A stretch of DNA of 64,000 bases, taken from NCBI RefSeq assembly GCF_024218775.1, contig NZ_CP100404.1, positions 2,666,001 to 2,730,000 of the forward strand. The letters run 5' to 3'. Below the pieces are notes generated by a model. The model made no database searches, had not been told where the DNA came from, and saw nothing but the letters and a program-made list of their open reading frames with translations. This stretch comes from Haloarcula marina (lineage in GTDB: Archaea > Halobacteriota > Halobacteria > Halobacteriales > Haloarculaceae). Made by a program: the position numbers and the translations under genes. This document shows positions 1 to 64,000 of this stretch, one piece after another; position 1 is the first letter of the stretch; every line of letters begins with the position of its first letter.

Positions 1-160
1 TCTTCTTCTTCTTTCGCTTCTTCTTCCGCTTCTTTCGCTTCTTCCGTCGCTTCTTCTTCCGCTTCTTTCGCTTCTTCTTCCGCTTCTTCTTCCGCTTCTT
101 CCGCTTCTTCTTCCGCTTCTTCCGCTTCTTCTTCCGCTTCTTCCGCTTCTCCTCACTCTT
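1..160. repeat. CTT/CCG microsatellite coding for Lys/Arg tail
   Basis: The plus strand is an almost unbroken CTTCTTCCG-type repeat with TTTCG variants. On the minus strand, in the frame of the exported protein, it reads as KKR/KRK units. The regular period makes it prone to slippage or misassembly. Confidence 0.85.
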
Positions 161-1129
161 TCCGTGTGGCCCGGCATGGTCCGGCGGCCCCGCGTGGTCG
201 GGGGCGTTCGAGTGGTCCGGCGGTCCCGCGTGGTCCGGCGGCCCCGCGTGGTCCGGCGGCCCGGTGTGGTCGTCTTCGTCATCGTCGTCTCTGTCGTCCC
301 TCTCGTCGTAGTCGTGGTCGTCGTCCTTCTCGCCCTCGTCGTCTTCCTCGTCTTTGTCGTCGTGGTCGTCTCTCTCGTCGTAGTCCTCGTCATCGTGGTC
401 GTCGTCCTCCGCGTCTTTGTCGTCGTGGTCGTCGTCTCGCTCGCACGACCCAGTTCGAATCGTCACCCTGTGGTCTAACTCGAGGGCGTATCGATCGGGG
501 TCGTCCAAATCGCCAGAGAGGACCTCCCAGCCGGAGAGTTGGCCGTCGTAGTACTCGCCGAACAGCGCGGCCTGTTCGTTGAACATGGGGTCGATAGTCA
601 GCGAGAACGAGCGCCCGTCGAGACCGTCGAGGACGCCGCCGTCCGTCCGTTCGGCCGCCCACGTCCAGTCGATGTCGGCCGACTCGTCGCGGATGTCCCA
701 CCGGTCGTAGTTGCTGTCGGCGTCGTAGAAGTCGTCTTTCACGACCCACTCGGCCGACGACGGGATGCCGTCGATGGCGAACGACACCGCGCCGCCGTTC
801 GTCCCGTCGTCGAACGCGTCGTGGACCAACACGAGGCTCAGACCGTTCGGCCCGTCGTAGAGGAACACGATGCTCGTGTCCTGCTTCTGGAGGGCCGTCG
901 TCCCGGTCGAACTGAAGTAGCGGTCTTCTAGTCCCCATCGGTAGAACTCCGTCACCGGACGGTCGCCCGAAAGCGGCGTAATCGAGCGACACCGGCCATC
1001 CTGTTCGACGACGTAATTGTGCTCGCGGGCGCTCGCGCTCCCGGCGGCGAGGGCGAGACCGCCGACCGTGGCCGTCGCACTCGCGAGGAACTGTCTGCGC
1101 GTCCGCGATTCCGGAGGGTCGAACGTCAT
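1..1129 (-). CDS. Tat-exported protein with charged repeat tail (3' end off window)
   Basis: The ATG at 1129 begins a twin-arginine signal (TRRQFLA, then a hydrophobic stretch ending near SASA), so export is expected. Residues of roughly 35-225 form a globular domain (YDGPNGLSLVLVHDAF, GWEVLSGDLDDPDRY) that I recognise only as a haloarchaeal extracellular type. A run rich in Asp, His, Glu and Lys follows (about residues 226-284), then about six copies of GPPDHA or variants (GPPDHS, NAPDHA), then an almost pure Lys/Arg tail of at least 50 residues that is still open at base 1. The frame is uninterrupted throughout. Switching from a strongly acidic to a strongly basic tail is unusual in a halophile. 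The Asp/His part could bind metal and the Lys part could bind polyanions or S-layer glycans; both are inference. Confidence 0.8.
   Translation of the reverse strand, partial: MTFDPPESRTRRQFLASATATVGGLALAAGSASAREHNYVVEQDGRCRSITPLSGDRPVTEFYRWGLEDRYFSSTGTTALQKQDTSIVFLYDGPNGLSLVLVHDAFDDGTNGGAVSFAIDGIPSSAEWVVKDDFYDADSNYDRWDIRDESADIDWTWAAERTDGGVLDGLDGRSFSLTIDPMFNEQAALFGEYYDGQLSGWEVLSGDLDDPDRYALELDHRVTIRTGSCERDDDHDDKDAEDDDHDDEDYDERDDHDDKDEEDDEGEKDDDHDYDERDDRDDDDEDDHTGPPDHAGPPDHAGPPDHSNAPDHAGPPDHAGPHGKSEEKRKKRKKKRKKRKKKRKKRKKKRKKKRKKRKKKRRKKRKKRKKKRKKKK
163..277. repeat. 18-bp minisatellite coding for GPPDHA
   Basis: About six tandem 18-base units (plus-strand core GTGGTCCGGCGGCCCCGC) encode GPPDHA and variants on the minus strand, inside the exported protein gene. 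Variation between copies includes an NAPDHS-like unit. Confidence 0.8.
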
Positions 1130-1189
1130 AGCGAAACGGACCGCCCAAATGCCGATTGTTATTCTGAGCATATCGGCACGGTAAACGGT

Positions 1190-1208
1190 CTGAACAGTCT
1201 GAACAGTC
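1190..1208. repeat. Tandem CTGAACAGT repeat
   Basis: Two perfect copies of a 9-base unit lie in the divergent intergenic region between the exported protein gene and aIF2-beta. This could be an operator half-site pair or chance; no function is assigned. Confidence 0.5.
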
Positions 1209-1270
1209 CGGACGGTTCACCTCGATGGCCGACGCCGACGTGTCGACCTGCGAGGACCTATCACGGAACC

Positions 1271-1277
1271 CATATAC
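1271..1277 (+). promoter_or_regulatory. TATA element of aIF2-beta
   Basis: CATATAC is centred 26 bases before the ATG at 1300, the spacing expected for a leaderless archaeal transcript. It supports the internal ATG over the in-frame ATG at 1225. Confidence 0.6.
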
Positions 1278-1299
1278 GTCCCAATCTGCTGTATCTTGT

Positions 1300-1911
1300 A
1301 TGAACTACGAGGCCGCACTTCAGCGCGCGTACGACGTGCTTCCCGACCAACCCAGAGAGGCCGGTGAACGCCTCTCCATCCCGGACCCCGAGGGACAGAC
1401 CGACGGGGCCTTCACACGACTGACCAACCTCGGGGCCATCGCCGACGCCCTCTCGCGCGACCCGCAGCACCTCCACAGCGCCATCCAGCGCGAGTTCGGG
1501 ACCAACGGCCAGTTCGACGGCGGCGAAGCCCGCTACAACGGGTCGTTCGACATCGCGGACTTCCAGGCGGCCGTGGACGCCTACGTCGCCGAGTACGTCA
1601 CCTGCTCGGAGTGTGGCCTACCCGACACCATCCTCAAAAACGAGGACGGCGTCGACATGCTCCGCTGTCAGGCCTGTGGTGCGTTCCGCCCCGTCTCGAA
1701 GAGCGCGAGCAAGAACACCCAACAGCAGACCCCCACGCTCGAAGAGGGGCAGACCTACGAGGTCAAGATCACCGGCACCGGCCGCGAAGGCGACGGCGTC
1801 GCGGAAAAGGGCAAGTACACCATCTTCGTCTCCGGCGCCCGCGAGGGGCAGGTCGTCGACGCCTACATCGAGAGCATCAGCGGGACGCTCGCCTTCGGTC
1901 GCGTCCAGTAA
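1300..1911 (+). CDS. Translation initiation factor aIF2 subunit beta with TRAM domain
   Basis: This 203-residue protein carries the aIF2-beta core in its first 100 residues (FTRLTNLGAIADAL, HLHSAIQREFGTNG) and a zinc ribbon with Cys102, Cys105, Cys123 and Cys126. A TRAM RNA-binding domain follows from about residue 146 (EGQTYEVKITGTGREGDGVA to the C-terminus). aIF2-beta is part of the trimeric factor that brings initiator Met-tRNA to the small ribosomal subunit. Fusion to TRAM is known from haloarchaeal homologues. The ATG at 1300 is preferred because a TATA box sits 26 bases upstream and the extra residues of the longer frame do not resemble the family. Confidence 0.93.
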   Translation: MNYEAALQRAYDVLPDQPREAGERLSIPDPEGQTDGAFTRLTNLGAIADALSRDPQHLHSAIQREFGTNGQFDGGEARYNGSFDIADFQAAVDAYVAEYVTCSECGLPDTILKNEDGVDMLRCQACGAFRPVSKSASKNTQQQTPTLEEGQTYEVKITGTGREGDGVAEKGKYTIFVSGAREGQVVDAYIESISGTLAFGRVQ

Positions 1912-1983
1912 CGACCGGACTCCGGTCTCTCTTCCCGCCGGGTCGCCATCAAGCACTTATCTCTCGCACCCACAGCACGACCG

Positions 1984-2394
1984 ATGAGTCCTCGCAGTAG
2001 CAGTACGGGGTTACCGGTGGTCGCGGTACTGGCGCTCGGATATGGCGTGGTCACCGTCCTCTCGGGAGCGGGCGGTTTCCTCACGGCCATCGGCGTCGCG
2101 TCGCTCGTCGTCGCTGGCGCGCAGGCCGCGCTGGGCGTCCTCTTGCTCCCCGCTGGCGTCGGTATCGCCATGCGGGCGTCGTGGGGCCGGTTGCTGGGCA
2201 TCGTCGCGTTCGGCGGCGTCGCCGTCGTGCAACTGCTTCCGTTGCTCTCGGGCGAGACGTTCGCGGTACCGCTCGCGGGCGTCTTCCTGTCGACCGCCTG
2301 TGCGCTGTACCTCGCGCTCGCGGGCGAGGCGTTCGGGACCGACGACGAACGCGTCCTCACCGAGGACACGAACCCCCACGAGTTCGTCCGGTAA
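1984..2394 (+). CDS. Small membrane protein, four predicted helices
   Basis: The 136-residue product is almost entirely hydrophobic, with four likely transmembrane segments between residues 10 and 115. It ends in a short acidic tail (TDDERVLTEDTNPHEFVR) that is probably cytoplasmic. No family-specific motif is recognised. It starts 72 bases after aIF2-beta on the same strand. Third-position GC is high, as in its neighbours, so I believe it is real. Function unknown. Confidence 0.75.
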   Translation: MSPRSSSTGLPVVAVLALGYGVVTVLSGAGGFLTAIGVASLVVAGAQAALGVLLLPAGVGIAMRASWGRLLGIVAFGGVAVVQLLPLLSGETFAVPLAGVFLSTACALYLALAGEAFGTDDERVLTEDTNPHEFVR

Positions 2395-2451
2395 GGACCT
2401 ATTACCGTCGATTCAGCGACGGTCCGACGGCGAACTCCATAGCGCGACGGT

Positions 2452-3204
2452 TTACACCTCGATTTCTTCGATAATCGATGGGTCATCGTTCGCCGGACTG
2501 TTGACCGCCGTCGAGACGGGATAGGTACGCATCTCGCCGTCGTAGGGGTCCAGCAAGTCCGAAACCGCGTCGGTGTCACCGGTGAGCCACGTCTCCTCTT
2601 CGTCGGGCGAGAGAACGACCGCCATCCGATGGTGGAGGTCCCGAACCGACGCGTTCGGTTCGGTCGTCACGATAGTGAACGTCTCGATCACCTCGTCCTG
2701 GCCGCCGTCGTCGTCGCTCGCGCCAAATTCTCCCAGTCCGGTCTGCCGCTGTGGCGGTTCCCACCGCTCGTAGAGGCCCGCCATCGCGAACAGCGCGTCG
2801 TCGGGCAGGGCGACGCGATACGGCTGTTTGCCGCCGTCCCCCGAGACCCACTCGTAGAAACCGTCGGCCGGGACGAGACACCGACCCGCCGTCGGCGTGT
2901 CGGGCCCTGCCTCGCTCTGCTCGGCAGAACAGCGCCGAGACTCGTAGGCTGCCGCGAACGACCGTTTCTCCGCGAGCGTCTCGGCGCGGGCGTTGATGTA
3001 GCCGTGGTCCGAGCGGTCGTCGGCCCACGACGGGACGAGGCCCCACTCCATGCGCTGGATGGTGTCGGCGTCGGCGTCGGTGACGACCGGGAGGGACTGA
3101 CTCGGCGCGGCGTTGTATCGGGGCTCGAACGTGAAGTCGAAGGTGGCGTCGAACCGCGCCTCTATCGTCTCCGGCGGCGCGAACAGACTGTAGCGACCAC
3201 ACAT
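2452..3204 (-). CDS. SRAP (HMCES/YedK-type) abasic-site protein
   Basis: The protein begins MCGRYSLF. In this family the initiator Met is removed, and Cys2 forms a covalent thiazolidine link to abasic sites in single-stranded DNA. Other family marks are NAAPSQ, WGLVPSW, NARAET (Asn71), RCLVPADGFYEW (Glu118) and the LHHRM histidine pair near residues 191-192, so the active site looks intact. Length is 250 residues against about 220-230 for bacterial members. Part of the excess is an insertion at residues 93-107 between a duplicated RRC/RC motif. It is divergent from the aldo/keto reductase gene and shares a mirrored promoter with it. The role is shielding abasic sites during replication. Confidence 0.93.
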   Translation of the reverse strand: MCGRYSLFAPPETIEARFDATFDFTFEPRYNAAPSQSLPVVTDADADTIQRMEWGLVPSWADDRSDHGYINARAETLAEKRSFAAAYESRRCSAEQSEAGPDTPTAGRCLVPADGFYEWVSGDGGKQPYRVALPDDALFAMAGLYERWEPPQRQTGLGEFGASDDDGGQDEVIETFTIVTTEPNASVRDLHHRMAVVLSPDEEETWLTGDTDAVSDLLDPYDGEMRTYPVSTAVNSPANDDPSIIEEIEV

Positions 3205-3222
3205 ATGTCATCGAAGGGGTCC

Positions 3223-3267
3223 GACGCGCAAAAGTCCCGCCGTCGGTCACAAACAGTTTTGCGCGTC
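3223..3267. promoter_or_regulatory. Mirrored divergent promoter
   Basis: GACGCGCAAAA (3223-3233) and its exact reverse complement TTTTGCGCGTC (3257-3267) form an 11-base inverted repeat. Each T4 run lies 26-29 bases upstream of a start codon (minus-strand ATG at 3204, plus-strand ATG at 3286). The arms therefore coincide with the basal promoter elements of the two divergent leaderless genes. Confidence 0.65.
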
Positions 3268-3285
3268 CGGACCGACCCACCCGGT

Positions 3286-4170
3286 ATGGAGACACGACCG
3301 CTCGGCGCGACCGGACAGGACAGCACCGTGGCGACGTTCGGCGCTATCGCCCTCAACTGGCTCGAACAGGAGGGAGCGAATCAGATGGTCGAACTCATCT
3401 TGGACCACGGCGTCAACCACTTCGACGTAGCCCCGATGTACGGCGACGCGGAGTTGAAACTCGGACCGAAACTCCGTCAGCACCGCGACGAGATTTTCCT
3501 CGGCTGTAAGACCCAAGAGCGGGGCTACGAGGGCGCGACCCGCAAACTGGAGCAGTCGCTGAACAGGATGGGCATCGAGAAAATCGACCTCTACCAGATT
3601 CACGGGCTGGAGTACGAGTCGGAACTCGACGAGATTACCGGCGACGACGGCGCACTCGCCGCTATTCGCGACGCGAAGGCCGACGGCAAAATCGACCACA
3701 TCGGCCTCACGAGTCACGGTAACCCGGGACTCATCAAGGATGCAATCGACCGCATCGACGACTTAGAGACGTTGATGTTCCCGCTGAATCCTGTCGTCGC
3801 CGCGAAGTCGGGCGACGAGTACGACTACGAGGGCGTCCTCGAACGCGCGGCCGAGGAAGACATCGGCACACTGGGCATCAAGGCCTTCGCGAAGGGGTCG
3901 TGGCCCGACACCGCCGAACTCCCCGAGGAAGACCGGCCGTACGCGAACTGGTACGAACCGGTCGGCACGCCCGGCGAGATTCGCGACCGGTTCGACTTCG
4001 CGGCCTCGCGGGGCCTCGACTCCGTCGTCACACCGGGCGACCCGAAACTCGTCCAGATGGTCTTAGACGCCGCGGACCGCTACGACGGGATGGACGAGGC
4101 CGCACAGCGCTCGCTCGTCGAGGAAGCCCGTCACGACGACAGCCCCGTCCCCGAGCAACTCCACCACTGA
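3286..4170 (+). CDS. Aldo/keto reductase family protein
   Basis: The 294-residue product has the AKR barrel signature: Asp47 and Tyr52 in HFDVAPMYGDAE, Lys75 in FLGCKTQ, and His106 in YQIHGL give the complete catalytic tetrad. It resembles the archaeal and bacterial group annotated as general NADPH-dependent oxidoreductases; the substrate is unknown. The start at 3286 is chosen because a T4 element lies 26-29 bases upstream and because the open frame before it overlaps the divergent SRAP gene. A methyltransferase gene starts 3 bases after the stop, so the two are probably cotranscribed. Confidence 0.88.
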   Translation: METRPLGATGQDSTVATFGAIALNWLEQEGANQMVELILDHGVNHFDVAPMYGDAELKLGPKLRQHRDEIFLGCKTQERGYEGATRKLEQSLNRMGIEKIDLYQIHGLEYESELDEITGDDGALAAIRDAKADGKIDHIGLTSHGNPGLIKDAIDRIDDLETLMFPLNPVVAAKSGDEYDYEGVLERAAEEDIGTLGIKAFAKGSWPDTAELPEEDRPYANWYEPVGTPGEIRDRFDFAASRGLDSVVTPGDPKLVQMVLDAADRYDGMDEAAQRSLVEEARHDDSPVPEQLHH

Positions 4171-4173
4171 GAC

Positions 4174-4908
4174 GTGCGTGAACGGTGGTCGGTCCCCGAG
4201 ACGGTCGCGGCGGCGCTCTCGGACCGACCGGTCGATGGCCGCGTCTGTCTTGAAGCGGGCGCGGGCCGCGGCAACGCTACCGCCGGACTGCTCGATGCGG
4301 GCGCAGCGAGCGTCTACGCCGTCACCGACGACTCCGGCCACGCCGACGCCGTCCGCGAGCGATGCGGCGACGCGACCGACCGTCTCGCGGTGCTGGAAGC
4401 GGACCTCCGGCAGACGCCGATAGCCGACGATAGCGTGGAACTCGTCACCGCCCACGCCCTCTGTAACGTCCTCTCTCCGGCGGCGCTGGACGCCGTCGCC
4501 GCCGAACTGACCCGCGTCGCCGCGCCGGGCGCGCACCTCGTCGTCGACGACTACGCACCACTTCCCGAGGGTGCGGCGGTCCGGGACCTCTTCGCCGTCG
4601 AGAACGCCGCCGTCGAACTCGCCGACGGCCGCCCGGCGCTCTCCTTCTATCCCGCGTCGACGCTCCGGAGCGTCTTCGAGGGGCACGGTTGGCGGTTCGA
4701 CCGCGAGCGGACGCTGTTGGACCCGGTGCCGTGGACCGAGCGCCACCTCGCGGCGCACGCGGCGGTGGCGACGGAGGCCGCAGGCCGTCTCTCGCCGGAA
4801 CTGGGGCGGCCGCTCGGACGGCGCGCCGACCGACTCGTCGAGGCCATCGGGAGCGAGTCGGCCGGACGGATGTACAGCGTCGCGATGCGACTACCCGACG
4901 GCGCGTGA
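4174..4908 (+). CDS. SAM-dependent class I methyltransferase
   Basis: This 244-residue protein starts with GTG three bases after the aldo/keto reductase stop. Motif I of the Rossmann methyltransferases is seen at about residues 24-36 (VCLEAGAGRGNATAG). An acidic loop follows (LEADLRQTPIADDSVELVTAHALCNVLS), corresponding to motifs II-III. The rest has a typical post-motif region (AAPGAHLVVDDYAPLPEG). The substrate cannot be told from sequence. The tight spacing suggests translational coupling to the reductase. Confidence 0.82.
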   Translation: MRERWSVPETVAAALSDRPVDGRVCLEAGAGRGNATAGLLDAGAASVYAVTDDSGHADAVRERCGDATDRLAVLEADLRQTPIADDSVELVTAHALCNVLSPAALDAVAAELTRVAAPGAHLVVDDYAPLPEGAAVRDLFAVENAAVELADGRPALSFYPASTLRSVFEGHGWRFDRERTLLDPVPWTERHLAAHAAVATEAAGRLSPELGRPLGRRADRLVEAIGSESAGRMYSVAMRLPDGA

Positions 4909-4964
4909 GTGCGACCCGCCCGCGAGTTTAAACACGATGCCGACCTACCGTGGCACGAAGCCAC

Positions 4965-5351
4965 ATGACGAGTGAGCCCTCGTTCTCGATTCCGCGGTGG
5001 CCCGAACGGCGCTTCCCACACGGGAGCGGCGTCGAGTACGAGGGCGGGACGGTGTTCGAACTCCGGCCCGACGCGGACGTGGCGACGAGTACGCTCACCG
5101 ACACGGTCGCCCAACTCCTCACCGACGGCCCGTACCGCTTCGGCGACTTCCACGACCTGCCGATGCCGGTGTGGTTGGTCCGAGACGAGGGGACCGCCGA
5201 CGTGTTCCGCGTCGTCGTTCGCGACGGCACGGTCCGTCTGCACGTCCTGCCCGCCACGGAGTCGGCGGGGTTGCGGCGCTTCTACGAGCGACTCCGCGAG
5301 ACAGACGTCGACCGCTCGTGGACCGTCGAACGGACGATACTCGACGGCTGA
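4965..5351 (+). CDS. Conserved hypothetical haloarchaeal protein
   Basis: The product is a soluble 128-residue protein without a recognised domain (PRWPERRFPHGSGVEYEGG, PVWLVRDEGTADVFRVVVRDG). It reads like a small alpha/beta protein. ATG 4965 is preferred over GTG 4950 because a TTTAAA element at 4927-4932 would place the transcript start after 4950. It lies between the methyltransferase and an amino-acid enzyme but has its own promoter. Function unknown. Confidence 0.75.
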   Translation: MTSEPSFSIPRWPERRFPHGSGVEYEGGTVFELRPDADVATSTLTDTVAQLLTDGPYRFGDFHDLPMPVWLVRDEGTADVFRVVVRDGTVRLHVLPATESAGLRRFYERLRETDVDRSWTVERTILDG

Positions 5352-5414
5352 CCGCGTGCCAGTGGTCGCCACGGACCCAAAACCGTCTTACCGGACTGCC
5401 TCCATTCCCCGTCC

Positions 5415-6653
5415 ATGACCGTCTCTCGCGAAGTGGAACTCGAAGGCCACATCATCGACTCCGGGATGATGCAGTCCTGTTTCGGCATCATCATGGACAT
5501 GGGCGGCGCGTTCTCCATCGAGGAGTTCGACATCGGCCGCCGCAAGGACCAGGAGTCCTACGCCCGGATGCTGGTCGAGGCCGACGACGAATCGACGCTT
5601 CAGTCCATCGTCCACGAACTCCACCAGAACGGCGCGAACCCCGCCGACCCGAAAGACGCGACGCTCAACCCCGCCCCCGCCGATCAAGTGGTGCCCCACG
5701 GCTTCTACTCGACGACGAACCACCCGACGTTCATCCGCTACGACGGCCAGTGGGTCGAAGTCGAGAACATGGAGATGGACTGCGCCGTCGTCGTCGAAGA
5801 TGGTGCGGAGCCGAGAGCCTTCACCAAGGTCCTCAACGCCGTCGAGGAGGGGGACCGCATCGTCACCGGCGAGACGGGCATCAAGGTGGAACCGCCGGAG
5901 CGCCCCCGCGATTCCGGCGGCGCGTTCGGGTTCATGCAGGGCGGCGTCTCCGCCGAACGGCCCTCCGAGTCGACCATCCAGAAGATAGCCAACGCCATTC
6001 GAGAGACGAAAAAGGAGGGCGGGAAGGTGCTGGCCGTCTGCGGCCCGGCGCTCATCCACTCCGGCGCACGCGAGGACATGGCGCACCTCGTCCGCGAGGG
6101 GTACGTCGACATGCTCTCGGCCGGGAACGGCTTCGCCGTCCACGACATCGAACGCGACATCTACGGCACGTCGCTGGGCGTCGACACCGAGACGCTGGAC
6201 CACGCCCGCCACGGCCACAAACACCACATCTACGCCATCAGCGAGGTCATCCGCGAGGGCGGCATCGAGGCGGCCGTCGAGTCGGGCACCATCGAGTCCG
6301 GCGTGATGTACGAGTGCGTGACCAACGACCGGCCGTTCGTGCTCGCGGGGTCCATCCGCGACGACGGTCCCCTGCCCGACACCATCACCGACGCCGTCGA
6401 GGCCCAGAACGCCATCCGCGAACAGGCCCACGAGGCCGACATGGTGCTGATGCTCTCCACGCTGCTTCACTCCGTCGCCGTCGGGAACTGCCTCCCGTCG
6501 ACGACGCGCGTCGTCTGCGTGGACATCAACCCCTCGACGGTGACGCAACTGCTGGACCGCGGGTCCGCGCAGGCCGTCGGGATGGTCACCGACATCGGTA
6601 CGTTCGTCCCGATGTTGGCCGACGAGTTGGAGGGGAGCGAGGGGCGCGAGTGA
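5415..6653 (+). CDS. Archaeal ornithine cyclodeaminase-type (TIGR00300/LOR-SDH) protein
   Basis: The 412-residue protein matches the archaeal LOR/SDH-like family. It has the N-terminal ELEGHIIDSGMM domain and a C-terminal nucleotide-binding half (KVLAVCGPALIHSGAR, EGYVDMLSAGNGFAVHDIE, LLHSVAVGNCLPS, VCVDINPSTVTQLLDRGS). In methanogens and in cyanobacterial AgrE/ArgZ this domain is linked to conversion of ornithine to proline with release of ammonia, using NAD. The specific activity here is inferred from family membership. Length fits the family. A strong hairpin with a T run follows downstream. Confidence 0.8.
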   Translation: MTVSREVELEGHIIDSGMMQSCFGIIMDMGGAFSIEEFDIGRRKDQESYARMLVEADDESTLQSIVHELHQNGANPADPKDATLNPAPADQVVPHGFYSTTNHPTFIRYDGQWVEVENMEMDCAVVVEDGAEPRAFTKVLNAVEEGDRIVTGETGIKVEPPERPRDSGGAFGFMQGGVSAERPSESTIQKIANAIRETKKEGGKVLAVCGPALIHSGAREDMAHLVREGYVDMLSAGNGFAVHDIERDIYGTSLGVDTETLDHARHGHKHHIYAISEVIREGGIEAAVESGTIESGVMYECVTNDRPFVLAGSIRDDGPLPDTITDAVEAQNAIREQAHEADMVLMLSTLLHSVAVGNCLPSTTRVVCVDINPSTVTQLLDRGSAQAVGMVTDIGTFVPMLADELEGSEGRE

Positions 6654-6747
6654 GGCGAGAGGCGCGACTGCGAGGAGCGGCCCTCGAAAGCGGAACGGTG
6701 AGTCAAGCTATCGCGTCGGTCGCGGTGCGGTAGAAACCGACACTGTA

Positions 6748-6783
6748 CCGAACTCGCGGCGACGACGCGAGTTCGGCCTTTTT
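6748..6783 (+). terminator. Hairpin plus T-run terminator
   Basis: A perfect 11-base-pair stem (CCGAACTCGCG at 6748-6758 with CGCGAGTTCGG at 6766-6776) with a 7-base loop is followed by T5 at 6779-6783. It lies 95 bases after the ornithine cyclodeaminase-type gene. Archaeal termination mainly needs the T run, so a factor-independent hairpin terminator is notable but not proven. Confidence 0.65.
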
Positions 6784-6896
6784 GGTCCAGATTTTTCGAG
6801 GATGGGTCCCACAGCGGCGCATCGCGCCGCGAGGAAACCCGACGAAGAAAACGGTGGGCGGAGAAGACTTATTCCGCACTGTCGGGAACTGGAACC

Positions 6897-7325
6897 GTGT
6901 TCCGTCGTTCGTTCCTGACGGCCGCGTCGGTCACACTCGCCGGGTGTGGACTCGCGCCGTCGCCGCCCTCCACCGAGTCGTATCCCGAATCGCCGCCGAA
7001 CGTCCTCCTCTCGTTTGCGTGGGACCCCGAGCGGTCGGTCCACGAAATCCGATTCAGCCGCGGGAGTCGCGTCACCCCGGAGAACACCGGCGAACTGCTG
7101 GCCCGTACGGTCGAAGGGGACGGCGAGACGGTGTGGGTCAGCGGCGAACGTGACGGCGTCGCCGACTTTCCGCTGACGCCGGGCGCGACGCTCACCCACT
7201 CCGTGTCGGACCGCCACGGCGTCAGAGTGGTCTGGGTCGCGCCCGACGAGGACCGGAGCATCCTCGTCGGCCGACACAGATTGCCGAGCGAGACGACGAC
7301 GGCAACGACGGAGAGCGAGCGATGA
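6897..7325 (+). CDS. Small Tat lipoprotein, hypothetical
   Basis: This 142-residue product starts at GTG (MFRRSFLTAASVTLAGCG). It has paired arginines, a short hydrophobic core and a lipobox LAGC with the acceptor Cys at residue 17, so it is a predicted Tat-exported lipoprotein anchored outside the membrane. The mature part has no recognised domain (LSFAWDPERSVHEIRFSRGSRV). Its stop overlaps the ATG of the next gene by four bases (ATGA), so the two form a coupled pair. Confidence 0.78.
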   Translation: MFRRSFLTAASVTLAGCGLAPSPPSTESYPESPPNVLLSFAWDPERSVHEIRFSRGSRVTPENTGELLARTVEGDGETVWVSGERDGVADFPLTPGATLTHSVSDRHGVRVVWVAPDEDRSILVGRHRLPSETTTATTESER

Positions 7326-8215
7326 ACCGCCGCCGTTTTCTCGCGGGCATCGGCGGCGGGGTGAGCGTCCTCGGGGGATACGCCGGGGTCCGACTGGCCG
7401 ATATTCGGCCGTACGACCCGGCTTCCCCGACAGGCGAGACACCGCGTGAGCGAATCGTCGCGGCCGCGCGCCACCGCTACGCCGCCGACCACCGCGCCGT
7501 GACGCAGGTGCGGATAACCCACGACTCGAACGGGGCGGCGGGGTACGACGCCGCCACCTACCGCGAGTACCACGAACACTCCCGGCGGCGACACACGCAC
7601 GTGTTCACGACCCGGCGACGGCCTGCCGAACACGTCCCGAACCCGTTCCACGGCCTCTTCGGGTACTTTCACTGGGGGACCGCCGACCGCGACCGCCTGC
7701 CGAAGACCTCCGTCGTCCACGTGACCGACGGCGAGATACGGTCCAGTTGGGACGCGCCGACGCCCGAGGCGGGCGACGCGCCGAACCCGCCCGAACTCGG
7801 CGACGACGGCATCAGCGCGCCGAACTCGGAGCCGCGGTCCGGGATGAACGGGGAGTTCGTCCTGCCACATCAGACCGAGTGGGCCGAGCGAGACGACGGC
7901 GGCTACGAAGTGACGGCCCCGGACGGCTACGCCGAAGTCGTCACGCTCCCTGCCAGCGTCGACGGCCTACGGGACGGCTGTCGTGTCCTCGTCCGACTGG
8001 ACGCCGACGGGCGACTCTCCCGCATCGTCGACGACCGAGTCGTGACCGTCGAATCGGCCGACGACAACGGGACCACAGCGCGGACCGTCGGCTACCGCAT
8101 CGTCACCGAGTTCGACCAGTACGGGACCGCCACCGCGCCGCGGCCCACCGGCGACGTGGAGACGACGCTACAGAACCGACTGGCGAGTGCGGGAACCGAC
8201 CTCAGCGTGTACTGA
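7322..8215 (+). CDS. Tat-exported hypothetical protein
   Basis: The 297-residue protein begins MNRRRFLAGIGGG, a clear twin-arginine signal without a lipobox. It reads like a periplasm-facing beta-rich domain with a repeated pattern of strands (VTQVRITHDSNG, DGYAEVVTLPASVDG, YRIVTEFDQYG). A LolA/LppX-like fold is possible but is only a guess. It overlaps the preceding lipoprotein gene by four bases and probably acts with it at the cell surface. A family name is not certain. Confidence 0.75.
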   Translation: MNRRRFLAGIGGGVSVLGGYAGVRLADIRPYDPASPTGETPRERIVAAARHRYAADHRAVTQVRITHDSNGAAGYDAATYREYHEHSRRRHTHVFTTRRRPAEHVPNPFHGLFGYFHWGTADRDRLPKTSVVHVTDGEIRSSWDAPTPEAGDAPNPPELGDDGISAPNSEPRSGMNGEFVLPHQTEWAERDDGGYEVTAPDGYAEVVTLPASVDGLRDGCRVLVRLDADGRLSRIVDDRVVTVESADDNGTTARTVGYRIVTEFDQYGTATAPRPTGDVETTLQNRLASAGTDLSVY

Positions 8216-8237
8216 AAACTGTCGTCTCCGTGTGCGC

Positions 8238-8510
8238 TCAGACCCCTTCGAGGGTCGAGCGATACTCGTTGATGGCGTCGTTCGCGTCGTCGATAGCCTC
8301 GGCCACGTCCTCGCCGTCGCCGCCCGAGAGGTCGTTCAGGGCCGACTGGATGCGGGCGAGACGGCCGTGGTCGGGGCCGCGGTCGGCCGTCGAGAGGCGG
8401 TCGAGTTGCTCGGCGAGTTCGGTGAGACGCTCGCTGGCGTCGTCGTTGGCGGTGTCTTCGGCGGCCGATTCGAGATGGTCGCTCGCGGTGGCGAGTGTTT
8501 CGCGTGTCAT
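8238..8510 (-). CDS. DUF7553-like helical protein
   Basis: The 90-residue acidic protein (MTRETLATASDHLESAAEDT to YRSTLEGV) is predicted to be almost entirely helical and looks like the small haloarchaeal DUF7553 type. A CCGTTTTATC element lies 23-28 bases upstream of the ATG at 8510 on the minus strand, which fits a leaderless start and excludes the longer open frame. It is convergent with the Tat protein gene. Function unknown. Confidence 0.75.
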   Translation of the reverse strand: MTRETLATASDHLESAAEDTANDDASERLTELAEQLDRLSTADRGPDHGRLARIQSALNDLSGGDGEDVAEAIDDANDAINEYRSTLEGV

Positions 8511-9076
8511 GCATGGGAATTCAGCCAACGGTGATAAAACGGTTCCCGTCGTGGAGAATGCTGCACCTGTCGACGACGGGCGAACGTTTAGGCGACAGGG
8601 GGTCCGAGGCAAGGCATGGCGAACTTCCTCAGTCGCTCGCTGGCCCCCGCGTGCGTCTCCGACACCGCACGTCGGTCCGGGCGAAAAGACCACCACGTGT
8701 GGTACTACGGCAACGCCCGTCGTCGGACGGGTGCGGGAATCCCCGACGGCGCTGTCGCGAAACGCGACGACCGCCGGACCGGCCCCGAGTGTTCCGGTGT
8801 CATCTCGAGAGACCCCCGGAACGGCGGCGACGTAGCTACCGGCAAGATTACTGCAGTACCGCGTCCGGAGAGCGACCCCGTCGGTGGTGACACCGGACGA
8901 GCGATGGACGCCCAAAGAGACAGCAGGCGCCTCTTGAATATGCTCGAGAGTCGGTGCTGCCAGAATTGGGCAGATATATTCTCTATTCGGAGATATTCAC
9001 ACCCACATTCCAATTTTCAGTCTCGTAATACACTATTTGAATGGCTAACAGACCCAATCACAACCAAAAATAACTA
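8511..9076. other. Gene-poor spacer, GC-rich then abruptly AT-rich
   Basis: No confident gene lies here. The left part, to about 8935, is GC-rich and keeps a coding-like third-position bias on the plus strand. From about 8935 to 9076 the sequence becomes markedly AT-rich. The sudden change of composition next to the ATP-grasp gene suggests a junction, perhaps of a transferred segment. Confidence 0.5.
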
Positions 9077-9077
9077 A
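8616..9077 (+). CDS. Doubtful open frame, possible truncated gene
   Basis: A 153-residue frame (MANFLSRSLAPACVSDTARR) begins 26-29 bases after a CGTTTAGGCG element, the spacing of other promoters here. The codons are GC-rich in the third position only until about residue 105. The remainder runs through AT-rich DNA and ends with TAA overlapping the ATG of the next gene. No domain is recognised. It may be the 5' part of a gene whose end was replaced. Confidence 0.25.
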   Translation: MANFLSRSLAPACVSDTARRSGRKDHHVWYYGNARRRTGAGIPDGAVAKRDDRRTGPECSGVISRDPRNGGDVATGKITAVPRPESDPVGGDTGRAMDAQRDSRRLLNMLESRCCQNWADIFSIRRYSHPHSNFQSRNTLFEWLTDPITTKNN

Positions 9078-10393
9078 TGGATACCAAACGATTCCTGTTC
9101 GTCTCTGCTGACGCCGCACTGATTACCGACCTCGCGTGGCAAGTCCACAAAGAGGGCCACGACGTGAAATACTACATCGAATCCGAGAACGATACCGAAA
9201 TCGGCGACGGATTCGTCCCGAAGACCGACGACTGGCGGGCGTCAGTCGAGTGGGCTGATGTCGTCGTCTTCGACGACATCTGGGTCGGAGACGAGGTCGG
9301 AACCGGCGAACTGGCGCAGGAACTCCGCGCACAGGGCACGGCCGTCGTCGGTGGGACACCGGCGACCGACCGCCTCGAAGAGGACCGCGGCTACGCGATG
9401 GAGGTCCTCGAAGACCACGGCGTCAATACCGTCGAGCACCACGTGTTCCACGACTTCGACGAGGCGATTCAGCACGTCCGGGAGAATCCCGTCCCCTACG
9501 TCATCAAGCCCCTCGGCGAGGTGCAGAACGTCAAACGCCTCCTCTACGTCGGGAACGAGGACGACGGGAGCGACGTCGTCGACGTGCTTCAAGCCTACAA
9601 GAAGGCGTGGGGACATCGAATGAAGGGCTTCCAGTTGCAGCGGAAGGTCGACGGCGTCGAAGTCGCCATCTGTGGCTTCTTCGACGGCGAATCGTTCGTC
9701 GATGCGGTGAACTTCAACTTCGAGCACAAGAAACTGTTTCCGGGGAACATCGGGCCGTCGACCGGCGAGATGGGAACGTCGATGTTCTGGGCGGGGCACA
9801 ACAAACTGTTCGCGGAGACCCTCGGAAAGGTCGAAGGCTGGCTCGCCGACGAGGGCTACGTCGGGAGCATCGATATCAACTGTATCGTCAACGAGACGGG
9901 CATCTATCCGCTGGAGTTCACGCCGCGCTTTGGCTACCCGACGATTGCGCTCCAAGAGGAGTCCTTCGAGTCGGGGACGGGCCAGTTCTTCTACGACCTC
10001 GCACACGGAAACGACCCGGAACTGACGGTACACAACGGCTACCAAATCGGAGTGCGAATCGTGCTGCCGCCGTTTCCCTTCGACGACGAGAAGACCTACG
10101 ACGAGAACTCGCGCAACGCCGCAATCGTCTTCCAGACTGATAGTCGCGACGGCATCCACTTGGAAGACGCGAAGAACGTCGACGGACAGTGGCGGTCGGC
10201 CGGAAGCAACGGGATGCCGCTGGTCGTCACCGGGAAAGGCGAAACGATGCAGCAAGCCCGGGAACAGGCATACGGCCGCATCGACGACATCGTGATGCCG
10301 AACATGTACTACCGTGACGACATCGGTGAGCGATGGATAGACGGGGACGGCGACCGCCTGCAAGCGTGGGGATACCTCGGTCCGCAGACGTAG
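9077..10393 (+). CDS. ATP-grasp enzyme, PurD-like
   Basis: The 438-residue protein resembles the phosphoribosylamine-glycine ligase side of the ATP-grasp superfamily. It has an N-terminal pre-ATP-grasp region (MDTKRFLFVSADAALITDLA), the central fold (VPYVIKPLGEVQNVKRLLYVG, GFQLQRKVDGVEVAICGFF) and metal/ATP residues in YVGSIDINCIVNETGIYPLEFTPRFGYP. It differs from housekeeping PurD in sequence and gene context, so another amide-, peptide- or thioester-forming role is possible. Its codons are less GC-rich than those of its neighbours, and an AT-rich spacer precedes it and a pseudogene follows it. Lateral origin is plausible. The substrate is not assigned. Confidence 0.75.
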   Translation: MDTKRFLFVSADAALITDLAWQVHKEGHDVKYYIESENDTEIGDGFVPKTDDWRASVEWADVVVFDDIWVGDEVGTGELAQELRAQGTAVVGGTPATDRLEEDRGYAMEVLEDHGVNTVEHHVFHDFDEAIQHVRENPVPYVIKPLGEVQNVKRLLYVGNEDDGSDVVDVLQAYKKAWGHRMKGFQLQRKVDGVEVAICGFFDGESFVDAVNFNFEHKKLFPGNIGPSTGEMGTSMFWAGHNKLFAETLGKVEGWLADEGYVGSIDINCIVNETGIYPLEFTPRFGYPTIALQEESFESGTGQFFYDLAHGNDPELTVHNGYQIGVRIVLPPFPFDDEKTYDENSRNAAIVFQTDSRDGIHLEDAKNVDGQWRSAGSNGMPLVVTGKGETMQQAREQAYGRIDDIVMPNMYYRDDIGERWIDGDGDRLQAWGYLGPQT

Positions 10394-10439
10394 CTCTCGC
10401 GGTCGGTCGCCGCCGAGTCGCGACGGGGAACGACATCGG

Positions 10440-10715
10440 TCATACTGACACTCCTTTCGCGCGGTACACCTCGTCCATCCACGAGTCGTCGGACCCGACG
10501 TAATTCCGGCCATCTCCGGGCCCACGCCGCTTTCGCCTCGCTGTCGGCCACGATCGTCCGAATCGCTTCCGGGCGCTCCACTTCGACGTAGCCGAAGACG
10601 TGGCCGTCCTTCTCGAAGCCACCGTCGGTTTGGTGGCTGGCGCCCGATTCGAGATAGGCCGCTTCGAGCGCCGCCGGAAGCACAGCGTGTACGACACGTC
10701 GACTCGTTCGGCACA
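10440..10715 (-). pseudogene. Decayed L-rhamnose mutarotase (RhaM) gene
   Basis: Pieces of a RhaM-family protein lie in different frames of the minus strand. One frame gives VLPAALEAAYLESGA and FEKDGHVFGYVEVERPEAIR. Another, after a frameshift near 10510-10530, gives NYVGSDDSWMDEVYRAKGVSV and a stop. An upstream AERV piece lies in a third relation, implying an additional deletion where the N-terminal region should be. No continuous frame covers the family's usual length of about 100 residues. The family normally interconverts the anomers of L-rhamnose. Confidence 0.72.
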
Positions 10716-10730
10716 GGCCGACCGACCACC

Positions 10731-10735
10731 TATAC
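10731..10735 (+). promoter_or_regulatory. TATA element of DUF7127-like gene
   Basis: TATAC is centred 28 bases upstream of ATG 10761. It supports that start over the in-frame GTG at 10740, which would lie upstream of the transcript. Confidence 0.55.
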
Positions 10736-10760
10736 GTGTGTGGCACGTATTCGCATTCGG

Positions 10761-11012
10761 ATGGACGCAACCACCGAACAAAGCGAGTTACACGTCTCGC
10801 AGTCAGAACACGAGGATGGCTGGACGGTCGCCGCCGACCTCCGCCCGGTCGACGACGACGAAGTGACAGTGGAACTCGTGGGTGCGACGGCCATCGTCGC
10901 CGTCGACGCCCCGCCCCTCCGGACGGAGTTCGACCTCGAACTCCCCGACGCCGACGCGACGGCGTCGCTGAACAACGGCGTCCTCGTCGTCGAGAGCGAC
11001 GAACGCGACTGA
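10761..11012 (+). CDS. DUF7127-like small protein (HSP20-like fold)
   Basis: This 83-residue acidic protein has the pattern of the small haloarchaeal DUF7127 family. The segments are WTVAADLRPVDDDEVTVELVGATAIVAV, then FDLELPDADATASLNNGVLVV. The strand order recalls the alpha-crystallin/HSP20 sandwich, including the closing NNGVLVV strand, but it is shorter than real small heat-shock proteins. A chaperone role is inference. The start is set by the TATA box 28 bases upstream. Confidence 0.7.
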   Translation: MDATTEQSELHVSQSEHEDGWTVAADLRPVDDDEVTVELVGATAIVAVDAPPLRTEFDLELPDADATASLNNGVLVVESDERD

Positions 11013-11103
11013 GTACCGACCCGGCGAACGCCGCCGTTTCTGCCGCCGATGTCGTGCTGTGACTCCACAAGAGACTTCTGCCTCATGGCGGTAGGGAGGG
11101 GCA

Positions 11104-12108
11104 ATGACGACTGCCGACCAGACGGCCGAGGAGTCGCCGACGCTCCGCGGGTCAGTCCCGCCGGTTCGCGAGTGGGCCCGCACGTTCGCAATCGGTATCT
11201 GCATGGGGAGCGCCGACGCCGTCCCGGGGGTCTCCGGCGGAACGATAGCGCTCATCGCGGGCATCTACGGCCGCCTCATCGCCATGATTACCGCCATCAC
11301 CCCCGAGCGCGTCTGGACGTTTCTCGGGGCGTTCGTCCCGACCGACGGCCGCGTCTCCGTTCGCGAGGCGCTGGCCGTCTGGGAGGAGATAGACGGCTGG
11401 TTCGGCCTCGCACTGGCGATCGGCGTCTTCACGGCGATTATCGTCGTCACCCGCATCGTCCACGTCGCCAGCGAAGAAGTCCCGACGCTCCTGTTCGGCT
11501 TCTTCTTCGGCCTTATCGCCGCCTCCGCCATCGTGCTGCTTCGAGAGTTGCACATCGAGACGGCGTTTCAGGCCGCCGCGGGCGTCGTCGGGTTCGGTAT
11601 CGCCTTCCTGCTGTCGGGACCGGTCGCCTTCCTCGACGGCGGCGGCCTGCTCGTCGTCTTCGTCGCCGGGGCCGTCGCCGTCAGCGCGATGATTCTCCCG
11701 GGCATCTCGGGGTCGCTCCTGCTGGTCATCCTCGGTCAGTACACCCGAATGTCGACGACGCTGAGCACGTTCGTCGACAGCCTCGCGGGCCTCGTGACGG
11801 GCGGGTCGCTCGCCCAGACGATCCAGAGCGGGACCGTCGTCGTGACGTTCGTCCTCGGGGGATTGGTCGGCCTGTTCACCATCTCCCGGGCGGTCCGGCG
11901 CGCGCTCGACCGGAACCGCCGGGCCACGATGGCGTTTCTGGTCGCCCTCGTCGTCGGCGCGCTTCGTGCCCCCATCTCGGAGGTCCAATCGACCGCCGGG
12001 TTCTCAGCGGACACGCTACTGGCGTTCGCCGCCGCCGCTCTCGTCGGAGCGGTCGCACTACTCTTGCTCGACTGGTACGCCGTCGACCTGGACCTCGATT
12101 CGGTGTGA
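11104..12108 (+). CDS. DUF368 membrane protein, PopT-type polyprenyl-phosphate transporter
   Basis: The 334-residue integral membrane protein shows DUF368 marks: GICMGSADAVPGVSGGTIALIAGIY near the N-terminus and MILPGISGSLLLVILGQY in the middle, a repeat of the same PG[IV]SG motif. About ten membrane segments are predicted. Bacterial DUF368 proteins (PopT) recycle undecaprenyl phosphate across the membrane. In archaea the likely cargo is dolichyl phosphate for glycosylation, which is inference. A GGAGGGG sequence at 11094-11100 is one of the few Shine-Dalgarno-like sites in the window. Confidence 0.85.
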   Translation: MTTADQTAEESPTLRGSVPPVREWARTFAIGICMGSADAVPGVSGGTIALIAGIYGRLIAMITAITPERVWTFLGAFVPTDGRVSVREALAVWEEIDGWFGLALAIGVFTAIIVVTRIVHVASEEVPTLLFGFFFGLIAASAIVLLRELHIETAFQAAAGVVGFGIAFLLSGPVAFLDGGGLLVVFVAGAVAVSAMILPGISGSLLLVILGQYTRMSTTLSTFVDSLAGLVTGGSLAQTIQSGTVVVTFVLGGLVGLFTISRAVRRALDRNRRATMAFLVALVVGALRAPISEVQSTAGFSADTLLAFAAAALVGAVALLLLDWYAVDLDLDSV

Positions 12109-12242
12109 GAGCGGGCTGAAGCGGTCATCTGTGAGCCTCGCAAACCGACGGAATCGGAGCGAGTGAGACACCCCATAGAGCGTGACGTTTCGACCGGTCA
12201 CGGACTCGCCCTCACAGTCCGACACCGGCGCGGCGACCGTCT

Positions 12243-13346
12243 CTAGAACCCGAACGCGCGTCGATACTGGGGTGGCCCCTCGACTTCGTCGGTCGCGTCC
12301 AGCGCCTCGGCGGCGTGCATGGCGAAGTAGGGGTCTCGTAGGTGTTCGCGGCCGACGATAGCGAGGTCGGCGCGGTCGTTCGCGACGATTGCCTCGGCCT
12401 GTTCGGGGGTGGTGATGCCGCCGACCGCGCCGACGGCGATGTCCGACTCGGTCTCTTCGCGGATGCGCTCGGCGTAGGCCAGTTGGTAGTTCGGGCCAGC
12501 GTAGTCGGGGCGGGATTCGGGGTGGATGCCGCCGCCGCTCACGTCTATCAGGTCCGCACCGGCGTCTGCGAGGCGGTCGGCGAGTCGCACGGAGTCGTCG
12601 ACGGTCCACGACTCGCGGTCGGGGAGCCAATCGGTCGCGGAGATGCGGACGAACACGGGCTTGCCGTCGGGCCACACCTCGCGGACGGCGGCGGTGACCT
12701 CGCGGACGAGTCGGGTTCGGCCCTCGAAGTCGCCGCCGTAGCCGTCCTCGCGGTGGTTCGTCACCGGCGAGCAGAACTCGTGAAGGAGATAGCCGTGGGC
12801 GGCGTGGACCTCCGCGACCTCGAATCCGGCGTCACAGGCGCGTTCGGCGGCCGTCCGGAACGACTGGATTACGTCGTCGATGCCGTCTCGGTCGAGTTTC
12901 TTCGTGGGCGGCGCCTCACCGTCCTCGTAGGGCCACGGGTCGCCGCTCGGACCGACGGCTTCCCAGCCGCCCTCGTCGGGTTGAAGCGGGTCGTGCCCCT
13001 CCCACGGGCGACTGGTCGCGGCCTTCCGCCCCGCGTGGGCCAACTGGATGGCCGGGACGCTGCCCTGTTGGCGAATGAACTCGGTTATCGGTTCGAGCGC
13101 GCGGGCGTGCTCGTCGCTCCAGAGGCCGAGGTCCTCGGGCGAGATGCGGCCGCGCGGTTCGACGGCGGTGGCTTCGGTCATCACCAGTCCCGCCCCGCCG
13201 ACGGCGCGGGACGTGAGGTGCGTGCGGTGCCAGTCCGTGGCGAGGCCGTCACGGTCTTCACAGGAGTACTGGCACATCGGCGACACCATCACGCGGTTCG
13301 GTATCGTCGTCTCGCGGAGGTCGAGCGGTGAGAACAGCGCAGTCAT
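12243..13346 (-). CDS. NADH:flavin oxidoreductase, old-yellow-enzyme (YqjM) type
   Basis: The 367-residue FMN protein has the YqjM-class signature: NRVMVSPMCQYS with the regulatory Cys, HAGRKA for substrate and FMN contact, and HAAHGYLLHEFCSPVTNHREDGYGG with the paired histidine motif. Near the C-terminus are SGGGI and VGAVGGITTPEQAEAI, which bind the FMN phosphate. Such enzymes reduce activated C=C bonds with NAD(P)H. The physiological substrate is unknown. It stands alone, convergent to the DUF368 gene. Confidence 0.92.
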   Translation of the reverse strand: MTALFSPLDLRETTIPNRVMVSPMCQYSCEDRDGLATDWHRTHLTSRAVGGAGLVMTEATAVEPRGRISPEDLGLWSDEHARALEPITEFIRQQGSVPAIQLAHAGRKAATSRPWEGHDPLQPDEGGWEAVGPSGDPWPYEDGEAPPTKKLDRDGIDDVIQSFRTAAERACDAGFEVAEVHAAHGYLLHEFCSPVTNHREDGYGGDFEGRTRLVREVTAAVREVWPDGKPVFVRISATDWLPDRESWTVDDSVRLADRLADAGADLIDVSGGGIHPESRPDYAGPNYQLAYAERIREETESDIAVGAVGGITTPEQAEAIVANDRADLAIVGREHLRDPYFAMHAAEALDATDEVEGPPQYRRAFGF

Positions 13347-13409
13347 CGGCGGAGGTTAGCCGCGGAGTCGGATAACCGCACGGACGGCTGTCGGCTCTGC
13401 CGGAACCCG

Positions 13410-14270
13410 CTATCTCCAGACCGCGCTGCCCAGTCGCGTCTCCGAGAGGTCGAAGTCGAAGCGGTCGGTCCACAACAGACCCGCACCCAGTAGCGCGGCG
13501 AGCGCGACCGGTATCCAGTTGCCGTAGAAGGCGTTGATACCGCCCCAGAGGACGACGAAGCTCACGAGGTCGTCGAGCATGAACTCGCACTGGTCGAGCC
13601 GTCGGTACAGGCCAGCACGGTCGAACCCCCAGTCGAACAGCAGGACGGCGACGGTCCCCGAGAGGAGCCAGCCGCGGTAGTTCGACCACGGGACGCCGTA
13701 GAACTGCTGGACCTCGTACTCCCAGAAGCCGATGGCGACGGCACCCGGGTCCAGCACCAAGTCGACGAGCATGACCGCCGCCAGCGTCGCCAGCAGTCGC
13801 GGGAGCGCCGACTCCGCGCGGCGGCCGAGCAAGAGCAGGACCAGCAGATAGGCGTTCAACACTAACGGGAAGAAAAACACCGGGAGGCCGAGCGGCACTT
13901 CCCCGAACAGCATCGGCCCCAAGTCGACGCCGTAGGCGAACTCGCCGTAGGGCCACCCCGTCGTCACGCCGTACAGTTCGATGCCGTACGAATAGGCCGT
14001 CAGCGCGACGAGGGCGAATGTCGCCTTCCGGTCCAAGAGGGGGAACACCCCGGCGACCAGCGGCAGACGCATCACGAGCGTCCCGAACAGGACGAAAAAC
14101 GGGTTGTACGCGAGCGGCGGCGGGAGCAGTCCCTCGGCGCTCGCCAACAGCGTCACCGCGCCGACGAGGGGGAAGACGACGGCGATGGTGAAGCGGTGCT
14201 CGCGGACGAGGGCGTCCAGTCGCGCGCCCGCCTCGCGTCGGTTCGCGGGCAGTCGCCGCGTCTCAGCCAT
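13410..14270 (-). CDS. cruF: CruF-type carotenoid hydratase (bisanhydrobacterioruberin hydratase)
   Basis: This 286-residue integral membrane protein with about eight segments has CruF/DUF422 features: YSYGIELYGVTTGWPYGEFAY, LVDLVLDPGAVAIGFWEYEVQQFYGVPWSNYRGW, and LWGGINAFYGN. In Haloarcula japonica the CruF homologue adds the last two hydroxyl groups to make bacterioruberin. It is the last gene of the crtD-lyeJ-cruF operon, overlapping lyeJ by eight bases, which strongly supports the call. It acts in the membrane. Confidence 0.92.
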   Translation of the reverse strand: MAETRRLPANRREAGARLDALVREHRFTIAVVFPLVGAVTLLASAEGLLPPPLAYNPFFVLFGTLVMRLPLVAGVFPLLDRKATFALVALTAYSYGIELYGVTTGWPYGEFAYGVDLGPMLFGEVPLGLPVFFFPLVLNAYLLVLLLLGRRAESALPRLLATLAAVMLVDLVLDPGAVAIGFWEYEVQQFYGVPWSNYRGWLLSGTVAVLLFDWGFDRAGLYRRLDQCEFMLDDLVSFVVLWGGINAFYGNWIPVALAALLGAGLLWTDRFDFDLSETRLGSAVWR

Positions 14271-15144
14271 ACAGCATCACCCACAGGCCGACGAGCGTGA
14301 AGGCCATCCCGACGAGGCCGTTGATGGCGGGATACCACCAGTAGGCCTCCTCAACGTCGACGCCGACGGCAAGGATACCGAAGACGAGGGCGGGGTAGAC
14401 GAGCAAAAGCGCGCCGAACGCCCAGTGCGTGAGGGCGAACGTGGCCGCGGCCGCGAGCCAACACGCCGCGCAGTAGTAGTACGTCCGGGACTCCCCGAGG
14501 TACGTCGCCGTCGTCTGGATGCCCGCCTCTCGGTCCGGGTCGATGTCCGGAATCGCCGAGAACGTGTGCATCCCCATCGTCCAGAGCCACGCGCCCGCGA
14601 CGGCCGCGGCGGGCGGCGCGACGCCCGCGACGGCGGCGTAGGCGACGACGCCCGGCAGGATGTACAGGCCGTTCGACAGCGAGTCCAGAAACGGCGTCGT
14701 CTTGAAGCGCAGGGGCGGCGCGGAGTACTCGACGGAGAGGGCCGCCCACGCGAGCAACGCGACGACGCCGAGCGTCGGCAACCGCGGGAGGAACGCCGCC
14801 GCGAGCAGTCCGGACCCGACGATAGCGGCGACGGTGAGGGCGTCGCCGCGATAGCTGACCTCGCGACCCTCGTCTTTCTTCGGGTTGTGTTCGTCGACAT
14901 CCCGGTCGAACACGTCGTTGACGCCGTAGAGGAAGACGTTCGCCGGAATCGTGAAGTACAGGAACAGCGCGACGGCCAGCGGCGAGAACAGTTCGCTCGG
15001 CCCCGCGGCCGCGTAGGTCACCGCGACGACGACGGGACCGCCCTGATACAGCCAGAATCGGGGGCGAGAGAGCCAGAACAGGTAGCCCAGGCGCGTCTCT
15101 CGGGAGGGAGCGACCCCGCGCAGACGGTCCGTGACGGTGCTCAT
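14263..15144 (-). CDS. lyeJ: Lycopene elongase/1,2-hydratase, UbiA family
   Basis: The 293-residue polytopic prenyltransferase has both Asp-rich metal motifs of the UbiA family (NDVFDRDVDEHNPKKD and DIDPDREAG). In haloarchaea this enzyme adds two C5 dimethylallyl units to lycopene, giving C50 skeletons, and hydrates them. The ATG at 15144 overlaps the crtD stop in ATGA, which sets the start. It sits between crtD and cruF in a three-gene operon like that of Haloarcula. Confidence 0.93.
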   Translation of the reverse strand: MSTVTDRLRGVAPSRETRLGYLFWLSRPRFWLYQGGPVVVAVTYAAAGPSELFSPLAVALFLYFTIPANVFLYGVNDVFDRDVDEHNPKKDEGREVSYRGDALTVAAIVGSGLLAAAFLPRLPTLGVVALLAWAALSVEYSAPPLRFKTTPFLDSLSNGLYILPGVVAYAAVAGVAPPAAAVAGAWLWTMGMHTFSAIPDIDPDREAGIQTTATYLGESRTYYYCAACWLAAAATFALTHWAFGALLLVYPALVFGILAVGVDVEEAYWWYPAINGLVGMAFTLVGLWVMLYG

Positions 15145-16628
15145 TCGTTGTCGCTGATGAGGCGCTGTGCCGTGTGTTCGCCGCTGATGAGACACATCGG
15201 GACGCCGATACCGGGCGTCGTGAACGACCCGGTGAAGTACAGGCCGTCGACGGCCGACGAGCGGTTGTTCGGCCGCAGGAGCGCGGTCTGACGGAGGGTG
15301 TGGGCCAGTCCCAATGCGGTCCCCTCGGTGGCGTTGTAGCGCTCGCCGAAGTCCGAGACGGCGAACTGCTTCTCGTAGACGATGCGGTCGCGGAGGTCGA
15401 CGCCGGTGTTCTGGGCGATGTCGGCCAGAATCTTCTCGCGGTACTCCTCGCGAATCGCCTCGCCGTCGTGCAGGCCCGGCGCGATGGGGACGAGGACGAA
15501 CAGGTTCGAGTGGCCCTCCGGGGCCACCGTCGGGTCCGTCTCGCTCGGCACGCAGAGGTAGTACGCCGGTTCGTCCGGCCAGTCCGGGTCGTCGAAGATG
15601 TTCTGGAAGTGCGGGTCCCAGTCCGTCGGCAGGACGAGCGTGTGGTGCTCCAAGGGGTCCACGTCGCCCTCGACGCCCATGTACATCAGGAAGGCCGACG
15701 GGGCGTAGGTCCGGTCGTCCCAGTAGTCGTCGTCGTACTGTCGCTCGTGGTCGGGCAGGAGTTCGCGTTCGGCGTGGGCGTAGTCGGCGTTGACGACCAC
15801 CTCGTCGGGGTGGTGCGTCTCGCCGTGGACCGTCTCGACCAGAAAGCCCTCCCGCCGACGGGAAATCTCCCTGACCTCGCTGTCCGTCTCGTAGGTGACG
15901 CCGAGGCTCTCACCGAGTTCGACGAGGCCGTCGACGACGGCCCCGATGCCGCCGTCGGGGTAGTAGACGCCGAGGTTGAAGTCGACGTGACTCATCATGT
16001 TGTACAGCGCGGGCGTGTTCTTCGGCGACCCGCCGAGGAACACGAGCGTGTACTGCATTATCTGCTGGAGTTTCGGGTGCTCGAAGTAGTCCTCGACGTG
16101 GCCCTGCATCGACCCGATCAGTTGCAGACCGATGGGCGCGGCGGTCATCACGTCCAAGTCCACCCAGTCGCGCAGGGTGGAGCGGTCTTCGTAGACGAAC
16201 TTGTTCATCGCCGTCTCGTAGTGACGCTCGCTGGTCGCAAGGTACTCGTCGAACGCCTCGGCCGCGCCGGGTTCGTACTCCTCGAACTTCTGGCGCATCT
16301 CGTCGTTGTTGCCGGTCACGTCCAACCGGTCGCCGTCCTTGAAGAAGATGCGGTAGTGGGGGTCCAGTCGGGTGAGGTCGTAGTAGTCGCCCGGTTCCTT
16401 CCCGAAGTACGCGAAGAATCGCTCGAACACGTCGGGCATCAGGTACCACGACGGTCCCATGTCGAACTTGAATCCGTCTTCCTCCAAGCGGGACGCGCGG
16501 CCGCCCAACTGCTCGTTTTTCTCCAGCAACCGGACGTTCACACCGGCGTCGGCGAGAAAGCAGGCCGCAGAGAGGCCACCGAACCCGCCGCCGACCACGA
16601 CCACGTCGTCTCCGGACACGTCACTCAT
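15141..16628 (-). CDS. crtD: Carotenoid 3,4-desaturase, CrtI/CrtD family
   Basis: The 495-residue FAD enzyme has the N-terminal dinucleotide fold (VVVVGGGFGGLSAACFLADAG, then LLEKNEQLGGRASRL) and the C-terminal CrtI signature (GLYFTGSFTTPGIGVPMCLISGEHTAQ). Its place at the head of the lyeJ-cruF operon identifies it as the 3,4-desaturase of the bacterioruberin pathway rather than the primary phytoene desaturase. That distinction rests on context. A minus-strand TATTTATT element about 30 bases upstream provides the promoter. Confidence 0.92.
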   Translation of the reverse strand: MSDVSGDDVVVVGGGFGGLSAACFLADAGVNVRLLEKNEQLGGRASRLEEDGFKFDMGPSWYLMPDVFERFFAYFGKEPGDYYDLTRLDPHYRIFFKDGDRLDVTGNNDEMRQKFEEYEPGAAEAFDEYLATSERHYETAMNKFVYEDRSTLRDWVDLDVMTAAPIGLQLIGSMQGHVEDYFEHPKLQQIMQYTLVFLGGSPKNTPALYNMMSHVDFNLGVYYPDGGIGAVVDGLVELGESLGVTYETDSEVREISRRREGFLVETVHGETHHPDEVVVNADYAHAERELLPDHERQYDDDYWDDRTYAPSAFLMYMGVEGDVDPLEHHTLVLPTDWDPHFQNIFDDPDWPDEPAYYLCVPSETDPTVAPEGHSNLFVLVPIAPGLHDGEAIREEYREKILADIAQNTGVDLRDRIVYEKQFAVSDFGERYNATEGTALGLAHTLRQTALLRPNNRSSAVDGLYFTGSFTTPGIGVPMCLISGEHTAQRLISDNE

Positions 16629-16654
16629 TACCTATCTGTGAAGTTCGGAACGAC

Positions 16655-16662
16655 AATAAATA
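16655..16662 (-). promoter_or_regulatory. TATA element of the carotenoid operon
   Basis: The minus strand reads TATTTATT, centred about 30 bases upstream of the crtD ATG (16628). This is the only obvious promoter for the three overlapping genes. Confidence 0.6.
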
Positions 16663-16773
16663 CGCGGCCAAACAGGATGGGTGTGCGAGAGTAAGACACG
16701 GCGCCGGGGTGGCCGTATCGCGGGTGACCCGCGAAGTGACAACGGAGATACGGCTGGCGCGACAACGAGGGGT

Positions 16774-17463
16774 ATGGACGCGACAGTGGTCGTGACCGGA
16801 GCGAGTCGGGGAATCGGCGAAGCGGTCGCGCGGGCAGTCGCTGACGCGGGCGGGCACGCCGTCATCTGTGCCCGCGACGCCGACGCAATCGAACGCGTCG
16901 CCGACGACATCGGGGCCGAGGGCGGCCAAGCGACGGCGGTGCGCGCCGACGTGCGCGACGAGTTCGACGTGGAGCGACTGCTCGAAACCGCCGCGCGCCT
17001 GAACGGGGCCGTCGACGGTATCGTCGCCAACGCAGGCGTCTACCACGGAATACCGGGCGAGACGCCCCTCCACGAAGAGTCCTACGCGGCCTTCGACGAC
17101 CACCTCCGGACGAACGCCCGCGGGGTGTTCGCTACCGTTCGCGAGGCGGTCCCGCACCTCGCCACGGACGCCCGCGTCGTCGTCCCGACGGGGGTCGTCG
17201 CCCGCGAAGGGATGCCCGGGTACGGGTCCTACGCCGTGTCGAAGGCCGCCGCGGAGGCCGTCGCTCGCGGGTTCGCCGCCGACCTCGACGCGACGGTGGG
17301 GGCCGTCGACCCCGGCAAGGTGGCGACGCCCCTCTCCGGCGACGGCGGGCGTGCCCCCGCGGACGTAGCGGGCATGGTCCTGTGGGCGCTCACCGACGCG
17401 CCGACCGCCCACCTCGACGGCGAAGTCCTCGACTGGGGCGACTACCGACAGGCGACCCGGTAA
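16774..17463 (+). CDS. Short-chain dehydrogenase/reductase
   Basis: The 229-residue SDR has the cofactor motif TGASRGIG (residues 7-14), the NAG motif in IVANAGVY, and the catalytic YGSYAVSKAAA (YxxxK). The Ser position before it is within VVVPTGVV, where the usual Ser is not obvious and Thr may take its place. ATG 16774 is favoured by a GAGATACGG element 25 bases upstream. It is divergent from crtD, but involvement in carotenoid metabolism is not shown. Confidence 0.85.
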   Translation: MDATVVVTGASRGIGEAVARAVADAGGHAVICARDADAIERVADDIGAEGGQATAVRADVRDEFDVERLLETAARLNGAVDGIVANAGVYHGIPGETPLHEESYAAFDDHLRTNARGVFATVREAVPHLATDARVVVPTGVVAREGMPGYGSYAVSKAAAEAVARGFAADLDATVGAVDPGKVATPLSGDGGRAPADVAGMVLWALTDAPTAHLDGEVLDWGDYRQATR

Positions 17464-17508
17464 CGCCGACCGGGGGATTTATTACTAATGCGTAGCTGTG
17501 AATAACTA

Positions 17509-18381
17509 ATGGCTATTAACGAAATTCCTGTTTTTAATAACAGCGAGAAACTGTCGGTCGTCGGCCTCGGGAGCGTCGTCGCGTTGGTCGCGCTGTCGGC
17601 CCTCGCGGTGACCGGCGACGCGCGGAAAGTGCTGGTCATCTCGTGGGTCGCGTTCCTCGCGATGGGAGTAGGCGCGTGGCTCGGTGGCCGGTCCACCGAC
17701 ACGAGTCCCTACCGTCTGGTGTGGGGCTACGGCCTCGCAAGCGGGGCGATGGTCACCTCGGCGGCGATGTTTCTGGTCCCGCAGGCGATGGGTCTGGGGA
17801 CCGCCGCGGGGACGCCCCGCATCGGCGGCATCGGTATCGCCGTCGGTATCATCGCCGGGTACGGAACCCACACCATCGGCCACCGACTCACCCACGTCGA
17901 GACGTCGTTCGACACGACGACGGCCGCCATCGCCGCTCACGCCCTCTCGGCGGGCCTCATCATCGGTATCGTCTACGCATCGATGCCGACGCTCGGCCTG
18001 TTGCTCGGCCTCGCAATCGTCTCGCACAAAGGCCCGGCCGGGTACGCCGCCGCTCGCCGCCTGCGACGGGAGGGCAAGTCCCCTACGGCCCTGTTGCTCC
18101 CCGCCGCAGGCGTCGGCCTGACTGGCATCCCCTCGGCGATGCTGCCCGTCCCGCAGACACCGCTGACCAACGCCCTCGTCTTTGGCTTCGCCGCCGGTAT
18201 CTTCCTCCACGTCGCGATGGACTTCCTCCCCAACTGCGAGGCGGGCAGCGAGATAGACGAGGTCTGCTCGCTCCACGAGCACTCCCACGACCTACTGGAC
18301 GAACTCCGAACCCACGCCGTTGGCTCTACCGTCGTCGGCGCGGCCCTCGTCGTCGCCGCGTGGGTGGTCGTCGCTCCCTGA
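17509..18381 (+). CDS. ZIP-like metal transporter
   Basis: The 290-residue membrane protein has about eight predicted segments. It carries ZIP-like motifs: TIAHAL-type helix four (AAHALSAGLIIGIVYAS) and helix five (AIVSHKGPAGYAAARRLRR). A His/Cys/acid-rich loop (LPNCEAGSEIDEVCSLHEHSHDLLDE) near the C-terminus could sense metal. ZIP proteins move Zn or other divalent ions into the cytoplasm. The canonical HN..EG motif is diverged, so the ion and direction are uncertain. Confidence 0.7.
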   Translation: MAINEIPVFNNSEKLSVVGLGSVVALVALSALAVTGDARKVLVISWVAFLAMGVGAWLGGRSTDTSPYRLVWGYGLASGAMVTSAAMFLVPQAMGLGTAAGTPRIGGIGIAVGIIAGYGTHTIGHRLTHVETSFDTTTAAIAAHALSAGLIIGIVYASMPTLGLLLGLAIVSHKGPAGYAAARRLRREGKSPTALLLPAAGVGLTGIPSAMLPVPQTPLTNALVFGFAAGIFLHVAMDFLPNCEAGSEIDEVCSLHEHSHDLLDELRTHAVGSTVVGAALVVAAWVVVAP

Positions 18382-18478
18382 CTCGGTTCACCTGTCCGTA
18401 AACTGACCAGACGGTCGGCTGTCGTATCCCCCGTCGATTCGGGGCGGTAGCTATAACCTCCCGGTTCGAAACCCGGGT

Positions 18479-19528
18479 ATGAGTGGCGGATTACTGCCCG
18501 AATTTGCCGATTTGCTGAACGTTACACTTCTCATACATCACCCGGAAACCGACGAGATTCTCGACGCCAACGCCGCCGCCGAGTCGCTGTACGGCTACTC
18601 CCGTACCGAGTTGCGAGAATTGACTATCTCCGACATCAGCACCGAATCCCCGCGATTTCACCAGTCGAAGGCAGAGCAGCGAATCAGCGACGCGGCGAAC
18701 GGTGACTCCCGTTCGTTCGAGTGGCAGATACGCCGCGCCGACGACGAGGTCCGGTGGGTCCTCGTCAGCCTCAGCCGCGTCCGTCTCGGCGGCGCGGCCT
18801 ACGTCCTCGGTGAGATACAGGATATCACCGAGTTCAAGCGTCGCACCCGCCGACTGCAACTACTCCACCGCATCATCCGCCACAACCTCCGCAACGAGAT
18901 GACCGTCGTCATGGGCCGTGCGGGCTACCTCGAGGACGCGCTGGAAGACGAAGACTACGAGCGACAGGCCGAATTGATTCGCGAAGTCGCACAGAAGGTC
19001 GGCGACATCACCGACTCCGTCGCCCAGATAGAGGAGATCGCGACCAACGACTCCACCGACTTCATCCCCGTCGAAATCACGGGACTCCTCGACGAGTACG
19101 CCGCGGAGTTAGCGTCGGAGTTCCCCGAGGCGACCATCACGGTTGGCGGCGACAGAGGCGAGGAGGCGTGGGTCTTTGCCGACCAGGGCCTGCGGTACGC
19201 CATCGAACACGCCATCGAGAACGCCGTCGTTCACAACGACGCCGACGACCCGACGGTCACGCTGGAAGCGACGGCGGACACCCGGGCCGGTCGGGTCTAC
19301 TTACGAATCGTCGACGACGGGCCGCCGATTCCCGAGTCGGAGATAGACGCCGTCAACGCGGAGGGGGATGTCTCGGACGTGCGCCACGGGAGCGGTGTCG
19401 GTCTGTTCGTCATGAAGTGGTGCGCCGAATCCCTCGGCGGAAAGCTCGATATCTACGAGGGGGAAGCGGGCGGCAACGTCGTCGAGTTCACCCTGCCGTC
19501 GCTGGAGACCCACGACGACGCGGAGTGA
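18479..19528 (+). CDS. PAS-domain histidine kinase, soluble
   Basis: The 349-residue protein has a PAS domain (residues 5-120, ending GEIQDITEFKRR) and a dimerisation/phosphoacceptor helix with His135 in IIRHNLRNEM. It also has an ATP-binding domain with the N box (IENAVVHN), the G1 region (VDDGPPIPESE) and G2 (GSGVGLFVMKW). No membrane segment is present, so it should sense an intracellular signal. No response regulator is adjacent. CTATAACC about 26 bases upstream supports the start. Confidence 0.9.
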   Translation: MSGGLLPEFADLLNVTLLIHHPETDEILDANAAAESLYGYSRTELRELTISDISTESPRFHQSKAEQRISDAANGDSRSFEWQIRRADDEVRWVLVSLSRVRLGGAAYVLGEIQDITEFKRRTRRLQLLHRIIRHNLRNEMTVVMGRAGYLEDALEDEDYERQAELIREVAQKVGDITDSVAQIEEIATNDSTDFIPVEITGLLDEYAAELASEFPEATITVGGDRGEEAWVFADQGLRYAIEHAIENAVVHNDADDPTVTLEATADTRAGRVYLRIVDDGPPIPESEIDAVNAEGDVSDVRHGSGVGLFVMKWCAESLGGKLDIYEGEAGGNVVEFTLPSLETHDDAE

Positions 19529-19551
19529 GCGGACGCCGACGGGCTACCGGC

Positions 19552-20475
19552 CTACCGCGTCTCGGTGGCCGTCCCGTGGGCCGTCCCGACCGGCGTGTCC
19601 GTCGGCGTCCCCGATTCCGTCCTCGTCTCGGTCCCGTCCTCGGCGGGCGAAATTCGCACCGTCGCGTCCTGTGAGTCGCCCGGGGCGTCGAGTCGATAGA
19701 CCGCCTCGTGCGGCGGGTCCGCGAGGTACGGACTCTTCGCGTCGAACGTCCGCGTGGCCGTCTCGCCGGGGTCGAGGTCACCGACGATACGCCCGACCGG
19801 CGCGTACGCGACCCGCGGGCCGCTGACGTTCAACGCGAGGACGAACCGGCCCGGAGCGTCCCCGACGTTTTCGACGTGGACTCTGACGGTCGGGTCGTCG
19901 TCGACCGTCACCGTCTCCGGGCCGTCGAGCGTGACCGAAAAAGGAGGTAACGGAGCACGCAGTCGCGAACGGACGCGCTCCGACGGGACCCACTCGCCGC
20001 CGGGCCACGACAGGCGGGCGTCGCTGGCGTCGCCGGTCTCGGGCAACGGAACGACGACCGGCCCGCCGCCGTCGCCGTACTGCACCGCCCACTCACCCTC
20101 TCGGTAGAGGCCGTCGTAAATCGACTCGGGCGGGTGTCTCGACCCATCGAACCGGAAGACGAAGTCCTCGTAGGCCGGTGTCGGCCCCTCGACGCCGACA
20201 TCCAACAGGAGGTACTGTCCGGCGTCGTCGAAGACACCGATGGAGTCCGGACTGTTCGGCCCGACGACGCCGGGCTGGACCGCGGCCGACCGGACCGAGA
20301 CGCTCGATTCGCTAGTGGTCGTGCGTTCGTCGTCTTTCGTCCAGGTCCCGCTCTCCGGCGAGGGGACGGGCGTTACGCTGTCAGTCGTCTCGCTGTCACC
20401 CGTATTCGCCGGTCCCATGCAACCGGGCGCGGCCAGCAGCGAGCCACAGAGGGCGAGGAGGCGGCGGCGTCGCAT
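19552..20475 (-). CDS. Tat lipoprotein, hypothetical
   Basis: The 307-residue product begins MRRRRLLALCGSLLAAPGC, an Arg-rich Tat-type signal with lipobox APGC at residue 19. A Ser/Thr/Pro/Glu linker follows. The mature body holds an Ig-like or CARDB-like segment (VRVHVENVGDAPGRFVLALNVSGP and DLDPGETATRTFDAKSPY), typical of cell-surface proteins. The C-terminus is again Thr-rich. It ends 24 bases from the kinase gene, convergently. No specific function is assigned. Confidence 0.78.
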   Translation of the reverse strand: MRRRRLLALCGSLLAAPGCMGPANTGDSETTDSVTPVPSPESGTWTKDDERTTTSESSVSVRSAAVQPGVVGPNSPDSIGVFDDAGQYLLLDVGVEGPTPAYEDFVFRFDGSRHPPESIYDGLYREGEWAVQYGDGGGPVVVPLPETGDASDARLSWPGGEWVPSERVRSRLRAPLPPFSVTLDGPETVTVDDDPTVRVHVENVGDAPGRFVLALNVSGPRVAYAPVGRIVGDLDPGETATRTFDAKSPYLADPPHEAVYRLDAPGDSQDATVRISPAEDGTETRTESGTPTDTPVGTAHGTATETR

Positions 20476-20538
20476 ACCCCGACTTCTGCCGATTGCTGTA
20501 AGTGTCTTCAGGAGGCTTCGACGCCATTTTGACCGTCC

Positions 20539-21069
20539 TCACTCGTCGACGTTCGTCGCCGGAATCTCGTGGAGGGCGTCGGGCACCTCGGCGAACCACC
20601 TGGCTTCGAGCACCTCGCCGTCACCGCTCGCGTCGGCGTCGCCGGCGTCGTACTCGCCCTCGAACTCCACGGTGAGCATGTGGAGCCGTCGTTCCGGGTC
20701 CTCCGCGTGGGCGATGGTCTTCCAGCGCGCGTAGTACAGGCCCGTCAGCGTACACTCGACGCCCGTCTCCTCGCGAACCTCGCGGCGGGCCGTCTCGTCC
20801 AGTCCCTCGCCGGGTTCGTGGCCGCCGCCCGGCGTCCCCCACGTCTCCGGCGCGCCGGGGTGTCTGATGAGCAGGACTCGGTTCTCGTCGTCGGTCACCC
20901 ACGCCCCAGCGTCGCCCAGCCATCCCTCCTCGGCGAGTTCCCGACCGCGAGCGAAGAACTCCGGGTCGTTCGTGACCGTCTCGCGCCTGACCGGCACCTC
21001 GCCGTAGGCGTCGATGAGTCGCTCCAGTTCCTCGCGGACCGCCTCGCGGGTCCGCGCTTCGAGTGTCAT
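20539..21069 (-). CDS. NUDIX hydrolase
   Basis: The 176-residue protein contains a complete Nudix box at residues 81-103 (GGGHEPGEGLDETARREVREETGV; Gx5Ex7REUxEExGU). An N-terminal helical extension of about 50 residues includes FFARGRELAEEGWLGDAGAWV. Nudix enzymes cleave nucleoside diphosphates linked to other groups; the substrate is not predictable. It lies 24 bases downstream of the tfs gene on the same strand, so cotranscription with a transcription-cleavage factor is possible. Confidence 0.87.
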   Translation of the reverse strand: MTLEARTREAVREELERLIDAYGEVPVRRETVTNDPEFFARGRELAEEGWLGDAGAWVTDDENRVLLIRHPGAPETWGTPGGGHEPGEGLDETARREVREETGVECTLTGLYYARWKTIAHAEDPERRLHMLTVEFEGEYDAGDADASGDGEVLEARWFAEVPDALHEIPATNVDE

Positions 21070-21093
21070 GGCAGATGGCGGTGGGCGAGCGGC

Positions 21094-21417
21094 TTAGTTG
21101 TACTCCCGCCAGCGGTGCCCACAGTCTTGGCACTTGAAGAAGCGCGTCGGCGGTTCGTCTGCCGAGCCCGTTTGCTTGATAGTGTACCACGCCTTCCCGT
21201 GGCCGCAGTCGTCGCAGGTCACGTCGTCGGCGGTGGGTTTTCCCTCGAAGTCCGCGCCCTCCTCCGTCTCGATGACGTCGTCGTCGCTCTGTTCGTCCGT
21301 CGTGACGAACGCGGCCGCTCTGTCGGCGTCCTTCGCGACGCGCGCGCCGCAGGACTGACACTCCATCTCGTCGCCGTCCGCGTGCATCATCGAACCGCAG
21401 TCGTCGCAAAACTGCAT
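21094..21417 (-). CDS. tfs: Transcription factor S (TFS/RPB9-like)
   Basis: The 107-residue protein has an N-terminal zinc ribbon (Cys4, Cys7, Cys20, Cys23) and a C-terminal TFIIS-type ribbon (CDDCGH...FFKCQDCGHRWREYN). The acidic pair in SADEPPTRFF reaches the polymerase active site to stimulate RNA cleavage. All the expected features for an RNA-cleavage factor of archaeal RNA polymerase are present. The ATG at 21417 is the obvious start because the longer frame overlaps the neighbouring gene. Confidence 0.92.
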   Translation of the reverse strand: MQFCDDCGSMMHADGDEMECQSCGARVAKDADRAAAFVTTDEQSDDDVIETEEGADFEGKPTADDVTCDDCGHGKAWYTIKQTGSADEPPTRFFKCQDCGHRWREYN

Positions 21418-21455
21418 ACCGACCACTGGACGGCGGCGGCAGAAAGACGTTTCTC

Positions 21456-22112
21456 TTACTCGGCGTTCCCGAGTTCGCGCTGTTCGGCGACGACCGGACA
21501 GTCCAGCAGTTTGACCGTCTCCACGTCGAGAAACTCCACGATTTCGGTGCCGTCCTTCGTGCAGTGGACATCGGGCGGTGCAGAGAAGTACTCGCACTGC
21601 TCGCAGTAGCGGTGTTTCGACACCTCGGCGTAGCGAGACTCGCCCTCCGAGTCGGTCGGCGCGTCCTCGTCGAGCGAGGCCCACACCTCGTCGGCGTCGA
21701 CGGACTCCACGTCGACGGACTCGAAGACGCTCTCGCCGCTCCCGCCGAACGGGTCGCCGCCGCGTTCTGCCATGCCGTCGAAGGGGTCCCGAGAGGAGGC
21801 ACGGGTAGGCGGCGAATCCGCGTCGGCCTCGTTCGTGTCGACCGGTAGGCCGAACTCGTCGGCGGTAGACGGCCCGGCCACCGACGCCGAGGTGCTTCCG
21901 GTCTCTGCGTCGGGACTGCCCCTCGGTGGCTCCGTCTGCGGGTCGCCAGCGTCCGGAGGGTCGGCGTCCGGAGGGTCAGCGTCCGATGGGGCATCGGCAG
22001 TCCCTCCGCTCTCGTCGTCCGTGTCGGGCGGCCCGCCGAGGGCCTCGAAGGGGTCGCCCTCCCGGTCGTCGACCCCGAGGTCCGCGAAGGGGTCGTCCTC
22101 GTCGTCAGTCAT
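21456..22112 (-). CDS. Acidic haloarchaeal protein with C-terminal Cys cluster
   Basis: The 218-residue product has a disordered, strongly acidic first two-thirds with repeated DPFxxLG/DPFGG-like motifs (DPFADLG, DPFEALG, DPFDGM, DPFGG) and a PPDAD repeat. A compact C-terminal part (HRYCEQCEYFSAPPDVHCTKDGTEI, then LLDCPVV) has four cysteines that may bind zinc. The repeated DPF motifs could be docking sites for a partner. Its start overlaps the end of the coiled-coil gene by eight bases, so the two are coupled. The family is not recognised. Confidence 0.75.
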   Translation of the reverse strand: MTDDEDDPFADLGVDDREGDPFEALGGPPDTDDESGGTADAPSDADPPDADPPDAGDPQTEPPRGSPDAETGSTSASVAGPSTADEFGLPVDTNEADADSPPTRASSRDPFDGMAERGGDPFGGSGESVFESVDVESVDADEVWASLDEDAPTDSEGESRYAEVSKHRYCEQCEYFSAPPDVHCTKDGTEIVEFLDVETVKLLDCPVVAEQRELGNAE

Positions 22113-23025
22113 TGCTCGGTCCGGCCTCCAGTTGGGCGGCGGTGACGAGGCGCGCCTTCTTCCGGAAGATGCCACCGTCGGGTCGCACGTCCGAGACGGT
22201 GCTGTTGCAGTGGGGACACTGCGGTTCCGTCAGCAGGCCGATGTCGACCGACTCGCCGCAGTTCTGGCACGAGGCCGTCGAGATGCCTTCCTGTGCGGCC
22301 GCGCGTTTGATTCGGTCGACGGCTTTCTGCTGTGCGTCCCGGCCGCCCTGACTGTCCCGGAGGTCGCTGACGACCCACGCGACGCGGGTCAGTTTCTCTT
22401 CGATGTCCGCCAAGCGACGTTCCACGTCTTCGGCACGGGCCGCCACGTCGTCGATGCGCGTTCCCTGCTCGTCGAGGTCGGCTTCGAGCGCGTCGCCGAG
22501 GGCGTCGAGGTCCCGCTCTAACGCGGCGGTCATCGACTCCAACTCGTCGACCGTCGCGAACTCGTCGTGGTCGTGGTCCGCGGCGGCCTTCTCGTCGAGT
22601 TCGCGTTTGAGTTGGATGACGCGCTCGCGAACGTCGGCTATCTTCCCCTGAAACTCCGCGTCGAGCGCCTCGAACCGGTCGTCGAGGCGGCCCTCGACAG
22701 CGTCCGTGATGTGGGGCAAGCGGTCGCCGACGGTCGAGTCCACCGACTCGTCCAGTCGGTTCGCGACCACCTCGTCCACCGTCGCAGCGACCGACGCTTC
22801 GATTTGGTCCTGTATCGCGTCGCCTGTGGCCGCGTCCACGTCGACGAGCGCCGACAGGGACGCCGCTTCGTCCATCTCGACCGTCGTTCGGTACGCTGCC
22901 AGCAACTGCCGAATCACCACCTCGCGGGGGGCGTCGAGCGACGCCGCGTGCTCGTTTAGCCACTCGTCGAGTTCCGGCGGCAATTCGACGGTGACCGCCC
23001 CCTCCTCCGCCGACTCACTGGCCAT
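22105..23025 (-). CDS. Ribbon-helix-helix-like, coiled-coil, zinc-finger protein
   Basis: The 306-residue protein starts with a CopG-like segment (VTVELPPELDEWLNEHAASLDAPREVVIRQLL). A long coiled coil covers about residues 50-225 (ERVIQLKRELDEKA, LERDLDALGDALEADLDEQG). A zinc ribbon follows (CQNCGESVDIGLLTEPQCPHC), with a basic end. This layout suggests a DNA-binding or scaffolding protein that forms long oligomers. It is coupled by overlap to the acidic Cys-cluster protein. Function unknown. Confidence 0.8.
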   Translation of the reverse strand: MASESAEEGAVTVELPPELDEWLNEHAASLDAPREVVIRQLLAAYRTTVEMDEAASLSALVDVDAATGDAIQDQIEASVAATVDEVVANRLDESVDSTVGDRLPHITDAVEGRLDDRFEALDAEFQGKIADVRERVIQLKRELDEKAAADHDHDEFATVDELESMTAALERDLDALGDALEADLDEQGTRIDDVAARAEDVERRLADIEEKLTRVAWVVSDLRDSQGGRDAQQKAVDRIKRAAAQEGISTASCQNCGESVDIGLLTEPQCPHCNSTVSDVRPDGGIFRKKARLVTAAQLEAGPSND

Positions 23026-23118
23026 TACGTACGGGTTGAGGAAGTGGATAGTTAAGGGTTTACCGCCGATTTCAACCCGCGAGACTGGGTGCGGGCCGTC
23101 GTCGGCGTGACCGCCGGG

Positions 23119-23955
23119 TCAGCGAATCTTGCGAACGTCGCTGATGTCGAACCCGGCGTCCCCGATTTCCGTCTCGAACTGGACGATGTTCTCCTCCTCG
23201 ATTTGCGAGAGGACGCCGCGGAACTGCTTGACGACGAGCGTCCGCGCACGCGTCGACCCCCCGGACTCCCACGAGAACTCCATCGTCCCGTGGGCCGCCT
23301 CGCTCAGTTGGCCCTGGCGCGTGTCCGACAGCGTCTCGTGGTTGAGGTGTAAGAGGATGAGGCCCCCCCACTGGTGGGCCGCCTTCTGGATGCCCGAGAC
23401 GAGGAAGGAGAGGTCCGCCCAGTCGATGTCTTCGCCCATCGCGCTGACGAGGTCCGACAGCGAGTCGATGACGACGAGGTTGCCCGGGGCGACCCGACTG
23501 AGTTTCGACCCCAAGGCCCCCAGCAAGCCGTCGCGTTCGTGGCGCGCTCGCAGGTCCTTGATGTTGGGCGTCTGCTCGGCGTACCACGACCGGGGGACCG
23601 GACTCATGTGGAAGTACCGCTCGGACATGTCGTGGAACTCGACGCCGTCGAGGCCCGCTTCCAGCAGTTCCGCGTCCATCGCCAGTCGCATCTCGTCGGC
23701 CAGTTGGTCCTCGCTGGCGGTGAAGGAGACGTAGTGGACCTCCTCCGGGGCGACGGCGTCGGCCGACGGCGTCCCGTAGTAGAGGTCGTACAGTTCCTCG
23801 TCGGTATCGGTGAGGCCGTTGATGACCGCGCTCGTGTGCATGAACTCGCGCGCCCCCGCCCCCGATTCGCCGGAGAGCAAGACGACGCTACCGGACGGCG
23901 CGCCACCGTTGACGATGGCATCGAGTTGCTTCACGCCGAACGGGATACGCTCCAT
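23119..23955 (-). CDS. RecA-fold (RAD55/KaiC-like) protein with degenerate Walker A
   Basis: The 278-residue protein has the layout of archaeal RAD55/HTR-like ATPases: PFGVKQLDAIVNGGAPSGSVVLLSGE at the N-terminus and a Walker B strand (NLVVIDSLSDLVSAM). The P-loop reads GESGAGAR at residues 29-36, so the invariant Lys and Ser/Thr of GxxxxGK[ST] are replaced by Ala35 and Arg36. It may bind nucleotide weakly or act as a non-catalytic subunit. A GCGTTTAAGCG element sits 27 bases upstream. It precedes the coiled-coil gene on the same strand. Confidence 0.85.
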   Translation of the reverse strand: MERIPFGVKQLDAIVNGGAPSGSVVLLSGESGAGAREFMHTSAVINGLTDTDEELYDLYYGTPSADAVAPEEVHYVSFTASEDQLADEMRLAMDAELLEAGLDGVEFHDMSERYFHMSPVPRSWYAEQTPNIKDLRARHERDGLLGALGSKLSRVAPGNLVVIDSLSDLVSAMGEDIDWADLSFLVSGIQKAAHQWGGLILLHLNHETLSDTRQGQLSEAAHGTMEFSWESGGSTRARTLVVKQFRGVLSQIEEENIVQFETEIGDAGFDISDVRKIR

Positions 23956-24196
23956 ACACCCATTGTCCGGTGGGGTCGCTTAAACGCTTGCCCTGCTGGC
24001 AGGAGTCGCGTGGCGTCCGTGGGTCGGCGACAGATGCGACATTGCGAACACGCAGAAAGCCCCGAATGGCTCCGGTCGATGCCCTCGCTGCGCTCCTCAC
24101 TCACTCCGTTCGTTCCGGTGCTTGCGTCGGCCGTCTTCCCGGCCCCACTCGCCCCTTTCAGTCCGCCCGTGTGGTTGAGTCGGCGCCCGAAACCCC

Positions 24197-25162
24197 CTAT
24201 TCGTCGAGCGACGCGCCGACGTTTCGCGGGGCGACCACTGACACCTCGCCGTCGACGCCAGCGGCCTCCAGCGCCGCCTCGCCAGCCTTTCGAGCGGCGT
24301 CCATCCCGTCGGTATCGGTCAGTCCCCACACCGTCGGTCCCCACGAGGACTGGCCCGCGCCCGTCACGGCCGGTGCGTCGGTGAGTCGTTCCACGAGGGC
24401 CCCCGCGGGCGGGCGGTAGACGCCGCCCTGCTCGTCGGCGTACCACGCCCCGTTCAACCGGCCGAGGCGGGCCGCCGCCGCCCCGAACGCCCGTCGGTCG
24501 CGGTTCGCGACGGCCGGGAGGAGACGGCGGGTGAGCAGGGTCGATATCTCGTCGCCGATACCCGGGTCGGCCCGTTCGACGGCTTGGCGCATGCTCTGGT
24601 CCTCCGCCCTCCCGCTCTGCCCGGGGTCCGTATCGGGCACGACGAGGAGGAACCGCCAGTGAGCGGGCACGTCGTGGTGAGCGATGACGGGCGGTACTTC
24701 CCAGTCGCCCTCGGCGGGCGGTTTCGCGGTGAAGCGCTCCGTCGGATGACCGCCGTCGACGACGAACCCGCCGTGTTCGAACGTCGCGACGCCGACGCCG
24801 CTTCGGCCGCCGCGCCCCAGTCGCGGGGCGAACGTCCGCGCGTCGGCCGTCGTGTCGTGGGCGCGGGCGACGGCGACGAGGGACGCCAGGGCCAGTTGGG
24901 TCCCGCTCCCGAGACCGACGTGGCGGGGGAACCGCTCTCGAATCTCGACCCTCGCGCCGGGCACGTCGAGGGCGTCGACGGCGCGGCGGACGTACGGTTC
25001 GGCGGCGGGGTCGGGGCACTCGACGGCGTCGGCGGGGTCGGCACTGACGACGAGTCGCGGTTCGTCGAGTGCGAGACCGACGCCGCCGTACAAGCGGTCG
25101 TGTGCGAGCGCGAGGTTCTGGAAGCCGAAGTGAAGCCGCGCGGCGGTCGTGACCGTCGCCAT
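24197..25162 (-). CDS. Beta-ribofuranosylaminobenzene 5'-phosphate synthase-type protein (GHMP fold)
   Basis: The 321-residue protein matches the RFAP synthase family. It starts VTTAARLHFGFQNL, has the glycine-rich motif HVGLGSGTQLALA, the GRGGRSGVG segment, and the late GAGQSSWGPTVWG motif. In methanogens the enzyme joins phosphoribosyl diphosphate to 4-aminobenzoate or 4-hydroxybenzoate, the first committed step of tetrahydromethanopterin synthesis. Haloarchaea are not methanogens, so the product here is an open point. It stands alone on the minus strand. Confidence 0.87.
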   Translation of the reverse strand: MATVTTAARLHFGFQNLALAHDRLYGGVGLALDEPRLVVSADPADAVECPDPAAEPYVRRAVDALDVPGARVEIRERFPRHVGLGSGTQLALASLVAVARAHDTTADARTFAPRLGRGGRSGVGVATFEHGGFVVDGGHPTERFTAKPPAEGDWEVPPVIAHHDVPAHWRFLLVVPDTDPGQSGRAEDQSMRQAVERADPGIGDEISTLLTRRLLPAVANRDRRAFGAAAARLGRLNGAWYADEQGGVYRPPAGALVERLTDAPAVTGAGQSSWGPTVWGLTDTDGMDAARKAGEAALEAAGVDGEVSVVAPRNVGASLDE

Positions 25163-25280
25163 GCGCGCCGGTTTGCGACCCCCGAAAATGAAGCTAGCGG
25201 CTCGACGCCGTCACGTCGACGAACCGCGTCGAGACCCACGACCGCCCCGGGAAACACGCTCGGGGCGTTACTCCACGCCG

Positions 25281-25301
25281 TCAGTCAGTCAATCAGTCAG
25301 T
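25281..25301. repeat. TCAG tetranucleotide repeat
   Basis: TCAGTCAGTCAATCAGTCAGT is a run of TCAG units with one interruption, just downstream (minus strand) of the doubtful small frame. It also gives stop codons in several minus-strand frames. Confidence 0.55.
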
Positions 25302-25473
25302 TCTCGTCGGTCTGTCGTGTCCCGAAGGCGTTCGGGTCCCGACTCGCGTCGTTCGTGACTCGAATCCCGGTCTGCCGCGGTAACGCCGTCCTCACCAAGC
25401 CGTCGTCGGCACGCACGGAAGCCCCCACTCCCGCGTCGAGCGTGCGGCGACAGCGATTGTGTCCATCTACCAT
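25297..25473 (-). CDS. Doubtful small protein, 58 residues
   Basis: An ATG at 25473 opens a 58-residue frame (MVDGHNRCRRTLDAGVGASV). Third-position GC is high, and a GATATTCGGTATCG element lies about 26-30 bases upstream. No domain is recognised and the frame could be chance in this GC-rich DNA. Codon bias and promoter spacing are the only support. Confidence 0.3.
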   Translation of the reverse strand: MVDGHNRCRRTLDAGVGASVRADDGLVRTALPRQTGIRVTNDASRDPNAFGTRQTDEN

Positions 25474-25618
25474 GCCTACCCCCCACGCTAACGATACCGA
25501 ATATCTGGTAAAAAGTTTTCTATAATTGTTTGCAATTCGTTCAAACACTCGAATAGCGGGCTGTCGTGGTTCCGCGTGCGAACCGAAAGTCGCCCGCCGC
25601 GCCGGTCGTAGCCGTGCG

Positions 25619-25625
25619 CTTAAGG
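25619..25625 (+). promoter_or_regulatory. Promoter element of ilvD
   Basis: CTTAAGG is centred 27 bases before ATG 25649. It matches the leaderless spacing seen elsewhere in the window and fixes the ilvD start. Confidence 0.5.
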
Positions 25626-25648
25626 CCCCACACCGTCAGGTTTCGTGT

Positions 25649-27391
25649 ATGAGCCAGCAGGAACACCGCGAGGAATCGGGCAAGGACCCGAGCCTCCGGA
25701 GTAACGAAGTCACCGAAGGGACAGAACGCGCCCCGCACCGGGCGATGTTCCGCGCGATGGGCTACGACGACGAGGACCTGACCTCGCCGATGGTCGGCGT
25801 CGCCAACCCCGCCGCCGACATCACGCCCTGTAACGTCCACTTAGACGACGTGGCCGACGCCGCCTACGACGGCATCGACGACGCCGACGGGATGCCCATC
25901 GAGTTCGGCACCATCACCATCTCCGACGCCATCTCGATGGGGACCGAGGGAATGAAGGCGTCGCTCATCTCCCGCGAGATGATCGCCGACTCCGTCGAAC
26001 TCGTCTCCTTCGGCGAGCGCATGGACGGCCTCGTCACCATCGGTGGCTGTGACAAGAACATGCCCGGCATGATGATGGCCGCCATCCGCACGGACCTCCC
26101 GAGCGTCTTCCTCTACGGCGGTTCGATTATGCCCGGCGAGCACGACGGCCGCGAAATCACCGTCCAGAACGTCTTCGAGGGCGTCGGTGCCGTCGCCCAA
26201 GGCGACATGACCGAGGACGAACTCGACGAGATGGAGCGCCACGCGTGCCCCGGCGCTGGCTCCTGCGGGGGGATGTTCACCGCCAACACGATGGCCTCGA
26301 TGTCCGAAGCCCTCGGACTCGCTCCCCTCGGGTCCGCCGCGGCCCCCGCCGAACACGAGGACCGCTACGACATCGCCGAGGAGGCGGGCGAAATCGTCCT
26401 CGACGCCATCGAGAACGACCGCCGCCCCTCCGACATCCTCTCGAAGGAATCCTTCGAGAACGCCATCGCCCTACAGGTCGCCATCGGTGGCTCTACCAAC
26501 GCCGTCCTCCACCTGCTGGCACTGGCCGCCGAGGCCGACGTGGACCTCACCATCGACGAGTTCGACGAAATCTCCCGCCGCACCCCGAAAATCGCGAACC
26601 TCCAACCCGGCGGCACGCGCGTCATGAACGACCTCTTCGAAGTCGGCGGCATCCCGGTCGTCCTCCGCCGTATGCTTGAGGCCGACCTCATCCACGGCGA
26701 CGCCCCGACCGTCACCGGTCGGACCATCGCCGAGGAACTCGCCCACCTCGAAGAGACCGGCGCGATTCCCGACGACGAGGACATCGACGCCGACTACCTC
26801 TACCCCGTCGACGACCCCTATCAGGACGAGGGCGCGATCAAGATTCTCTCGGGCAACCTCGCGCCCGACGGCTCCGTGCTGAAAGTCACCGGCGACGATA
26901 AGTTCCACCACGAAGGCCCCGCCCGCGTCTTCGAGAACGAGGAGGACGCGATGGCCTACGTCCAGTCGGGCGACATCGAATCCGGCGACACCATCGTCAT
27001 CCGCAACGAAGGCCCCCGCGGTGGCCCCGGCATGCGCGAGATGCTCGGCGTCACCGCCGCCGTCGTCGGCGCGGGCCACGAGGACGACGTGGCGCTCCTG
27101 ACCGACGGCCGCTTCTCCGGTGCGACCCGCGGCCCGATGATCGGCCACGTCGCACCCGAAGCCTTCGTCGGCGGCCCCATCGCCGCGCTGGAAGACGGTG
27201 ACACCGTGACCATCGACATCCCCGACCGCACGCTGGCCGTCGACCTCTCCGAGGACGAACTCGAACATCGCCTCGCCGACCGCGACGACCCCGAACCGCC
27301 CTACACCGACGGTGTGCTGGCGAAGTACCACCGCGACTTCGGGTCCGCCGCGAACGGCGCGGTGACGAACCCGAGCGCGAAGTGGGAGTAG
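25649..27391 (+). CDS. ilvD: Dihydroxy-acid dehydratase
   Basis: The 580-residue enzyme converts dihydroxy-isovalerate and dihydroxy-methylvalerate to the 2-oxo acids of valine, leucine and isoleucine synthesis. The Fe-S ligands are visible in NVHLDDVAD (as TPCNVH), GGCDKNMPG and [16 protein letters not shown]. The C-terminal barrel has [21 protein letters not shown]. The start is set by an element 27 bases upstream and by the N-terminal sequence typical of haloarchaeal IlvD. It stands as a single gene here; other ilv genes are not in the window. Confidence 0.96.
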
Positions 27392-27487
27392 GGAAGCGTC
27401 GAGCGAAGCGAGGGGGCTCACGGACCCGTACCGGCGCTCGTCCAGACCCGCAACACCCGAGTGCCCCCGCCACGTAGCCGACCCACT

Positions 27488-27730
27488 GTGACCGAGACGT
27501 ACGTCTGTTCGAACTGCCACGCGACCGTCACTCGGCCGTTCGAGATTCGCTCCATCATCCGTACCTGTGACGAGTGCGGGACCAACGGCCGTTTTCTCCA
27601 CCAGTCGCTCGTCGAGTCGCTCGCCTCGCTCCCCGCCGACGAACTCCCCGACGACTGGGACGCGCTGCCGCTGGACAAGCGGTTCGAGTTGGCGCTGAAA
27701 CGCGGCCTGATTCAACTGACGCGGGGGTAG
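27488..27730 (+). CDS. Small zinc-ribbon protein
   Basis: An 80-residue protein starting at GTG 27488 (MTETYVCSNCHATVTRPFEI). It has two CxxC knuckles (CSNC and CDEC) about 22 residues apart, forming a zinc ribbon, then a helical part (LVESLASLPADELPDDWDALPLDKRFELALKRGLI). The in-frame ATG at 27461 would add only a Pro/Arg-rich leader and is less likely. It may bind nucleic acid or a protein partner. Function unknown. Confidence 0.7.
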   Translation: MTETYVCSNCHATVTRPFEIRSIIRTCDECGTNGRFLHQSLVESLASLPADELPDDWDALPLDKRFELALKRGLIQLTRG

Positions 27731-27750
27731 CGCGCCGTCGTCGACTGCTA

Positions 27751-27767
27751 TGCGAGGAATGGGATTC
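27751..27767. repeat. Partial copy of the tRNA-Leu 3' end
   Basis: TGCGAGGAATGGGATTC matches the 3' end of the tRNA-Leu gene (27863-27879, TGCGAGGGATGGGATTC) at 16 of 17 positions, in the same orientation and 112 bases away. A direct repeat of a tRNA 3' end is the usual trace of tyrosine-recombinase integration, where one copy remains after loss of the element. Confidence 0.65.
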
Positions 27768-27862
27768 TCACTCGATTGCAAACGCTCGCTCCGCTCGCGT
27801 TTCCGTAGTTCGAAACCACCCGTTTCAATCACACGTCCCTCACGTCTGTTCGGGCGATTTGA

Positions 27863-27947
27863 TGCGAGGGATGGGATTCGAACCCATGGACCCCTACGGG
27901 AGCGGGTCTTAAGCCCACCGCCTTTGGCCAGGCTCGGCTACCCTCGC
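27863..27947 (-). tRNA. tRNA-Leu (UAA anticodon)
   Basis: An 85-base class II tRNA. The acceptor stem GCGAGGG (27947-27941) pairs with CCCTCGC (27870-27864), followed by discriminator A. The D arm is GCCGAGCCTGGCCAAAGGC. The anticodon loop CTTAAGA has anticodon TAA between stems GTGGG and CCCGC. The variable arm is long (CTCCCGTAGGGGT) and the T arm is TGGGTTCGAATCCCA. The TTC-containing T loop and long variable arm fit leucine. CCA is not encoded. Confidence 0.95.
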
Positions 27948-27987
27948 GCAGTCGAACCTGGACACCGGGGGACAAAACGGGTTTCGG

Positions 27988-28329
27988 TTACCAGTCGACC
28001 GAGAGGGTGCCGTCGCCGTGCGGGTCGGGCGCGATTTCCTCGTTGGTCCGCCGGTCGACGACGTGGATGACGCCGCGGTCTTTCTTCGCCGGGCAGATGT
28101 CGGCCGCCGCGACGTTGTGGTCGAGTTCGTCCTCGCCGAAGAAGTACGTCTTCGGCGTGGCGATGCCCGTATCGAGGTCCAGCGACCAGTTCGCCGACAC
28201 CTCGGCGCACTTCCCCGCGCCGAAGCATTTGTTGGCCTCGAAGATGATTTTGTAGGGCTTCTCCTCGACGGGCGGCGCGTTCTGTTCGCCGACCTCGCTC
28301 GGGTCGACTGGCTCGTCGGCGGCAGTCAT
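27988..28329 (-). CDS. Ferredoxin-like iron-sulfur protein
   Basis: The 113-residue acidic protein carries a bacterial-type cluster-binding pattern, NKCFGAGKCAEVSANW and a distal ICPAKKDRG. The second Cys of the canonical CxxCxxC is missing (CFGAGKC, with five residues between cysteines), as in mono-cluster ferredoxins of the 3Fe-4S or modified type. It probably transfers electrons to an unknown partner. P450 and other redox genes occur elsewhere in the window, but no partner is adjacent. Confidence 0.78.
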   Translation of the reverse strand: MTAADEPVDPSEVGEQNAPPVEEKPYKIIFEANKCFGAGKCAEVSANWSLDLDTGIATPKTYFFGEDELDHNVAAADICPAKKDRGVIHVVDRRTNEEIAPDPHGDGTLSVDW

Positions 28330-28623
28330 ATCTGTACGTTACCACCGACGGACTTTCGGTTGTCGGTTTCGCTCGCTCGGACGCGCTTGGACCGCCCCCG
28401 TCGGCGGGGCCGAGCGTCGCCGCTCCGCCGCGGACGCCGTCCACTCTAGGGACCTAATACGCTTTGGCGATTCACCGCCCAGTCGGGATGCTATCCGGGC
28501 TGGACGGTAGCGGAGGGAGACGAACGGCGCGGAACGGCGCTCACGGCGTCGTCTGTACACCCTAATATTGTATTGTCAGTATTATAACAACCTTCTTGAC
28601 CCCTGACGGGGCAACTGTGAGTA
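28330..28623. other. 294-base spacer with AT-rich promoter region
   Basis: No gene is supported. The right end (about 28561-28595) is AT-rich, with CTAATATTGTATTG and ATTATAAC, which probably holds the promoter of the small zinc gene at 28624. The left part is ordinary GC-rich spacer. Confidence 0.5.
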
Positions 28624-28752
28624 ATGGCAACCCGACAGCATTCCGCGGTGAACGCGTACCAATGTCCGAAGTGCACCGGCGCACTCTCGTTCGACAACAA
28701 CTCCTGGGACTGCACCCACTGCGGGCACGTCCCGCGGCACAGCGCCGACTGA
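28624..28752 (+). CDS. Small zinc-ribbon protein, 42 residues
   Basis: ATG 28624 starts a 42-residue frame ending at TGA 28752. It has two CxxC motifs (CPKC and CTHC) separated by about 15 residues, and ends PRHSAD. This is the layout of haloarchaeal micro zinc-finger proteins of the HVO_2753 kind. An ATTATAAC box at about 28581-28588 gives a short leader. It is likely to act in protein or RNA binding; its size hides it from most gene callers. Confidence 0.7.
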   Translation: MATRQHSAVNAYQCPKCTGALSFDNNSWDCTHCGHVPRHSAD

Positions 28753-28848
28753 AACACTCCGCCGTCGCTGTCTCGTCGACGGCACCCCTCGTCCCCAGCA
28801 GGTCCATCGCGTGTCATGGCCCGGTCGCCCCGCCTCGGGGCGGCCCAT

Positions 28849-29625
28849 TCACGAGACGGTTTTTACCACGTCGCCGACCGCTAGCGTCGCGCCTCTGTCG
28901 GATTCCGGCACGCGAGCGATGAGCATCAGCGTGTAGAAGTGGTCGAACGCGTCTCGGTCGGCCCACGCGGGAAACGTCGCTTCCCGACGTTCGAGGAACC
29001 GCTCTCTGAACTCTGCCGTCGTCTCACCGGTGTCGGGGTCCCGTTCGGGGACGACGCACCGGCCACAGGGGGTGACGCCTTCGATGCGGACGCCGCCAGC
29101 CTCGAACGCCGGCGCGTCGGCCCCGACGAACCGGTCTTCCCAGAACGGTTCGACGCCGCCCACCTCGATGTTCGCGCGGAGGCGGCGGCGCATCCCGTCG
29201 ACGGTCACCTCGTCGAACCATCCCGCGACCGTCTCCAGGGTCGCCGTGCTGACGACCGACGGTCCCATCTCCCGGCGGTCGACGTAGCCCGTCTCCGTAT
29301 CGCGGACGACCGAGAGGTCACAGTCGAACACCTCCCCGAACCACGCCGCCGCCCGGTCCCGCCCCTCGTCAGTCCCGAGCGCGAACCGGTCACCCCCCAT
29401 CTCGGGCACCGTCGCGGTGAGCGTCCGGTCGTCGGGGTCGTAGTCCGTCCGTACGTCGTGGACGCGCGTCGTCCGCTTCCCGTTGACCACGTCGCCGTCG
29501 GCGTCGAACATGGCGAACTCTCGGTCGTGTGCGAGCGTGCCGCCCGGGAGAACCCGCACTCGGTCGCGGTCGTGACCGTCCAGTGCCTTCACCGGATACA
29601 CGGTGAGTCGCTCGATGTGCGTCAC
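28849..29625 (-). CDS. MOSC-domain protein
   Basis: The 258-residue protein has the MOSC N-terminal beta-barrel (IERLTVYPVKALDGHDRDRVRV, DREFAMFD) and the MOSC domain with its conserved Cys in VTPCGRCVVPERDPDTGE. MOSC proteins handle sulfur for molybdenum-cofactor enzymes or reduce N-hydroxylated compounds with Mo. Arg and Asp around the Cys, which bind the cofactor phosphate, are present. The substrate is unknown. Confidence 0.88.
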   Translation of the reverse strand: MTHIERLTVYPVKALDGHDRDRVRVLPGGTLAHDREFAMFDADGDVVNGKRTTRVHDVRTDYDPDDRTLTATVPEMGGDRFALGTDEGRDRAAAWFGEVFDCDLSVVRDTETGYVDRREMGPSVVSTATLETVAGWFDEVTVDGMRRRLRANIEVGGVEPFWEDRFVGADAPAFEAGGVRIEGVTPCGRCVVPERDPDTGETTAEFRERFLERREATFPAWADRDAFDHFYTLMLIARVPESDRGATLAVGDVVKTVS

Positions 29626-29775
29626 TGCTCGACGGGAGGTCGTCGGCGGTGATAGCCGTTGTCACTCGCCGCGTCCGCTTCGGAACGCCCGACTTGGCGG
29701 CGTCGGCGAGAATCCCCCGGAATGTCAGGAAGCGATACCATTACATAGCGACTGGCACAACCGGACCCCAGACGA

Positions 29776-32133
29776 ATGGTCGAACACACCCGGACCCTCG
29801 ACTTCAAAATCGCGTTCGCTATCGGTCTCGGGACGATGATTGCGGCGGGTATCTTCTCGCTGTCGGGCACCGCCGTCGCCGCCATCGGGTCGAGCGCCGT
29901 CGTCGCGTTCGTCATCGCGGCGCTCATCGCGGGCGTGACGGCGGCGGCCTACTCCGAGTTCGCCTCCATCTACTCCGAGAACGGCGGCGGCTACCTCTTC
30001 TGTTCGCGGACCTTCGAGGACCGCGACCTGCTGACCTACGCCATCGGGATGTCCCTGTTCTTGGGCTACACCGGCACGACGGCGTTCTATCTGGCGACGA
30101 TGGACGAGTGGATGTTCGAGTTCGTCCTCCCCGAGTCGCTGCACGTCCTGCCCCACGGAACCACCGGTGTCGTCGCGGCGGTCCTCTTGGGCGTCCTCAA
30201 CGCCCGTGGGACTGAGGAGAGCGGTGGCTTCCAACTCATCGTCACCGGCGCGAAAGTCGCCGTCCTCTTCGCGTTCATCGCCGGCGCGTTCGCGTTCCGA
30301 GGGCCGTCGACGGCGGTCACGACGTTCGCGACCAACTTCGGCGGGGACGCCATCAGCATCCTCACTATCTCCGCGCTCGCGTTCATCACGTTCTTCGGCT
30401 TCTCGGCCATCGCGGCCAGCGCCGGGGAGATTATCGACCCGCAGAAGACCGTCCCACGGGCCATCGCCGCGAGCATGGTCACCGTCACTGTGCTCTACGC
30501 GCTGGTCATCGTCGCGATGGTCAACTCCCCCGTTCCGCCGGAGGTCATCGCCGAACAGGGCGAGACGGCGATGGGCGAAGTCGCGGCCGGATTCCTCGGG
30601 AGTATCGGTCGCTCGCTCATCGTCGCCGGGGCCATCTTCTCGATGGTGTCGGCGTCGAACGCCTCCATCCTCGCGGCCAGTTCCATCGGGTCGCTGATGG
30701 GGCGACAGGGGCAGGCCCCCCGCCGGTTCTCGCGCATCCACCGCGAGTACGGGACGCCGTTCTGGAGCGTGATGACGGCGACGGCGACCATCGTCGCCCT
30801 CATCGTCCTGTTCATCGCCGTCTTCCCCGCCGAGGGCGGGATACTGCCGTTCGACCTCACCGTCTCGCTTCCGGCGCTCGGAACGCTCACGCTCACCGAA
30901 CTCGGCCTGACTGCGCTGACCGGGTTCGCCACGCTGAACCTCCTCATGCCGCTGGCGGTGGTCAACGTCGCGCTCATCTACTCCCGCCGGAAGTTCCCGG
31001 ACATCAAGCGCGGCTTCCGCGTGCCCGGCGTGCCGGTCGTGCCCGTCGTCGGGGTGCTGGCGAACATCGGCCTCATCTACAACCTCCCGCGAATCGGCGT
31101 CGTCACCGGCCTCGTCCTGACGGCCGTCCTCGTCGTCGCCTATCTCGTGTGGGGCGGCGCACCCGGAACCGAGGACCTCCTGCGGGAAGTCGTCCCGGAG
31201 ACGGAACCGGAACCCGAGGCGGCGGCCGCCGAAACGACGGCCCCGCAGTTCCGGGTCCTCATCCCCGTTGCTCGCCCGGACCGGGCCTTACGGTACACGA
31301 AACTGGCGGCCGCGCTGGCGAAAGTCTCCGACGAAGAACCGCTGGTCCACGTGCTGAACGTCACGCAGGTCCCCGACCAGACGCCGTGGGAGACGGTCCA
31401 AGACACCGCCCGCGCCCGGACCGAGCGGATTCAGGAGGAACTGGCCGACGTCGGCTTAGACGTCGACTACACCGTCGAGGGCCACACCTGCCGCGACGTG
31501 GCCTTCGACATCGTCCAGACGGCCCGGGACGAGGAGGCCGACCTCATCTTGATGGGGTACCCCGAACGCCATCAGGACGTGACCGAGACGGTCGAGCGCG
31601 AAGCGCCGTGTGACGTGTTCTTCGCGGACACGACGGTGTCGGCCGAGGACTTGGGTATCATCAACATCGGCGCTGGCGGCGGCCCGCACCACCAGGCGCT
31701 CCTCCCCCTCGTCAACGCCCTCGGACAGGCCGGGAGCGAACTCCACCTCATCAACGTCTCTTCCGGTGACCGCGGGTCGGACGAAGCGCCGGGGACGACT
31801 CTCGACGCCCTCGCGGGCGTGGAGACGACGCAGGTCCACAGCATCATCTCGGACTCGGTGGCCTCGGGACTGGTCGAGACGGCCGCAGACAACGGCGGCG
31901 TCCTCGTCATCGGTGCGTCCCGGGACCGCTGGCTCAGACAGGCGCTGTTCGGTAGCACGCCCGACTCGGTCATCGCGCTGGCCGCCGAGAAGGACGTGCC
32001 GGTGCTCGTCTACGCCAGCGAGACGAGCGTCTCCGGACGGTTGAGCGAACGGTTCTTCCCGGTCGTCAGATACCTCAGAAAGCGATTCCCGCGGTCACGG
32101 TCACAGCAGTCCGGAAGCCCCGAACGGAGTTAG
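29776..32133 (+). CDS. APC-family amino acid permease with two UspA domains
   Basis: The 785-residue protein has an N-terminal transporter with about twelve segments (GLGTMIAAGIFSLSG is the usual first helix; FFGFSAIAASAGEIIDPQKTVPRAI is the signature after helix 5). Two C-terminal universal-stress-type domains follow at about residues 490-620 and 640-755 (FRVLIPVARPDRALRYTKLAAALAK; VLVIGASRDRWLRQALFGSTPDSVI). Only the second repeat keeps a clear G-x2-G-x9-G-S/T-like nucleotide loop. It is probably amino-acid or cation uptake regulated by the Usp domains. Convergent with the cyclophilin gene by four bases. Confidence 0.88.
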   Translation: MVEHTRTLDFKIAFAIGLGTMIAAGIFSLSGTAVAAIGSSAVVAFVIAALIAGVTAAAYSEFASIYSENGGGYLFCSRTFEDRDLLTYAIGMSLFLGYTGTTAFYLATMDEWMFEFVLPESLHVLPHGTTGVVAAVLLGVLNARGTEESGGFQLIVTGAKVAVLFAFIAGAFAFRGPSTAVTTFATNFGGDAISILTISALAFITFFGFSAIAASAGEIIDPQKTVPRAIAASMVTVTVLYALVIVAMVNSPVPPEVIAEQGETAMGEVAAGFLGSIGRSLIVAGAIFSMVSASNASILAASSIGSLMGRQGQAPRRFSRIHREYGTPFWSVMTATATIVALIVLFIAVFPAEGGILPFDLTVSLPALGTLTLTELGLTALTGFATLNLLMPLAVVNVALIYSRRKFPDIKRGFRVPGVPVVPVVGVLANIGLIYNLPRIGVVTGLVLTAVLVVAYLVWGGAPGTEDLLREVVPETEPEPEAAAAETTAPQFRVLIPVARPDRALRYTKLAAALAKVSDEEPLVHVLNVTQVPDQTPWETVQDTARARTERIQEELADVGLDVDYTVEGHTCRDVAFDIVQTARDEEADLILMGYPERHQDVTETVEREAPCDVFFADTTVSAEDLGIINIGAGGGPHHQALLPLVNALGQAGSELHLINVSSGDRGSDEAPGTTLDALAGVETTQVHSIISDSVASGLVETAADNGGVLVIGASRDRWLRQALFGSTPDSVIALAAEKDVPVLVYASETSVSGRLSERFFPVVRYLRKRFPRSRSQQSGSPERS

Positions 32134-32678
32134 CGGTTGATTTCGACGGATTCGAGCAGAATCGGCGTCGTCGGTGCGTCGTTCATGTCCGTGTCCGCGC
32201 TCCCGATGTCCTCGACCACGTCCATCCCGTCGACGACTTTCCCGAAGACGGCGTGTTTGCCGTCGAGGTGGGGTTGCGCGCCCAGCGTGATGAAGAACTG
32301 CGAGCCGTTGGTGTTCGGACCGCGGTTCGCCATGCTGAGGACGCCCGCCCCGTCGTGGGAGAGTTCGTCGTCGAACTCGTCGTCGAAGGTGTAGCCGGGG
32401 CCGCCGCGACCGGTGCCGGTCGGGTCGCCCATCTGAATCATGAAGTCGTCGATGATGCGGTGAACCTCGATGTCGGTGTAGAGCGGGTCGATGCGCTTCT
32501 CGCCGGATTCCGGGTCCTCCCACGCGCCCGTACCGGGGCCGACTTCGGTCCCGTCGTAGTCGTTCGCGCCCTCCGCGAGGCCGACGAAGTTCTCGACGGT
32601 GTTGGGGACTCGGTCGTCGTACAGTTCCACTTCGATGTCGCCTTCCGTCGTGTGGAGCGTCGCTGTCAAGTCGCTCAT
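32130..32678 (-). CDS. Peptidyl-prolyl cis-trans isomerase, cyclophilin type
   Basis: The 182-residue protein has the cyclophilin core: TVENFVGLAEG, IIDDFMIQMGDPTGTGRGGPGYTFDDEF, LSMANRGPNTNGSQFFITLGAQPHLDGKHAVFGKVVDG. The active-site Arg (HRIIDDFMIQ), the QMGD and SQFFI strands and the HLDGKHAVFG loop are intact. It accelerates proline isomerisation during protein folding and is cytoplasmic, as no signal is present. The internal Met at 32678 is preferred to the longer frame. Confidence 0.93.
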   Translation of the reverse strand: MSDLTATLHTTEGDIEVELYDDRVPNTVENFVGLAEGANDYDGTEVGPGTGAWEDPESGEKRIDPLYTDIEVHRIIDDFMIQMGDPTGTGRGGPGYTFDDEFDDELSHDGAGVLSMANRGPNTNGSQFFITLGAQPHLDGKHAVFGKVVDGMDVVEDIGSADTDMNDAPTTPILLESVEINR

Positions 32679-32731
32679 ACCCGGCCCGACGGCAGCGCTG
32701 CAGAAAAGCCTGCCCATGGGGCGTCCGCTGG

Positions 32732-33484
32732 TCACAGTTGGGTCGAGACCTGCTGGCCGCTGACCACCTCCGGAATGACGACTTCGTCGGCCCCGGCACG
32801 GAGCGCGATGGATTCATGCATGCTGTCGCCCGCCCGAACGACGATGTCGACGCCGGGCGCGAGTTGACGCCCGGTAATCGTTATCTGGATGTTGGTGTCG
32901 GCGTCGTCGATGGCCCCGACGACCGTTCCCGCCCGGTCGATACCGGCCGCTTCCAGTATTTCCTCCCGACGCGCATCACCGGTGAGCGCCAGATACCCGT
33001 CGTCGATAGCCCGGTCGTACTGCACTTCCTGTCGTTCGATGACGACCACGTCCCGGTCGTCGTCCAGACCGGCACAGACGGTCTTCCCGAACGTGCCGTA
33101 GCCACAGACGACGACGTGGTCGTCCAGTTCCTCGATACTGCGTTCTACTTGCATCTGTCGTAGTTCCTCCTGAATCCTTCCGCCGAACGTCGCCGAGACG
33201 AGCGTCTCTCCGATCCAGAGTCCGGCGACGACGAGACCGGACAGCACCACGATGGCGTAGGCCTTCACGAGCGTGGCCGGGCCCTCGTGGCTCTGGAAGT
33301 GGAGTTCGATACTGGTGGGGTCGAGTAACCAGAACAGCGAGTCGACGACACCGACGCCGCCGAGCGTGCTGAACCCGACCACGCCCGCGAGGACGACGGC
33401 CACGAACCCGCCGACGGGCCGGAGCATCCGCCGCAACAGCGGCCGGTCGACGACCGCGCCCAGCGGCAGTGCCGACCCCTTCAT
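32732..33484 (-). CDS. Membrane-tethered RCK/TrkA-N protein lacking a K+ filter
   Basis: The 250-residue protein has two to three membrane segments in the first 110 residues, then an RCK Rossmann domain (VVVCGYGTFGKTVCAGL, VVIERQEVQYDRAIDDGYLALTGDARREEIL, GIDRAGTVVGAIDDADTNIQI). The pore region lacks the TVGYG selectivity filter, and DSLFWLLDPTSIEL stands where a pore loop would be. It could be a distant Castor/Pollux-type channel or a regulatory NAD sensor for a channel encoded elsewhere. Only the RCK part is certain. Confidence 0.8.
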   Translation of the reverse strand: MKGSALPLGAVVDRPLLRRMLRPVGGFVAVVLAGVVGFSTLGGVGVVDSLFWLLDPTSIELHFQSHEGPATLVKAYAIVVLSGLVVAGLWIGETLVSATFGGRIQEELRQMQVERSIEELDDHVVVCGYGTFGKTVCAGLDDDRDVVVIERQEVQYDRAIDDGYLALTGDARREEILEAAGIDRAGTVVGAIDDADTNIQITITGRQLAPGVDIVVRAGDSMHESIALRAGADEVVIPEVVSGQQVSTQL

Positions 33485-33731
33485 CCGGTGCTACTCGTCA
33501 GCGTGGCCCTAGCGACCCGGCCCGTGAGGAGAGCGGCGACTGAGCGGGCGACGCCGCCGTTCGGCCACGCTGTCGTCCCGTCGGGAGACCGTCTCTCCGC
33601 ACACCGTCCATAATACCGGACACGACTGGTTCGAACGTCCACAAACATTACGTGAAAACGGTCGTCCGAACCAATATATACGCGTTATCATTAAACACCT
33701 CAAAGAATACCCGGAAAATATATCGATTTCG

Positions 33732-34661
33732 TCATCGGGCGTATCCGCGACCGAGGTGCGATAGCACCGCGTCCGTCACCCGCTCCGGCGCGTCCATCTG
33801 GACCCAGTGGCTCGCGTCCGGAAGCCGGTCGACCCGAACGTCGGGAACCCACCGCTCCAATCCATCGGTCAGCGAGCGGTCGAGCGCGAAGTCCTGTTCG
33901 CCCCAGACGAGCAGGGTCGGCGTCTCGACGCGCCCGTCCAGTTCGCCGCCGGTGAGCCGTCGCTTCAGCGTCGCCCGCCCCATCGCTCGGTAGTAGTTGA
34001 TGGCCGCCGTCAGCGCCCCGGGCCGGGACAGCGCCGCTCTGTACCGCTCCACGTCGGCCTCGCTGAACGCGTCAGGGCGGACCGTCGACTCCCGGAACAC
34101 GTCGTCGAGAATCGCGTAGTCGTTCCATCGGAAGCCGAACTCGGGGAGCCACGGGAGTTGGAAGTAGGCGACGTACCACGACTTCAGCAGTTGCCGCGGC
34201 GACCGCGTGGCGACCTCCTCGTACCGCGCGGGATGTGGCGCGTTCAGCACCGCGAGTCTGTCGACGACGCTCGGTCGCTGGATGGCCGCGTACCACGCGA
34301 CGAGGCCGCCCCAGTCGTGGCCGACGACGCAGGCCGACTCGCGGTCGAACGCCCGCACCAGTCCCACCATGTCGCTCACCAGTTCGTCGACGTGATACGC
34401 GTCGACGCCAGGCGGCTTCTCCGAGCGGTTGTAGCCCCGCATGTCCGGGGCGACGACCCGGTAGCCCGCCTCGGCGAGCGCGGGAATCTGGTGTTTCCAC
34501 GAGTACCAGAACTCCGGGAATCCGTGGAGCAAGACCGCGAGGTCACCGTCCTCCGGACCGGCGGTCACCGCGTGCAGGCGGACGCCGTTCGTCTCGACGA
34601 ACTCGTGACTCCACGCCTCGTCGCCGGGGACCGTCGCCGCGTCGTCGGGGCTGTCGGGCAT
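33732..34661 (-). CDS. Alpha/beta hydrolase, epoxide hydrolase-like
   Basis: The 309-residue protein has HGFPEFWYSWKHQ (oxyanion hole), RGYNRSEKP, and the nucleophile motif GHDWGG (Asp as nucleophile). A lid precedes WGEQDFALD, and the catalytic His is in DASHWVQMDAPE. The Asp nucleophile and the tyrosines WY and YYRA near the lid suggest an epoxide hydrolase or haloalkane dehalogenase rather than an esterase. A CACTTTTTTCGCCGG element is 28 bases upstream. Confidence 0.88.
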   Translation of the reverse strand: MPDSPDDAATVPGDEAWSHEFVETNGVRLHAVTAGPEDGDLAVLLHGFPEFWYSWKHQIPALAEAGYRVVAPDMRGYNRSEKPPGVDAYHVDELVSDMVGLVRAFDRESACVVGHDWGGLVAWYAAIQRPSVVDRLAVLNAPHPARYEEVATRSPRQLLKSWYVAYFQLPWLPEFGFRWNDYAILDDVFRESTVRPDAFSEADVERYRAALSRPGALTAAINYYRAMGRATLKRRLTGGELDGRVETPTLLVWGEQDFALDRSLTDGLERWVPDVRVDRLPDASHWVQMDAPERVTDAVLSHLGRGYAR

Positions 34662-34706
34662 CGTCGACGCTTCGGGCCGGCGAAAAAAGTGGATTCCGTC
34701 CGGTCG

Positions 34707-35792
34707 TCAGCGGATGGGGATGTCGCCGTCGTCCGGGTGGCCGCCGCTCGGTCCCCGGCGACCCGGGCCACGACGCCCGTCCCTTCCCTCGGACCCGTGA
34801 CGGCGCTCACCGCTCTCACGACCGCGACGCGGCCGAGAGCCGGGTTCCGGCCGTTCGCCCAGTGTGACCGACTCGGTGAACTCCTCGCCGTCGCGCCGGA
34901 CGGTCAGGTCCACCTCGTCGCCGGGGTCGGTCGCGGTCAGCAGATAGCTCGTCAGTTCCTCCGTCGAGCGAATCGTGTCGCCGTCGACGCCGACGACCAC
35001 GTCGCCGCCGATGGGGACTTCTCGGCCCCGGACGCGGGTCACGCGGTCACAGCCCCGGAGAACCGCCGCCGATTCTCGGCCCACGTCGACGACGAGGACG
35101 CCCGTCGCCTCGTCTAAGTGGTTCGCCTCCGCGACGGTCGGCGAAACGTCCACTGTTCGGACGTTGAGGTACGCCGGACGGAACACGCCGTCCTCGACAA
35201 GCGCCGGGACGACGCGCCGGACGATGACCGGCGAGACGGCGAAGCCGATGTTGTCGCCGCCCTTCGCGCGGTTCACGCCGACGACGGTGCCGTCCAGCGT
35301 GAGCAACGGCCCGCCGCTGTTGCCGGGGTTGACCGCCGCGTCGGTCTGAATGGTCTCGGGAATGGCGAAGCCCGTTCCCGTCGGATTCGAGCGGTTCGTG
35401 CCGCTGACGTAGCCGACGGTGATGGTCCCGTCCAGCCCCATCGGGTTGCCGATGGCGGCGACGCGGTCGCCGGGTTCGGGATTCCCCTCGGCAACCGGAA
35501 GCGGTTCCGCGTCGTCGGGTAGGTCGGTCACGTCGACGACAGCGAGGTCCGTGTAGGGGTCGGTCCCGACGACGGCCCCCGTTCGCCAGTCGCCGCCGTG
35601 GAACCGCAGTTCCACGTAATCGGTGTCGCCGACGACGTGGTGGTTCGTGACGACGTGCCGGTCGTCGTAGACGAATCCGGAGCCAGCGCCGCCCCGCCTT
35701 CGCTCGTCGCCCGACGGGTCGGTGACGTACACCGACACGACCGAGGGGATAGTCTTCTCGTACAGTTGTTTGATGGTTGGTTCGTCTGACAT
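34707..35792 (-). CDS. S1C (HtrA/DegP-like) serine protease, no signal peptide
   Basis: The 361-residue protein has the chymotrypsin-type catalytic triad: His52 in VVTNHHVV, Asp82 in YTDLAVV, and Ser159 in NPGNSGGPL. A PDZ domain follows at about residues 210-310 (GVLVVDVGRESAAVLRG, VVVGVDGDTIRSTEEL). There is no signal or membrane segment, which is unusual for HtrA and implies a cytoplasmic enzyme or secretion by another route. The C-terminal 45 residues are Arg/Gly-rich and disordered, unlike the usual acidic tails here. Confidence 0.88.
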   Translation of the reverse strand: MSDEPTIKQLYEKTIPSVVSVYVTDPSGDERRRGGAGSGFVYDDRHVVTNHHVVGDTDYVELRFHGGDWRTGAVVGTDPYTDLAVVDVTDLPDDAEPLPVAEGNPEPGDRVAAIGNPMGLDGTITVGYVSGTNRSNPTGTGFAIPETIQTDAAVNPGNSGGPLLTLDGTVVGVNRAKGGDNIGFAVSPVIVRRVVPALVEDGVFRPAYLNVRTVDVSPTVAEANHLDEATGVLVVDVGRESAAVLRGCDRVTRVRGREVPIGGDVVVGVDGDTIRSTEELTSYLLTATDPGDEVDLTVRRDGEEFTESVTLGERPEPGSRPRRGRESGERRHGSEGRDGRRGPGRRGPSGGHPDDGDIPIR

Positions 35793-35886
35793 CACACACC
35801 GAGTCCACTCACACGAGACTGGCCCGTGCCAGCAAGACTCACTATAGGTAAAGACTACTACTATTTAATCTATTCCCCGAGGCTCG

Positions 35887-36483
35887 TCACTCTCGCAGGA
35901 ACCGGAACGCGATGTCTCGGCCCTCCGATCGACTCAGATGTATCCAGAATCGCGCGAGGTGTTCGAGGTGAGCGGCCGCCGAGAGGTCTCCGGCGACCAC
36001 TGGGTCGAATCCGAGGTCGGCGGCCAACGTCTCGACCGGTGCCGTCTCCGCGCCCGCGACGAACATCGTCGCTCGCTGGCCGTCGACGACCGGGTCGGTC
36101 ATCCTGTTCGCCCCGATGGTGTTGAACGCCTTGACGACGGTCGCGTCGGGCGCGGCGTCGGCGACGCGGGCGGCGAGAGAGCGGCCTGCTTTCGCTTCGG
36201 GGTACTCGTTGGCCGCGTCGACCACCGTCTTTCCGGCCATCGTCTCGGCGAGGTCGGCGGCCACCTCAGTCACGACGCTCGCTGGCAAGGCGAGGACGAC
36301 CACGTCGCCGTGGGCGGCGGCCGACTGCTGGTCCCGCACCTCGACAGCGTCCGCGGACTCGCCAAGGTCCGGCGTCGCCGCTGCCGGATTGCGCGACCCG
36401 AGGACGACATCGTGGTCTACCGCGCTGAACCCGCGTGCGAGTGCGCTCCCGACGCTCCCCGTACCGATGATTCCGACGCGCAT
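35887..36483 (-). CDS. NADPH-dependent F420 reductase-like protein
   Basis: The 198-residue protein has the GxGxxG NADP fold (MRVGIIGTGSVGSALARGF), the NADP-phosphate-binding SRN segment (VVLGSRNPAAA) and the C-terminal KAFNTIGANRMTDP segment of NpdG/coenzyme F420:NADP+ oxidoreductases and related F420-free reductases. Length is at the short end of the family. It could transfer hydride between NADPH and F420; the F420 specificity is inferred only from similarity. Confidence 0.78.
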   Translation of the reverse strand: MRVGIIGTGSVGSALARGFSAVDHDVVLGSRNPAAATPDLGESADAVEVRDQQSAAAHGDVVVLALPASVVTEVAADLAETMAGKTVVDAANEYPEAKAGRSLAARVADAAPDATVVKAFNTIGANRMTDPVVDGQRATMFVAGAETAPVETLAADLGFDPVVAGDLSAAAHLEHLARFWIHLSRSEGRDIAFRFLRE

Positions 36484-36528
36484 ACCTGACAGACGGTCGA
36501 GAGGAACAAAAACGTCCGGTCGGCGAGT

Positions 36529-37611
36529 TCAGAAGGCGCGGAGGTCGTCCAGTACCGCGGCCGCGCTCCCGTCGGCGATAGCTTCCCGTGCCTGTTCGAG
36601 ACCGTCGTCGATGCTGTCGGCGTCCTCGCGGGCGTAGATTCGCAGGGCGGCGTTCAGCGCGACGGCGTCGGCGAACCCGTCCTCGCGGTCGCCGGTGAGG
36701 ACGGCCTCGGTGATGGCCGCGGACTCGGCGGCCACGTTCTCGACTTGGAGGGCGTCGCTCGTCACGTCCATGCCGTACTCGGCGGTGCGAATCTCGAAGT
36801 CGGCGATGTCCTCGTCGTCGCTGTCTCCGGCGACGGGCCACTCGGCGACGATGGTCTCGCCGGGGCGCACGTCGTCGTACCCCTCCATCCCTTGGAAGAA
36901 CAGCGCGCGCTCGACGGAACTGGAGTCGGCGTTCTTCAGCGTGCGAACCATCTTCTTCGCGAACGGCAGGTGGTAGAAACTGCCCAGGTGGACGCTCGCG
37001 CCAGCGGGGTTGGCGAGCGTCTCGACGGTGTTGACGAAGGTGCGGACCCCCATGTTGTCCCGGCGGTCGAACAGCGCGTCGATGCCGGGGTTGAACTCGG
37101 GTTGGTAGTAGAAGCCGAAGCCGGTTTCGTCGACCATATCGGCGCTCGCCTCGGGAGCGAGTTCCGTGCGGACGCCGAGTTCGTCCAAGACGTGCTTGTA
37201 GGCGTCCTGTTTCTGTGTCGGGACGCGGTCGCCCGAGTGGACGACGACAGGCGTGCCCGCGGCGGCGGCGACGACGCCAGCCGCGACGCCGAAGATGGCC
37301 GACCGTCCCTTCCCGTCGTAGTTCGCGCCGCAGTCGACGGGGTCGGCGTCGGGTTCGGCGGTGACGACGGATTCCTCGGCCATCACGTCGACGTACGCGC
37401 CCAGTTCTTCGGGGGTGTTTCGCTTCCAGCGGTTCGCCAGCCAGAACCCGCCGAGCGTCGTGTGGTCGGGTTCGCCGTCGAGGATGCGCTGGAAGGCCTC
37501 CCGGGCCTGTTCGCGGGTCATGTCGTCGGCGGATTTGTGACCGGACCCGACGACCTCGGTCATCAACCGTTTGAGGGGCCATTCGCCGTACTCCCGGGTC
37601 GCTTGTGCCAT
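36529..37611 (-). CDS. TrpD-like phosphoribosyltransferase family protein
   Basis: The 360-residue protein resembles the TrpD2 side of the anthranilate phosphoribosyltransferase family: MTREQAREAFQRILDGE (N-terminal helices), DCGANYDGKGRSAIFGVAAGVVAAAAG (glycine-rich loop), VHSGDRVPTQKQDAYKHVLDELGV, and a late Asp-rich end. The GTGGD.. PRPP motif of true TrpD is diverged (CGANYDGKGRS), so anthranilate may not be the substrate. It stands opposite the siroheme decarboxylase gene. ATG 37611 is preferred to the longer frame. Confidence 0.78.
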   Translation of the reverse strand: MAQATREYGEWPLKRLMTEVVGSGHKSADDMTREQAREAFQRILDGEPDHTTLGGFWLANRWKRNTPEELGAYVDVMAEESVVTAEPDADPVDCGANYDGKGRSAIFGVAAGVVAAAAGTPVVVHSGDRVPTQKQDAYKHVLDELGVRTELAPEASADMVDETGFGFYYQPEFNPGIDALFDRRDNMGVRTFVNTVETLANPAGASVHLGSFYHLPFAKKMVRTLKNADSSSVERALFFQGMEGYDDVRPGETIVAEWPVAGDSDDEDIADFEIRTAEYGMDVTSDALQVENVAAESAAITEAVLTGDREDGFADAVALNAALRIYAREDADSIDDGLEQAREAIADGSAAAVLDDLRAF

Positions 37612-37720
37612 GCGAACGCGTTCGAGTCGGAGTTTGAAAGCCCCTCTGTTTCGTTCCAAACTCGCGGGAATCCGCGACAGGCCCGAAAGGGATACACCCG
37701 TTCACTCCTAACGCGAACCA

Positions 37721-38767
37721 ATGAGCCTCCGGTCGGGTGACTGGCGCGAGCGTATCGACGACGTGGACGCCGCTCTCATCGACGAGTATCAGAGCGACTT
37801 CCCCGTCCGCGAACGGCCCTTCGAGGCCGTCGGCGAGGAGTTGGGCATCTCGGACACGGAGGCCCTCGAACGCGTCGAACGCCTCCGTGAGGCGGGGGTC
37901 TTCCGGCGCTTCGGCGCCGTCCTGAACCCGCCGGTCATCGGGTCGTCGACGCTCGCGGCCGTCTCGGCCTCCGAGGACCGCTTCGAGACGGTTGCCGAGA
38001 TAATCAACGAGTACCGGCAGGTGAACCACAACTACGCCCGGGACCACGAGTGGAACATGTGGTTCGTCGTCACCGCTGGCTCTCGGGAGAAGCGCGACGA
38101 GATTCTCGCCGACATCGAATCCCGGACCGGGTGTGCGGTACTCACCCTCCCGATGCTGACCGACTACTACATCGACCTCGAATTTCCGGTGGTGAACGGC
38201 GACAGGTTCGCTCGCGAATCAATCGAGGGAACCGACGCCAGCGCCACGCGCATCAGCGAGGACGCCACCGCCGACTTCTCGGCGCTGGACCGCCGCCTCC
38301 TCTTGGCGATTCAGGAGGGGTTCCCGCTGACGGCGACGCCGTACCGGGACATCGCGGCGGCCGTCGATGCCGACGTAACGGACGTGCTGGCGGCCATCGA
38401 GCGCCTGCGAGACGACGGCTGTATCAAGCGCATCGGCTGTGTGGTCAACCACATCACGACGGGGTTCGACAACAACTGCATGGTCGTCTGGGACCTGCCG
38501 GACGAGCGTCTGGACGAACTGGGCCAACGAGTCGGCGAGTTGCCCTACGTGACGCTGTGTTACCACCGGCCCCGCCGCCCCGAGCAGAACTGGTCCTACA
38601 ACCTCTTTACCATGATTCACGGGCGGGACGCCGACGCCGTCGACGCGAAGATAGACGAACTCGCCACGGAGTATCTCCCGTTCGACCACGACCGCCTGTA
38701 CTCGACGGAGACGCTGAAGCAGACGGGGGCGCGGTACGACGACATCGTCGGCGAAAAATCGGATTGA
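37721..38767 (+). CDS. Siroheme decarboxylase, fused AhbA-AhbB type
   Basis: The 348-residue protein has two tandem AsnC/Lrp-like halves. Each has a winged helix (FEAVGEELGISDTEALERVERLREAGVFRRFGAVLNP; YRDIAAAVDADVTDVLAAIERL) and a ferredoxin-like domain (QVNHNYARDHEWNMWFVVTAG; LCYHRPRRPEQNWSYNLFTMIHG). The His and Trp of these motifs sit around the substrate in AhbA/AhbB. It removes the side-chain carboxyls of siroheme to give 12,18-didecarboxysiroheme on the alternative heme pathway. Here both subunits are in one chain. Confidence 0.9.
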   Translation: MSLRSGDWRERIDDVDAALIDEYQSDFPVRERPFEAVGEELGISDTEALERVERLREAGVFRRFGAVLNPPVIGSSTLAAVSASEDRFETVAEIINEYRQVNHNYARDHEWNMWFVVTAGSREKRDEILADIESRTGCAVLTLPMLTDYYIDLEFPVVNGDRFARESIEGTDASATRISEDATADFSALDRRLLLAIQEGFPLTATPYRDIAAAVDADVTDVLAAIERLRDDGCIKRIGCVVNHITTGFDNNCMVVWDLPDERLDELGQRVGELPYVTLCYHRPRRPEQNWSYNLFTMIHGRDADAVDAKIDELATEYLPFDHDRLYSTETLKQTGARYDDIVGEKSD

Positions 38768-38857
38768 GGCCGCCTCAATGGCGCTTCACCGACGACTGTT
38801 CAATTCGATTACCTGTGGCAACAAACTTTACAATCGCTGACCATATCTTGTGACAGT

Positions 38858-39451
38858 ATGACAGCGACCGGGGTGGGGACGGTCCTCGTCGTCGACGATG
38901 AGGCCGACGTCGCCGACGCGTACGCCGCACAGCTGGGCGACCGGTACGAGGTCGAGACAGCGTACAGCGGAACCACAGCGCTCGAAGCGCTGGACGCGTC
39001 GGTAGACGTAGTGTTGCTGGACCGCCGGATGCCCGGCATCTCCGGCGAGGAGGTGCTCGCGGCCATCCGAGAGCGAGACATCGAGGCCTGCGTCGCGATG
39101 GTGACCGCCGTCGACCCGGCGTTCGACATCATCGAGATGCCGTTCGACGACTACGTCGTCAAGCCCGTCTCGAAGGACGCCCTCGTCGAGACGGTGGAGC
39201 AACTGTACCGGTGTTCCGCCTACCACGACCGGTTGCGGGAGTACTACGCGCTGACGGCGAAACACGCCGCGCTGACCGAGACCACCTCGCACGCCGAACG
39301 CGACGACAGCGAGGCGTTCCAGTCCCTCGAAGCCGACATCGAGGCGGTCCGGGCGTCACTGGACGACATCACGGCCGAGTTCGAGGTGTCGGACTACGAG
39401 CGCGCCTTCGCGCACGTCGGCCGGTCGGCAGACTACGTTACCTCCGAGTAA
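38858..39451 (+). CDS. HalX-domain response regulator
   Basis: The 197-residue protein has a receiver domain (VLVVDDEADVADAYAAQL; phosphoacceptor Asp55 in LLDRRMPG; conserved Lys in VVKPVSKDA) and a C-terminal helical HalX domain (residues 125-195). HalX is known almost only from haloarchaea. It is an orphan regulator without a nearby kinase. An ACTTTACA element lies about 29 bases upstream of the ATG. Confidence 0.9.
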   Translation: MTATGVGTVLVVDDEADVADAYAAQLGDRYEVETAYSGTTALEALDASVDVVLLDRRMPGISGEEVLAAIRERDIEACVAMVTAVDPAFDIIEMPFDDYVVKPVSKDALVETVEQLYRCSAYHDRLREYYALTAKHAALTETTSHAERDDSEAFQSLEADIEAVRASLDDITAEFEVSDYERAFAHVGRSADYVTSE

Positions 39452-39513
39452 CTCCCGTAGTCGGACTGAGGCTTTCGAAAACACTAACCGAACCTCGTCC
39501 CTAGGCCGGGTCA

Positions 39514-40440
39514 ATGAGTCAGCAACTCCCGGACGTACAGGCGTCGAGTCCGGACGTGACGGTCGGCCTCAACCGCGTCGGCGTAACGGGCGTGGACAAA
39601 CTCGTCAAACTCGGCCGCCGGGACCGCGACCCCATCGTCCTCATGGCGGAGTTCGAAGTGTTCGTCGACCTGCCGTCGTGGCGGAAGGGAGCGGACATGT
39701 CGCGGAACATGGAGGTCATCGACGAGACGCTAGAGACGGCCGTCTCGGAGGAGGCCTACCGCGTCGAGGACGTCTGCGGCGACGCCGCGGAACTCCTCTT
39801 GGAGAAGCACGACTACACGACGAAAGCCGAGGTGCGGATGGAAGCGGAGTACGTTACCCACGAGAAGACGCCCGAGAGCGGGGTCGCCACCCAATCGACG
39901 GCCACCATCATCGCCTCGGCCACTGCCACCGAGAAGGGGACCAGCGAGGAAATCGGCGCCCGCGTCACCGGCATGACCGTCTGTCCCTGCTCGCAGGGGA
40001 TGTCGGCGTCCCGCGCCCGAGAGACGCTCCGAGGCCTGCAAGTCGAAGACGAGGTCATCGACGCGTTCCTCGAAGAGATGCCCCAAGCCGGTCACTCCCA
40101 ACGGGGCCACGCGACGCTCACCGTCGAGAGCGACGGCGCGCCGGAAGTCGACCTCAACGAACTCATCGAACTCGCCCGGGACTCGATGAGCGCACGCATC
40201 TACAACCTCGCCAAACGACCCGACGAGGACCACATGACCTACGAGGCCCACAAGGACGCGAAGTTCGTCGAGGACTGCGTTCGCGCGATGGCCGAAGGGG
40301 TCGCCAACCGGTTCCCGGACCTGCCCGAAGACGCCGTCGTCACGATGAAACAGTCCAACGACGAGTCCATCCACCAGCACAACGCCCACGCCGAACGCGT
40401 CGCCAAACTGGGCGACCTGCGCGGGGAACTCGACGACTGA
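39514..40440 (+). CDS. mptA: GTP cyclohydrolase MptA (GCYH-IB/FolE2 type)
   Basis: The 308-residue protein has the FolE2/MptA features [45 protein letters not shown] with the metal-binding cysteines, and [11 protein letters not shown]. In archaea MptA turns GTP into 7,8-dihydroneopterin 2',3'-cyclic phosphate, the start of pterin cofactor and (in haloarchaea) queuosine-type tRNA modification. Length fits. It stands alone, but an RFAP synthase-like gene is also in the window. Confidence 0.93.
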
Positions 40441-40476
40441 ATCGCGCCCGCCCGGACGGCCACCGCTGACTGCCGC

Positions 40477-41283
40477 TCAGGGCGGGTTGATGGTCGTCGC
40501 TTCTGCCCAGTGGTCGTCGAACGCGCGGCTGATGTCGGCGGTGAAATCGGGGTCCTTGAGGTCGATGACGCCGAACGTCTCCTCGCGGCCGAGCGGGTGT
40601 GGCACCTCGATGCACACTTCGATGTCGTCGATGAGTTCGAACGTCGTCGTGATGTTGGGACTCGCTCGGGCGTTGTAGTTCTCGTACGGCGAGAGCCGTT
40701 CGTAGTACTCGCGGTTGGCCTCCGCCGGGAGGTTCTCGAAGAGGTCGGGGCGAACGAGGAGGTTCACCTCGACGCCGCGTTCGAGGGCCGCTTCGAGTTC
40801 GTCGACGATGCGTTCGGTCGCCTCGATGATGTCGACCTGTCGGGCGGGCGAGGACCCGACGACGACGATGCGCGAGTCCGCCGCGGCCAACCGCTCTAAG
40901 AGGAGGTCCAGCGTCTCCTCGGGGCCGACGGCGGCCGTCCAGAACGGTTCGTCGACGGGGTCGGCCGTCTCCAGTTGCTCCGAGAGGTTGTCGACGATGT
41001 CCTCGTACTGTTCGGCCTTCGCTTCGAGTTCCTGTTTCTTGTCGTCGAGCAGTCGGTCGAGCGCGGTGTCGGGTTCGACGGCGACGTACTTCTTCGGGCG
41101 ACTCGCGGTCTGACTGCGCACGAGGTTGTACGTCTCCAGACTGTTGAGCACGTCGTAGATACGACCCATCGGAACGTCACTAGCTCGTGACAACTCTTTG
41201 GCCGTTGTCGGCCCCGTCTCCAACAGCGACCGGTACGCTCTCGCCTCGTACTCCGAGAGTCCGAGGTCCCGTAGGCTTGCCAT
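40477..41283 (-). CDS. TrmB-family transcriptional regulator
   Basis: The 268-residue protein has a TrmB winged helix (GLSEYEARAYRSLLETGPTTAKELSRASDVPMGRIYDVLNSLE) followed by a coiled coil (LLDDKKQELEAKAEQYEDIVDNL). A PLD-like sugar-sensing region comes next (RIVVVGSSPARQVDIIEATERIVDELEAALERGVEVNLLVRP). TrmB proteins control sugar transport and metabolism in archaea. The effector is unknown; a decayed rhamnose gene elsewhere in the window does not identify it. Confidence 0.9.
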   Translation of the reverse strand: MASLRDLGLSEYEARAYRSLLETGPTTAKELSRASDVPMGRIYDVLNSLETYNLVRSQTASRPKKYVAVEPDTALDRLLDDKKQELEAKAEQYEDIVDNLSEQLETADPVDEPFWTAAVGPEETLDLLLERLAAADSRIVVVGSSPARQVDIIEATERIVDELEAALERGVEVNLLVRPDLFENLPAEANREYYERLSPYENYNARASPNITTTFELIDDIEVCIEVPHPLGREETFGVIDLKDPDFTADISRAFDDHWAEATTINPP

Positions 41284-41374
41284 ACGCCACCATCTCGCTC
41301 ATCCGTCAAAAACTCATCGAAGGTTTACCGTTTCTCACCGTTTCCGTCAGTTGTCGCGGGTCGGCGGCGCGCCG

Positions 41375-42988
41375 TCAGTCGTCGCCGGTCAGCGCCGTCT
41401 CCAGTTCGGCGGGCGTCGTCGCCTCGGCGGTGACCGTCTCGCCCTCGTACCGGCGGGCGACGCCGTCGCCCTCGGAATCGGGGACAACGGTCGTCTCGTG
41501 GTCGGCCAGTCGGAGCGCTGCCCGGTGGAGGTCCGTCCCCGCGTCGGTGCCGACGACGAGCGTCTGCGGGTCCCGCAGGCGGGCGACGACACCGGCGTAT
41601 CCCGCGACTTCGACGCCCATCCGCTCGGCGGCCCCGGCGAAGGACTCGACGGCCTCGACGGCCACCTCGCGGTAGCGGTCTTCGCCGGTGAGCGCGGCCA
41701 AATCGACCAGCGCGTCCGCGAGTTCGACCGTCGCGTCGAGGGGATGGAGCGAGCGGCCACAGAGGCCCGCACCGCTGTCGGGGCCGTCACGGAACGCGCC
41801 GCTGTCCTGCTGGCGGTGCTCGATTGTCCAGTCTGCGATGGTCTCGGCGGGGCCGCCCTCGCCGAGCACCTGCCAACTCGTCGTCAGCCCCGAGAGCAGT
41901 TGGGCCTGGTCGAGCAAGAGGCCGGTGTCGCTGTCTTCGCCGTCGTAGTGAGCCACTTCGCCGCCTTCGACCAGCGTCTCGGTGACGTAATCGCGGGCAC
42001 GGACGGCGTAGCGCTTCGTTCGCTCGTCGTCTGTGTAGGCGAACAGCCACAGGAGGGCGTCGATAGCGAGGCCGTTCCGGTCGGCGAACACCGTCTCGTC
42101 GACGTAGGGCGCGTCTGCGCTCTCCCGGTCGCTCGGACTCAGGCGGTAGTAGTCGTCGTCACCTGCCTGACTCCCGGCGAAGGCCTCGTCCGTCCAGCAG
42201 TCCGTCGTCAGATATTCGACGGTCTTCTCGGCGGCGTTTCGGTACGCGCCGTTGCCGGTGTAGCGATAGCCGCGCGCGAACGCTCGGACGAGCGCCGCGT
42301 TCTCGTCGGTGAGTTTCTCCCGCCGGGGATTCGACCAGTCCCGACCCGCCGCGTAGCGGAAGAAGCCGCCTTCGTAGGTGTCGAACAGGTGGGTCTGGAC
42401 GGCCTCTAAGGTCCGGGTCGCTTGGTCGCGCGCCCGCACCAGCGCGAACTCGATGGTCCGGGGGAGCGGGAACTTCACGTCAGACCCCCAGCCACCGAAC
42501 TCCTCGTCGAAGGACCCGAGCAACTGCTCTATCATGTGTTCCTCGATGCGAGCGCGCAGTTCGCCCGCGGGCGGGGCCTCGTCCTGCAGTTGCCGGGGTA
42601 TCGACCCGGCGGTGGCCCCCTTCGCGTCCCACGACTGCCGCACGCTGTCGAGGATGCCGCGGAACCCGTCCGGGCCGAGGAACGTCGCCCCTGTGATGAC
42701 CTCGCCCTCAGGCGTCAGGAACACTGTCGACGGGAACCCGCCCATCGTGTAGCGCTCGCGCACGCGAGGGTTCCGGTCGGCGTCGACGCGAACCGGCACG
42801 AACCCGTCGTTGATGTTGGCCGCGATGCGCGGTTCGCCGAACGTCCCGCGGTCCATCGCCCGACACTCGGCGCTCCACGGCACCGTCAGCGAGAGCAGTA
42901 CCGGCTTGCCGCTGTCGGCGGCCCGTTCGAAGGCCGCCGACCCCCACTCGCGCCACTCGACTTTCGTCTCCGCCGCGAACTCGTCCAT
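41375..42988 (-). CDS. DUF255 thioredoxin-like/glycosidase-like protein with single active Cys
   Basis: The 537-residue protein belongs to the YyaL/spermatogenesis-associated 20 family: a thioredoxin-like N-terminus (residues 1-130, GGFPSTVFLTPEGEVITG) and a helical (alpha/alpha)6 repeat domain (FGGWGSDVKFPLPRTIEF). The redox CxxC of the family is here S39-A-E-C42, so only one cysteine remains. The role of the family is unclear. Note that family length is usually longer (about 600-680); the C-terminal part is compact here. Confidence 0.82.
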   Translation of the reverse strand: MDEFAAETKVEWREWGSAAFERAADSGKPVLLSLTVPWSAECRAMDRGTFGEPRIAANINDGFVPVRVDADRNPRVRERYTMGGFPSTVFLTPEGEVITGATFLGPDGFRGILDSVRQSWDAKGATAGSIPRQLQDEAPPAGELRARIEEHMIEQLLGSFDEEFGGWGSDVKFPLPRTIEFALVRARDQATRTLEAVQTHLFDTYEGGFFRYAAGRDWSNPRREKLTDENAALVRAFARGYRYTGNGAYRNAAEKTVEYLTTDCWTDEAFAGSQAGDDDYYRLSPSDRESADAPYVDETVFADRNGLAIDALLWLFAYTDDERTKRYAVRARDYVTETLVEGGEVAHYDGEDSDTGLLLDQAQLLSGLTTSWQVLGEGGPAETIADWTIEHRQQDSGAFRDGPDSGAGLCGRSLHPLDATVELADALVDLAALTGEDRYREVAVEAVESFAGAAERMGVEVAGYAGVVARLRDPQTLVVGTDAGTDLHRAALRLADHETTVVPDSEGDGVARRYEGETVTAEATTPAELETALTGDD

Positions 42989-43085
42989 GCGGAGGTGTCG
43001 GCGGTGGGCGTACAAATGGGCTGTCACTCCGGACCGAGCGCGACCTGTCGAAAGACCGATTTGTCGGTCACACCTACGTCGAGTC

Positions 43086-44465
43086 ATGGTCGCCCAACAG
43101 GAGGCGCGCGGCGAATCGGGACCGGTCACGCCGGACGAGACGCCCCCGCGACTCGGTCGCCTGCCGGTCGTCCACAACACGGTCTCGATGCTCCGGGACC
43201 CGCTGGGGTTCTACGACGCGGTCGGCGAGGTCGACGCCGACGTGGTCGGCTACAACGTCGCCGGGACGACGGGCTACTTCGTCACCCATCCGGACCTCGT
43301 CGAGCGGATTCTGGTCACCGACGCCGCCGACTACGAGAAGGGGCAACTACTCCGGGACTCACTCGGGGAGTTCATCGGCGAGGGCCTGTTCCTGCTGGAG
43401 GGCGAGGAGTGGAAACAGCAACGCACCGCGCTCCAACCGGCCTTCTACCGCGAGCGCATCGCCACCTACGGCGACAGCATGACCGCCTTCGCGCACGAGA
43501 CGGCCGACGAGTGGGCCGACGGCGAGCGGGTCGACCTCCTGCCCGCGATGCGGACCTACACGCTCCGGGTGCTCGGGAAGACGCTCTTGGACGTGGACAT
43601 CGACCGCACCGCCGAGTCGCTGGAACCGCTCCTGTCGGCGCTCCGAGAGCGACTGGACCCGCGCACGCTCTCGGCGTATCTCCCGCTGTGGGTCCCGACG
43701 CCGACCAACCGCCGGGTCCGCGAGAGCCGTGCCGCCTTCGAGGCGACGTTGGACGACATCATCGCCGAGCGACAGGGCGAAGCAGAGCGCCACCGCGAGG
43801 CCCGCTACGACGTGCTCTCGCTGTTGCTGTCGCTCGACGAATCGACGATGGACCGGGAGCGACTGGGCCACCAACTCCTGACGTTTCTGGTCGCGGGCCA
43901 CGACACGACGGCGCTGACGCTCACGTACGCGTGGTTCCTCTTGGCGAACAATCCCGATGCCCAGCGCCGCCTGCAGGCCGAACTCGATGCGACGCTCGGC
44001 GGCGCCGACCCGACGCCCGCGGACCTGTTCGAGTTGCCGTACCTGGACGACGTGCTCACGGAGACGCTGCGACTCTACCCGCCCGCGTTCACGACGTTCC
44101 GCCAGCCCACCCGCCCGGTGACCCTCGGGGGATACGACATCGAACCAGACGCACAGTTGACCATCCCGCAGTGGCTGGTCCACCGCGACGAGCGATGGTA
44201 CGACGACCCGGACGCGTTCCGCCCCGAGCGCTGGACAGACGCGTTCGAGTCCGACCTGCCCGACTACGCCTACTACCCGTTCGGCGGCGGCCCGCGTCAC
44301 TGCATCGGGATGCGCTTCGCCCGCATGGAGGCGAAACTCGCCCTCGCGACCATCGCCCAGCGCTACCGGTTCGAGGCCGTCACCGAACCGCCGCTGGAAC
44401 TGGCGATGCGCATCACGCTCTCGCCGACCGAACCCGTGGTGGCCCGGGTTCACGAGCGAACCTGA
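43086..44465 (+). CDS. Cytochrome P450
   Basis: The 459-residue P450 has all hallmarks: the I-helix AGHDTTA, the K-helix ExxR (ETLRLYP), the PERW motif (FRPERWTD), and the heme-binding loop FGGGPRHCIGMRFA with the axial Cys. No membrane anchor is present, as in soluble prokaryotic enzymes. It oxidises an unknown hydrophobic substrate with electrons from a ferredoxin system that is not adjacent. Start set by the T-rich element GATTTGTCGG about 28 bases upstream. Confidence 0.94.
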   Translation: MVAQQEARGESGPVTPDETPPRLGRLPVVHNTVSMLRDPLGFYDAVGEVDADVVGYNVAGTTGYFVTHPDLVERILVTDAADYEKGQLLRDSLGEFIGEGLFLLEGEEWKQQRTALQPAFYRERIATYGDSMTAFAHETADEWADGERVDLLPAMRTYTLRVLGKTLLDVDIDRTAESLEPLLSALRERLDPRTLSAYLPLWVPTPTNRRVRESRAAFEATLDDIIAERQGEAERHREARYDVLSLLLSLDESTMDRERLGHQLLTFLVAGHDTTALTLTYAWFLLANNPDAQRRLQAELDATLGGADPTPADLFELPYLDDVLTETLRLYPPAFTTFRQPTRPVTLGGYDIEPDAQLTIPQWLVHRDERWYDDPDAFRPERWTDAFESDLPDYAYYPFGGGPRHCIGMRFARMEAKLALATIAQRYRFEAVTEPPLELAMRITLSPTEPVVARVHERT

Positions 44466-44629
44466 GCGACTGGAGCACCCGTTCACTCCCGCCGTCACTC
44501 GCAAATGCGGTACTCTCCTCGCGGCGCCACGGGGCACTCCGTTCCCGGTGTCGCTTCGAGGACCCTCGCTTCGCTCGCCACCTCGCCACCTCTCGAAAGG
44601 CGTTTGGGTCCGGCCCTACAAGCGGGTGT

Positions 44630-45193
44630 ATGCTCCGGGTCATCGGGCTGCTGTTGCTCATCCCGCTGTTCGACATCGTGCTGCTGGTGACGGTGGCGAT
44701 TCCGTTCTTCGGGCCGCTGGTGACGGTGGCGCTCGTCGTCCTCACCGCCCTCGTCGGAATGCTCCTCGTCCGCGCCGAGGGCCGGGCCACGCTCCAGTCC
44801 ATCCAGCAGAAACTGGCGACCGGCCAAGCGCCGACGAACGAACTCATCGACGGCGGCCTGCTCATCGCCGCCGGTGCGTTCTTCCTCACCCCCGGCCTCG
44901 TCACGGACGCCGTCGGCCTCCTGCTGGCGATTCCGTTCACCCGCTACCCCGTCCGTGCGGCCGCGCGCCGCTGGGTCATCGAACCCTATATCGACGCCAA
45001 GACCGGCGGCTTCGCCAGCGGCAACGTCTACATCGGCGGTTTCCCGAACGAGAGCGGCCAAGGGCAGGGACAGGCACAGGGACAGGGACCGGCGGGCGGC
45101 CCCGGACCCAGCGGCTCCGGCGGCGCCACCACCGGCGGCTTCGACCCGGACGACGCGACGGACATCGACTTCGAGGAACGCGACGAGAACTGA
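44630..45193 (+). CDS. FxsA-family membrane protein with Gly/Gln-rich tail
   Basis: The 187-residue protein has the FxsA core (IPLFDIVLLVTVAIPFFGPL, LIDGGLLIAAGAFFLTPGLVTDAVGLLLAIPFTR) with three to four segments. A low-complexity tail repeats GQGQ and GGPGPSG, then turns acidic. FxsA relieves F-plasmid exclusion of phage T7 in E. coli; its natural role is unknown. A GCGTTTGGG element lies 25-27 bases upstream of the ATG. A tRNA-Ile follows 85 bases later. Confidence 0.85.
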   Translation: MLRVIGLLLLIPLFDIVLLVTVAIPFFGPLVTVALVVLTALVGMLLVRAEGRATLQSIQQKLATGQAPTNELIDGGLLIAAGAFFLTPGLVTDAVGLLLAIPFTRYPVRAAARRWVIEPYIDAKTGGFASGNVYIGGFPNESGQGQGQAQGQGPAGGPGPSGSGGATTGGFDPDDATDIDFEERDEN

Positions 45194-45278
45194 CTCCCTG
45201 TTGCGGTTTCACAACCCGCACGTCCGCGAAACGTTACCCTTTTCTATACCCCTCGGGTACACCAAGATGCGCTCACCT

Positions 45279-45352
45279 GGGCCAATAGCTCAATCAGGTT
45301 GAGCGCTCGGCTGATAACCGGGAGGCTCTCGGTTCAAATCCGAGTTGGCCCA
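45279..45352 (+). tRNA. tRNA-Ile (GAU anticodon)
   Basis: A 74-base cloverleaf. The acceptor stem GGGCCAA pairs with TTGGCCC, with discriminator A. The D arm is GCTCAATCAGGTTGAGC. The anticodon loop CTGATAA has anticodon GAT. The T arm is CTCGGTTCAAATCCGAG. CCA is not encoded. No intron. It is flanked by the FxsA gene and a spacer without gene content. Confidence 0.95.
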
Positions 45353-45531
45353 TCCCAAATTCGCCCGGTTTTGTGCCGGTGCGAAAATGGGGTCAAAACT
45401 CCCCAGCCAATCACTTTCCGTACACTACTCCTCTCGACCGGCAGGTGTCGCAGTCGTCGGCCGTCCGACAGACGATATCGACTCATAGCGGCCGTGAGAC
45501 GTGTGGAACCGACCCCGAGTCACGGCGACGG

Positions 45532-46101
45532 TTACCCGACGACGTAGAACCAGATCCCCAGTGCGACCAGCGCCCACAGCAACATCGCACCGGCTCCCAT
45601 CGTCGCGTGTTCGGTCCGCCGCATCGGACTCCCGAGGAGGAAGTCCGCCCACCCGAACACGCCCACGAGCGGTGCGAAGAGGACCCACAGCAACGCGTTC
45701 GACGATATCGGGCGGCGAGTCGCGTCGGCACGCGGGGGACGAACCGAGCGAATGGTCCGTTCGAACCACGACGGTGGCGTCGCCCGAACCTCCCCAGAGT
45801 CGGCGTGCATCCAGAACTGGTCGCCTTCGGCCATCTTCGCGGTGGTCGCCGCGTAGCCGATGTCGTCGAGAAACGACTCCAAGGGAGTCCCGTCCAGCGT
45901 CGTCGGGATGTCGAACCGCTTCACGTCGCGGTGCCCGTGGAACGTCTCGAAGACGAACCGCACGCCGTCGCTGTCCGTGTCACCCGCCGCCTCGGTACAG
46001 ACACACTGGACCCACGGCCCTTCGGTTCGGTTATCGAGTGCCGCCAGCGTCTCGAACGCGTCGTCGCTCGTGGTTGTGCTCGTCGTCGACCGCTGTGCCA
46101 T
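45532..46101 (-). CDS. Hypothetical membrane protein
   Basis: The 189-residue protein has a soluble N-terminal two-thirds (TLAALDNRTEGPWVQCVCTEAAG, KRFDIPTTLDGTPLESFLDDIGY) and two C-terminal helices (LLWVLFAPLVGVFGWADFLLG; LLWALVALGIWFYVVG). No recognised domain. High third-position GC supports reality. It could be a cytoplasmic sensor domain anchored to the membrane, which is inference. Confidence 0.65.
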   Translation of the reverse strand: MAQRSTTSTTTSDDAFETLAALDNRTEGPWVQCVCTEAAGDTDSDGVRFVFETFHGHRDVKRFDIPTTLDGTPLESFLDDIGYAATTAKMAEGDQFWMHADSGEVRATPPSWFERTIRSVRPPRADATRRPISSNALLWVLFAPLVGVFGWADFLLGSPMRRTEHATMGAGAMLLWALVALGIWFYVVG

Positions 46102-46355
46102 AGATAGTCAATCCCACTCCCGTAGTACCACTACCCGAGTCCTCTCCCTTAGAGCTATTTGCAGACGCGCCGATACGAACGCGCTCTCACACGAACGACG
46201 ATATCCGTGCCAGACGCCACCAGTCGGGACCGGCCACCCGTCGCCGCGTCGCGGCGTCGAGGACGGCGGACAGTGCTGTCCGGCTTTCCCACGAGGGCGG
46301 GGCGGTCCGCTGAGAGGTCGCAAGCGTTTTGCTGGCGGCCGGTTTAACCGTCGGT

Positions 46356-46805
46356 ATGCCTGACTGTCCGCTCGCCGACGAGTGTCCCAGTTTCACCGAA
46401 CGCATCGAGGGGATGGGGTGTACGCACTACGGCGACCGCGGCGGCGCGGAGTGGTGTAACCACTACAGCCAGCCGATTTCGGACTTGAAGAGCCAACCGG
46501 TGAAAATCGGGCAGGAGGTGGAAGTCGAAGTCGACGACATCCACGAGAGCGGCGCGGGCGTCGGCCGCACGGAAGACGGCTTTATCGTGATGGTCGACGG
46601 CGTCCTCCCGCCAGCGAAATCGCTCGTCAAAATCACGAAAGTCCGGTCGAACCACGCCCGCGCCGACGAACTCGAACGACTCGAACGCGACGAGGACGAC
46701 GCGGACGACGACAGCGACGCGGCCGACGCCGACGACGGCGAGGCCGAAGACGACGCGGACGACAACCGGCGACTCGGTAGCCGCGACAACTTCTGGGGCA
46801 GTTAG
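46356..46805 (+). CDS. TRAM-domain protein with N-terminal Cys motif
   Basis: The 149-residue protein begins with a cysteine-rich segment (Cys4, Cys10, Cys22, Cys34) that may bind zinc or an Fe-S cluster. A TRAM RNA-binding domain follows at residues 48-105 (QEVEVEVDDIHESGAGVGRTEDGFIVMVDGVLPPAKSLVKI), then a very acidic tail. TRAM-only proteins are RNA chaperones in methanogens; the Cys addition could tune RNA binding. The T4 run at 46327-46330 is 26-29 bases upstream of the ATG, which supports this start over the upstream ATG at 46329. Confidence 0.85.
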   Translation: MPDCPLADECPSFTERIEGMGCTHYGDRGGAEWCNHYSQPISDLKSQPVKIGQEVEVEVDDIHESGAGVGRTEDGFIVMVDGVLPPAKSLVKITKVRSNHARADELERLERDEDDADDDSDAADADDGEAEDDADDNRRLGSRDNFWGS

Positions 46806-46824
46806 GGCCGGTCGCCTCGACGGG

Positions 46825-47112
46825 TCACTCCTCGTCGTCTCGCGGCAGTCGCTTCGCGAGTCTGTCGAAGCGGCGCTGTGCGGACTCCTTTCGTTCTGCC
46901 GTCTCGGCCTTCCGATAGACCGCGTCGATTATCTCCTCGTCTTCGAGTTCGACAGTCAGTATCGCGTCGGCGTGGCGGCCGTCCTCGGGCAGTTCGGTCT
47001 CGTCGAGGACGAGGCTGTACCGGTCGTCGCTGTCCTCGTCGGTGACTTCGAGCGTCGCCAGTGACTCCTCGATGCGGTCGACGACCACGGTGTAGACGCC
47101 GTCAGGAATCAT
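46825..47112 (-). CDS. DUF3006-domain protein
   Basis: The 95-residue acidic protein fits the DUF3006 family (DGVYTVVVDRIEESLATLEV, DETELPEDGRHADAILTVELEDEE). Such genes often sit beside ComEC-like MBL hydrolases, as here. The start overlaps the MBL gene stop by four bases (ATGA), so it is coupled. The domain may modulate the hydrolase; its role is not known. Confidence 0.85.
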   Translation of the reverse strand: MIPDGVYTVVVDRIEESLATLEVTDEDSDDRYSLVLDETELPEDGRHADAILTVELEDEEIIDAVYRKAETAERKESAQRRFDRLAKRLPRDDEE

Positions 47113-48551
47113 GGATAGGTCTCCGTACGCACCCGGTCACCAGAAGCGTTGCTGAGGACGACGGTGTCGCCGTCGTTGTTCCAGACCGGTCGGTCGAGGC
47201 CCCAGTAGAGGTCGGTCGCAGTGTCGGCTCCGCTCCCGGTGTGAACGGTGACGGTCGCACCGGGGTCGAGCGTGAAGCCGTCGGGGAACGCGTACTCGTG
47301 GTCGGCGGCATCGGCCATCGTCCACCCGGTGAGGTCCAGCGGTCGGTCGCCGTCGTTTCGCAGGACGACGTACTCGTCGTCGAGGTTCGCCCGGTCGTCG
47401 CCCGCGGCGTCGGCATTGATGCGCGCGATTGTGAGTCGTGAATCGTCGGCCGTCGTCGTGGTGCCGCCGTCGGCCGCAACGGGCGTTCCGGTCGCGGCGT
47501 CGAGCGTCGCTCGCGTCGTGAGCGGCAGGGTCGTTCCGGGAGCGGTTGCATCGCCCCCGCGGAGCGCCAGCGGGTCCGTCGGCGCGGCCCGTTGGGTCCG
47601 TATCGCGATTCGCTCGCCGTCGCTGACGAAGGCGATATGGCCGTGCGTGGCCGTCCAGTAGGCGGGCACGTCCCGCGCGGCGAACCGTTCCAGGACCTCG
47701 GGACTCGGGTGGCCGTACTGCGAGTCGTAGGCGCTCGAAATCGCGGTGACTCGCGGCCGGACGGCGTCGAGGAAGGGCGCGGTCGAACTGCTCGCGCTCC
47801 CGTGGTGTCCGGCCAACAGGACCGTCGACTGGAGGCTATCGCCGTACGTCTCGACGAGGTAGCGCTCCGCGTCCGCCTCGCCGTCGCCGGTGAGCAGAAA
47901 CGTGGTATCGCCGTGGGTCAGTTGCAGAACGATGCTGTTCTCGTTGCGCGCGCCGCCGTCCAGATAGGGTTCGGGCGGCGAGAGCACTCGAATGTCGACC
48001 CCGGCGAACGGAAAGGCGTCGCCCGCCCGCGTCTCGAACAGCGAAACGTTGTACTCGACGACGGCGTCCAAGTACTCCTCGTAGGTGCGCGTGTTCGCGG
48101 CGATGCCGGGGTCGTAGACGGCCCCGACGCCGTCGGCCTGTGTCTCGTAGTACTCGATGATGGCGGCGTTACCCCCGATGTGGTCGGCGTCGGCGTGGCT
48201 GACGACGAAGTGGTCGATGCGGGTGACGTTCCGCTGCTCGAGGTACTGCAAGACGTACTCGCCGTCGTCAGTGAAATCGCCCGAGTCGACGAGCATCGTC
48301 TCGCCGCTCGGACTGACGACCAGCGTGGCCGAGGACTGGCCGACGTTGATGACGTGGACTTCGAGCGTCCCGTTCGCCGCGGTATCGGTCGGGCCGCCGT
48401 CGGGCGGCGTGGCTGTCGCCCCGACGCGGTCGGTCGGTGACGGCGTCGGCGAGGGAGTCCCCGCGTCGGCGGGCACCGCACCGCCGCATCCCGCGAGGAC
48501 GACGAGGGAGGCGACCAGCGCGGTCACGACCCACGAGGTGTCGCTCATCAT
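47109..48551 (-). CDS. Exported MBL-fold hydrolase with lamin-tail domain
   Basis: The 480-residue product has a lipoprotein-type signal (LVVLAGCGG, lipobox LAGC). A metallo-beta-lactamase domain of the ComEC/Rec2 type follows (VINVGQSSATLVVSPSGETMLVDSGD, VSHADADHIGGN, LLAGHHGSASSS). A C-terminal lamin-tail domain (residues 370-480, DDEYVVLRNDGDRPLDLTGWTMADAADHEYAFPDGF) is usually a surface or nucleic-acid-linked domain. It is possibly an extracellular nuclease or phosphodiesterase. A GATATATC box (48573-48580) is 25-28 bases upstream of the start. Confidence 0.85.
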   Translation of the reverse strand: MMSDTSWVVTALVASLVVLAGCGGAVPADAGTPSPTPSPTDRVGATATPPDGGPTDTAANGTLEVHVINVGQSSATLVVSPSGETMLVDSGDFTDDGEYVLQYLEQRNVTRIDHFVVSHADADHIGGNAAIIEYYETQADGVGAVYDPGIAANTRTYEEYLDAVVEYNVSLFETRAGDAFPFAGVDIRVLSPPEPYLDGGARNENSIVLQLTHGDTTFLLTGDGEADAERYLVETYGDSLQSTVLLAGHHGSASSSTAPFLDAVRPRVTAISSAYDSQYGHPSPEVLERFAARDVPAYWTATHGHIAFVSDGERIAIRTQRAAPTDPLALRGGDATAPGTTLPLTTRATLDAATGTPVAADGGTTTTADDSRLTIARINADAAGDDRANLDDEYVVLRNDGDRPLDLTGWTMADAADHEYAFPDGFTLDPGATVTVHTGSGADTATDLYWGLDRPVWNNDGDTVVLSNASGDRVRTETYP

Positions 48552-48570
48552 CCCAGCTAGGACTTCCAGC

Positions 48571-48580
48571 ACGATATATC
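48571..48580 (-). promoter_or_regulatory. TATA element of the MBL-DUF3006 operon
   Basis: ACGATATATC centred about 25 bases upstream of ATG 48551 on the minus strand. It serves both the MBL gene and the overlapping DUF3006 gene. Confidence 0.55.
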
Positions 48581-48607
48581 GTCGCCTCAATGGACCGCGA
48601 GCGCTCG

Positions 48608-49246
48608 TCAGTCGGCGAGAACTTGGTCGAGCAGTTTCGTCTGGGCGGCCGCGAGGTGTTCGGCGAGCGTCGAGACGGAGATATCGAGTGCTGCCGCCAC
48701 GTCACCGGCGTTCGCACCTTTCGGGTACTCGAAGTAGCCCATCTCGACGGCAGTCTCCAGCACTTCGCGCTGGCGGTCGGTGAGTCGACTCCGGTCGACG
48801 AGTACCGCGTCGGTCGGGTCGGCGTCGTCCGCTTGCCGGAGCGAGCGGAGCACCACGTCGTCGGACAGTTCCCGCAATCGAGCGACGATGGCAGTGACGC
48901 GGGCAACGTCCAGCGCGTCGACAGTCACCAGTAACCGGCCGTCTGCGGCGTGAGCGTCGCTGACCGGACAGTCGACCGACTCGACGGTTTCACAGACGCA
49001 GTCGGCGCGCGCTCGCTCGAAGCGGTACCGGGGTTCGGTGTCACCGTCGACCGCTTCCTCGATACTGTCCAGTGCTCTTGGGCTGTCGGTCTCTGCCGCG
49101 AACTCCGCGACGATACCCCCGTCTTCGAAGGGGGCGGTTCGCGCGACGCTCGTCACGGTCGCCCCCGGTTCCTCGGAGATGGCGGCTATCGGGCAGGCCT
49201 CGGTCGACGCCACCGAGAGTTCGGCACTGACGCCCGAATCTGTCAT
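48608..49246 (-). CDS. Bacterio-opsin-activator-type HTH regulator
   Basis: The 212-residue protein has an N-terminal sensory region of unclear type (ACPIAAISEEPGATVTSVARTAPFEDGGIV, with Cys-rich ADCVCETVESVDCPVSDAHA). A C-terminal HTH_10 domain follows (LTDRQREVLETAVEMGYFEYPKGANAGDVAAALDISVSTLAEHLAAAQTKLLDQ), as in Bat/Boa regulators. The Cys group could make it redox- or metal-responsive. TTATATTT 26 bases upstream fixes the start; the longer frame is a shadow. Confidence 0.85.
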   Translation of the reverse strand: MTDSGVSAELSVASTEACPIAAISEEPGATVTSVARTAPFEDGGIVAEFAAETDSPRALDSIEEAVDGDTEPRYRFERARADCVCETVESVDCPVSDAHAADGRLLVTVDALDVARVTAIVARLRELSDDVVLRSLRQADDADPTDAVLVDRSRLTDRQREVLETAVEMGYFEYPKGANAGDVAAALDISVSTLAEHLAAAQTKLLDQVLAD

Positions 49247-49267
49247 GTCTGGAGGTCGGGACGCCCC

Positions 49268-49275
49268 AAATATAA
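49268..49275 (-). promoter_or_regulatory. TATA element of the HTH regulator
   Basis: The minus strand reads TTATATTT, centred 26 bases before ATG 49246, which excludes the longer upstream frame. Confidence 0.6.
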
Positions 49276-49396
49276 CGGACGGGGCGCGTTCCCAGCCGCT
49301 GAGAACCCTCGGTCGACGAGCGCGTGGCCGCTGAGGGATGCGTGATGCGTGGGAAGTCGAAGCGCGTAAGAATCCCCTCCGAGATTGATACGATAT

Positions 49397-49957
49397 ATGA
49401 CCACTGACGCGGACGAGACGCACAAGAACGCCGAGCAGGACGTCATCGCCGTCGACGCCGACGACAACGAGCAGGGGCTCGTCAATCGGCTGGAGGCCCA
49501 CACCGGCGACGGCGTCCGCCACCGGGCGTTCACGGCGCTGCTGTTCGACGAGGACGACCGAGTGTTGCTGGCCCAGCGTGCGGCCACGAAGCGCCTGTGG
49601 GACACCCACTGGGACGGCACCGTCGCCTCCCACCCCGTTGAGGGACAGACGCAGGTCGAAGCGACCGAGGAGCGCCTCGAAGAGGAACTGGGCGTCACGC
49701 CCGACCAGTACGAGAACCTGCGCGTGACCGACCGCTTCGAGTACAAGCGCTACTACGAGAACGCCGGGCTGGAGTGGGAGGTCTGTGCGGTCCTGCAGGC
49801 GACGCTGACCGACACCGACCTCGACCCCAACCCCGAGGAGGTCGACGGCCTCATGTGGGTCCCCTACGACCACCTCCGCGAACACCCCGAGTACTACCGC
49901 CAACTCCGTCTCTGTCCGTGGTTCGAAATCGCGATGCGACGCGACGACGAACGGTAG
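49397..49957 (+). CDS. IPP isomerase type I-like Nudix protein lacking the catalytic Cys
   Basis: The 186-residue protein has the type I isopentenyl-diphosphate isomerase/Nudix fold (AFTALLFDEDDRVLLAQRAATKRLW, HPVEGQTQVEATEERLEEELGV, GLEWEVCAV). The catalytic Glu is retained (Glu126/128 in GLEWEVC), but the catalytic Cys of the usual NxxCxHP is replaced: Ala77 in TVASHP. It may catalyse the isomerisation with another residue, or be a Nudix hydrolase of prenyl diphosphates. Isomerase activity would feed the bacterioruberin pathway. Confidence 0.8.
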   Translation: MTTDADETHKNAEQDVIAVDADDNEQGLVNRLEAHTGDGVRHRAFTALLFDEDDRVLLAQRAATKRLWDTHWDGTVASHPVEGQTQVEATEERLEEELGVTPDQYENLRVTDRFEYKRYYENAGLEWEVCAVLQATLTDTDLDPNPEEVDGLMWVPYDHLREHPEYYRQLRLCPWFEIAMRRDDER

Positions 49958-49998
49958 CCAGCACGTAGTTTTTTCCACTGGGCAGTCGCAGGGAGACT

Positions 49999-50829
49999 AT
50001 GCTTTCGGCGTTCCTCTGGGAGTTCCTCCTGCCACTCGCGTTCATCGCGGTACTGCTCGTCGCTATCGACCGCTATCAGGACCTGCGACTCCTCGCGTAC
50101 CTGACCGCCGACCGAGAGCGCACCGTCGCGTTCGTCGGCGGCGTGGCGTTCGTCCTCGTCGTCACCGGTGCGACGTACGCCCTCGGGTCACCGCCGTCCA
50201 TCGGCGGTCGCTACGACGTGTCGCTGTACCACGTCGGGTTCGTCGTCCTCCTCGTCGGCGTGTTCATCACCGTCCACGGCCTGCGCCACTACGGCCTCGC
50301 GACGACGCTCCGGAAGGCGGCGCACGTCGACCCAAGTGGCACGCTCCCGGACGGTCCCGTCGCGGTCACGGGTGTCGCGGAATCGGCCGTCGGGACCGTC
50401 TCGGCCCCGCAGAGCGGCGAGTCGGCGCTGGTCGCCGAGGCGGGACAATTGGCGGGCGGCGAAAAGTACGCGGCGTCGGCGAGCACGGGGCGGGCCCAGC
50501 AACTGCTGGACGCCGAACGCGTCGGCCGGTCGTTCGAGGTGACCGACGAGTACGGCGCGGTCCGGGTCGACCCGGCCGACGCGACCATCGGATTCGTGGT
50601 CGGCGAAACCGACGGCGGGACCCTCGAACGCCGCGTCGAACCCGGCGACTCGGTGACCGTCGTGGGCCGCGCGGAAGGCGGGCGACTCGCGGAGACGCTG
50701 GTCGTCGCCAGCGCGGGGAACCACAACGTCGACCGGTTCGCGGGCAACGTCCCTCGACTGGCGAAACTCGGGCCGTTCGTCGTCCTCGTCGGCGTCGGCG
50801 TGATGGCCGTGACTGCGGGCGTCGTCTGA
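49999..50829 (+). CDS. Membrane protein with GIDE-like domain
   Basis: The 276-residue protein has two or three N-terminal membrane segments and a soluble middle (AVTGVAESAVGTVSAPQSGESALVAEAGQLAGGEKYAAS), then a C-terminal segment (LGPFVVLVGVGVMAVTAGVV). The middle resembles the extracytoplasmic domain of GIDE/MULAN-like proteins, but no RING finger is present, so ubiquitin ligase activity is not implied. Function unknown. Confidence 0.65.
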   Translation: MLSAFLWEFLLPLAFIAVLLVAIDRYQDLRLLAYLTADRERTVAFVGGVAFVLVVTGATYALGSPPSIGGRYDVSLYHVGFVVLLVGVFITVHGLRHYGLATTLRKAAHVDPSGTLPDGPVAVTGVAESAVGTVSAPQSGESALVAEAGQLAGGEKYAASASTGRAQQLLDAERVGRSFEVTDEYGAVRVDPADATIGFVVGETDGGTLERRVEPGDSVTVVGRAEGGRLAETLVVASAGNHNVDRFAGNVPRLAKLGPFVVLVGVGVMAVTAGVV

Positions 50830-50858
50830 CTTTTCCGCGCCGTCGCCCTACGCGGTGT

Positions 50859-51557
50859 ATGGACGTTCCACTGTACGACTCGCTGGACGGGCAGGTCGCG
50901 CTCGTCACGGGCGCGACCCGCGGCATCGGGAAGGCCATCGCCGACGGCCTCGTGGCCCGCGACGCGACCGTCTACGCTGGCGCGCGCGACCCAGACGACA
51001 TCACTGCGAGCGACCGCCGCGCGGTCGAACTCGACGTGACCGACGACGGCGGAATCGCCGCCGCTATCGAGACCATCGACGCGGAAGCGGGTCGTCTCGA
51101 CGTTCTGGTGAACAACGCCGGGGTGATGGACTCGCGCGAACCGCTGGACTCGATGCCCACCGAAGTCGTCGACCGAACGCTCGACACGAACCTCCGGGGG
51201 CCGATGCTGGTGACGAAACACGCCCTGCCCCTGCTGTTGGACCGACCCGGTGGCCGCGTCGTCAACGTCTCCTCGGGCCTCGGCGCGATTACTGAGCCAC
51301 AGTCCGGGGGGACACCGGCCTACCGCGTCTCGAAGACGGGCGTGAACGGTCTGACGCGGTATCTCGACGGCGAGTACGAGAGCGAGGGACTACTGGCGAA
51401 CTCGGTGTGTCCGGGATACGTCCGGACCGACATGACCGGCCCCTCGGCCAGTCGGTCACCAGAGAAAGGGGCGGAGACGCCCGTGTGGCTGTCGCGGTTC
51501 CGGCCCGACGCGCCGGGCGGGCGATTCTGGCGGGACAAGTCGCCCGCGTCGTGGTAG
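50859..51557 (+). CDS. Short-chain dehydrogenase/reductase
   Basis: The 232-residue SDR has TGATRGIG (cofactor), NNAGVM, VNVSSGLGA (catalytic Ser) and YRVSKTGVN (YxxxK). The loop NDADP-type acid pattern (ARDPDDIT) suggests NADP(H) preference, which is tentative. It ends one base before the next gene, convergently (51557/51558), with no spacer. Substrate unknown. Confidence 0.88.
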   Translation: MDVPLYDSLDGQVALVTGATRGIGKAIADGLVARDATVYAGARDPDDITASDRRAVELDVTDDGGIAAAIETIDAEAGRLDVLVNNAGVMDSREPLDSMPTEVVDRTLDTNLRGPMLVTKHALPLLLDRPGGRVVNVSSGLGAITEPQSGGTPAYRVSKTGVNGLTRYLDGEYESEGLLANSVCPGYVRTDMTGPSASRSPEKGAETPVWLSRFRPDAPGGRFWRDKSPASW

Positions 51558-53360
51558 TCAGCTATCCGGTATCGTCACGTCCGTGGGGTCGTCTCGCAAT
51601 CGGTCCGCGCCCGGCATCACGCGGTCGGCGGCGTCGACGCCGTCGGCATCGGCGTCGGCGTCGGTGACCGCCGACGACTCGGGGTCCGCGGGCGGGTCGG
51701 CCACCGGCAACTCGATTTCGACCGTCGTCCCGCCCTCGACGGCGAAGGAGAGCGTGCCGCCGACGTTGCGGACCACCCACTTCACCAACCAGAGGCCGAC
51801 GCCGGACCCGTGTTGCAGGGGCGTCTCCTCTCCGACGAGGATGACCTCGCGCTCGTGGGCGGCGATGCCCGGTCCGTCGTCGCGGACGCGGACGGCGACG
51901 CTGCCCGCTCGGTCGGTGTCGACGGTGACATCGACCGTCGGCCGGTCGCCCCCGTGTTCGATGGCGTTGCGGACGAGTTCCTCGAACGCGAGCGTCAGCG
52001 ACGGTCCGCCCTCGACCCAACAGTCGTCCGGGCAGGACAGCGAAATCGTCGCCTCGGGGTGGCCGCCCTGTACCGTGTCGACGACGGGAATCAACAGCGA
52101 GCAGAGGCGGACGGGGTAGGGGCGCTCGCTTTCGAGCGCCTCGGAGACGCGGCCGATTTTGTTGCTCCGGTCGACCACCTCGTCGACGGTCCGAACGATG
52201 CGGTCGATTCGGTCGCATTCCGGGCCGGTCACGCTGTCACGGAGGAGGTCCGCGTTCCCGCGGACGACGTTCATCTCGTTGCGGATGTTGTGCCGCAGCA
52301 GGCGGTTCAGCACGTCGATGCGCTGTTCGCGCTGTCGACGTTCGGTCACGTCGCGCAGGCTGATTAGGTGGCCCGAGACGACGCCGTAGGCCCGGTACAG
52401 CGGCGCGACCCGCACGTCGTAGTATCGGGTCGTCGAGTCGTGTTCGAGGCGCGTCTCCGTCTGTGCGCGCTCGCCCGCCGCGGGCACGGTGGCCGCGAGT
52501 TCGGGCAGTTCCGCCCGGAGCGGTCGCCCGAGCAGGGAGACGGAGTCCTCGTCGAACAGCGCCGCGGCGGCGTCGTTCACGTCGACGATGCGGCCCCCCT
52601 CGTCGACGATGACCACCCGGTCGTCCATCTCGGCGAAGATGGCCTCGCGACCGAGTTCTCGTGTCACCGGCGCGACGTCGAGCAACTGGCCGCGCAGCAG
52701 CGCCACCGAGAGGACGACACCGGAGACGACGTAGCCCAGACTCGTCGGGTCGACGGCCGTGTCGGGGACGCCGAGCGCGTGCAACGACTGAGCCGTCGTC
52801 GGGACGGTGATGGCGACCAGCAGGGCGAGGCTCTGGGCCTGAAACAACTGATTCGTCCGGAGCATGTTCCGAATGAGGAGGACGCCACCGGCGAGAATCA
52901 GGGCGAGCATGTACGCGAGGTGCGCCCAGTGGGCCGGACCCCACACCGGCACGAGCGCGCTCACGTCGCCGAAGACGACCGTCTGCGACCCGCGCCAGAC
53001 GAGTTCGTGAGCACCGTTCGACCAGACGAGCGTGACGAACAGGGCCGGTTCGGCGAGCAACAGCGCCACGCGGCGACGCGTGAGCCAGTGGGGATGGCCG
53101 GTGTACTCGACGACGGTCACCAGCCACGCGACGGGAATCACCACGGAGAGGGTCAGTTGCGCCTGTAGCAGTCGGCCCATCAGGGTCACGTCCGGGACGG
53201 CTAGCTCTAACCCGTGGGCGACGGCCCAGAAACTCGCGGCGACGACGAACGCCGCCAGCGGTCCGGCCCCCGGCCGGTCCCGATGTAACCACACGAGGAC
53301 GGCCACCCCCATCCCGGCGACGGCGGCCAGCAGAACCACCGACAGTGGCGACAGCACCAT
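51558..53360 (-). CDS. 7TM-type sensor histidine kinase with PAS domain
   Basis: The 600-residue protein has an N-terminal 7-helix membrane sensor (residues 1-225). A PAS domain follows (DDRVVIVDEGGRIVDVNDAAAALF), and the phosphoacceptor His357 is in LLRHNIRNEMNV. A HATPase domain has the N box (FEELVRNAIEHGG), G1 (RDDGPGIA) and G2 (GSGVGLWLVKWV) motifs. A low-complexity Asp/Ala stretch near the C-terminus (VTDADADADGVDAADR) is unusual. No partner regulator is adjacent. Signal unknown. Confidence 0.9.
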   Translation of the reverse strand: MVLSPLSVVLLAAVAGMGVAVLVWLHRDRPGAGPLAAFVVAASFWAVAHGLELAVPDVTLMGRLLQAQLTLSVVIPVAWLVTVVEYTGHPHWLTRRRVALLLAEPALFVTLVWSNGAHELVWRGSQTVVFGDVSALVPVWGPAHWAHLAYMLALILAGGVLLIRNMLRTNQLFQAQSLALLVAITVPTTAQSLHALGVPDTAVDPTSLGYVVSGVVLSVALLRGQLLDVAPVTRELGREAIFAEMDDRVVIVDEGGRIVDVNDAAAALFDEDSVSLLGRPLRAELPELAATVPAAGERAQTETRLEHDSTTRYYDVRVAPLYRAYGVVSGHLISLRDVTERRQREQRIDVLNRLLRHNIRNEMNVVRGNADLLRDSVTGPECDRIDRIVRTVDEVVDRSNKIGRVSEALESERPYPVRLCSLLIPVVDTVQGGHPEATISLSCPDDCWVEGGPSLTLAFEELVRNAIEHGGDRPTVDVTVDTDRAGSVAVRVRDDGPGIAAHEREVILVGEETPLQHGSGVGLWLVKWVVRNVGGTLSFAVEGGTTVEIELPVADPPADPESSAVTDADADADGVDAADRVMPGADRLRDDPTDVTIPDS

Positions 53361-53420
53361 TCGATTCGAGGGTCGGGAGACTGCGGGATAAACGTTCTCG
53401 GCCGAGTATCGCTCGCGATA

Positions 53421-53735
53421 CTACGACTGCCGGGAGCGCAGCGCCGACCAGACGGCGATAGCGCCCAACAGGAACGCCGGAACCAGCGGGAGCGCGAGAT
53501 ACGCCGCCCGGAGCGTCAGCCCCAGCGACCGGACGAATCCCTGTGCGGCCGGGAGGAGGAGAATCGCCAGCGGAATCACGAGGAAGCCGACGAGAATCAT
53601 CCCGACGAGGACCCACCCCTCCCAACTGAACTCGTCGCTCGTCTCGGCCTGTTGGGGCGGTTCGCCGCTGGGTCGGTGGACGTAGCCGCCGTCGGTGTCG
53701 GTACTGCTCTGTCGGTCGCTGTCGTCTCTAGGCAT
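53421..53735 (-). CDS. Small two-helix membrane protein
   Basis: The 104-residue protein has a Ser/Asp-rich polar head and two helices (WVLVGMILVGFLVIPLAILLLP; AAYLALPLVPAFLLGAIAVW). ATG 53735 is preferred to GTG 53744. It begins five bases after the pseudogene's stop (reading leftward, overlapping the same transcript), so it may once have been downstream in an operon with the dehydrogenase. Function unknown. Confidence 0.65.
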   Translation of the reverse strand: MPRDDSDRQSSTDTDGGYVHRPSGEPPQQAETSDEFSWEGWVLVGMILVGFLVIPLAILLLPAAQGFVRSLGLTLRAAYLALPLVPAFLLGAIAVWSALRSRQS

Positions 53736-54057
53736 CGTACTCACTGTCTGGGATGACGACGACGTTCTCGGGGCCGTCGCGTTCTTCGAGCATTTCGTGG
53801 CCGCGGGCCGTCTCGCTCATCGGCAGCGTCGCGCGTTTCTCGACCGCGAAGGTCCCCGGCGGCGTCGCTCCCCGGGATGTGTGGCAAGTCGAGGTCGAGG
53901 CCCAGAGGAGACCGCGGCGGGTCCAGACGTCGAGGTGGTTCAGGGCACCGGCCTTCACGTCGACGAGCGTCTCGTCGCGACCGACCGACGGGTCGGGGGC
54001 GTCGCCGTAGGTGACGACATCGCGGCCCCTGTGTTCGGTGTACTGGACTGCCTGCAT
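53728..54057 (-). pseudogene. Remnant of a zinc-binding alcohol dehydrogenase
   Basis: MQAVQYTEHRGRDVVTYGDAPDPSVGRDETLVDVKAGALNHLDVWTRRG matches the start of quinone/alcohol dehydrogenases. A frameshift then follows; the LGLDLDLPHIPGSDAAG segment continues in another frame. An internal deletion of about 200 residues has joined this to the C-terminal end GHEMLEERDGPENVVVIPD. The cofactor and zinc-binding parts are missing. The gene is therefore decayed, though the first frame remains open and might be called a short protein. Confidence 0.75.
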
Positions 54058-54114
54058 GCGCATCCCTCGGGCCAGCGTGCGCAAAACGCTGGCGGTCGTC
54101 CGGTGACGGGCGGG

Positions 54115-54279
54115 TCAGTCGTCCGTTTCGGCCGGGTCCGGTCGGTCGATTTCGAGGAGACTCACCGGGTGGTCGCTGTCGAGTTCGTGACGCTGGCGGT
54201 CCGCAGTCGCCTCCGCGTGGTCGTCGTACACACCCTCGAACCGGCACCCGTGACACGTGACGTGAAATGACCCACCCAT
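54115..54279 (-). CDS. Small zinc-finger protein, 54 residues
   Basis: A 54-residue frame from ATG 54279 to TGA at 54115: MGGSFHVTCHGCRFEG, then DRQRHELDSDHPVSLLEID. CxxC near residue 9 and a later HxxxDxDH give a C2H2-like zinc site. The acidic end is typical of haloarchaeal micro-proteins. No function is known. It lies upstream (minus strand) of the dehydrogenase remnant. Confidence 0.68.
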   Translation of the reverse strand: MGGSFHVTCHGCRFEGVYDDHAEATADRQRHELDSDHPVSLLEIDRPDPAETDD

Positions 54280-54396
54280 AGGTCGCATGTCACATATGGA
54301 CAGTATAAGTGTTGTGTAAGATTCATTTGTTACGACGACGGGAGCCTCGGTCGGGGTAGCCGGAAGGATTTACCGCCCGGACGCCGTCCGTCCGGC

Positions 54397-55383
54397 ATGG
54401 TCGATTTCCAGTCTCGCGATACGCGACGGGGGGTCGGTGGTGGAACCGACGAAGACGACGATGACGAGACAGACACGGCGGACGCGGCGGCGGACGACGC
54501 TGCTGAAGGCGACGAGGCGGCAGAGGAGCAGACGGCGTCCGAGACATCGGATGTCGTCGCGACGGCCGAGACGACCGAAGAAGCCGAGACGGGCGCGTCG
54601 ATGCCGTCGGCGGAGACGGGCGATGGCGACACCGACGGGGAACAGGCCGCCGACCCGCTCTCTGACCCATTCGACGAGGGGAGCGAGGACGCGGCGACCG
54701 AAGACCCGACGGGCGAGGCGGAATCGGCGGTCGGTCGCCCGTCGGGTGAGACGGCTTCCCCGGTCGACGACTCGGGGGATGCGGACGCGACCGCAGAGAG
54801 CGCCGCCGACACGGGTCCGGCCGCTGACACTCGGGGCGGCCCGGCGGCCGGGTCGAAGGTCGCGACCGCCGACCCGGGACCGACGACCGACGACGCGCCC
54901 GCCTCGCCACAGCGGGCGATAGACGTGGCCGTCGTCACCGTCGGCACGACGACGGACCGCGGCGAGGACCCGACGGGCGAGACGGTGACGACGGCGCTCG
55001 AATCGGCGGGTCACAGCGTCACCGCTCGGGAACGGCTTCGGGGCGACTACGACGGCGTCCAGCAGGCCGTCGACACGCTCGTCGGCAGGCGGGATGTCGA
55101 GGCAGTCGTCACCGCTGGCGGGGTCGGCATCGCGGCCAGCGAGGTGACTATCGAGGCCGTCCATCCGCTGTTTGAGAAGGCCCTGCCCGGGTTCGGCGAG
55201 GCGTTCCGCAACCTCCTGTTCGAGCACATCGGGACCGGTATCGTCGCCGTGCGGGCCACCGCGGGCATCGCCGCCGGGACGCCGGTGTTCTGTCTGCCGA
55301 GCGACGCCGAAGCCGCGACCCTCGCGGTCGAGGAAATCGTCGCCGCCGAGGGTCCGGAACTCGTCGCGCACCTCGACGACTGA
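54397..55383 (+). CDS. MoaB/MogA-like protein with long acidic leader
   Basis: The 328-residue protein has about 170 residues of disordered, Asp/Glu/Ala/Thr-rich sequence before the MoCF-type domain (residues 173-320; AIDVAVVTVGTTTDRGEDPTG, AVVTAGGVGIAASEVTIEAVHPLF). The usual GGTG of MoaB reads GGVG here, and the SRAxxG motif is RATAGIAAGTPVF, so binding of molybdopterin may be altered. The leader may keep the protein soluble at high salt or be a docking tail. No other Mo genes are adjacent apart from the distant MOSC gene. Confidence 0.83.
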   Translation: MVDFQSRDTRRGVGGGTDEDDDDETDTADAAADDAAEGDEAAEEQTASETSDVVATAETTEEAETGASMPSAETGDGDTDGEQAADPLSDPFDEGSEDAATEDPTGEAESAVGRPSGETASPVDDSGDADATAESAADTGPAADTRGGPAAGSKVATADPGPTTDDAPASPQRAIDVAVVTVGTTTDRGEDPTGETVTTALESAGHSVTARERLRGDYDGVQQAVDTLVGRRDVEAVVTAGGVGIAASEVTIEAVHPLFEKALPGFGEAFRNLLFEHIGTGIVAVRATAGIAAGTPVFCLPSDAEAATLAVEEIVAAEGPELVAHLDD

Positions 55384-55590
55384 CCCGCCGCGCAGTCGTT
55401 TCGACCGGCGTGCGTTCACTCGTTTTACGCGATTTAATTCCGTTTACCACCCGGAACGGACCGAGCGCGGAATTCAGACGTTCAGACGCATCTTCTGCCA
55501 AGAATAGCCGATTTGAACGCTGTAAACGCCGTTAAACGTCGTTAATCGCTTCCCCCTTTGAAGTGAAATCCGGCCAACGCCCCGGATGCA
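55384..55590. other. 207-base spacer with GTTAA repeats
   Basis: No gene. The stretch around 55515-55550 contains repeated CGTTAAACG/CGTTAAT-like units (GTAAACGCCGTTAAACGTCGTTAAT). These could be operator half-sites for the following exported protein gene. Nothing else is supported. Confidence 0.5.
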
Positions 55591-56553
55591 ATGTCCGAAC
55601 GCGAAGCGACCCGACGTGGCGTGCTGAAGGGTATCGGTACGACAGTCGCTGCGGCGATGGGCGGTGTGGTCCTCTCCGGGTCGGCCGCCGCGAGCGGTCC
55701 GTGGACGGCCGTCGAGTCGCCGACGGGCAACACGCTCCACGACGTTGCGTACACGGACGCGGGGGCGTACGCCGTCGCGGGCGGCGGCGTCGTTCTCGAA
55801 CGGACCGAACTCGGCTGGCGGAAAGTCCTCGACGGCGGGCCGACCGGCAACGGAAACAGCCTCTACGGCGCGGACGTGACCGACGACGGCGAGCGCCTCT
55901 GGTTCGTCGGGGCGTCGGGCGCTCTCGGCGAGTACGACGTGGAGTCCGGCGTTCTCACGGACCACAGCGCGCCGATGGACGTGACCAACAACTTCAACGA
56001 CGTGTCGGTCACGGGCGAGTCGGGCGACGCGAACGTCTACGTCGCCGGTGACTCCGGGAAGATGTACTACTCCTTCGAAAACGGCGCGAGCGAGACGTGG
56101 AAGTACGTCACGCCCGGGTCCGGGGCGGCCATCAACGCCGTCGACTTCTTCGACGACCGAAACGGCCACATCGTCGACGGGAACAAGTCGGTGTTCCGCA
56201 CGGCCGACGGCACGACGTGGGAGCAAATCGGCATGGCCGACGCCAACGTGAACTTCTACGGCGTCGACTCGGACGGGTTCGACGACGTGTGGGTGTCCGG
56301 TGGCGGCGGCATGGTGTTCCACTGGGACGGCAGCGAGTGGACGCCGACCGACACCGGTGACGCGGGCCTGCGCGACGTCGAAGTGACCGACCGCGACGGG
56401 GACGGCTACGCGGTCGGTGGCGGCGGGAAGGTGTACGAACTCGACGAGGAGTGGACGCAGAACCAGACGCCGGCCGGGCAGAATCTGACGGCCGTCGTCC
56501 GCGGGTCGACGGACATCGCCGTCGGCGCGGGCGGAACCATCCTCGAACGGTAG
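55591..56553 (+). CDS. Exported beta-propeller protein (YCF48/photosystem-assembly-like repeats)
   Basis: The 320-residue product has a twin-arginine-type signal (TRRGVLKGIGTTVAAAMGG, end about residue 38). Repeated blades of the type TLHDVAYTDAGAYAVAGGGVVLER, GDANVYVAGDSGKMYYSF and LRDVEVTDRDGDGYAVGGGGKVYEL follow. Several repeats have GGGGMVF/GGGGKVY ends of similar length, giving a propeller of probably six or seven blades. It is predicted as a surface protein; ligand unknown. Confidence 0.82.
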   Translation: MSEREATRRGVLKGIGTTVAAAMGGVVLSGSAAASGPWTAVESPTGNTLHDVAYTDAGAYAVAGGGVVLERTELGWRKVLDGGPTGNGNSLYGADVTDDGERLWFVGASGALGEYDVESGVLTDHSAPMDVTNNFNDVSVTGESGDANVYVAGDSGKMYYSFENGASETWKYVTPGSGAAINAVDFFDDRNGHIVDGNKSVFRTADGTTWEQIGMADANVNFYGVDSDGFDDVWVSGGGGMVFHWDGSEWTPTDTGDAGLRDVEVTDRDGDGYAVGGGGKVYELDEEWTQNQTPAGQNLTAVVRGSTDIAVGAGGTILER

Positions 56554-56620
56554 CGGCACCGCTCGGCCGTCGTCGGGCCGTCGGCACTGGCGTTTTGACC
56601 GTGGCCCACCTAGTTCGTCC

Positions 56621-57445
56621 ATGGACGTGATTCAGGTCCAAGACGCCTCGGTCCCCGCCCTCGGCCTCGGCACGTGGCAACTGACCGGGCCTCGCTGTCG
56701 CGAGACGGTCCAGACGGCCCTCGAGATGGGCTATCGACACGTCGACACCGCCCAGGCGTACGGCAACGAGCGACAGGTCGGCATGGGTATCCAAGCCGCA
56801 GACGTCGACCGCGAGGACGTGTTTCTGGTGACGAAACTGGACGGCGGCAACCGGAGTGCCCGGCGGGTCCGGCAGTCGGCCCGCGAGAGCATGAATCGAC
56901 TCGGGACGGACTCCCTCGACCTGTTGCTCATCCACTGGCCGAACCTGCCGTGGATGCCCGCCCTCTCCGAGACGCTCGGCGCGATGAACGACCTCGTCGA
57001 CGACGGCCTCGTCGACCACATCGGCGTCAGTAACTTCTCGCCCTCGCTGCTGGACGAGGCGCGCGAACTCTCCGACGCCCCCATCCTCACCGACCAGGTC
57101 CAGTACCACCCCTACTGGGACCAGCGGAAACTGCTCGACTACTGCCGCATCCACGACGTGCTGCTGACGGCGTACAGTCCGCTGGCCCGCGGCGGCGTGT
57201 TGGACGACCCGGCGCTCGTCCAAATCGGGAACCGCTACGGCAAGTCGCCCGCGCAGGTGGCGCTCCGCTGGCTTGTTCAACAACCGGGCGTCGCCGCCAT
57301 TCCCAAGGCCTCCAGCCGCGAGCATCTGGACGCGAACCTCGCTATCTTCGATTTCGAGTTGACCGACGAGGAGATGGCCGAGATTCGGTCGCCGTCGAAG
57401 GCCAAGACCGGCTATCACTACCTCCGGTCGCAGTTACCGTTCTGA
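56621..57445 (+). CDS. Aldo/keto reductase
   Basis: The 274-residue AKR has the full tetrad: Asp42 and Tyr47 in HVDTAQAYGNE, Lys72 in LVTKL, and His in LLLIHWPN. The IPKASS segment is the NADPH-binding loop. It resembles 2,5-diketo-gluconate reductase/AKR5-type enzymes. A GCGTTTTGACC element lies 25-28 bases upstream of the ATG. The gene overlaps the convergent small membrane gene by 12 bases. Confidence 0.9.
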   Translation: MDVIQVQDASVPALGLGTWQLTGPRCRETVQTALEMGYRHVDTAQAYGNERQVGMGIQAADVDREDVFLVTKLDGGNRSARRVRQSARESMNRLGTDSLDLLLIHWPNLPWMPALSETLGAMNDLVDDGLVDHIGVSNFSPSLLDEARELSDAPILTDQVQYHPYWDQRKLLDYCRIHDVLLTAYSPLARGGVLDDPALVQIGNRYGKSPAQVALRWLVQQPGVAAIPKASSREHLDANLAIFDFELTDEEMAEIRSPSKAKTGYHYLRSQLPF

Positions 57446-57637
57446 CTCGCGGCCGTCGGCCGCTCCGCCGCTCACACCGGCCGCTCGTTCGGTGCGTGTC
57501 TGCGTCTTCCCGCGGTAGTAGAGCCACAGCAACACCGCGATGGTCAGCGGAAAGAGAACGACGGCGAGGATTGCCAGCGGCGGGAACAACAGAGAGAGGG
57601 CGAACGTCCGCCACGAGACTATCGTGTCGCGGACCAT
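57434..57637 (-). CDS. Small membrane protein, 67 residues
   Basis: The 67-residue product has a single long hydrophobic stretch (SLLFPPLAILAVVLFPLTIAVLLWLYY), possibly two short helices, and a basic C-terminus. ATG 57637 is the only start consistent with the neighbouring divergent gene. It overlaps the end of the aldo/keto reductase by 12 bases. Function unknown. Confidence 0.6.
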   Translation of the reverse strand: MVRDTIVSWRTFALSLLFPPLAILAVVLFPLTIAVLLWLYYRGKTQTRTERAAGVSGGAADGRESER

Positions 57638-57708
57638 GCCGCCGTTCCCTGACCGACCGATACCGCTCTTGTGTAAGCGTTTTGACGCGGGCACCCCTAC
57701 GACCGGGT

Positions 57709-58383
57709 ATGGTGACGCCGCTCTCGGACGACGTTTGGTGGTACGACCTCTCGGGCGTGAACGCGTACCTCGTCGACGACGGCGGGACGCTGACGCTGGT
57801 CGACGCCGGGATGCCGTGGCACGGCACGAAACTGCTGGCGGGCCTCCGCGAGGCGGGATTCGAGGTCCGTGATCTGGAGCGCATCCTGCTGACCCACTAC
57901 GACGTGGACCACGTCGGCGGCCTGCCGATGTTCGACGGGAGCGACCTGACCATCTACGTCGGCGCGGACGACGCACCGCTCGTCACGGGTGCGCGAGCGT
58001 CGCCGCTCTCCAACCACAAGGGCCTCGTTCAACGACTCGCAGGCCGCTTCACCTCGGTCCCAGACAACCCGGTCGAACCGGTCGACGACGGCGACACCGT
58101 CGGCAGTTTCACCGTCTACGACACACCGGGCCACACGCCCGGCCACGTCTGCTACGTCAGCGAGACGCTGTCGACGGCGTTCCTCGGTGACCTCGTCCGG
58201 GAGAGTGGGGGCGCCCTCTCGCCGTCGCCGTGGCTCATCAGTTACGACGCGGGGGAAGTGACGCGGAGTATCCGCGAGTTCGCCGACCGCGCGCCGCCGT
58301 TCGACGTGGCCGCGATGGGCCACGGCGTGCCGTTCAAAAGACGAGGGCAGGCGCGTCTCGCCGAACTGGCGGCGACGCTGTAG
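57709..58383 (+). CDS. MBL-fold metallo-hydrolase
   Basis: The 224-residue protein has the beta-lactamase metal motif LTHYDVDHVGGL (HxDxDH type) and later VYDTPGHTPGHVCY and AMGHGVPF with further ligands. It is in the glyoxalase II-like group; the substrate is not known. A GCGTTTTGACGCGG element (T4 at 57680-57683) is 26-29 bases upstream of ATG 57709. It is convergent with the pyrG operon with no gap. Confidence 0.88.
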   Translation: MVTPLSDDVWWYDLSGVNAYLVDDGGTLTLVDAGMPWHGTKLLAGLREAGFEVRDLERILLTHYDVDHVGGLPMFDGSDLTIYVGADDAPLVTGARASPLSNHKGLVQRLAGRFTSVPDNPVEPVDDGDTVGSFTVYDTPGHTPGHVCYVSETLSTAFLGDLVRESGGALSPSPWLISYDAGEVTRSIREFADRAPPFDVAAMGHGVPFKRRGQARLAELAATL

Positions 58384-58695
58384 TTACAGTTCCTCGGCGA
58401 CGGCCGCGGGGTCCAGCAGGTTCGGGTCGACCACGAGGTCCGCCTGCCTGCTGGCGAAGTCCGGCAGGGAGCCTTCGGCGTAGACGACGATGCGGAGGTC
58501 GGGGTTGAGGTCCTTGGCGACGGCGATAGAGGTGGCCTGCGCCATCTCCGTCAGGAGGTACACGTCGGCGTCGTGGACGCCGCCCTCCTCGAGGCCGGGG
58601 CGGTTGCCCACGTCGGCGACAGTGACCGTGTGGCCCTCCGCTTCGAGTGCGTCCGTGATACCGTCGGGGTCCGAGCCAACGAGGATGACCTTCAT
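58384..58695 (-). CDS. DUF7126-like protein
   Basis: The 103-residue protein ([31 protein letters not shown]) has a Rossmann-like receiver-type beta-alpha pattern without a phosphorylation site and fits the haloarchaeal DUF7126 type. It overlaps the guaAb stop by four bases (ATGA), so it is the third gene of the pyrG operon. The constant link to guaAb suggests a role in nucleotide metabolism, which is inference. Confidence 0.78.
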
Positions 58696-59609
58696 TCGTA
58701 CTCGATGGTCGCCGGTGGCTTGTGCGTCACGTCGTAGACGACGCGAGCGACGTTCTCGTGAGCGCCGGTGATGCGGGACTGCATCCGCTGGAGGGTGTCC
58801 CAGTCCAGTTCCTGCGCGCGGGCGGTCATGCCGTCGCGCGACTCGACGGAGCGGACGGCGACGACCCACCCGTGAACGCGGTTGTCGCCCTTGACGCCTG
58901 TGGCCTTGCCGATGACGGCGGCGAGGGCCTGCCACGGTTCGTACTCTTCTAACTCCTCCTCGACGACGTGGTTGGCCTCGCGGGCGACTTCGAGTTTCTC
59001 CTCGGTCACTTCGCCGATGATGCGGACGGCCAGCCCGGGGCCGGGGAACGGCATCCGCTCGGAGATTATCTCTTCGAGGTCGAGTTCGCGGGCGACTTCC
59101 CGGACCTCGTCCTTGTAGAGGTCCCGCATCGGTTCGACGATGCCATCGAAGTCGATGCGCTCGGGCAGGCCGCCGACGTTGTGGTGGGACTTGATGGTCC
59201 CCTCGCTCTCGATGCGGTCGGGGTAGATGGTCCCCTGCACGAGGTAGTCGGCGTCGACTTCCCGAGCGACCTCCTCGAACTCCCGGATGAACTGCTCGCC
59301 GATGATGTGGCGCTTCTCCTCGGGGTCCGTCTCGCCTTCCAGCGCGTCGAGGAAGCGGTCCTGGGCCTCGACGATGCGGAGCGAGTCCATGTAGTCGAAC
59401 GTCTCGCGAATCTCCTCGGTCTCGCCTTTCCGCATCAGGCCGGTGTCGACGTACACCGCGGTCAACTGGTCGCCGATGGCCTCGTAGGCCAGCGCCGCCG
59501 CGGTAGAGGAGTCGACGCCGCCCGATAGTCCGATGACGGCGTGCTTGTCGCCGATTTCCTCGGCGATTTCGGCTTTGGCCTCCTCGATGAACTCCTCGAC
59601 GTTCACCAT
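58692..59609 (-). CDS. guaAb: GMP synthase subunit B (glutamine-hydrolysing partner separate)
   Basis: The 305-residue protein is the ATP-pyrophosphatase subunit: [21 protein letters not shown] (PP-loop), and the C-terminal dimerisation/XMP part ([32 protein letters not shown]). Ammonia comes from the amidotransferase subunit GuaAa, which is not in the window. It makes GMP from XMP. It is coupled to pyrG by a one-base TGATG overlap and to the DUF7126 gene by ATGA. Confidence 0.95.
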
Positions 59610-61270
59610 CAGTGGCTCACCTCCTCCGTCTCGACGGCGTGCGGGTCGTCACCGACGACGGCCTCCAGCAGGCCGACGAAGGGCGGACTCGCTCTCGTGG
59701 GTCGGGACCGGAACTCGGGGTGGAACTGCGTCCCGATGAAGTACGGGTGATCGTCGGGCGCGAGTTCGAGTATCTCCATACGGTTGCCCGAACGCCCGGA
59801 GAACTTCAGCCCGGCGTCTTCCAACCGCTCGATGTACTCGGGGTTGACCTCGTAGCGGTGCCGGTGTCGTTCCGTACAGGACTCGCCGCCGTACAGCGCC
59901 GCGGCGAGGGTCCCGGCTTCGATGTCGGTGTCGTGCGCGCCGAGTCGCATCGTCCCGCCCATGTCTTCGATTTCGTACTGCTCGGGGAGGATGTCGATGA
60001 CGGGGTCGGGCGTGTCTTCGTCGAGTTCCGCCGAGTGGGCGTCGTCGAGGCCGAGGACGTTCCGGGCGTACTCGATGACCGCGAGTTGGAAGCCCAGACA
60101 GAGACCGAGATAGGGAACGTCGTTCTCGCGGGCGTACTGGATGGCGTCTATCTTCCCCTGCGTGCCACGGGTTCCGAACCCGCCGGGGACGACGATGGCG
60201 TCTGCCTCGCGCATCCGGTCTTCGTGGTGGTCGGGCATCTTCTCGGAGTCGACCCAGTGGACGTTCACGTCGACGTTCTTCTCCAGTCCGGCGTGTTTCA
60301 GCGCCTCGTGGACGGACATGTAGGCGTCCTCTAAGTCGTACTTGCCCACGAGGGCCACGTCCACGTCGCCCTCGGTCTGCTGGGTGACGAGTTCGCGCCA
60401 GCGGTTCTCGCGTTCGCCCTCGGGCAGGGCCTCGTCGGCGATGTCGAGTTCCTCCATCACGTACTCGTCCAAGCCCTCCTCTTCGACCATCAGCGGGACG
60501 TGGTAGATGTCGTCCACGTCCGGGTTCGAGAACACCGCTTCCGTGGGCACGTCACAGAACAGCGCTATCTTCTCGCGCGTGTCGATGTCGAGTTTGTCCG
60601 AACAGCGACCGACGAGGATGTCCGGTTGGAGGCCGATGCTCCGCAGTTCCTTCACGGAGTGTTGAGTGGGTTTGGTCTTCTGCTCGCCGTTCTTCGAGTA
60701 GGGGACGAGCGTGACGTGGGTAAAGAGGATGTCGTCCTCGTCTTCCTCGTGGGCGAACTGGCGCAGGGCTTCCAGATAGGGCATCCCCTCGATGTCGCCG
60801 ACGGTGCCGCCGACTTCGATGATACACACGTCGTTGCCCTCGGCGGCCTCGCGGATGCGCCGCTTGATGTCGTCGGTGATGTGCGGGATAATCTGGACGG
60901 TGCGACCGAGGTAGTCGCCCGCGCGTTCTTTCTCGATGACGTGCTGGTAGGTCTTGCCCGTCGTGACGTTGTGGTCGAAGGTCATGTCGATGTCGAGGAA
61001 CCGCTCGTAGTTCCCCAAGTCGAGGTCGACCTCGCCGCCGTCTTTCAGCACGTACACCTCGCCGTGCTGGAAGGGGTTCATGGTCCCGGCGTCGACGTTC
61101 AGGTACGGGTCGATTTTGACCGCGGTGACGTCGAACCCGGCGTTCTTGAGCAAGCGTCCGGTGCTGGCGGCGGTGATGCCTTTCCCCAGGCCAGACATCA
61201 CGCCACCGGTGACAAAGATGAACTTCCGACCCAGTTCCGGGTCGTAGTCCGTCTCGGGTTCCGTCGGCAT
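59609..61270 (-). CDS. pyrG: CTP synthase
   Basis: The 553-residue enzyme has the synthetase domain ([59 protein letters not shown]-like loops). The class I amidotransferase domain has the nucleophile Cys in LGLCLGFQ and the His/Glu pair in GTQFHPEF. It makes CTP from UTP with glutamine. The ATG at 61270 gives the normal length; the upstream in-frame residues are not conserved. First gene of a three-gene operon. Confidence 0.96.
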
Positions 61271-61361
61271 ACCGACGGTGGACTTCGTGTCGCCAAAACC
61301 GTTTCGGGACACCCCCGGTTCGTCACGCACTGTCAGTCAGAAACTGGACATGCGTCCCGTT

Positions 61362-61643
61362 TCACTCGTCCAGCGAGAGGCGTCGCTCGGCGTGGTCGAT
61401 GACGAACTGCCCGGCCGCGCCGGTGCGCTGGGAGACGCTCGTCACCCGGTCCACGTAGTCCGCGAGCAGGGCGAACGGCGCATAGCCGAGGGTGTGTCCG
61501 CCGACGACCAGCAGATGGGTGTCCGGGAGTTCGCTCAGGTGCATCAGGAAGAAGGCCAGCAGGGCGATGACGGGGATGGAGACGAACAGCAACCCTTTCG
61601 AGAGAGCGGCGAACTCGCGCCCGGCGCGACTCGCGGGACTCAT
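61362..61643 (-). CDS. Small membrane protein
   Basis: The 93-residue product (MSPASRAGREFAALSKGLLFVSI) has two hydrophobic stretches (LLFVSIPVIALLAFFLMHL; THLLVVGGHTLGYAPFALLADYV) and a soluble, acidic C-terminus. It is 91 bases upstream of pyrG on the same strand and may be cotranscribed or separate. Function unknown. Confidence 0.65.
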   Translation of the reverse strand: MSPASRAGREFAALSKGLLFVSIPVIALLAFFLMHLSELPDTHLLVVGGHTLGYAPFALLADYVDRVTSVSQRTGAAGQFVIDHAERRLSLDE

Positions 61644-61700
61644 CTACCGCTACGGGGCCGTGACTGCGTGAAAGCCTGTGGGTTTCGGCAGCAGCGTCGG

Positions 61701-61883
61701 CTACCGGAACAACGCCCGATGGGCCGCGACGAGGAGCGCCAGCGACAGCGCCGAGAAGACGGCGTCGCCCGTCGCCGCCCCGATGGTCACGAAGAACGCG
61801 AACCCGGCGAGAAAGCCCGCCGCGAGCGACACCGCGCCGTGACTCGCCCGTCGCCGTACCGGTGTTCGTCCCACTGTCGACAT
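61701..61883 (-). CDS. Small membrane protein, 60 residues
   Basis: The 60-residue product (MSTVGRTPVRRRASHGAVSLAAGFLAG) has a basic head and two short hydrophobic helices. An ACTTATGT element centred 28 bases upstream fixes the ATG at 61883 (GTG at 61892 is the alternative). It is 57 bases upstream of the previous small membrane gene on the same strand. Function unknown. Confidence 0.6.
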   Translation of the reverse strand: MSTVGRTPVRRRASHGAVSLAAGFLAGFAFFVTIGAATGDAVFSALSLALLVAAHRALFR

Positions 61884-61946
61884 ATATATCACTATTGTCT
61901 GTTACAAACATAAGTGTATGCCCGCTGAACTGACGGCAACGGGCGT

Positions 61947-63323
61947 TCAGTTTACCACGGGCTGTGAGATAATCCACAGCGAGAGGACGGTGTACCCGAC
62001 CATCACGACCACCAGCGGGAGGTGTGCCCGTCGGCCGCCGACGCGGCCGTACCGAGAGACAGCGACGGTGTGAGCGGCGACGACGGCGACGACGTGGCCG
62101 AGGACGACGAGCAGGACTTGCGACCCCCAGAACACCGGCAACGACAGGGCGGCGGCGGGGTTCGGGCCGAACAGGCCGCCGCTCGCCAGTTCGACGAGTC
62201 CTCCGAGGTTCCGTAGGACGAACGGGTAGGTGTGGGCGATTTCGTAGGCCCCGGCGATGGGGAGCAAGGAGGCCGCGAAGGCCTCGGTCGCACGTCGCGA
62301 CGCGTCCGACTCACCAAGTGCTGCGACGACGGCCACGGCGAGCCGATAGCTCCCGAGGAAGAGCGCGAACCCGACGGCGTAGAGGACGATAGCCGCGGGC
62401 GTGGGTCCGACGGAGTCTGGGACCGCGGCCAGCAGATTCCGGAACGCCACCGTCTCGGTCAGACCGTCGAAGCTGACGGTGTACAGCGCGAGGACGACGA
62501 AGGCCACCATCGAGGCGTCGCCGACCGGGCGCGTGCAGGCATGCCACGGGGCGCGGAACGAGAGTCGGTACCCGCCACGTTCACGGTCGGCGCGAACCGG
62601 CGCGACCCGCCCGAACAGGCGATACAGGACCGCGAGCGCGTCGGCGCGCCGGAGCCACGCGGGACCGTACGCCAGCGCCCCGAGGAGCATCGCCAGCGCG
62701 TAGGCGGCCACCAGCGCCGCCGTGAGCCGCGGTGACCGCGGCAGGGTCGTGAGGTTCTCCGCGACGCCGACCACGAGGCCGAACCCGACGACGGCGGGCC
62801 AACTCCCGAGGCGGTCGGGGTACGAACCGAGAACGGCGGGTGGCTCCCCTTCGAGCCACGTCAGCGCGGCGTAGAGCGTCCCCCACGGGGAGCAGACGCG
62901 CCACGGACTCCCGAAGACGAGCGCGAAGAGGCCGAGGCCTTTCAGCCACACCGGCCAGAACAGCACCGTCGCGACGTTCTCGGACTGAATCTGCTGACCG
63001 AGGAGGCCCCCGGCGAGGACGGCGACCAGCGCGAACAGGCCGAGCGCCCGCCCGACGTTTCGCAGCGTCTGTGCCGCCCAAAACGGGACCGCGAGCGAGC
63101 GGGGTGCATCGGCGGGTCCCGTTCGGTCCCCGAGGGCCAGCAACCCGGCGGTCAGCGCGACGGTCCCACCGGCCCCGACGTACAGCAACCACAGCGGAAT
63201 CGGGGTCTCGATTCCGCCCCCGATAGCGCCGTGGGCGCTGGCCGTCCCGGTCGCGGCGAGGAGCGCGAACACCGTCGCTCCCGCGAGGGCGGTCCGGCGA
63301 CGATGGCTCGCTCGGCCGTTCAT
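61947..63323 (-). CDS. Polytopic membrane protein
   Basis: The 458-residue protein has an Arg-rich head, a signal-like first segment and about eleven predicted helices. Polar motifs include FGSPWRVCSPWGTLYAALTWLEGEPP, and HTYPFVLRNLGGLVELASGG near the end. No transporter family is recognised with certainty. It is divergent from the beta-propeller gene at 63426, which suggests a shared function in the envelope. ATG 63323 is preferred; the longer frame crosses the divergent promoter. Confidence 0.78.
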   Translation of the reverse strand: MNGRASHRRRTALAGATVFALLAATGTASAHGAIGGGIETPIPLWLLYVGAGGTVALTAGLLALGDRTGPADAPRSLAVPFWAAQTLRNVGRALGLFALVAVLAGGLLGQQIQSENVATVLFWPVWLKGLGLFALVFGSPWRVCSPWGTLYAALTWLEGEPPAVLGSYPDRLGSWPAVVGFGLVVGVAENLTTLPRSPRLTAALVAAYALAMLLGALAYGPAWLRRADALAVLYRLFGRVAPVRADRERGGYRLSFRAPWHACTRPVGDASMVAFVVLALYTVSFDGLTETVAFRNLLAAVPDSVGPTPAAIVLYAVGFALFLGSYRLAVAVVAALGESDASRRATEAFAASLLPIAGAYEIAHTYPFVLRNLGGLVELASGGLFGPNPAAALSLPVFWGSQVLLVVLGHVVAVVAAHTVAVSRYGRVGGRRAHLPLVVVMVGYTVLSLWIISQPVVN

Positions 63324-63395
63324 CTGCAGGCACTCGGCCGTCGTCGTGGAAGTACGTACCGCTCTCGCTTGCGGAAGGCCCGCGCGATGGTCGGG

Positions 63396-63403
63396 CTTAT
63401 ACC
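63396..63403 (+). promoter_or_regulatory. TATA element of the right-edge beta-propeller gene
   Basis: CTTATACC is centred 27 bases before ATG 63426, giving a leaderless promoter in the divergent region. Confidence 0.55.
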
Positions 63404-63425
63404 CGCCGACGGTCGACGTACGGTG

Positions 63426-64000
63426 ATGCGACCCCGGACCGCTCTCGCCGCAGTGCTGTGCTGTGTCGCACTCGCTTCCGTCGCCGTCGCTGGGGTGGCG
63501 GCCGACGGCGGGGCGCTCACGCAGACGTGGGTGAGCGACACCGCCCGAGAGAACGAGGTGAACCACCACGCCGTCGGCGTCGGGCCGCGCGGCAACGTAG
63601 TGGTCGCGCCCGTCGCGGCGGTTCCGAACGCCGAACCTATCGGTCCCGACTCGTGCTCGCTCGCACGACTCAGGCCGAGCGACGGCGCGACCCGCTGGCG
63701 CTGGAGCGTCCCCGCCGAGGACTGTTTCACCCACGCGCTCACGGAACCGGCTATCGCCGACGTGGACGGTGACGGCGGACTGGAGGTGGCCGTCGGGACG
63801 ACGCAGAACGCGCTGGTCGTCCTCGACGCCGCCACCGGGACCGAACGGTGGCGCGTCCCGCTGTCGACGTACGGCTACGGCAAGCCAGCGGTCGGCGACG
63901 TGACGGGGGACGGCACGCCGGAACTCGTCACCAGCGACATCGCGGGAACGCTCGTCGTCGCCGACGGGAACGGCACCGCGGTCTGGCGTCGGGACACGAA
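63426..64000 (+). CDS. Exported PQQ-like/FG-GAP beta-propeller protein (3' end off window)
   Basis: From ATG 63426 the frame is open to the window end (191 complete codons). A signal peptide is present (residues 1-26, AAVLCCVALASVAVAGVAA). Blades follow with DVDGDGGLEVAVG, DATGT-like calcium loops and VLDAATGTERWRVPLSTYGYGKPAVGDVTGDGTPELVTSD, as in FG-GAP/PQQ-type propellers. Probably a surface-exposed, calcium-binding protein. The rest lies beyond the window. Confidence 0.82.
   Translation, partial: MRPRTALAAVLCCVALASVAVAGVAADGGALTQTWVSDTARENEVNHHAVGVGPRGNVVVAPVAAVPNAEPIGPDSCSLARLRPSDGATRWRWSVPAEDCFTHALTEPAIADVDGDGGLEVAVGTTQNALVVLDAATGTERWRVPLSTYGYGKPAVGDVTGDGTPELVTSDIAGTLVVADGNGTAVWRRDT

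Follow-up and report, generated by a model that had tools for sequence, protein, structure and literature searches.

The window, the whole 64,000-nucleotide stretch that was analysed (C1:2666001-2730000 of the 3.74-Mb genome of Haloarcula marina), was found to contain at its left edge a minus-strand gene for a protein of 391 amino acids, referred to here as the tail protein. The ATG was found at window position 1129, in agreement with the starts of the orthologues and with the spacing of an upstream motif, and the TGA 44-47 bases left of the window (L009:3954-3956, where L009:4001 is window position 1). The 47 bases to the left of the window contained the last ~15 codons of the gene and its stop. 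The first-pass annotation had described one continuous minus-strand frame and had suggested reading the remainder of the gene; a single open frame was found from ATG to TGA with the regions in the reported order, and the complete gene contained a Lys/Arg run slightly longer than the part visible in the window, followed by GKDDD and the stop codon. The features are as follows.

1155..1172, minus strand: bipartite upstream element TATGCTCAGAATAACAAT (NTAN8ATAACAAW), with ATAACAAT starting 33 nt before the ATG, from a genome motif count
1..1129, continuing left to genome position C1:2665954, minus strand: tail-protein gene, from the open reading frame and its translation (L009:3954-5129)
1028..1129, minus strand: Tat-type signal peptide MTFDPPESRTRRQFLASATATVGGLALAAGSASA, residues 1-34, read directly from the twin arginines, the hydrophobic stretch and the AxA end
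443..1027, minus strand: globular domain, predicted beta-sandwich, residues 35-229, with two conserved Cys near its ends, from profile A1, AlphaFold2 and alignment
266..442, minus strand: Asp/Glu/His-rich block, residues 230-288 (59 aa, net -36, 5 His), from translation
161..265, minus strand: GPPDHA-type repeat block, residues 289-323 (35 aa, about six units, net -5), from translation
1..160, with its end left of the window, minus strand: basic block, residues 324-391 (68 aa, net +56), from translation

The N-terminus was found to contain the sequence RTRRQFLA...GLALAAGSASA, which carries a twin-arginine motif followed by a hydrophobic stretch and an AxA-like cleavage site. The four orthologues in the genus contained S/N-RR-Q/A-FL at the equivalent position, and the Tat-type signal that had been placed ahead of the tail is supported by both the direct reading and this shared position; HMM support for it was weak (PF10399, E 0.018; TIGR01409, E 0.47), both matches being under the cut-off. 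The GPPDHA block contained the units TGPPDHA, GPPDHA, GPPDHS, NAPDHA, GPPDHA and GPHG, and the basic block contained KSEE followed by 59 consecutive Lys/Arg residues (43 K and 16 R) and GKDDD before the stop. The acidic and His-rich segment, the roughly six GPPDHA-type repeats and the run of at least 50 Lys/Arg residues noticed earlier were thus all present, the run being exactly 59 residues long in the assembly. The net charge was -24 in the domain, -36 in the acidic block, -5 in the GPP block and +56 in the basic block, which leaves -9 for the mature protein. No PGF motif, no hydrophobic segment after the domain and no NCBIfam PGF-CTERM match were found in the tail protein.

A CapA-like PGA_cap gene (Pfam PF09587, 3.5e-66; L009:2847-3950) was found left of the window, convergent with the tail gene and 3 bp from its stop, and the pair was preserved in L041, L042 and L043. 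The PGA_cap protein was considered as a functional partner acting through polyglutamate and was set aside, the preserved pairing being weak evidence for it, as the two genes are convergent and the pair lies within the general synteny of the genus.

The domain was found to have no Pfam or NCBIfam match above the curated cut-offs and no PDB sequence match with E below 1e-3. The 23-row profile A1 matched it in 196 of the 392 genomes of the order, and the tail protein gave a full match over the 195-aa domain, including the conserved W, DD, W-x-W and TDGG positions; the domain family is widespread in haloarchaea and undescribed, being absent from Pfam and NCBIfam. Two Cys residues frame the domain, and a disulfide is suggested because, in the alignment, one group of long proteins has lost the pair as a whole. 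The AlphaFold2 model was a confident beta-sandwich (pLDDT 91.3, pTM 0.90), for which a fold search of the PDB returned generic beta-sandwiches only (best E 3.2e-3, TM about 0.3). Cohesin and carbohydrate-binding folds are of the same general type as these best matches, but with E above 1e-3 and TM about 0.3 they give no family assignment. A search of viral fold models returned one strong match (E 1.1e-11, TM 0.69) that carries no name in the library, and an independent tblastn search found the domain in gp99 of Salicola phage SCTP-2 (ASV44114.1; L210:5896-11103; E 2e-4; hhalign 96.6%). The two matches are likely to be the same phage protein. gp99 is a beta-propeller protein of 1,735 aa encoded near the major capsid gene of this jumbo phage, and it matches virion-structural PHROG families. 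It resembles the tail protein in carrying a distant relative of the domain, at its N-terminus, whereas it differs in its beta-propeller build, in its origin from a phage that infects a halophilic bacterium and in having no charged tail.

Four orthologues in the genus (G018, G010, G002 and G015) were found to share 60-64% identity with the domain. The Tat signal and a comparable Asp/His block were kept in all four, and in two of them the block was built as regular HDDDDD repeats. GPP[DE]H units were found in the tails of G018, G010 and G002. The G015 orthologue was broken at a contig end inside its HDDDDD repeat (end of L015), and its GPP units were found on a separate contig assigned to it; this contig, with GPPDHA units (L079/L176), likely holds the remainder of the gene. 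The G018 orthologue ended in ...GPPDHAGPKDDEDDD followed by the stop, and the G010 and G002 orthologues contained a mixed Lys/Arg/Glu stretch followed by GPPEHSSAPDGAGPPN or GPPEHSNAPNGAGPPN. The Lys/Arg run was absent from all four. Of the parts of the tail, the Asp/His block was therefore found in every copy and the GPP units clearly in three, whereas the Lys/Arg run was found in none. Judged by the condition named in the first-pass annotation, a tail absent in all close relatives, the run is read as a lineage-specific addition, and the sequences point to a recent repeat expansion upon an older tail architecture.

The 59 codons of the tract were found to be 41 AAG, 10 CGG, 6 CGA and 2 AAA. 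Periods of 12, 21 and 33 bp were detectable in the tract DNA, which upholds the earlier remark that the repeats are expandable at the DNA level. Codons 1-26 were exclusively AAG or CGG, and the perfect repeat suggests a recent expansion on that side; all eight departures from the AAG/CGG lattice lay in the remaining part. By codon position, the departures numbered 0, 0 and 8 at positions 1, 2 and 3, and all eight were silent in the Lys/Arg frame (naive p 1.5e-4 for departures at the third position only, a value of reduced weight because slippage may have copied some of the changes). A possible mis-frame of a Glu/Ala repeat of acidic character was suggested by G242, in which the same (AAGAAGCGG)n DNA is read as an (AEE)n tail; for the tail gene it was rejected. 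Both flanks lie in the Lys/Arg frame and agree with the G018 orthologue, with GPPDHAGP before the tract and DDD-stop after it, and the same eight departures in the Glu/Ala frame would be first-position changes that alter the residue. Neither of the other two frames is plausible: the Glu/Ala frame was found to have no stop near the end of the tract and to extend, antisense, into the adjoining gene.

The (AAGAAGCGG)n repeat read as an acidic (AEE)n tail belongs to another haloarchaeal protein (G242, L205), and related purine repeats were found to encode poly-Glu in G046, G144 and G265 (the last being L206). The DNA unit of the tract is not special, and the unusual part is the reading frame in which it is used. 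A strict 20-codon pattern was found in 3 of the 146 genomes of the family, and it encoded Lys/Arg in a plausible gene only in the genome of the window; the order-wide (MRR)20 pattern also catches mixed compositions and other frames, and its matches were classified at a few places only. No paper was found in a literature search for haloarchaeal polylysine or Lys-rich tails.

In the domain family, 101 members were examined, among which a basic block after an acidic one was found in 18 of the 49 Tat-like members against 1 of the 52 non-Tat members, a comparison that ignores shared ancestry. When the acid-basic label alone was followed on the tree, at least five gains or losses were counted. The tail gene grouped with its orthologues (100/98), adjoining the f12 group, whose members have Gly/Lys/His tails (99/80). 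Of the non-Tat members, 23 of 49 had a membrane or PGF-CTERM anchor at the C-terminus, compared with 2 of 46 among the Tat members (Fisher p 1.3e-6, uncorrected for relatedness), with PGF-CTERM confirmed by NCBIfam in the family member L115, and six Tat members contained an amphipathic-helix-like C-terminal stretch. In several other non-Tat members, among them the two tandem paralogues of the Haloarcula marina genome, anchor and basic tail were both absent. As judged from these sequences, the C-terminal slot holds different devices in different members, and the devices may serve in retention.

The best 30-residue window carried a charge of +30 in the tail protein and of +13 in the next family member, which bears out the view that such a basic tail is unusual for the group. 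Its tail was also the sole net-positive one (+15) among the acid-plus-basic tails inspected, the others ranging from -8 to -91. Tat members with Gly/Lys/Arg/His tails (for example L100 and L108-L111) share the domain, the Tat signal and the acidic-then-basic order, but their basic part is Gly-rich and mild, their tails are net negative and they contain no comparable Lys/Arg run. The GPPDHA repeats noted in the first-pass annotation are not peculiar to the tail protein, as a two-unit GPP[DE][HD]A pattern was found in 26 of 293 genomes with the majority of its matches outside the domain family; it is a recurring haloarchaeal linker in many exported proteins.

Three further tails were observed in the course of these comparisons. 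At the other extreme of charge, the family member L158 (G169) carried a long poly-Glu tail after its GPPDHAGEE repeats. In L162 (Halolamina rubra), also a family member, the Gly/Lys/His tail apparently shifts frame near its end to give an Arg/Ala-rich terminus, by error or as real variation. A long Lys/Glu-rich tail (EKKEKKEEKEKK...) was seen in L207 (G040), a haloarchaeal protein that is likewise exported and contains Cys.

Upstream of the start codon, ATAACAAA was found 32-33 nt ahead of the start in the orthologues. Of the 87 family genes, 40 carried an octamer of the ATAACAAA type in the stretch upstream, often with TA ten bases before it, the corresponding rate in random stretches being 1.9%. 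The full pattern NTAN8ATAACAAW was rare, with seven sites in the whole genome (reversed control, two), six of which lay at family genes or at a polysaccharide-type locus. The sites were found at the tail gene, at two paralogues (C1:3210748 and 3211949), at one place elsewhere (33853) and, three times, around a large PKD-domain family member (C1:1664397, 1666247 and 1674582). This last region is the polysaccharide-type locus, identified as such by family matches, and it contained a GT2 glycosyltransferase, a GFO/IDH sugar oxidoreductase, a FemAB-like protein, a DUF1616 protein, a phosphodiesterase-family protein and an HTH_63 regulator-type protein, followed further along by CBM6 and DUF354 proteins. 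The gene of the HTH_63-type protein (L218:4607-5149) has the element ~250 nt upstream and is a candidate regulator.

The same arrangement of element and locus was found to recur in G002, G010 and G015. When G000 (the genome of the window), G002, G010 and G015 were pooled, 26 of 39 element sites lay no more than 12 kb from a family gene against 0.67 expected, an enrichment that is indicative and non-independent, given the relatedness of the four genomes and the fact that these same genes had first drawn attention to the motif. The element-bearing genes may be regarded as a candidate surface-coat regulon.

The reading that we tentatively favour, and hold with some reserve, is that of a Tat-exported, co-regulated surface-coat protein held to acidic exopolysaccharide by its polycation tail. 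What was read from sequence is the open frame, its charged tail, the family of the domain, a change of tail type where many non-Tat members have a membrane anchor, and a promoter element common to two paralogues and the polysaccharide-type locus. The silence of all eight departures in the Lys/Arg frame and the recurrence of acidic-then-basic tails among Tat members also speak for this reading. The beta-sandwich protein would leave the cell through Tat in soluble form, and its C-terminal tail would act as a device of non-covalent retention and cross-linking. The 59-residue Lys/Arg run would bind to polyanions in the coat of the cell, with acidic exopolysaccharide as the most likely target and the acidic S-layer as a possible further one, and the Asp/His and GPPDHA stretches would form a disordered spacer. 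Export, location, co-regulation in the cell and the binding partner of the tail are what we infer here. A polycationic tail on an exported protein with a shared promoter element fits attachment to acidic exopolysaccharide. The exopolysaccharide of Haloarcula hispanica, to which the polysaccharide-type locus is linked by genus, is acidic, with 26% w/w sulfate, and its loss changes the cell surface and adhesion (PMC5467301); its glucuronic acid is added through AepG (PMC9943897). The suggestion of a polyanion-binding surface protein, one of two made in the first-pass annotation, remains the best reading in view of this published polymer and of the promoter element common with the polysaccharide-type locus. 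The virion-structural family matches of gp99, the phage protein that bears a distant copy of the domain, also count in favour. Against the retention reading, the four close orthologues presumably manage without the Lys/Arg run, several non-Tat members lack both anchor and basic tail, and electrostatic binding is strongly screened at molar salt.

The main rival is neutral repeat expansion, in which low-complexity DNA was expanded by slippage and the tail is weakly constrained, so that only net disorder matters and the Lys/Arg residues have no specific partner. This is a real possibility, somewhat less probable in our judgement than retention. Family members differ very strongly in their tails (poly-Asp, poly-Glu, Gly-Lys and Thr-rich), the run is missing in the orthologues and its first 26 codons bear the sign of recent expansion, with the eight variants confined to the other part; the same repeat unit also serves as an acidic tail in another haloarchaeal protein. 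However, neutral expansion has to accommodate the silence of every departure in the Lys/Arg frame and the recurrence of basic tails after acidic blocks on separate branches. An artefact, in which the length or frame of the tract is an assembly or sequencing error, is the least probable explanation and scarcely to be expected: the G015 orthologue was indeed broken by contig ends within its own repeat, but here both flanks are in frame and of family-typical sequence, the neighbouring gene is intact 3 bp away, the repeat units are all multiples of three and a 177-bp tract is within the span of long reads.

Two readings turn on the acidic part of the tail. The Lys/Arg run may pair with the acidic block and domain of its own kind, within or between molecules, to give a condensed or layered assembly; such a self-neutralising polyampholyte, improbable on balance, draws on charges that almost cancel in the mature protein, whereas the net-negative tails of the other acid-plus-basic members inspected indicate that neutrality is no rule of the family. 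Metal loading, with divalent ions chelated by the Asp/His block and the Lys/Arg run as an accessory, is very improbable. The block is comparable in all four orthologues and regular in two, but no metal gene was seen adjoining the tail gene, and Asp is common in haloarchaeal surface proteins; metal loading, if real, would reside in the conserved Asp/His block and not in the Lys/Arg tail.

Retention by the polycation tail may be set beside two known modes of attachment. PGF-CTERM proteins, the substrates of archaeosortase A, are exported and surface-bound, and their tripartite signal has been described (PMC7157517). Many non-Tat relatives of the same domain end in PGF-CTERM, whereas the tail protein has the Lys/Arg run in place of the PGF motif and the C-terminal hydrophobic segment. 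The S-layer proteins of Lactobacillus attach through a C-terminal region whose positive charge matches the anionic polymer that it binds in the wall, teichoic acid (PMC11181022). This is an analogy of working only, with no homology found to the tail protein; the Lactobacillus region is a folded domain with phosphate sites, whereas the run of the tail protein is of almost one residue kind and presumably disordered. More broadly, and on present evidence rather unlikely, interchangeable polyelectrolyte tails could be non-covalent haloarchaeal alternatives to the PGF-CTERM lipid anchor, the Lys/Arg tail being a strong version. It would cross-link its beta-sandwich protein at the surface with acidic exopolysaccharide, and one dedicated promoter element would control both the tail gene and the polysaccharide locus.

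The proteins of salt-in archaea are generally acidic, and an exported protein with a run of 59 Lys/Arg residues offers a natural way to test whether charge-based attachment can work at molar salt. With a promoter element that links the family genes to a surface-polysaccharide-type locus, the tail protein is a concrete candidate for a component of the haloarchaeal surface coat.

Follow-up and report, generated by a model that had tools for sequence, protein, structure and literature searches.

P3, P1 and P2, three neighbouring genes of Haloarcula marina, probably encode a cytoplasmic unit that assists and controls the PilB3–PilC3 type IV adhesion pilus, a reading to which we give a probability of about two-thirds. 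The link to the pilus comes from genomics, and the mechanism is one that we infer. Adhesion pili of Haloferax are assembled by PilB3–PilC3 (PMC6491452, PMC7771232); how archaea switch such pili on and off is largely obscure, and the regulation of pilus assembly has been described as little known (PMC4858521). The module bears on that question. Its genes are retained or lost with the pilus-building genes, and thus it is probably an overlooked control unit for surface attachment.

The window, i.e. the whole stretch of 64,000 nucleotides that was analysed, holds the following features.

21094..21417, minus strand: transcription factor S (TFS), the downstream neighbour (TIGR01384, 75.3 bits, cut-off 64.75)
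21456..22112, minus strand: P2, a 218-aa acidic protein with four DPF motifs and a C-terminal Cys4 domain
21498..21605, minus strand: Cys4 domain of P2 (Cys170, 173, 184 and 205), invariant in 13 aligned sequences
22105..22112, minus strand: 8-nt overlap of the P1 stop and the P2 start, shared letters ATGACTGA
22105..23025, minus strand: P1, 306 aa, with a ribbon-helix-helix (RHH)-like head, a long coiled coil and a C-terminal zinc ribbon
22192..22278, minus strand: zinc-ribbon-like CxxC...CPHC of P1, residues 250–278 (conserved cysteines in alignments)
22348..22746, minus strand: long helices/coiled coil predicted for P1, residues 94–226 (AlphaFold2 model and alignment)
22888..22995, minus strand: RHH_1 match in P1, residues 11–46 (Pfam profile)
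23119..23955, minus strand: P3, a 278-aa KaiC/ArlH-fold protein with the P-loop lysine replaced (GExGAGxREF), upstream of P1
23842..23871, minus strand: degenerate P-loop of P3, residues 29–38 (alignment)
24197..25162, minus strand: GHMP/beta-RFAP-synthase-like gene, a frequent upstream neighbour of P3

P3, P1 and P2 form a conserved cassette

An earlier reading made from the letters of the window (the sequence-only reading) had taken P1 and P2 for a coupled pair that should recur in other haloarchaea, in company with a RecA-like neighbour, here P3. Its coordinates, minus strand and 8-nt overlap were correct, and the pairing was borne out in 145 genomes drawn from the class Halobacteria. P1 was found in 123 of them, P3 in 121 and P2 in 122; all three occurred together in 120, none in 20 and a partial set in five, showing that the co-occurrence extends well beyond this genome. 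P1 and P2 were adjacent in 118 of the 119 haloarchaeal genomes with listed places, and P3 and P1 in 104 of 118; P1 of G025 (E 1.4e-6) and of G091 (6.3e-7) is counted as present in the co-occurrence tables and lies outside these adjacency counts. P1 stood beside P3 in every one of the 19 named loci retrieved with P3, and P2 was seen in 18, the remaining locus (L022) stopping at a contig end. Ten of the 18 named loci carrying both genes share the spacing of −8 between P1 and P2, and L016 likewise has it once its P2 start is corrected.

TFS was present in all 19 named loci, lying upstream on the opposite strand in L022 and more distant in L016, and is a steadier neighbour of P1–P2 than any pilus gene. 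Where P3 has been relocated, P1 and P2 remain paired, mostly with TFS, and P3 adjoins a GHMP-kinase gene in several of these genomes. TFS is retained where the module has been lost; in several module-less genomes it directly abuts the GHMP gene, and in G119 a truncated P1 lies between the two. Given this conserved adjacency and these clean losses, P3–P1–P2 behaves as a conserved cassette that is lost as one unit.

P3 has the KaiC/ArlH fold but no P-loop lysine

P3 matched the KaiC-like ATPase domain PF06745 with 29.1 bits, above the gathering cut-off of 26.6, the best stretch covering residues 5–34 only. The match to the ArlH model NF052589 (42.4 bits, E 6.6e-11) was below the curated cut-off of 215. 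Searching with the P3 model, whose mean pLDDT was only 66, Foldseek returned KaiC at E 3e-12 and FlaH/ArlH at E 2e-11, and the structure comparison VIA gave Z scores of 19.9 for KaiC (rmsd 3.2, 226 aligned) and 19.3 for FlaH 4yds (rmsd 3.3, 223 aligned). The position of the P-loop lysine was not K in 15 aligned P3 sequences, and a GK[ST] P-loop was absent from 40 of 40 P3 entries. P3 thus lacks GxxGxGK[ST], the motif that PF06745 associates with nucleotide hydrolysis; KaiC2, a P-loop KaiC encoded elsewhere in the genome, carries it.

The window's genome encodes a further P3-like protein, also lacking the P-loop lysine, at L102:5950-6852 (plus strand; about G000:C1:1028.8-1029.7 kb), beside genes that by eye look like a PEP synthase and a decarboxylase. 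A second P3 match was also found in G016, of the same genus, and among the matches listed these are the only two haloarchaeal genomes with a second one (E 1e-32 and 2e-29).

P1 and P2

The cysteine clusters that had been read in both proteins are present, as CxxC/CPHC in P1 and Cys4 in P2. The AlphaFold2 model of P1 has a strand at residues 10–14 and helices at 17–30 and 34–90, then long helices at 94–148 and 155–226 and a beta-rich end near the CxxC/CPHC cysteines, in agreement with the long coiled coil and zinc ribbon of the sequence-only reading. The best-conserved stretch of the protein, DVRERVxQxKxExDxKA, lies inside the coiled coil, and Cys253, 256, 270 and 273 showed no variation across alignments of 15 and of 30 relatives. 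The CopG-like head that had also been proposed holds for the window's P1, in which RHH_1 (PF01402) exceeded its cut-off (22.6 versus 20.5 bits), but it is not conserved family-wide: Pfam sees RHH_1 in only 3 of 30 relatives (E≤0.01), the head is missing from at least two (L037 and L062), and it is the coiled coil and zinc ribbon, not the head, that are conserved among aligned relatives. A fold search with P1 gave no match at E≤0.001; CopG (1ea4) was among its matches with 1.8 Å over 38 columns, but at E 5.3. We considered and dismissed P1 as a relative of ArlC (FlaC), as PF05377 matched five of the 30 members, with E 1.2e-4 at best, and other coiled-coil families were equally frequent. Divergent P1-like paralogues with a coiled coil and zinc ribbon occur outside the module at L058 and L060, and second matches were seen in G026, G040, G078, G112, G129 and others.

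These observations bear on the alternative that P1 is a transcriptional regulator whose RHH head binds DNA and which determines how far pilin or pilus genes are expressed; P3 and KaiC2 would supply the signal, and TFS would be a partner related to this function. The RHH_1 match in the window's P1 speaks for such a regulator, as does TFS following P2 in many loci even with P3 relocated. However, the variability of the head across relatives makes DNA binding unlikely as a shared function, and conservation sits in the other parts of P1. We therefore regard a regulator as unlikely, although P1 may contact DNA in species that retain the head.

P2 gave no match to Pfam or NCBIfam at E≤1, and 41 of 41 P2 entries (two of them the window's own) have four or five cysteines. 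The DPF motifs, at residues 7, 20, 109 and 120 in the acidic tail, are far more numerous than composition would give: none of 20,000 shuffles of the same protein reached four (mean 0.14), and 13 relatives hold 42 against a shuffle mean of 1.8. Beyond the window's own family, most P2 families have 0–1 per protein. Thus the count of at least four DPF stood, whereas a general docking role found no support beyond that family; DPF was rejected as a universal docking motif, and the repeats appear to be largely family-specific. By eye, P2 also seemed to share a motif with the acidic KaiC2 tail; this was likewise rejected, a profile built from nine tail motifs giving a score of at least four in 2 of 40 P2 versus 0.76 per shuffled set and of at least six in none.

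The module is retained and lost with pilB3, pilC3 and KaiC2

Across the 145 genomes, P3, P1, P2, pilB3, pilC3 and KaiC2 were all present in 119, all absent in 20 and mixed in six; the module therefore occurs with pilB3–pilC3, as an accessory protein of PilB3–PilC3 should. The PilB3_C domain was found at E≤5.6e-14 in 122 genomes and more weakly or not at all in 23, the cut having been placed after the gap between 5.6e-14 and 5.1e-11 was seen. A PilC3 protein search split the genomes identically; here E and identity were both used, six genomes with the match in two pieces (40–47% identity in the pieces listed) being coded as present and 23 with a weak match or none as absent, with identity known for some of the weak ones only. 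KaiC2 was present in 121 of 145, and G066 was the sole genome with PilB3–C3 but without KaiC2. P3 and PilB3_C (E≤1e-13) were both present in 120 genomes and both absent in 22, with one having P3 alone and two PilB3_C alone (Fisher p 1e-22); the corresponding counts were 120, 23, 1 and 1 for P3 and KaiC2 (p 2e-24) and, for PilB3/C3 and KaiC2, 121, 23, 1 and 0 (p 8e-26), all three tests treating genomes as independent, phylogeny ignored, with most absences in one family (f3). In four genera with variable pilB3–C3, P3 was concordant in 11 of 12, 5 of 5, 2 of 2 and 2 of 2 genomes.

The six mixed genomes were as follows. G121 has P2 at a contig end with KaiC2 and PilB3–C3 and was scored without P1 and P3; G066 has a divergent P3 beside P2, and was nevertheless scored without P3 at E≤1e-40, with P1 on another contig and KaiC2 absent; G021 has P3, KaiC2 and PilB3–C3 without P1 and P2; G119 keeps only the truncated P1; and G014 has a P1-like protein only. 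G144 has P3, P1 and P2 only, with no strong PilB3, PilC3 or KaiC2, and may be an intermediate of loss or may use the module otherwise.

In the window's genome the genes lie at three separate places, pilB3–pilC3 at about 1.59 Mb of G000:C1, the module at 2.69 Mb and KaiC2 at 2.79 Mb, so that neighbourhood scans of haloarchaea would miss the link; in no haloarchaeon did we see the module physically linked to pil genes, which, like G144, G021 and the steadier neighbourhood of TFS, counts against the pilus reading. As contrast genes, ArlH and CheA were compared with P3. P3 and ArlH occurred together in 102 genomes, P3 alone in 19, ArlH alone in 11 and neither in 13 (p 1.5e-4 without tree correction), and CheA gave p 0.25. 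Neither archaellum nor chemotaxis genes show the co-occurrence with the module that the pilus genes show.

In KaiC2 of the window's genome (L106:1498-2583, minus strand) the N-terminal tail is long and acidic, and SPFGD-like motifs recur in it; the tails in ten other haloarchaea are likewise acidic, and most start with a DWFE(R/S)A-like motif. An excess of PF pairs in these tails (12 versus 6.2 expected, p 0.018) was due to two genomes and was not used.

P3 and KaiC2 are linked to pilus genes in methanogens

Full-length P3 homologues were found outside the class in 53 of the 90 matching genomes, and loci from 19 of these 53, all methanogens, were examined. A P3 homologue was followed by an intact-P-loop KaiC2 in all 19; 18 were scored as adjacent and co-directional, and in L086, where KaiC2 also follows P3, an N-terminal extension pushed the matched part past the 250-nt limit. 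PilB-like and PilC-like genes lay head to head with P3–KaiC2 in 16 of the 19, their products being 46–52% (PilB) and 30–36% (PilC) identical to haloarchaeal PilB3 and PilC3, and PilB3_C (PF23989) was present in the single methanogen PilB scanned. Among the open frames that BLAST at 1e-5 picked out of the methanogen loci, we saw no relative of P1 or P2. As G021 also has P3, KaiC2 and PilB3–C3 without both, P1 and P2 look like an addition made in haloarchaea.

The joint switches in four genera, with this methanogen linkage, argue against a purely phylogenetic artefact. They also count against an indirect co-loss, in which module and pilus have separate functions and were dropped by the same lineages with no physical or regulatory contact. 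The concentration of losses in family f3 and the three unlinked places in the window's genome are compatible with such a history, but ArlH and CheA behave differently from the pilus genes, and we consider it distinctly improbable. The sequence-only reading had suggested a DNA-associated or cytoskeletal system; P1 would then be a scaffold for the chromosome or for cell shape. This fits the RHH and coiled-coil architecture of P1 and a weak match, in the coiled coil, with an SMC-related archaeal model (25.6 bits against a cut-off of 300), but 20 of the 145 genomes dispense with the cassette, which is tied to pilus genes; this proposal is unsupported and very improbable, the evidence pointing to the PilB3–PilC3 type IV pilus. 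Least credible is an archaellum or taxis accessory, suggested by the resemblance of P3 to ArlH (the NF052589 match) and the weak positive association of the two, since 19 module genomes have no ArlH, 11 ArlH genomes have no P3 and the window's genome encodes a separate ArlH elsewhere.

A possible mechanism

The pairing of a dead with an active KaiC, encoded next to PilB, suggests that a heteromer regulates the PilB ATPase. P3 would pair with KaiC2 in a mixed ring or dimer, which may dock on the PilB3 hexamer in a nucleotide-dependent manner, as ArlH does on ArlI. P1 probably forms a coiled-coil dimer, and P2 probably consists of a flexible acidic tail and a small domain that binds metal; together they could be a haloarchaea-specific adaptor that reads or sets the state of P3–KaiC2 and thereby switches pilus assembly. 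More tentatively, and at slightly less than even odds, haloarchaeal adhesion pili might have a dedicated cytoplasmic switch comparable to the ArlH layer, a heteromer of dead and P-loop KaiC under the PilB3 motor, plus P1 and P2 deciding when pili are built. The four proteins are candidates for pilus control in genetically tractable haloarchaea with pilB3.

Comparison with known systems

The KaiC–pilus link in methanogens is already published: KaiC-like ATPases of arCOG01172/arCOG01173 are reported in type IV pilus operons of Methanomicrobia (Makarova et al. 2016, PMC4858521), and the methanogen P3–KaiC2 pair probably belongs with these families. We saw no mention there of a P3–P1–P2 cassette in haloarchaea, of the absent lysine or of a joint loss with PilB3. 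These were not found in the open-access full text searched, and a prior description in Makarova et al. 2017 (KaiC-like hubs) is possible.

The window's P1 resembles CopG/RHH repressors in its predicted head; it differs in that the head is weak or absent in relatives and that a long coiled coil and zinc ribbon are added. HP0958, a coiled-coil and Zn-ribbon protein in Helicobacter flagellum formation (cited in PMC4858521), is like P1 in having a coiled coil followed by a zinc ribbon and in its tie to a surface appendage. The likeness is one of analogy only, with no HP0958 match to P1 among the best 25 of 30 Pfam families or the fold-search matches listed.

FlaH/ArlH interacts directly with the archaellum ATPase and is essential to motor assembly (PMC4858521), and the interaction is nucleotide-dependent according to the title of a work cited there. 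P3 has the same fold as ArlH, the KaiC-like partner of ArlI, and may occupy the same place beside a pilus-type ATPase; unlike ArlH, it has no P-loop lysine and tracks PilB3 rather than the archaellum.
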